Shown here in pieces: positions 1 to 12,285 of a stretch of DNA of 12,285 bases (the first letter of the stretch is position 1; each line of letters opens with the position of its first letter). A program made the translations under genes and the position numbers. This stretch comes from Lentimicrobium sp. (GTDB lineage Bacteria > Bacteroidota > Bacteroidia > Bacteroidales > Lentimicrobiaceae): positions 1 through 12,285 of the forward strand of contig JAAXUD010000032.1 in the NCBI GenBank assembly GCA_013336205.1, read 5' to 3'. Below the pieces are notes generated by a model. That model was not told the DNA's origin. It worked only from the letters and a program-made list of their open reading frames with translations, and made no database searches.

Positions 1-2027
1 GGCTGATAACCTTCAAGCAGGAAAGAAAATCCCTGGTCATCGGCATCGGGATAATCGGCCGTGAATACACTACCGCGGATATGCGCTGCATTCCGGCTTA
101 GACTGATTTGTGGCAAGGCTGAAACAATTCCTTTCGTGTAGGCCGTGTCTGCAATAAACAGAGAAAGTAGCCTTACCGGAGGTATTTCTTTTTCTGCGAT
201 ATAAAGCGCCGGGTCAATCGCGTTAACGCCATTAATCCCACCGAAATACAAACGACCGTCGGGCCCTTTACAGGCAGCATTGTAGCTGAACTCCAGGGAC
301 TGAAGGTTGTTTTTTGATGAAAATCTGATGACCCTATCCCTTCTGGCTGTGATACAACCCAAGCCCCGGATGCCTGAAAACCAGATTCTTCCCTGTTCAT
401 CGGGCAACAAAGTGTAAATTGCTTCATCCTTCAGCACCGCTATGGCCGGATAGGACTTCAGAATTATGCCCTCATTGGAAAAAATTTCAATTCCGTTGCC
501 TGTAGCGGCCCACATTTCATTGCCGAAAGCCAATAGCTGATAGGTTTCACTCTGCGATACCAGGTTTCCGTGATTTGTTAATTCCACTAAATCTTTTTCA
601 TCCCTGACTTTATTATAAAACAAGCCTATTGGTGTCGCTATCCATCGCGCTCCAAAATGGATTAGCCGGAAATTTACTGAAATATAATTGGCCAGTTTTA
701 TCAATGACGGATCCGCGCCTGTATAAAAGGTGAGTAGTTCCGAGTCGCCCTGAAGCTGCAGGTAATCGTCTTGATTGCTGATAAATCCGGCAGCTTTCCA
801 TTCATGGAGATAACTGAATATTAACCTTCCGTCAGGTGCAATCACAAACAGCCCTTTGTTCGAAGCCACCCAAATCCTTTTACGCGTATCTGTTGCCAGA
901 TCGAAAATATAGATATTGTTGCCGAAAAGTCCGGGGTTTATCCGGACGGCCTGTTTCAGGTCTTTTGACAATTTCCATAAGCCTTTATTAAAGGTTCCGG
1001 CAAAAATGTTTCCGTCCAATTCGGCAAGGCAGCGGGTAAATCCGATGGGGGCCTTTTCAAACATCACTTTTTGCGGATTATATTTAAGCAGACCGTTCCC
1101 ATCGGTGCCAAACCAATAATTACCCGTTTTATCCTCAAAAATGTGCATCATACTTTGACGGATGGTGTCGGCATACTTACCCGAAAGTTCAATAAATTCA
1201 ATATTGGTGACCTTTTTTTTATTAAGGCGAAAAAGTCTGCTGCTTCCGATTTCTGAAAACCAGAAATTATCCTGCCGGTCAATGCTGAGTTCGGTATTGA
1301 CATTTATCCCCAGATCCGCTAATTCTTCCCAGGCTTCATTTTCGTGAAACCGGTATAACCTGGTGCCCTTAACGATGAAAACTCTTCCGTTTTTGTCTGA
1401 CGCCATGGCCTTGCAGCCTGAAACTTCTGTCCATTTGGTCGTGAATTCAGTTGTGCCGGTGCTTGCGTTTTTCCTGAATTGCAGAATCCCATTTTCGCCC
1501 TGAACAAGAATAACATCCTCGTTAAGATCTACTGCATTCATCGGAATGAAACGTTCCGGTACCTTATTTTGGTCGCCTGAAATCAGTTTTAAAGGGTTCA
1601 GGCTATCGGAGTCAACCAGGCAAAATCCTTTATTGAACGTCCATATCAGGGGTTTTCTATCAATCAAAACATCAAAAAGGGCAAAATAAATGGCTTTTTC
1701 CCTGCTGATAAAGCTGAACTGTCCGGTGGATGCATTAAAGCGGGAAAGCGATGAAGAAGATGAAATAATAAAATTGCCGGGTTCTGTTTCGACAAGCCTG
1801 CGCATCATATTATCGGAATTATTATAAACCCCCTTATATGAAATTCTGAAAACTTTGAATTCCCGGCCATCGAAACAGTGCAGCCCATCGCCGGTCACCA
1901 TCCAGATGAGGCCGCAGCTATCCTGGTGCACCTGGCTGACCATGCTCTGGCGCAGACCCTCTTCAAGTCCATACACATTTACAAAAAGAGTTTCATGGGA
2001 TAGAGGGTTCTGCGCCTTCCCCTGCAT
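1..2027 (-). CDS. Two-component-regulator beta-propeller sensor, N-terminal part (C-terminus beyond window)
   Basis: The frame is open from 2138 to the left edge with no stop, so the gene continues outside the window. Numbering from the first ATG (2027), propeller-type repeats of the form G-x-I/Y-W-x-x-(T)-x-x-G-L are seen around W42 (GLIWMVTGDGLHCFDG), W305 (GNYWFGTDGNGLLKYN), W386 (RIWVASNKGLFVI) and W549 (GRIWFSGIRGLG), with a further blade near residue 594 (GRLYFGGINGVNAIDP). The last visible residues (about 655-675, ending FSFLLEGYQP) match the start of a Y_Y_Y domain, which follows the propeller in this family. By family knowledge the missing part should hold a membrane helix and a signalling output (histidine kinase, hybrid kinase or HTH); which one cannot be told here. 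The role would be periplasmic ligand sensing. The start is doubtful: a convincing signal peptide (FRRSFLLICCASLIIMQGKAQN) is encoded in frame upstream of this ATG, with no ATG, GTG or TTG before it. A CTG at 2108 is one candidate start. Confidence 0.88.
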   Translation of the reverse strand, partial: MQGKAQNPLSHETLFVNVYGLEEGLRQSMVSQVHQDSCGLIWMVTGDGLHCFDGREFKVFRISYKGVYNNSDNMMRRLVETEPGNFIISSSSSLSRFNASTGQFSFISREKAIYFALFDVLIDRKPLIWTFNKGFCLVDSDSLNPLKLISGDQNKVPERFIPMNAVDLNEDVILVQGENGILQFRKNASTGTTEFTTKWTEVSGCKAMASDKNGRVFIVKGTRLYRFHENEAWEELADLGINVNTELSIDRQDNFWFSEIGSSRLFRLNKKKVTNIEFIELSGKYADTIRQSMMHIFEDKTGNYWFGTDGNGLLKYNPQKVMFEKAPIGFTRCLAELDGNIFAGTFNKGLWKLSKDLKQAVRINPGLFGNNIYIFDLATDTRKRIWVASNKGLFVIAPDGRLIFSYLHEWKAAGFISNQDDYLQLQGDSELLTFYTGADPSLIKLANYISVNFRLIHFGARWIATPIGLFYNKVRDEKDLVELTNHGNLVSQSETYQLLAFGNEMWAATGNGIEIFSNEGIILKSYPAIAVLKDEAIYTLLPDEQGRIWFSGIRGLGCITARRDRVIRFSSKNNLQSLEFSYNAACKGPDGRLYFGGINGVNAIDPALYIAEKEIPPVRLLSLFIADTAYTKGIVSALPQISLSRNAAHIRGSVFTADYPDADDQGFSFLLEGYQ

Positions 2028-2050
2028 TATTATCAGGGATGCGCAACAAA

Positions 2051-2071
2051 TCAGGAGAAAGCTTCTCCTGA
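2051..2071. repeat. Perfect 9-bp inverted repeat in the signal-peptide coding stretch
   Basis: TCAGGAGAA (2051-2059) and TTCTCCTGA (2063-2071) are exact inverted copies separated by AGC. On the minus strand the hairpin contains an AGGAGA purine run about 37 nt before the ATG at 2027. It lies inside the sequence that would encode the n-region of the propeller protein's signal peptide, so it could affect start selection in the mRNA, or be chance. No T-run follows, so it is not an intrinsic terminator. Confidence 0.45.
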
Positions 2072-2130
2072 AATTGAGTTGATAGCCGGCAGTTTCAGAG
2101 GTTCTCAGGTTATTCGTCAGCTTGATGAAG

Positions 2131-2160
2131 TAAAGATACTAAATCAAAAACGCTGGTCAA
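2131..2160 (-). promoter_or_regulatory. Putative Bacteroidota promoter (-33 TTG / -7 TATCTTTA) for the propeller gene
   Basis: Read on the minus strand, TTG (2160-2158) is followed after 19 nt by TATCTTTA (2138-2131). This fits the phylum's housekeeping pattern TTG-N19-TAnnTTTG except for the last base. Transcription would begin near 2125, which leaves room for a start codon at 2108 or 2027. The element sits just past the end of the GH16 gene, so the sensor may have its own promoter besides any read-through. Confidence 0.4.
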
Positions 2161-2189
2161 GTTCTCAAGCCCTAATTGATCCGGAAATA

Positions 2190-3068
2190 TTATTTCCGCT
2201 GATAATATCTTATCCAGTCAATCTCCATTTGTGCCGGTAAAACGGTTTTTGAGCCTGGAGATCTGGTAAAAGCTGTTTTTTCAGTTCCAATCGCTACATT
2301 CAAAATAAGGTGCACTGTTTCTCCGGGTGGTGGAAAAATAGTTTCTAAACGGTACTCTCCCGGTTTTACCGGGCATTCGTTTGCATTTTTCCCGTTTTTT
2401 TTAAGATAGCGGCTGATACTCCATAAAACCTGCTCATCTGTTCCGAACCTGATGAAGTTGGTATCCCATTCCATAAAATAAACATGAAAATCAGCTGAAA
2501 GGTCATGGGAAACCCGGCTTCGGTGATGAAGCATTTTTTTAACCTGCCGGTTGTGAATGCTCATGTGATATCTGCGCGTGTGCTGCATCCCGGCTTCCAG
2601 TATATCGAGTTCGGTGGTGGTTCTGCCATATGCCCAGATTGCAGGCCAGAAACCCATTCCTTCAGGCACACGGCACCTGATTTCATAGCGGCCAGGACCA
2701 AACGATTGCCGGGAATGAATCATGCCGGATGTGTAATCACGTTTTATCCCAAACCAGGTATTGGGCTCATAACGGGCAATAAGTTTTAAACTGCCATTGC
2801 TGACAACAGCATTTTCGGTGCGGTATATTTGGCCCCCTTCGGCATGAGTGCGGCAAAAAGCGCATTGGTCGCTGCCATCATTTGTATAGGGGAACCAGGT
2901 AAGCCAGCGGTCGGTATTCAGGTTGTCAATAGTGAATTCTTCGGCGAAAACAAGTTCCCAACTCCCCTGCGGGCAATTAGTTCCGGCTGATAAAGTTGTG
3001 TCATGCTGAGTGCGGGCATCTGGTATAAACATGAGAACAAGGCCAAAAAAAAGCATGATTTGTTTCAT
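2190..3068 (-). CDS. Secreted glycoside hydrolase family 16 protein
   Basis: A 292-residue protein with an N-terminal signal peptide (MKQIMLFFGLVLMFIPDART, likely cleaved near residue 20) and a GH16 jelly-roll domain over roughly residues 35-290. The active-site motif of the beta-bulge GH16 type, E-x-D-x-x-E, is intact as ELDILE: E153 nucleophile, D155, E158 acid/base. The preceding FWPAIWAYG (140-148) and the closing MEIDWIRYYQ strand are also typical. This type cleaves internal beta-linkages in glucans or galactans (laminarinases, agarases, carrageenases, porphyranases); the actual substrate cannot be read from sequence. Length is normal for a single-domain enzyme; no carbohydrate-binding module or sorting domain is visible. 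The protein is probably periplasmic or exported. It sits directly upstream of the propeller sensor (52 nt to that gene's open frame), so the sensor may respond to a sugar released by it. No SusC/SusD genes are present, so this is not a complete polysaccharide-utilisation locus within the window. Confidence 0.9.
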   Translation of the reverse strand: MKQIMLFFGLVLMFIPDARTQHDTTLSAGTNCPQGSWELVFAEEFTIDNLNTDRWLTWFPYTNDGSDQCAFCRTHAEGGQIYRTENAVVSNGSLKLIARYEPNTWFGIKRDYTSGMIHSRQSFGPGRYEIRCRVPEGMGFWPAIWAYGRTTTELDILEAGMQHTRRYHMSIHNRQVKKMLHHRSRVSHDLSADFHVYFMEWDTNFIRFGTDEQVLWSISRYLKKNGKNANECPVKPGEYRLETIFPPPGETVHLILNVAIGTEKTAFTRSPGSKTVLPAQMEIDWIRYYQRK

Positions 3069-3088
3069 ACGCTGGATATAGGCTGAAA

Positions 3089-3110
3089 AATCAAATATAC
3101 GAATTTGATT
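3089..3110 (-). promoter_or_regulatory. Putative -7 element overlapped by an 8-bp inverted repeat, upstream of GH16
   Basis: The minus strand carries TATATTTG (3099-3092), an exact match to TAnnTTTG, 24 nt before the GH16 ATG. No clear -33 TTG is found 19-21 nt further upstream. The element lies within the inverted repeat AATCAAAT (3089-3096) / ATTTGATT (3103-3110), separated by 6 nt. A protein bound to this repeat would cover the promoter, so it is a plausible operator. It may also help compensate for the missing -33 box if the bound factor is an activator. Confidence 0.45.
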
Positions 3111-3120
3111 AAATCAGGGA

Positions 3121-3156
3121 TAAAAAGAAGAAGCGTCCCCGGGGAGAGGGCGCTTC
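3121..3156 (-). terminator. Intrinsic terminator after the lipoprotein gene
   Basis: On the minus strand GAAGCG (3156-3151) pairs with CGCTTC (3135-3130). Inside, CCC/GGG pairing extends the stem, and the hairpin is followed by TTCTTTTTAT. It lies between the unknown lipoprotein gene and the GH16 promoter, separating the two transcription units. Confidence 0.65.
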
Positions 3157-3173
3157 AGGTAAACGGGATAACT

Positions 3174-3202
3174 AACCTTCGGGTTTTTGGTTCCTGAAGG
3201 TT
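3174..3202 (-). terminator. Second 3' hairpin right after the lipoprotein stop codon
   Basis: AACCTTC (3174-3180) and GAAGGTT (3196-3202) are exact inverted copies; a G-T and two G-C pairs extend the stem to about 10 bp around a 9-nt loop. It begins 6 nt past the stop codon at 3208-3210. No T-run follows on the minus strand, so it is more likely an mRNA 3'-end stabiliser, or part of a double hairpin with the terminator at 3121-3156, than a terminator by itself. Confidence 0.4.
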
Positions 3203-3207
3203 GATTA

Positions 3208-3957
3208 TTACTGGGTAATACTTACAGCCATCTTAAGATAGCTTGATTCGTTTACGAAATAGTACTTTTTACCGCTGATGGTTTCGGTGGAAATATTATA
3301 AGGACTGATAGAAATAGAACCAACATTGCTGGTCGATAAAGCCGAGAGGTCTGCTGCTGAGAATGTTGCACTACCGGCATTACCTGCAAATGATTTTATG
3401 GCGACCTGGTTGTTTGAACTGGTAATCAAAACAATTACTGAGTCGGCTGCATATAATGCCGAACCCATCGGAATGCTGAGCCCTGCGGCTTTGCTCACAG
3501 ATGCCGGTAAACTGCTAAAGCCGCTAAAGGTCGGAATTGGCCTGCTCACAGTTTTGTTGAAAGAGGGAACACTTCCATTGCCGGTTACACTCCACTGTAG
3601 ATTTGACAGTGTTAAAGGATCAATATAATCATTGTACACATAAACATTGTTCTGAACTTTGCTCAGATTTTTGCCTTCAATGGATACAGTTCCTGCGTCA
3701 GCAAAACTGGTGGCTCCTGCGTCGGTCGGGAAGAACGCGGAAGCCGAGTTAACTTCAACCGGCACTTCGTAACCTGCCACAGAAGTGTAGGAAATGCTCT
3801 TTACAGCTACCAGCACTCCAAAAGCATCAGGATAATTAAATGAGCTGGTGTTGGTATTGTTTGTATCGTCCGGCGTTTCATCTGTCTTATCGCAGGCGGT
3901 GAACAGAAATACGGAAAAGGCCAGAGAGAGGATAAAAATGTTTGGTTTCGATTTCAT
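3208..3957 (-). CDS. Secreted lipoprotein of unknown function
   Basis: A 249-residue protein with a lipoprotein signal peptide: basic start (MKSKPN), hydrophobic stretch, and lipobox LFTAC with the lipidated Cys at residue 22. The residues after the Cys (DKTDETPDD) are acidic, like the surface-export signals of Bacteroidota lipoproteins, and lead into an Asn/Thr-rich linker to about residue 39. The remaining 210 residues are rich in Ser, Thr, Ala and Val in short alternating stretches, suggesting an all-beta fold. The only cysteine is the lipidated one, and no catalytic motif is visible. I do not recognise the family. It has its own 3' hairpins and a separate promoter region, so it appears to be a single-gene unit. 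Its neighbours, a GH16 enzyme on one side and an orphan HTH on the other, give no firm functional hint. Confidence 0.85.
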   Translation of the reverse strand: MKSKPNIFILSLAFSVFLFTACDKTDETPDDTNNTNTSSFNYPDAFGVLVAVKSISYTSVAGYEVPVEVNSASAFFPTDAGATSFADAGTVSIEGKNLSKVQNNVYVYNDYIDPLTLSNLQWSVTGNGSVPSFNKTVSRPIPTFSGFSSLPASVSKAAGLSIPMGSALYAADSVIVLITSSNNQVAIKSFAGNAGSATFSAADLSALSTSNVGSISISPYNISTETISGKKYYFVNESSYLKMAVSITQ

Positions 3958-4010
3958 TTTAAATTTTTTTGGTGGGTTAATACTGATTATCTGTTGAAAT
4001 TCACATGCTA

Positions 4011-4018
4011 CAAATTTA
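4011..4018 (-). promoter_or_regulatory. Possible -7 element for the lipoprotein gene
   Basis: The minus strand reads TAAATTTG, an exact TAnnTTTG match, 53 nt before the lipoprotein ATG at 3957. No TTG is found at the expected distance upstream. In this A/T-rich gap (3958-4140) a match could occur by chance, so confidence is low. Nothing else convincing is visible in the gap. Confidence 0.3.
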
Positions 4019-4140
4019 TTGTATGCCTCAGCAGCATGCCATCCCTAAATGTCGGTAAATTTGTATACGTATTGATAGGTACATAGAAAAGCACATTTAT
4101 TCTGATCCAAAAGAATTGAATCCGGACAGTTTAAAAAAAC

Positions 4141-4419
4141 TCAGGCGTTTGAAGACGGGGTTTTTACAACTGGCTTTCTTACGGATGCCGGTTTATAGAT
4201 AAACTCTTCCAGCAACCCCAGTTTTATCGCATGCTTGGTAAGACCAACCAGTGATCTGGAGTTTATCTTTCTGAGGATATTCTTACGGTGAGTTTCAACA
4301 GTGCGCACGCTGATACGCAACAAGCCGGATATTTCAACGGTACTGTATTCGCGGGCTACCAGCCTCAATACCTGCTTCTCACGGGTGGTAATATTGCTGA
4401 ATGTATTGGATTGATCCAT
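4141..4419 (-). CDS. Stand-alone LuxR/GerE-type DNA-binding protein (no receiver domain)
   Basis: A 92-residue protein made almost only of a LuxR-type HTH domain (about residues 10-72: ITTREKQVLRLV, then the recognition helix VRTVETHRKNIL, then RSLVGLTKHAI). A short tail (VRKPVVKTPSSNA) follows. There is no phosphoacceptor receiver or ligand domain, and only 81 nt separate it from the response-regulator gene upstream, so no degraded receiver is hidden there. Aligned by eye without gaps, its HTH agrees with that of the neighbouring regulator in about 31 of 64 positions; their recognition helices are almost the same (RTVETHRKNIL versus RTVDTHRKNII). It therefore probably binds related DNA sites. 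Without a receiver it cannot be controlled by phosphorylation, so it may be a constitutive co-regulator or a competitor of the full-length regulator. It could have arisen by duplication and loss of the receiver. Confidence 0.85.
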   Translation of the reverse strand: MDQSNTFSNITTREKQVLRLVAREYSTVEISGLLRISVRTVETHRKNILRKINSRSLVGLTKHAIKLGLLEEFIYKPASVRKPVVKTPSSNA

Positions 4420-4420
4420 G

Positions 4421-4447
4421 GTTAGTCCTGTTTTTTACAAAACTAAC
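4421..4447 (-). promoter_or_regulatory. Promoter -7 element inside an inverted repeat, upstream of the orphan HTH gene
   Basis: GTTAGT (4421-4426) and ACTAAC (4442-4447) are exact inverted copies, starting 2 nt before the ATG at 4419. The minus strand carries TAGTTTTG (4445-4438), a TAnnTTTG match, overlapping the far arm. The transcript would start near 4431 with a leader of only about 12-15 nt containing AGGA. The arrangement suits an operator for self-control. No clear TTG -33 box is present. Confidence 0.4.
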
Positions 4448-4500
4448 ATGAATGACTAAAGATTGAAATACTCAGGTTTAGGTATTTGAGCTAAGTAGTA

Positions 4501-5166
4501 TTACTGACTAAAGTCGACCAGGTTGTTTTCAATGGCAAATTTGATTAGCCCGACAAGGGTGCGGGTGCTGGTTTTCTGGATGATATTCTTCCGATGGGTA
4601 TCCACTGTTCGTTTACTGATAAAAAGTTTGTCAGCAATTTCCTCACTGGAATACTCTTCCATGATCAGTTTCACGATTTCTATTTCGCGCGGGGTAAGCT
4701 GAGCCGTATTTTTCTCAATAGCTTTCTGCCGTTTCAGACGGCTCATCATAATATTCAGCACTTCGTTGCTGTAATAGGTGCTGTTGTCTGCTATCCGTTG
4801 AATGGCATTAATAAGTTCCTGTCGTCCGGTATTTTTCAGAATATATCCCTCAGCTTCTGACATCAGAATTTCACCAACAATTTCGCGGTCGTTATACATC
4901 GAAAGTACCAGTACTTTGACCTCCGGATAATTCAGTTTTACCTGCCTGGTGAGCTCAACACCCGACATACCGGGCATGCTGATATCGGTAATCAGCAGGT
5001 CTGGTTGTTGTTTTTTAATAAATTCAAGGGCATCAAGTCCATTGCTGACTTCCCCGGCAATATGAATATTTTTTTCACGTCTGAGCAAGGCTTTAAGCCC
5101 ATCGATAAACATCTGGTGATCATCAGCAATCAGGATATTGATCGTCTTAATCTCTTCACTGCTCAT
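4501..5166 (-). CDS. NarL/FixJ-type two-component response regulator
   Basis: A 221-residue protein of normal NarL length. The receiver domain occupies about residues 9-125, with the acidic pair D15-D16, phosphoacceptor D61 (LLITDISMPGMSG), S89 and K111 (GYILKN). The LuxR-type HTH covers about residues 156-217 (QLTPREIEIVKLI, recognition helix KRTVDTHRKNII). All residues for phosphorylation are present. Its start overlaps the end of the sensor kinase gene by 11 nt (5156-5166), so the two are co-transcribed and probably translationally coupled. The kinase belongs to the HisKA_3 class, which typically pairs with NarL-type regulators. Target genes are unknown; the adjacent orphan HTH gene and the lipoprotein gene are obvious candidates. 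Confidence 0.95.
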   Translation of the reverse strand: MSSEEIKTINILIADDHQMFIDGLKALLRREKNIHIAGEVSNGLDALEFIKKQQPDLLITDISMPGMSGVELTRQVKLNYPEVKVLVLSMYNDREIVGEILMSEAEGYILKNTGRQELINAIQRIADNSTYYSNEVLNIMMSRLKRQKAIEKNTAQLTPREIEIVKLIMEEYSSEEIADKLFISKRTVDTHRKNIIQKTSTRTLVGLIKFAIENNLVDFSQ

Positions 5167-7123
5167 AGCTTAGTTTACTGAAGTTAATGTTAATGCGTGT
5201 TCCGGTGCCAGGATCGGAATAAAGTTTCATATTTCCGTTAAAGAGTGAAACCCGGCTTCTGATGTCTTCCCAACCTATACCTTTGCTATTCTTGACTGCA
5301 TTTTCAGGCATGCCTTTACCATCATCAGCAATGTCGAGTTTGAGGGTTTCTTCTTCTTTGTAAAGATTGATGTTGATGGTTGAGGCACCGGCATGTTTCA
5401 GGATATTGTTAACGGCTTCCTGAACAACCCGGTAAAGGGCAATTTCAAAATCCCCGGGAAGTCGCTGTTCAATTCCACTGGTGTGAATGATAACCTTAAG
5501 TTGTTTGCTGGAGTTGATTTTGGCGGCCATATCATTCAGCGCAGGAACCAGTCCCAGCCGTATCAGGGCCGATGGCATAAGGTTGTGAGAGATGTTGCGA
5601 AGGTCGGTTATGGCCTGATCAATCAGCGCTTCAGCGTTTTCAACCACTTCTTTGTCTTCATCTCCTGCAACATCTTCCAATACCGAAACATTCAGCCTGG
5701 CAGCCGAAAGCAGTTGCCCGAGTCCATCGTGTAATTCCATGGCAATGCGTTTTCGTTCTCCTTCTTCGGCGTTGACCACCGCGGTGTAGGCCTCTTTCTG
5801 AAGCAGCCGTTTTTCATGTTCGGCTTCCACCCTGAGGCGATATTTTGACCTGATGTACCATAAGGTAATCCCCGAAACCGAGATAAGGAGCAGGATCGCT
5901 GCAATCAGTAATTGATTTCGGTTTCGGTTTTTTTGCTGTGAAATTTCAAGGTTTTTAATGATGTTTTCTTTCTGTAGCAGGGCAATCTCAACTTCTTTCT
6001 TCTCCGTTTCGTAAAGTTCGCGCATTTCAGTCGTGCTTCGGCTCATGTTTTCAGAATAAAGGGAATCATTGAGAGAATCAAGTATGAGATGCGATTTATA
6101 AGCTTTAAAATAATTGCCCGACTGGCCATAAAGCATTGCATAGGCGGCGTATACCTTTGCCATTCTTGATACTGATTTAATGTCATCTGCAATAATCCTG
6201 GCTGAGTCAATCATAGCCTCGGCTTTTGCATATTCTTTTGTGCGCAGGTACGCCATGCTTGTATTTATATAGGTATAAATCAGCCCGTTAAAATCTTCGA
6301 CCTCCCTGTGGTACCGGGCGGATCTTTTGTACATGTCAAGCGCTTTTTTATAATCCTTTTTTTCCATGTAGATGACGGCCAGGTTATTCAGAAGTATGCC
6401 CAGGCCGTATTTGTCGCCAAGTTCTTCCTTTATTCTGAGTGATCGCAGGTAATAATCCAATGCCTTTTCTTTGTCATTCATTTCCGACCAGGTGAGCCCA
6501 AGGTTGGTATAGGAGGCACCGATTCCATATTTATCCTGAATTTTCTCTCTTATCTTCAGCGATTTAAGGTGGAATTCAAGCGAAGAGCGGTATTGCTTCA
6601 TATCGTAATAAACAAGGCCAAGATTATCATAGGTGTTCCCGATGTTTTTATCTTCCTTTTGCTTTTCGAAAATACGCAGGGCATCATAATACGTTTTGAT
6701 AGCCATACTGTAATTGCCGCGGTTTTTATGCACCATGCCAATGTTGTTGTAGGCACTGGCCAGTATTTTCAGGTAGCCGGTTTCTTTGCTGTACTTTACC
6801 GACTGCTGATAGTAAAAAAGGGCACTGTCATATTCCGATTTAATATCGAAGACCACACCCATCAGGTTATTTGAAACGGCCAATCCTCGCCTGAAATTGA
6901 TTCTTTTAGCTTCATCAAGGGCTTCCCGCGTATATTGATAAGCTTTTTCAGTGTCTTTGTACCAGAAGTTTATCGACAGCCGGTTCAGGGCATTCACCAG
7001 GTTGGTGTCTTTGGCAACACCGGTTCTAATTGCCCGCTCAAGACTATCGGCAACAGGGTTTTGTGCTGAAACAGGGGTAAGAAGTAAGAGGTAAAAGGAG
7101 AGGGCTAACAGGTGTTTTATCAT
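5156..7123 (-). CDS. TPR-containing sensor histidine kinase (HisKA_3 class)
   Basis: From the chosen ATG at 7123 the protein has 655 residues: a signal peptide (MIKHLLALSFYLLLLTPVSAQ), about six to eight TPR-like repeats (roughly residues 40-345, with units such as YNNIGMVHKNRGNYSMAI and YDNLGLVYYDMKQYRSSL), a coiled-coil stretch (about 365-400), one membrane helix (about 404-423), a HisKA_3 dimerisation domain with phosphoacceptor H465 (ERKRIAMELHDGLGQ), and an HATPase domain with N-box (VVQEAVNNILKHA, near 572), G1 box D600-D-G-K-G and a G2 box reading GIGWEDIRSR. The TPR domain should face the periplasm and sense a protein or peptide partner. An upstream in-frame ATG at 7174 would add MLITGCFSDKTGSYSRI. 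I prefer 7123 because it starts a standard signal peptide and is preceded by AGGA at good spacing. Its stop overlaps the regulator's start. The signal is unknown. Confidence 0.93.
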   Translation of the reverse strand: MIKHLLALSFYLLLLTPVSAQNPVADSLERAIRTGVAKDTNLVNALNRLSINFWYKDTEKAYQYTREALDEAKRINFRRGLAVSNNLMGVVFDIKSEYDSALFYYQQSVKYSKETGYLKILASAYNNIGMVHKNRGNYSMAIKTYYDALRIFEKQKEDKNIGNTYDNLGLVYYDMKQYRSSLEFHLKSLKIREKIQDKYGIGASYTNLGLTWSEMNDKEKALDYYLRSLRIKEELGDKYGLGILLNNLAVIYMEKKDYKKALDMYKRSARYHREVEDFNGLIYTYINTSMAYLRTKEYAKAEAMIDSARIIADDIKSVSRMAKVYAAYAMLYGQSGNYFKAYKSHLILDSLNDSLYSENMSRSTTEMRELYETEKKEVEIALLQKENIIKNLEISQQKNRNRNQLLIAAILLLISVSGITLWYIRSKYRLRVEAEHEKRLLQKEAYTAVVNAEEGERKRIAMELHDGLGQLLSAARLNVSVLEDVAGDEDKEVVENAEALIDQAITDLRNISHNLMPSALIRLGLVPALNDMAAKINSSKQLKVIIHTSGIEQRLPGDFEIALYRVVQEAVNNILKHAGASTININLYKEEETLKLDIADDGKGMPENAVKNSKGIGWEDIRSRVSLFNGNMKLYSDPGTGTRININFSKLSYEQ

Positions 7124-7139
7124 AATCCTGGAATATGAT

Positions 7140-7164
7140 CCGGTTTTATCGGAGAAGCAACCGG
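7140..7164 (-). promoter_or_regulatory. Inverted repeat in the leader of the kinase-regulator operon
   Basis: CCGGTT (7140-7145) and AACCGG (7159-7164) are exact inverted copies around a 13-nt spacer, ending 17 nt before the preferred kinase start. It may be an operator or a leader hairpin. If the upstream ATG at 7174 were used instead, it would be coding sequence. No TAnnTTTG element is evident in the gap between this point and the terminator at 7257. Confidence 0.3.
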
Positions 7165-7256
7165 TAATTAACACATATTCCCCCGCTTTGTTTGTGATGT
7201 TTGATAAGTGTTTTTACTGATTTTGTTATCTGTAAAATGGTACAAATCAAAATGGC

Positions 7257-7295
7257 AAAAAAATCCCGGCCTGAATGATCAGGACCGGGATTTTT
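7257..7295 (-). terminator. Strong intrinsic terminator after the DPP7 gene
   Basis: ATCCCGG (7263-7269) pairs with CCGGGAT (7285-7291), and CCTGA (7270-7274) with TCAGG (7279-7283), giving a 12-bp stem with a one-base bulge and a 4-nt loop. On the minus strand it is followed by seven T residues (7263-7257), and on the plus strand by five, so it could work in both directions. It starts 23 nt past the peptidase stop codon and separates it from the kinase operon. Confidence 0.9.
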
Positions 7296-7317
7296 AGTTT
7301 GAAGCATTTAACGCCTC

Positions 7318-9492
7318 TTACCTGGTTTTTTCAGCAAATTTCAATTCATTGATAAGGTTCTGGGCGTTTGCGTATTTGTCGATAATCAGCATTACGTAGC
7401 GGATATCAACATTTATAGTCCTTTGCAATTCTGGTTCAAAGGCAATATCGCCGCTCATGGCTTCCCAGTTACCATCGAATGCCAGTCCAATAAGGTCGCC
7501 ATTTCCGTTAAGAATCGGGCTACCTGAATTGCCTCCGGTAATATCGTTGTTGCTCAAAAAGCCTACTACCATTTTGCCGTTTTTATCGGCCCATCTGCCA
7601 AAGTCTTTTTTCTCAATAATCTCTTTCAGCCTTGCGGGGACAATAAACTCTTCGTTGGTCGGATCTTCTTTTTCCAGGATACCATCGGTATAGGTTACAT
7701 AATCGTAGTGCACTGCATCGGCAGGGAAATAATCGAGCACCTGTCCAAAAGTTACCCGCATGGTTGAGTTGGCGTCAGGATAATAAACCTTGTCGGGATT
7801 AGATTTTCTCAATCCGTCAACGAACAGACGCTGTGCTTTTTTCAGTTTATCACCAAGCGGAGCCACGCTCATGTTCTGGGTCATAAATGAACTGTAGAAC
7901 GAGTTGGTTAATTTGTAAGCCAGGTCGTTTTCAAAAACCTTAATGGAAGGCTTGGCTAAAAATGCTTCATATTTCTCTCGGGTTGTCAGCACCGAAGTCT
8001 CAAACATCTTTTTTGCAAAGAGGTTTACATCACCCTTGTACTTTTTATCGATCAGGTTGAAAATATCAGGCAAGGCGTCGGCCGGAACATCCTGACGGTA
8101 CAATTCGAGAATGGCAGCCACGATTTTTTCTTCAGTAGCCGGATTGTAATCTTTAAACTGGCCTTTGCCCATTTCGTAGAATGGTGCCAGCGAAGCCTGC
8201 AATTCTTCACCTTTCTGACCACTTTTCAGAATGTTGATCATGCCCTGGGTCTGCATGGGGAATTGCATCATCTGTGAACCAAAGAACGAAATCTGAAGAT
8301 ACCAGAGTTTGGTATAGTATTTTGATTCAGCGTAAGTATTGTAAACATCAGTAAGATCCTGAAGTACATTGCCGTAAATTGCTTTGCGGCTTTCGTCGGC
8401 ATTTGCCCAGGCCGCAAATTTATCTTCAATTCCTTTTTTCTTCTCGTAAACATCGAGGCGTTTTAGGCCGCGGCTTTCACCTATTTTATTTTTCCAGAAA
8501 TTAGCGAGACCTGCGTAGTTTGAGGCATATTGGATGCGTACCTCATCACTTTTGTCCATGTCAGATTTCATAATCTCAAGTATTTTACCACCTACCTTGA
8601 TGATGGCCGGGTCAATCTCGTTGATTGTTGCCTGAATGCCGTGTGAGGTGCGGTAGCGGTCGGTAGCTCCCGGATATCCCCAGATCATTGCATAATCGCC
8701 ACGCTCCACGCCATCGAGAGATATTTTCAGGAAATGTTTGGGTTTTAACGGAATATTTTCTTTTGAATAAGGAGCAGGTTTCCCATCAGGACCTGAATAC
8801 ACCCTGAAAATACTGAAGTCGCCGGTATGGCGTGGCCACATCCAGTTGTCGGTATCGCCACCAAACTTGCCGATAGCTGATGGCGGTGCACCAGCCAAAC
8901 GGACATCTTCGTATACTTCATAAACGAAACGGTAGTATTCATTTCCGTTGTAGAATCCTTTAACTGAAACATCATATTTTCCGTCGGCAGATTCTTCTTT
9001 CTTCAGCACTTCGTATACTTTTGCGATGGCAGCCGAACGCTCACTCTCGCTCATTTCCGGCTTAACATCAGCAAGTACGCGAGTGGTAACATCGTCCATT
9101 TTCACCAGGAAAGAAACAGTAAGGCCTTCGTTGGGAAGTTCTTCTTCAAGGCTGCTTGCCCAGAATCCATCGGTCAGGTAATCGTGTTCAATGGAGCTGT
9201 GTGTCTGAATGGCATCATAGCCACAGTGGTGATTGGTAAAAAGCAGTCCTTTGTCAGAAACAACTTCGGCAGTGCAGAAATCGCCAAGGTTAACGATGGC
9301 ATCTTTCAGGCTTGAATTGTTGATATCATAAATCTCCTGCGGGGTAAGTTTCAGCCCCATTTTTTGCATATCCACATAATTCAGTCTTTCAACGAACATC
9401 GGCAGCCACATGCCTTCGTCGGGTGGATTTCCAGCCCGGAGGCCTGCTGCAATACCTGCAATCAAAATCAGTGTAAATAGAATCTTCTTCAT
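7318..9492 (-). CDS. dpp7: S46 family serine dipeptidyl peptidase, DPP7 type
   Basis: A 724-residue protein, close to the roughly 710-720 usual for S46. A signal peptide (MKKILFTLILIAGIAAGLRA) is followed by the peptidase. The chymotrypsin-like triad is recognisable: H89 in FTNHHCGYD, D225 in RHTGDFSIFR, S656 in TGGNSGSP. The N-terminal NPPDEGMW segment matches the region of the family that binds the substrate amino terminus. Eighteen residues after the catalytic Ser, where DPP11 has an Arg that selects Asp/Glu at P1, this protein has Gly (G674 in FDGNWEAMSGD), as in DPP7, which prefers hydrophobic P1 residues. It should release dipeptides from peptide N-termini in the periplasm, feeding amino-acid catabolism. 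It is followed by its own terminator. Upstream lies a 340-nt gap with unusual regulatory features, and then a second, zinc-type DPP III-like hydrolase gene. S46 genes are common in Bacteroidota and some Proteobacteria. Confidence 0.95.
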   Translation of the reverse strand: MKKILFTLILIAGIAAGLRAGNPPDEGMWLPMFVERLNYVDMQKMGLKLTPQEIYDINNSSLKDAIVNLGDFCTAEVVSDKGLLFTNHHCGYDAIQTHSSIEHDYLTDGFWASSLEEELPNEGLTVSFLVKMDDVTTRVLADVKPEMSESERSAAIAKVYEVLKKEESADGKYDVSVKGFYNGNEYYRFVYEVYEDVRLAGAPPSAIGKFGGDTDNWMWPRHTGDFSIFRVYSGPDGKPAPYSKENIPLKPKHFLKISLDGVERGDYAMIWGYPGATDRYRTSHGIQATINEIDPAIIKVGGKILEIMKSDMDKSDEVRIQYASNYAGLANFWKNKIGESRGLKRLDVYEKKKGIEDKFAAWANADESRKAIYGNVLQDLTDVYNTYAESKYYTKLWYLQISFFGSQMMQFPMQTQGMINILKSGQKGEELQASLAPFYEMGKGQFKDYNPATEEKIVAAILELYRQDVPADALPDIFNLIDKKYKGDVNLFAKKMFETSVLTTREKYEAFLAKPSIKVFENDLAYKLTNSFYSSFMTQNMSVAPLGDKLKKAQRLFVDGLRKSNPDKVYYPDANSTMRVTFGQVLDYFPADAVHYDYVTYTDGILEKEDPTNEEFIVPARLKEIIEKKDFGRWADKNGKMVVGFLSNNDITGGNSGSPILNGNGDLIGLAFDGNWEAMSGDIAFEPELQRTINVDIRYVMLIIDKYANAQNLINELKFAEKTR

Positions 9493-9573
9493 TTGAATTT
9501 AATGTTTAATTTGTTTTTAGTTGTTTCTGCCGTGTGATGTTAACTTCCTGTTGCCGGGAAATTTGCGCTTTAA

Positions 9574-9590
9574 TGCCTAAAATCGTGCCA
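9574..9590 (-). promoter_or_regulatory. Sigma-54-like -24/-12 element upstream of DPP7
   Basis: The minus strand reads TGGCACGATTTTAGGCA. The TGGCACG half equals the consensus -24 box of sigma-54 promoters (TGGCACG-N4-TTGCA). The -12 side is weaker (AGGCA instead of TTGCA), and 11 rather than 10 nt separate the GG and GC pairs, which would normally harm function. A start near 9563 would give a leader of about 70 nt. Tandem upstream sites at 9654-9689 fit an enhancer. I treat it as a candidate only. Confidence 0.4.
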
Positions 9591-9600
9591 TTGTTATACC

Positions 9601-9617
9601 TTGCTGGTTATCAGCAA
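9601..9617. repeat. Inverted repeat between candidate enhancer and promoter
   Basis: TTGCTG (9601-9606) and CAGCAA (9612-9617) are exact inverted copies with a 5-nt spacer. It lies between the tandem 16-mers and the sigma-54-like element. It may be a further binding site or a chance hairpin; it has no T-run. Confidence 0.35.
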
Positions 9618-9653
9618 TATGAAAGATCAGCTGTGTGTATTATGCATCAGGCA

Positions 9654-9689
9654 TGTTCGCTTTTGTACAGCATTGTTCGTTTTTGGACA
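9654..9689 (-). promoter_or_regulatory. Two tandem 16-bp imperfect palindromes, candidate activator sites
   Basis: On the minus strand TGTCCAAAAACGAACA (9689-9674) and TGTACAAAAGCGAACA (9669-9654) agree in 14 of 16 positions and are separated by 4 bp, so their centres are 20 bp apart, about two helical turns. Each is an imperfect palindrome of the form TGTnC-N6-GAACA. Such spacing is typical of two dimers bound to the same DNA face. The centres lie about 98 and 118 bp upstream of the start predicted from the sigma-54-like element, the usual range for enhancer sites. Confidence 0.6.
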
Positions 9690-9697
9690 AGGGGACT

Positions 9698-9733
9698 AAA
9701 AGCAGCAACACGATTCCTGGTGTTGCTGCTTTT
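9698..9733 (-). terminator. Bidirectional hairpin terminator after the M49-like gene
   Basis: AAAAGCAGCAACAC (9698-9711) and GTGTTGCTGCTTTT (9720-9733) form a perfect 14-bp inverted repeat with an 8-nt loop. The A/T ends provide a short T-run in both directions. It lies 100 nt past the stop codon of the M49-like gene and just upstream of the tandem sites for the DPP7 gene, so it insulates the two. Confidence 0.8.
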
Positions 9734-9832
9734 GGCTCCTGGTCAGAATTTTATTATTTTTCCGGATTTAACTTCATTACTTGTGCCTAAGCTTTCCGAT
9801 GAAGGCTTTAAGCGGAGACCGGGGGTGAGGCT

Positions 9833-11530
9833 CTAGAGTCCCAGTTCGCTTTTCCCTTGCTCAAAAACAATATCCACCGGAATGCTGGCGCTTTTCAGCT
9901 TGTCGAGGTCTGATTGGAGCTGGACTGGAATTACCGATTTAGTGCTGATGAGTTCTTTCACTTTACTGTAATCGCCATCGCCCTGCATGGTAAGAATCAT
10001 GCCTCCCAGGCTTTCAACGGCCAGTTTCATTTTATCGAAATTCACCAGGTAAGTGCCATTTGCCTGGTAAGTATAGGCGCCGTTTTCTGCAAAATGGGCA
10101 AAGGTGAGCATATTGGCTTTGCCATGCGCGCTGGCAGCTCCAAAACGTACTGAACGGAAAATTCCGGCCATAAAGGTTACATAGTTGTCCATTACTTCAC
10201 CTTCTTTCAGCTCGCCCATTTCATAAAGCCTGGTCACTAAATAAAGTCCCAGAATATCGGCTTTGGCTTCTTCGATGGCCGAATATTGTTCTTTGAGTGC
10301 TTCTCTTACCGAGCCGTTGCCGTCGAGGGTATTTTTGATACCGAGTCCGTGGGCTACTTCATGAAACATAGTATTGGCGAAGAAAGCATCAAATTTTATG
10401 AATTTGCGTTGTGACGAATCAATCAGCATATCGGAAATGGGAACCAGGATCTTGTCGAACTTGGCTTTCATAGCATTTTTCAACTGCAGTTTGCGCGAGC
10501 CTTTTTTCAACTGGACTTCTTCATCGTTGGGCAGATTAATGGCGATGGTTTTGCTTCCTGAGTTGCAATCGCCGGCATAGTAAACCACATCATAGGCATT
10601 GAGGTCGGCGTCTGAACCGGGAACTTCGTTCTTATATTTCTGATCAACCGGTAATCCTTTCTGTAATTCAGGCAACAGGGCGGCGAAATGGGCAAGCCGT
10701 TCGCTCCATTCAATGTCTTTAATCAGGATAAAGGCTTCCTGTGCGGCTTTGGTTCCGTAAAGGGCATCTTCATAGTTTTCGATGGGACCAACCACGAAAT
10801 CGATGTTGGAGGTTTTCATATCCATCCAGGCAAAGTCGCTTTCCTGGTATTTATCGGTAAGCAGGGCTTCGGCACGAAGCTCAAGGTATTTCTTCAGGCC
10901 AGCATCTTCAGCAAGTGCAGACGCTTGTTTCAGTAGGTCGGCAGCTTTTTTGATTTTAGAAGCATAGGCTTCGTGGTACCATACAACCCGCAAAGTGCCA
11001 TCTTCGTTGCGACGGATTAATGTATAAAGGCTCAATTTGTCTGGATTCTGAAGGCTGTCGAATTCCTCTTTGGTCATGTCGGCCGGGTAGAAGTTAGCGC
11101 CCAGCGGTTTTTCACCAACGCCTTTGATAAATGAATTGTTGCCATTCAACCTGTCCCAGGGGCCGTAGTTGATTTCAGCAAATTTGCGGGTAGCTTCATC
11201 GCTGATGCGGGAGAGAAATGCCTCTTTATTACCGAGCGATTGCTGCCAGTAAATATCGTCCATTAGCTGTGCCGCTTCGAATAAAAGAGGCAGCATTTGT
11301 TTTTCTTTTTCTGATAAATGGCTGAGTTCAGCGGTCAATTTAACAGTGGCGTAGGTAGCCAGGCGCTGAGCCACATCAGCGGCATCAGTGGCGGTAAGCG
11401 CTTCGCCGGCAGGCAGCACGCCCTGGTAGTTATTTTCCATTTCTTCTTCTGTTTTGATGCTTTTTCCGCAACTGGTAACGATTGCCAGCATGCTAACAAC
11501 CGCAACAGCGGTTATGACTTTGCGCAACAT
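9833..11530 (-). CDS. Lipoprotein M49/dipeptidyl peptidase III-like zinc hydrolase
   Basis: A 565-residue protein with a lipoprotein signal peptide (MLRKVITAVAVVSMLAIVTSC, lipidated Cys at 21, then GKS). The zinc-site motif is HEVAHGLG with H390, E391 and H394. A second motif, SAIEEAKADILGLY, carries E420-E421, with E421 the likely third ligand, matching the EECRAE motif of peptidase family M49. Classical DPP III has HEXXGH with one extra residue between the histidines. This protein has the shorter HExxH, as in the DPP III-like domain fused to a Nudix domain in plant Nudix hydrolase 3. Homologues in Bacteroidota have often carried misleading names such as dihydrofolate reductase or MutT; no such domain is visible here. 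Probable role: membrane-anchored metallopeptidase acting on small peptides in the periplasm or at the surface, though the substrate is unproven. The conserved YVTFMAGIFRSVRFGAASAHGKAN stretch is also family-like. It is upstream of the DPP7 gene but separated by a terminator. Confidence 0.85.
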   Translation of the reverse strand: MLRKVITAVAVVSMLAIVTSCGKSIKTEEEMENNYQGVLPAGEALTATDAADVAQRLATYATVKLTAELSHLSEKEKQMLPLLFEAAQLMDDIYWQQSLGNKEAFLSRISDEATRKFAEINYGPWDRLNGNNSFIKGVGEKPLGANFYPADMTKEEFDSLQNPDKLSLYTLIRRNEDGTLRVVWYHEAYASKIKKAADLLKQASALAEDAGLKKYLELRAEALLTDKYQESDFAWMDMKTSNIDFVVGPIENYEDALYGTKAAQEAFILIKDIEWSERLAHFAALLPELQKGLPVDQKYKNEVPGSDADLNAYDVVYYAGDCNSGSKTIAINLPNDEEVQLKKGSRKLQLKNAMKAKFDKILVPISDMLIDSSQRKFIKFDAFFANTMFHEVAHGLGIKNTLDGNGSVREALKEQYSAIEEAKADILGLYLVTRLYEMGELKEGEVMDNYVTFMAGIFRSVRFGAASAHGKANMLTFAHFAENGAYTYQANGTYLVNFDKMKLAVESLGGMILTMQGDGDYSKVKELISTKSVIPVQLQSDLDKLKSASIPVDIVFEQGKSELGL

Positions 11531-11590
11531 AATGGTTTTGAATTAGGTGGATTAATGTGTTAAAGGCGGCTAAATTACAGATTTTGGGAC

Positions 11591-11621
11591 AAAAAAACCG
11601 ATCATCCTTCATGGAAATGAT
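11591..11621 (-). terminator. Possible weak terminator after the histidine kinase gene
   Basis: On the minus strand ATCATTTC pairs with GAA and ATGAT around CAT, giving an 8-bp stem with a 2-nt bulge (11621-11601), followed by CGG and seven T residues (11597-11591). The T-run is good but the stem is weak. The same 156-nt gap must hold the promoter of the M49-like gene; I see no convincing TAnnTTTG there. Confidence 0.4.
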
Positions 11622-11686
11622 TCAGGATATTAATCTTTACTCAGCGCAGGAAATGAAAGGGAAAGAAAGAAAGGATTTTTACCTGA

Positions 11687-12285
11687 TTAATCGGCGTTTA
11701 CCGGAAGTTCTATGGTGAAAGTACTTCCTTTGCCCACTTCACTTTCCACACTGATGGTGCCTCCATTGCGCTCTACAAACTCCCTGCACAGGATCAACCC
11801 AAGGCCGGTGCCTTTTTCGTTGGCGGTGCCTTTTGTAGCAGATACCTCTTCGTTAAGGCTGAAAAGTTTCTTCAATAGCTGAGCCTCAATACCGGTTCCC
11901 TCATCGGTGATGGTGATGCTGAGATTTCGCGATATTACCTTTGTTTTAACCTTAATAACGCCGCCCGGGAAAGAGAACTTAACCGCATTTGACAATAAGT
12001 TACGCAATGCAGTTCGTAACATGTTCAGATCGGCAAAAAGGGTTATTTTATCAATTTTGCCAACCGAAATTTCAATGTTCTTGGTTTGTGCCTGTGGTAT
12101 GGTTTGTTTTACTGATTCGTTAACCAGGCTTTCAAGGAAAAATGATTCGGGGTTGTATATAGTTCGTCCCAGCTGGGTTTTCGCCCAGGCAAGCAGGTTG
12201 TCGAGTAACTGGAACGTTGATTCTGTAGAGTTCTGAATCTGGTTTAACATCATTTTACGTTCATCGTCGGTAAAATCATCGTACT
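11687..12285 (-). CDS. Sensor histidine kinase, C-terminal catalytic part (N-terminus beyond window)
   Basis: The reading frame stays open to the right edge (residues YDDFTDDERK precede the first internal Met at 12253), so only the last 199 or so residues are seen. They comprise the second helix of the dimerisation domain (STFQLLDNLLAWAKTQLG) and a full HATPase domain. Counting from the Met at 12253, these are the N-box LRNLLSNAVKF (N85, N89), G1 box D117-E-G-T-G, F-box FSLNEE and G2 box GTGLGL (148-153), ending VGKGSTFTIELP. The phosphoacceptor His lies outside the window. The LLDNLLAWA form is common in Bacteroidota kinases whose sensor parts are TPR, 7TMR-DISM or PAS domains; which applies here cannot be told. 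No receiver domain follows, so it is not a hybrid kinase at this end. No response-regulator gene follows it. Confidence 0.92.
   Translation of the reverse strand, partial: YDDFTDDERKMMLNQIQNSTESTFQLLDNLLAWAKTQLGRTIYNPESFFLESLVNESVKQTIPQAQTKNIEISVGKIDKITLFADLNMLRTALRNLLSNAVKFSFPGGVIKVKTKVISRNLSITITDEGTGIEAQLLKKLFSLNEEVSATKGTANEKGTGLGLILCREFVERNGGTISVESEVGKGSTFTIELPVNAD

Follow-up and report, generated by a model that had tools for sequence, protein, structure and literature searches.

A putative sigma-54 promoter with paired upstream sites at a DPP7-type peptidase gene and at exporter genes in Lentimicrobium

Two near-identical 16-bp sequences upstream of an S46 dipeptidyl peptidase gene in Lentimicrobium sp. 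are probably tandem enhancer sites for a response regulator encoded on another contig of the same genome (C882), which would drive sigma-54 dependent transcription of this DPP7-type gene. This reading draws on the computed sites and their spacing, the promoter box, their conservation, the recurrence of the layout at other genes, the presence of both sigma-54 and the activator, and the joint absence of sites and activator in one relative.

Results

Paired palindromic sites and a sigma-54-like box upstream of the S46 gene

The features below lie in the window, by which we mean the whole stretch of 12,285 nucleotides that was analysed; the activator, kinase and sigma-54 genes are all located outside it.

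7318..9492, minus strand: target gene for an S46 dipeptidyl peptidase, which the Gly/Arg rule places in the DPP7 type (PF10459, E 2.3e-240, residues 25-718)
9564, minus strand: approximate transcription start as inferred from the box position and -24/-12 geometry
9575..9579, minus strand: putative -12 element TAGGC (N10-position G retained, next C replaced by G, GC one base later)
9584..9590, minus strand: sigma-54-like -24 element TGGCACG (16 of the 17 S46 upstreams in the genus have TGGCA[CT]G)
9654..9669, minus strand: proximal putative enhancer (UAS) site TGTACAAAAGCGAACA, 79 bp 5' of the box
9674..9689, minus strand: distal putative enhancer (UAS) site TGTCCAAAAACGAACA, an imperfect palindrome whose start is 99 bp 5' of the TGGCAC box, kept in genus orthologs
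9698..9733, no strand assigned: hairpin with a perfect 14-bp stem, bordering the promoter region on its outer side and possibly terminating the upstream gene

As the preliminary description of this DNA had it, the two 16-mers are on the minus strand (9689-9674 and 9669-9654) with a 20-bp start-to-start period and differ at two of 16 positions (4 and 10). Both also fit an imperfect palindrome, TGTnC-N6-GnACA, a feature absent from that description, which occurs twice in the window as against 0.11 times expected from 200 dinucleotide shuffles. The window contains one exact match to the strict tandem pair, and a second match (9634-9669) overlaps the first and requires three mismatches; the shuffle mean for the pair was 0.01 and none of the 200 shuffles reached two. 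The sites were correctly placed in non-coding DNA, lying between an M49-like gene (end 9833) and the S46 gene (start 9492), and the sole open reading frame overlapping them is a mechanical 100-aa ORF on the opposite strand. They sit just inside the hairpin at 9698-9733, which has 14 of 14 pairs and an 8-nt loop. As a hairpin the terminator proposed beside the sites is real, but it went unreported in the terminator scan, for which a T run of just four bases is the apparent cause.

A TGGCACGATTTTAGGCA block occupies 9590-9574, 98 bp 5' of the S46 start codon, and begins with TGGCAC, the sigma-54 -24 consensus. Its -12 region has the form GG-N10-GG instead of the strict GG-N10-GC, the GC being shifted by one base. 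The genome encodes sigma-54 (PF04552 at G000:C819, E 3.1e-52), and PF04552 was detected in 19 of 21 genomes searched. Upstream activating sites for NtrC-family enhancer-binding proteins are palindromic, mostly paired, and located tens to hundreds of bp 5' of a sigma-54 promoter, and the palindromic sites here, paired and situated 99 bp (distal) and 79 bp (proximal) 5' of the box, have the arrangement of such enhancers. A first box search of the genome with a gap of 50-80 bp matched only the window and C842:4284-4366; the true distal gap is 83-86 bp and lies outside that range.

Conservation of the promoter in orthologous S46 upstreams

The search covered 60 genomes including that of the window. 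Of these, 19 belong to the genus, and in 17 of the 19 an S46 copy with 71-100% identity is present, while the copies in G003 and G007 are more distant. The box TGGCA[CT]G is present within 130 bp of the start in 16 of the 17 genus upstreams, own included, a count which like the others within the genus represents non-independent trials because the genomes are related (the S46 starts of L126-L128 are extrapolated, their alignments beginning at residue 17-19). In 13 of the 16 boxed upstreams a distal site matching at least seven of eight consensus positions lies 99 bp (four cases) or 100 bp (nine cases) before the box, against a null of 0.00375 per locus for the best of seven offsets. The same 13 have a second site or half-site, with CGnACA matched at four or more of five positions, 20-21 bp further on (20 in the window and 21 in the other 12), and in most relatives it is chiefly this right half of the proximal site that is retained. 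In the remaining three the best site is at 91, 89 and 89 bp with partners at 69, 110 and 110 bp scoring 5, 5 and 7 of 8, two of them weak, so that the sites there have apparently moved by about one helical turn. The G at position 14 is present in 14 of the 16 boxes.

An exact palindrome occurs in 8 of the 17 genus upstreams (mononucleotide-shuffle mean 0.06), and in 16 of them the best site within 300 bp matches seven or more of the eight consensus positions, the exception being L125 with a score of 6. Absence upstream of close orthologs, named beforehand as a result that would speak against the pair, is thus not what we observed. Bases around the sites diverge among orthologs while the sites stay at a fixed distance.

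Among 80 named S46 loci, 74 have no exact palindrome between -400 and +60 and six have one (L016, L018 and L032 cover less than 400 bp upstream), so control of S46 genes by these sites is not general. The upstream sequence of one locus, L010, is identical to that of genus member G013. Pairs with a 22-bp period are found at L023, L024 and L044, the second L044 site having one mismatch; L023 and L024 have no convincing -24/-12 element at 100 bp, and L044 has only a weaker TGGCC-type box, placed by eye. No exact palindrome was found in the 330 bp upstream of the best S46 copies from other families (L129-L141).

The same layout precedes exporter and secreted-protein genes

Searching the 19 genus genomes for the box together with an exact palindrome gave 84 matches, three pairs of which share one palindrome, versus 25 for the reversed pattern. 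Of these matches 46 have a length of 104-107, four of the 31 allowed lengths (96-126), a band chosen post hoc after the data had been inspected. With narrow spacing, 195 genomes from elsewhere in the order gave 146 matches versus 40 for the control.

Thirty regions were chosen by hand and fetched, and a box was sought 98-102 bp from an exact palindrome, which yielded 27 distinct layout boxes at a distal distance of mostly 100-102 bp within the range searched. Grouped by likeness of their translated starts, with Pfam run on representatives, the genes behind these boxes comprise 12 FtsX/MacB permeases, five adaptor proteins and five small secreted proteins, with three further boxes in front of genes for a protein no longer than 91 residues and two unassigned. 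A GnACA half-site follows 19-23 bp on in 22 of the 27, the five without it being all three of the 91-residue class and the two unassigned. The G at position 14, which was outside the search pattern, is present in 25 of the 27 and an exact GC at -12 in nine. No box was found at 98-102 bp from the palindromes at C880, C376 and C697 of the own genome, nor at the length-118 match at G010:C82.

Behind the layout promoters of L205, L206, L207, L212 and L222 stands a family of proteins with 139-147 residues, a signal-like start and repeated VNDIPFNT-like motifs, and the one member tested had no Pfam match.

A candidate activator with the site at its own locus

At C882:902-2281 the genome encodes a response regulator composed of a receiver, a Sigma54_activat domain and a Fis-type HTH, followed by a histidine kinase gene. 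A palindrome at C882:815-830 lies between this gene and a divergent gene for an adaptor protein. The assignment of the adaptor to HlyD_3 comes from G010, which has the gene at full length with those for an ABC ATPase and a MacB/FtsX permease next in line. The adaptor side of C882, leading into a MacB-type exporter operon, has the complete layout, with the palindrome, a second half-site 22 bp on and TGGCACAATATTGGC 102 bp from the palindrome start. A protein with an AAA+ sigma-54 domain and an HTH is hence encoded beside a site of the type seen at the S46 gene. In all 16 assessable genus loci the palindrome lies no more than 350 bp upstream of the activator gene (shuffle mean 0.04), the G016 locus L163 being left out of the count as it misses the gene start. 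Activator relatives in other families have it in 5 of 13 loci and lack it in eight.

Two genes past the kinase, L203:4294-5301 (G000:C882) encodes an M28 protein whose nearest solved chains are named glutamine cyclotransferase (6qro, E 2.5e-115). Glutaminyl cyclase is thought, in an excerpt of PMC10653852, to shield exported proteins from aminopeptidases including DPP7, and for that reason the position of this gene near the candidate DPP7 regulator may be meaningful.

The layout could also belong to sigma-54 enhancers at which one or more different enhancer-binding proteins with similar Fis-type domains act on the S46 gene, a reading we consider unlikely although it has more in its favour than the other alternatives. 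The own genome has six strong Sigma54_activat genes and the proximal sites differ between target classes. In addition the activator, kinase and adaptor are represented in G007 (89% complete) by distant relatives only, yet a layout promoter persists there at a small secreted gene, which counts against a strict one-activator model and means that another activator may read the site there. Against this reading, of the six strong activator genes only that on C882 has the palindrome, the five other loci having none in the stretches fetched (0/5). G011 (97% complete) likewise argues for the C882 activator, as the relatives found in it are all distant, for the activator (37% identity) as well as the kinase (E 2.8e-19) and the adaptor (E 1e-8), and its S46 upstream (L125) is the only one of 17 in which box and palindrome are both missing. 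It is also alone among the 19 genus genomes in having no exact match of length 104-107. The activator search scored 27 first-look candidates per genome, 37 in G011 and 40 in G007. L125 has TTGCACGATTCA roughly where its relatives carry TGGCACGATTTT, and this is possibly a decayed box.

The S46 gene and its neighbors

On its sequence the S46 product is DPP7-type, having an S46 domain over almost its entire length and a Gly at the position that discriminates DPP7 from DPP11 (FDGNWE, versus FDRVWE in the aligned Asp/Glu-specific enzyme, a 5jxf chain). The rule for this Gly/Arg position is taken from a reference title in PMC10653852. PDB relatives of the protein are 5jxf and 4xzy.

The gene preceding it, 9833-11530, encodes an M49-like peptidase with a modest family score of 53.8 bits. 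The classical M49 motif is HEXXGH and this protein has HEVAH at the corresponding position.

Downstream of the S46 gene the next two genes in the window encode a TPR histidine kinase and a LuxR-type response regulator (4501-5166). Adjoining this full-length regulator and the kinase is a 92-residue LuxR-type HTH protein (4141-4419) with no receiver domain.

Such a two-component pair might suggest that the 16-mers are operators at a sigma-A promoter for a dimeric regulator, whether repressor or activator, such as the protein encoded at 4501-5166, with sigma-54 uninvolved, and paired palindromes would also suit classical dimers. We consider this very improbable, since some 100 bp separate the sites from a conserved box matching the -24 element of sigma-54 promoters, and the layout recurs beside the gene of a sigma-54 activator.

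Across the own genome the single palindrome shows no enrichment (29 occurrences versus 34 for the reversed control), and the tandem pair with up to two mismatches occurs once per strand, the same as its control, and both were rejected as genome-wide signals. The genome-wide search for strict pairs that had been suggested as a check returned a unique pair and no set of such pairs. The significance of the pair lies in its conservation among orthologs and in its position relative to the promoter box. That the repeat is a chance occurrence or a transcript-level hairpin of no regulatory meaning, as such background counts might imply, is scarcely credible given the fixed distance in 13 of 16 boxed ortholog upstreams despite diverging surroundings and the palindrome upstream of all 16 assessable activator loci of the genus.

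Discussion

In the mechanism we propose for enhancer sites read by the C882 activator, this response regulator would be phosphorylated, with a kinase gene adjacent to its own, and its dimers would bind both sites upstream of the S46 gene. The activator would then assemble its AAA+ ring and loop across 63-83 bp to the TGGCACG box, where opening by sigma-54 RNA polymerase would turn on the DPP7-type gene. A MacB-type exporter, other FtsX/MacB permeases and small secreted proteins would be co-activated. Binding, the identity of the binding activator, activation over repression and an envelope or peptide-stress role are the steps that we infer. Paired sites for a dimeric regulator of the S46 gene, as originally suggested, are borne out by the 13 of 16 upstreams with fixed distance and the three shifted by about one turn, while for the regulator itself a sigma-54 enhancer-binding protein working from a distance is now the likeliest candidate.

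The control of a nutritional peptidase had also been proposed. Conservation upstream of the S46 gene agrees with control of the peptidase, but a purely nutritional circuit is disfavoured because MacB/FtsX exporters and secreted proteins are the common targets, and these shared targets make an envelope or peptide-handling response appear likelier than feeding alone. More tentatively, and with the balance still somewhat against it, they may form an apparently undescribed Bacteroidales sigma-54 regulon of near-rigid enhancer geometry, with paired sites ~100 bp from the -24 box at several unrelated genes that, where they shift at S46 genes, do so by about one helical turn, and in which MacB/FtsX exporters and a periplasmic dipeptidase serve one response to harmful or misfolded envelope peptides. 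No description of the present regulon was found in the literature searched, which consisted of titles and the beginnings of abstracts. To our knowledge the number of sigma-54 regulons characterized in Bacteroidota is small, and the layout offers a testable one, with a candidate activator, its site, a rule for the spacing and a limited set of targets. DPP7 is mainly described as a feeding enzyme, and the layout suggests that in this genus it has been recruited to an exporter and envelope response.

The sigma-54 (SM4) regulon of Flavobacterium psychrophilum, from the same phylum, has -24/-12 promoters at envelope-stress, exported-protein and protein quality-control genes (PMC9723704, in excerpt) and is thus similar in its envelope and exported targets. 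Dpp11, the S46 enzyme of that species, is assigned there to motif SM5 and not to the sigma-54 motif, and the same excerpt names no enhancer site (PMC9723704). Porphyromonas gingivalis DPP7 and DPP11 are homologous members of the S46 family, periplasmic and described as feeding enzymes, and sigma-54 control is not mentioned in the excerpt concerned (PMC10653852).

The system described here resembles NtrC-family systems in its TGGCA-type -24 box, in an activator with receiver, Sigma54_activat and Fis HTH domains and in paired palindromic sites upstream. It differs from them in that the GC at -12 is often reduced to G and in that the distance from distal site to box is nearly fixed at several unrelated genes. 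Enhancers of the sigma-54 class are usually thought to be tolerant of variable distance, which is why a near-fixed spacing of 100 bp is of interest.
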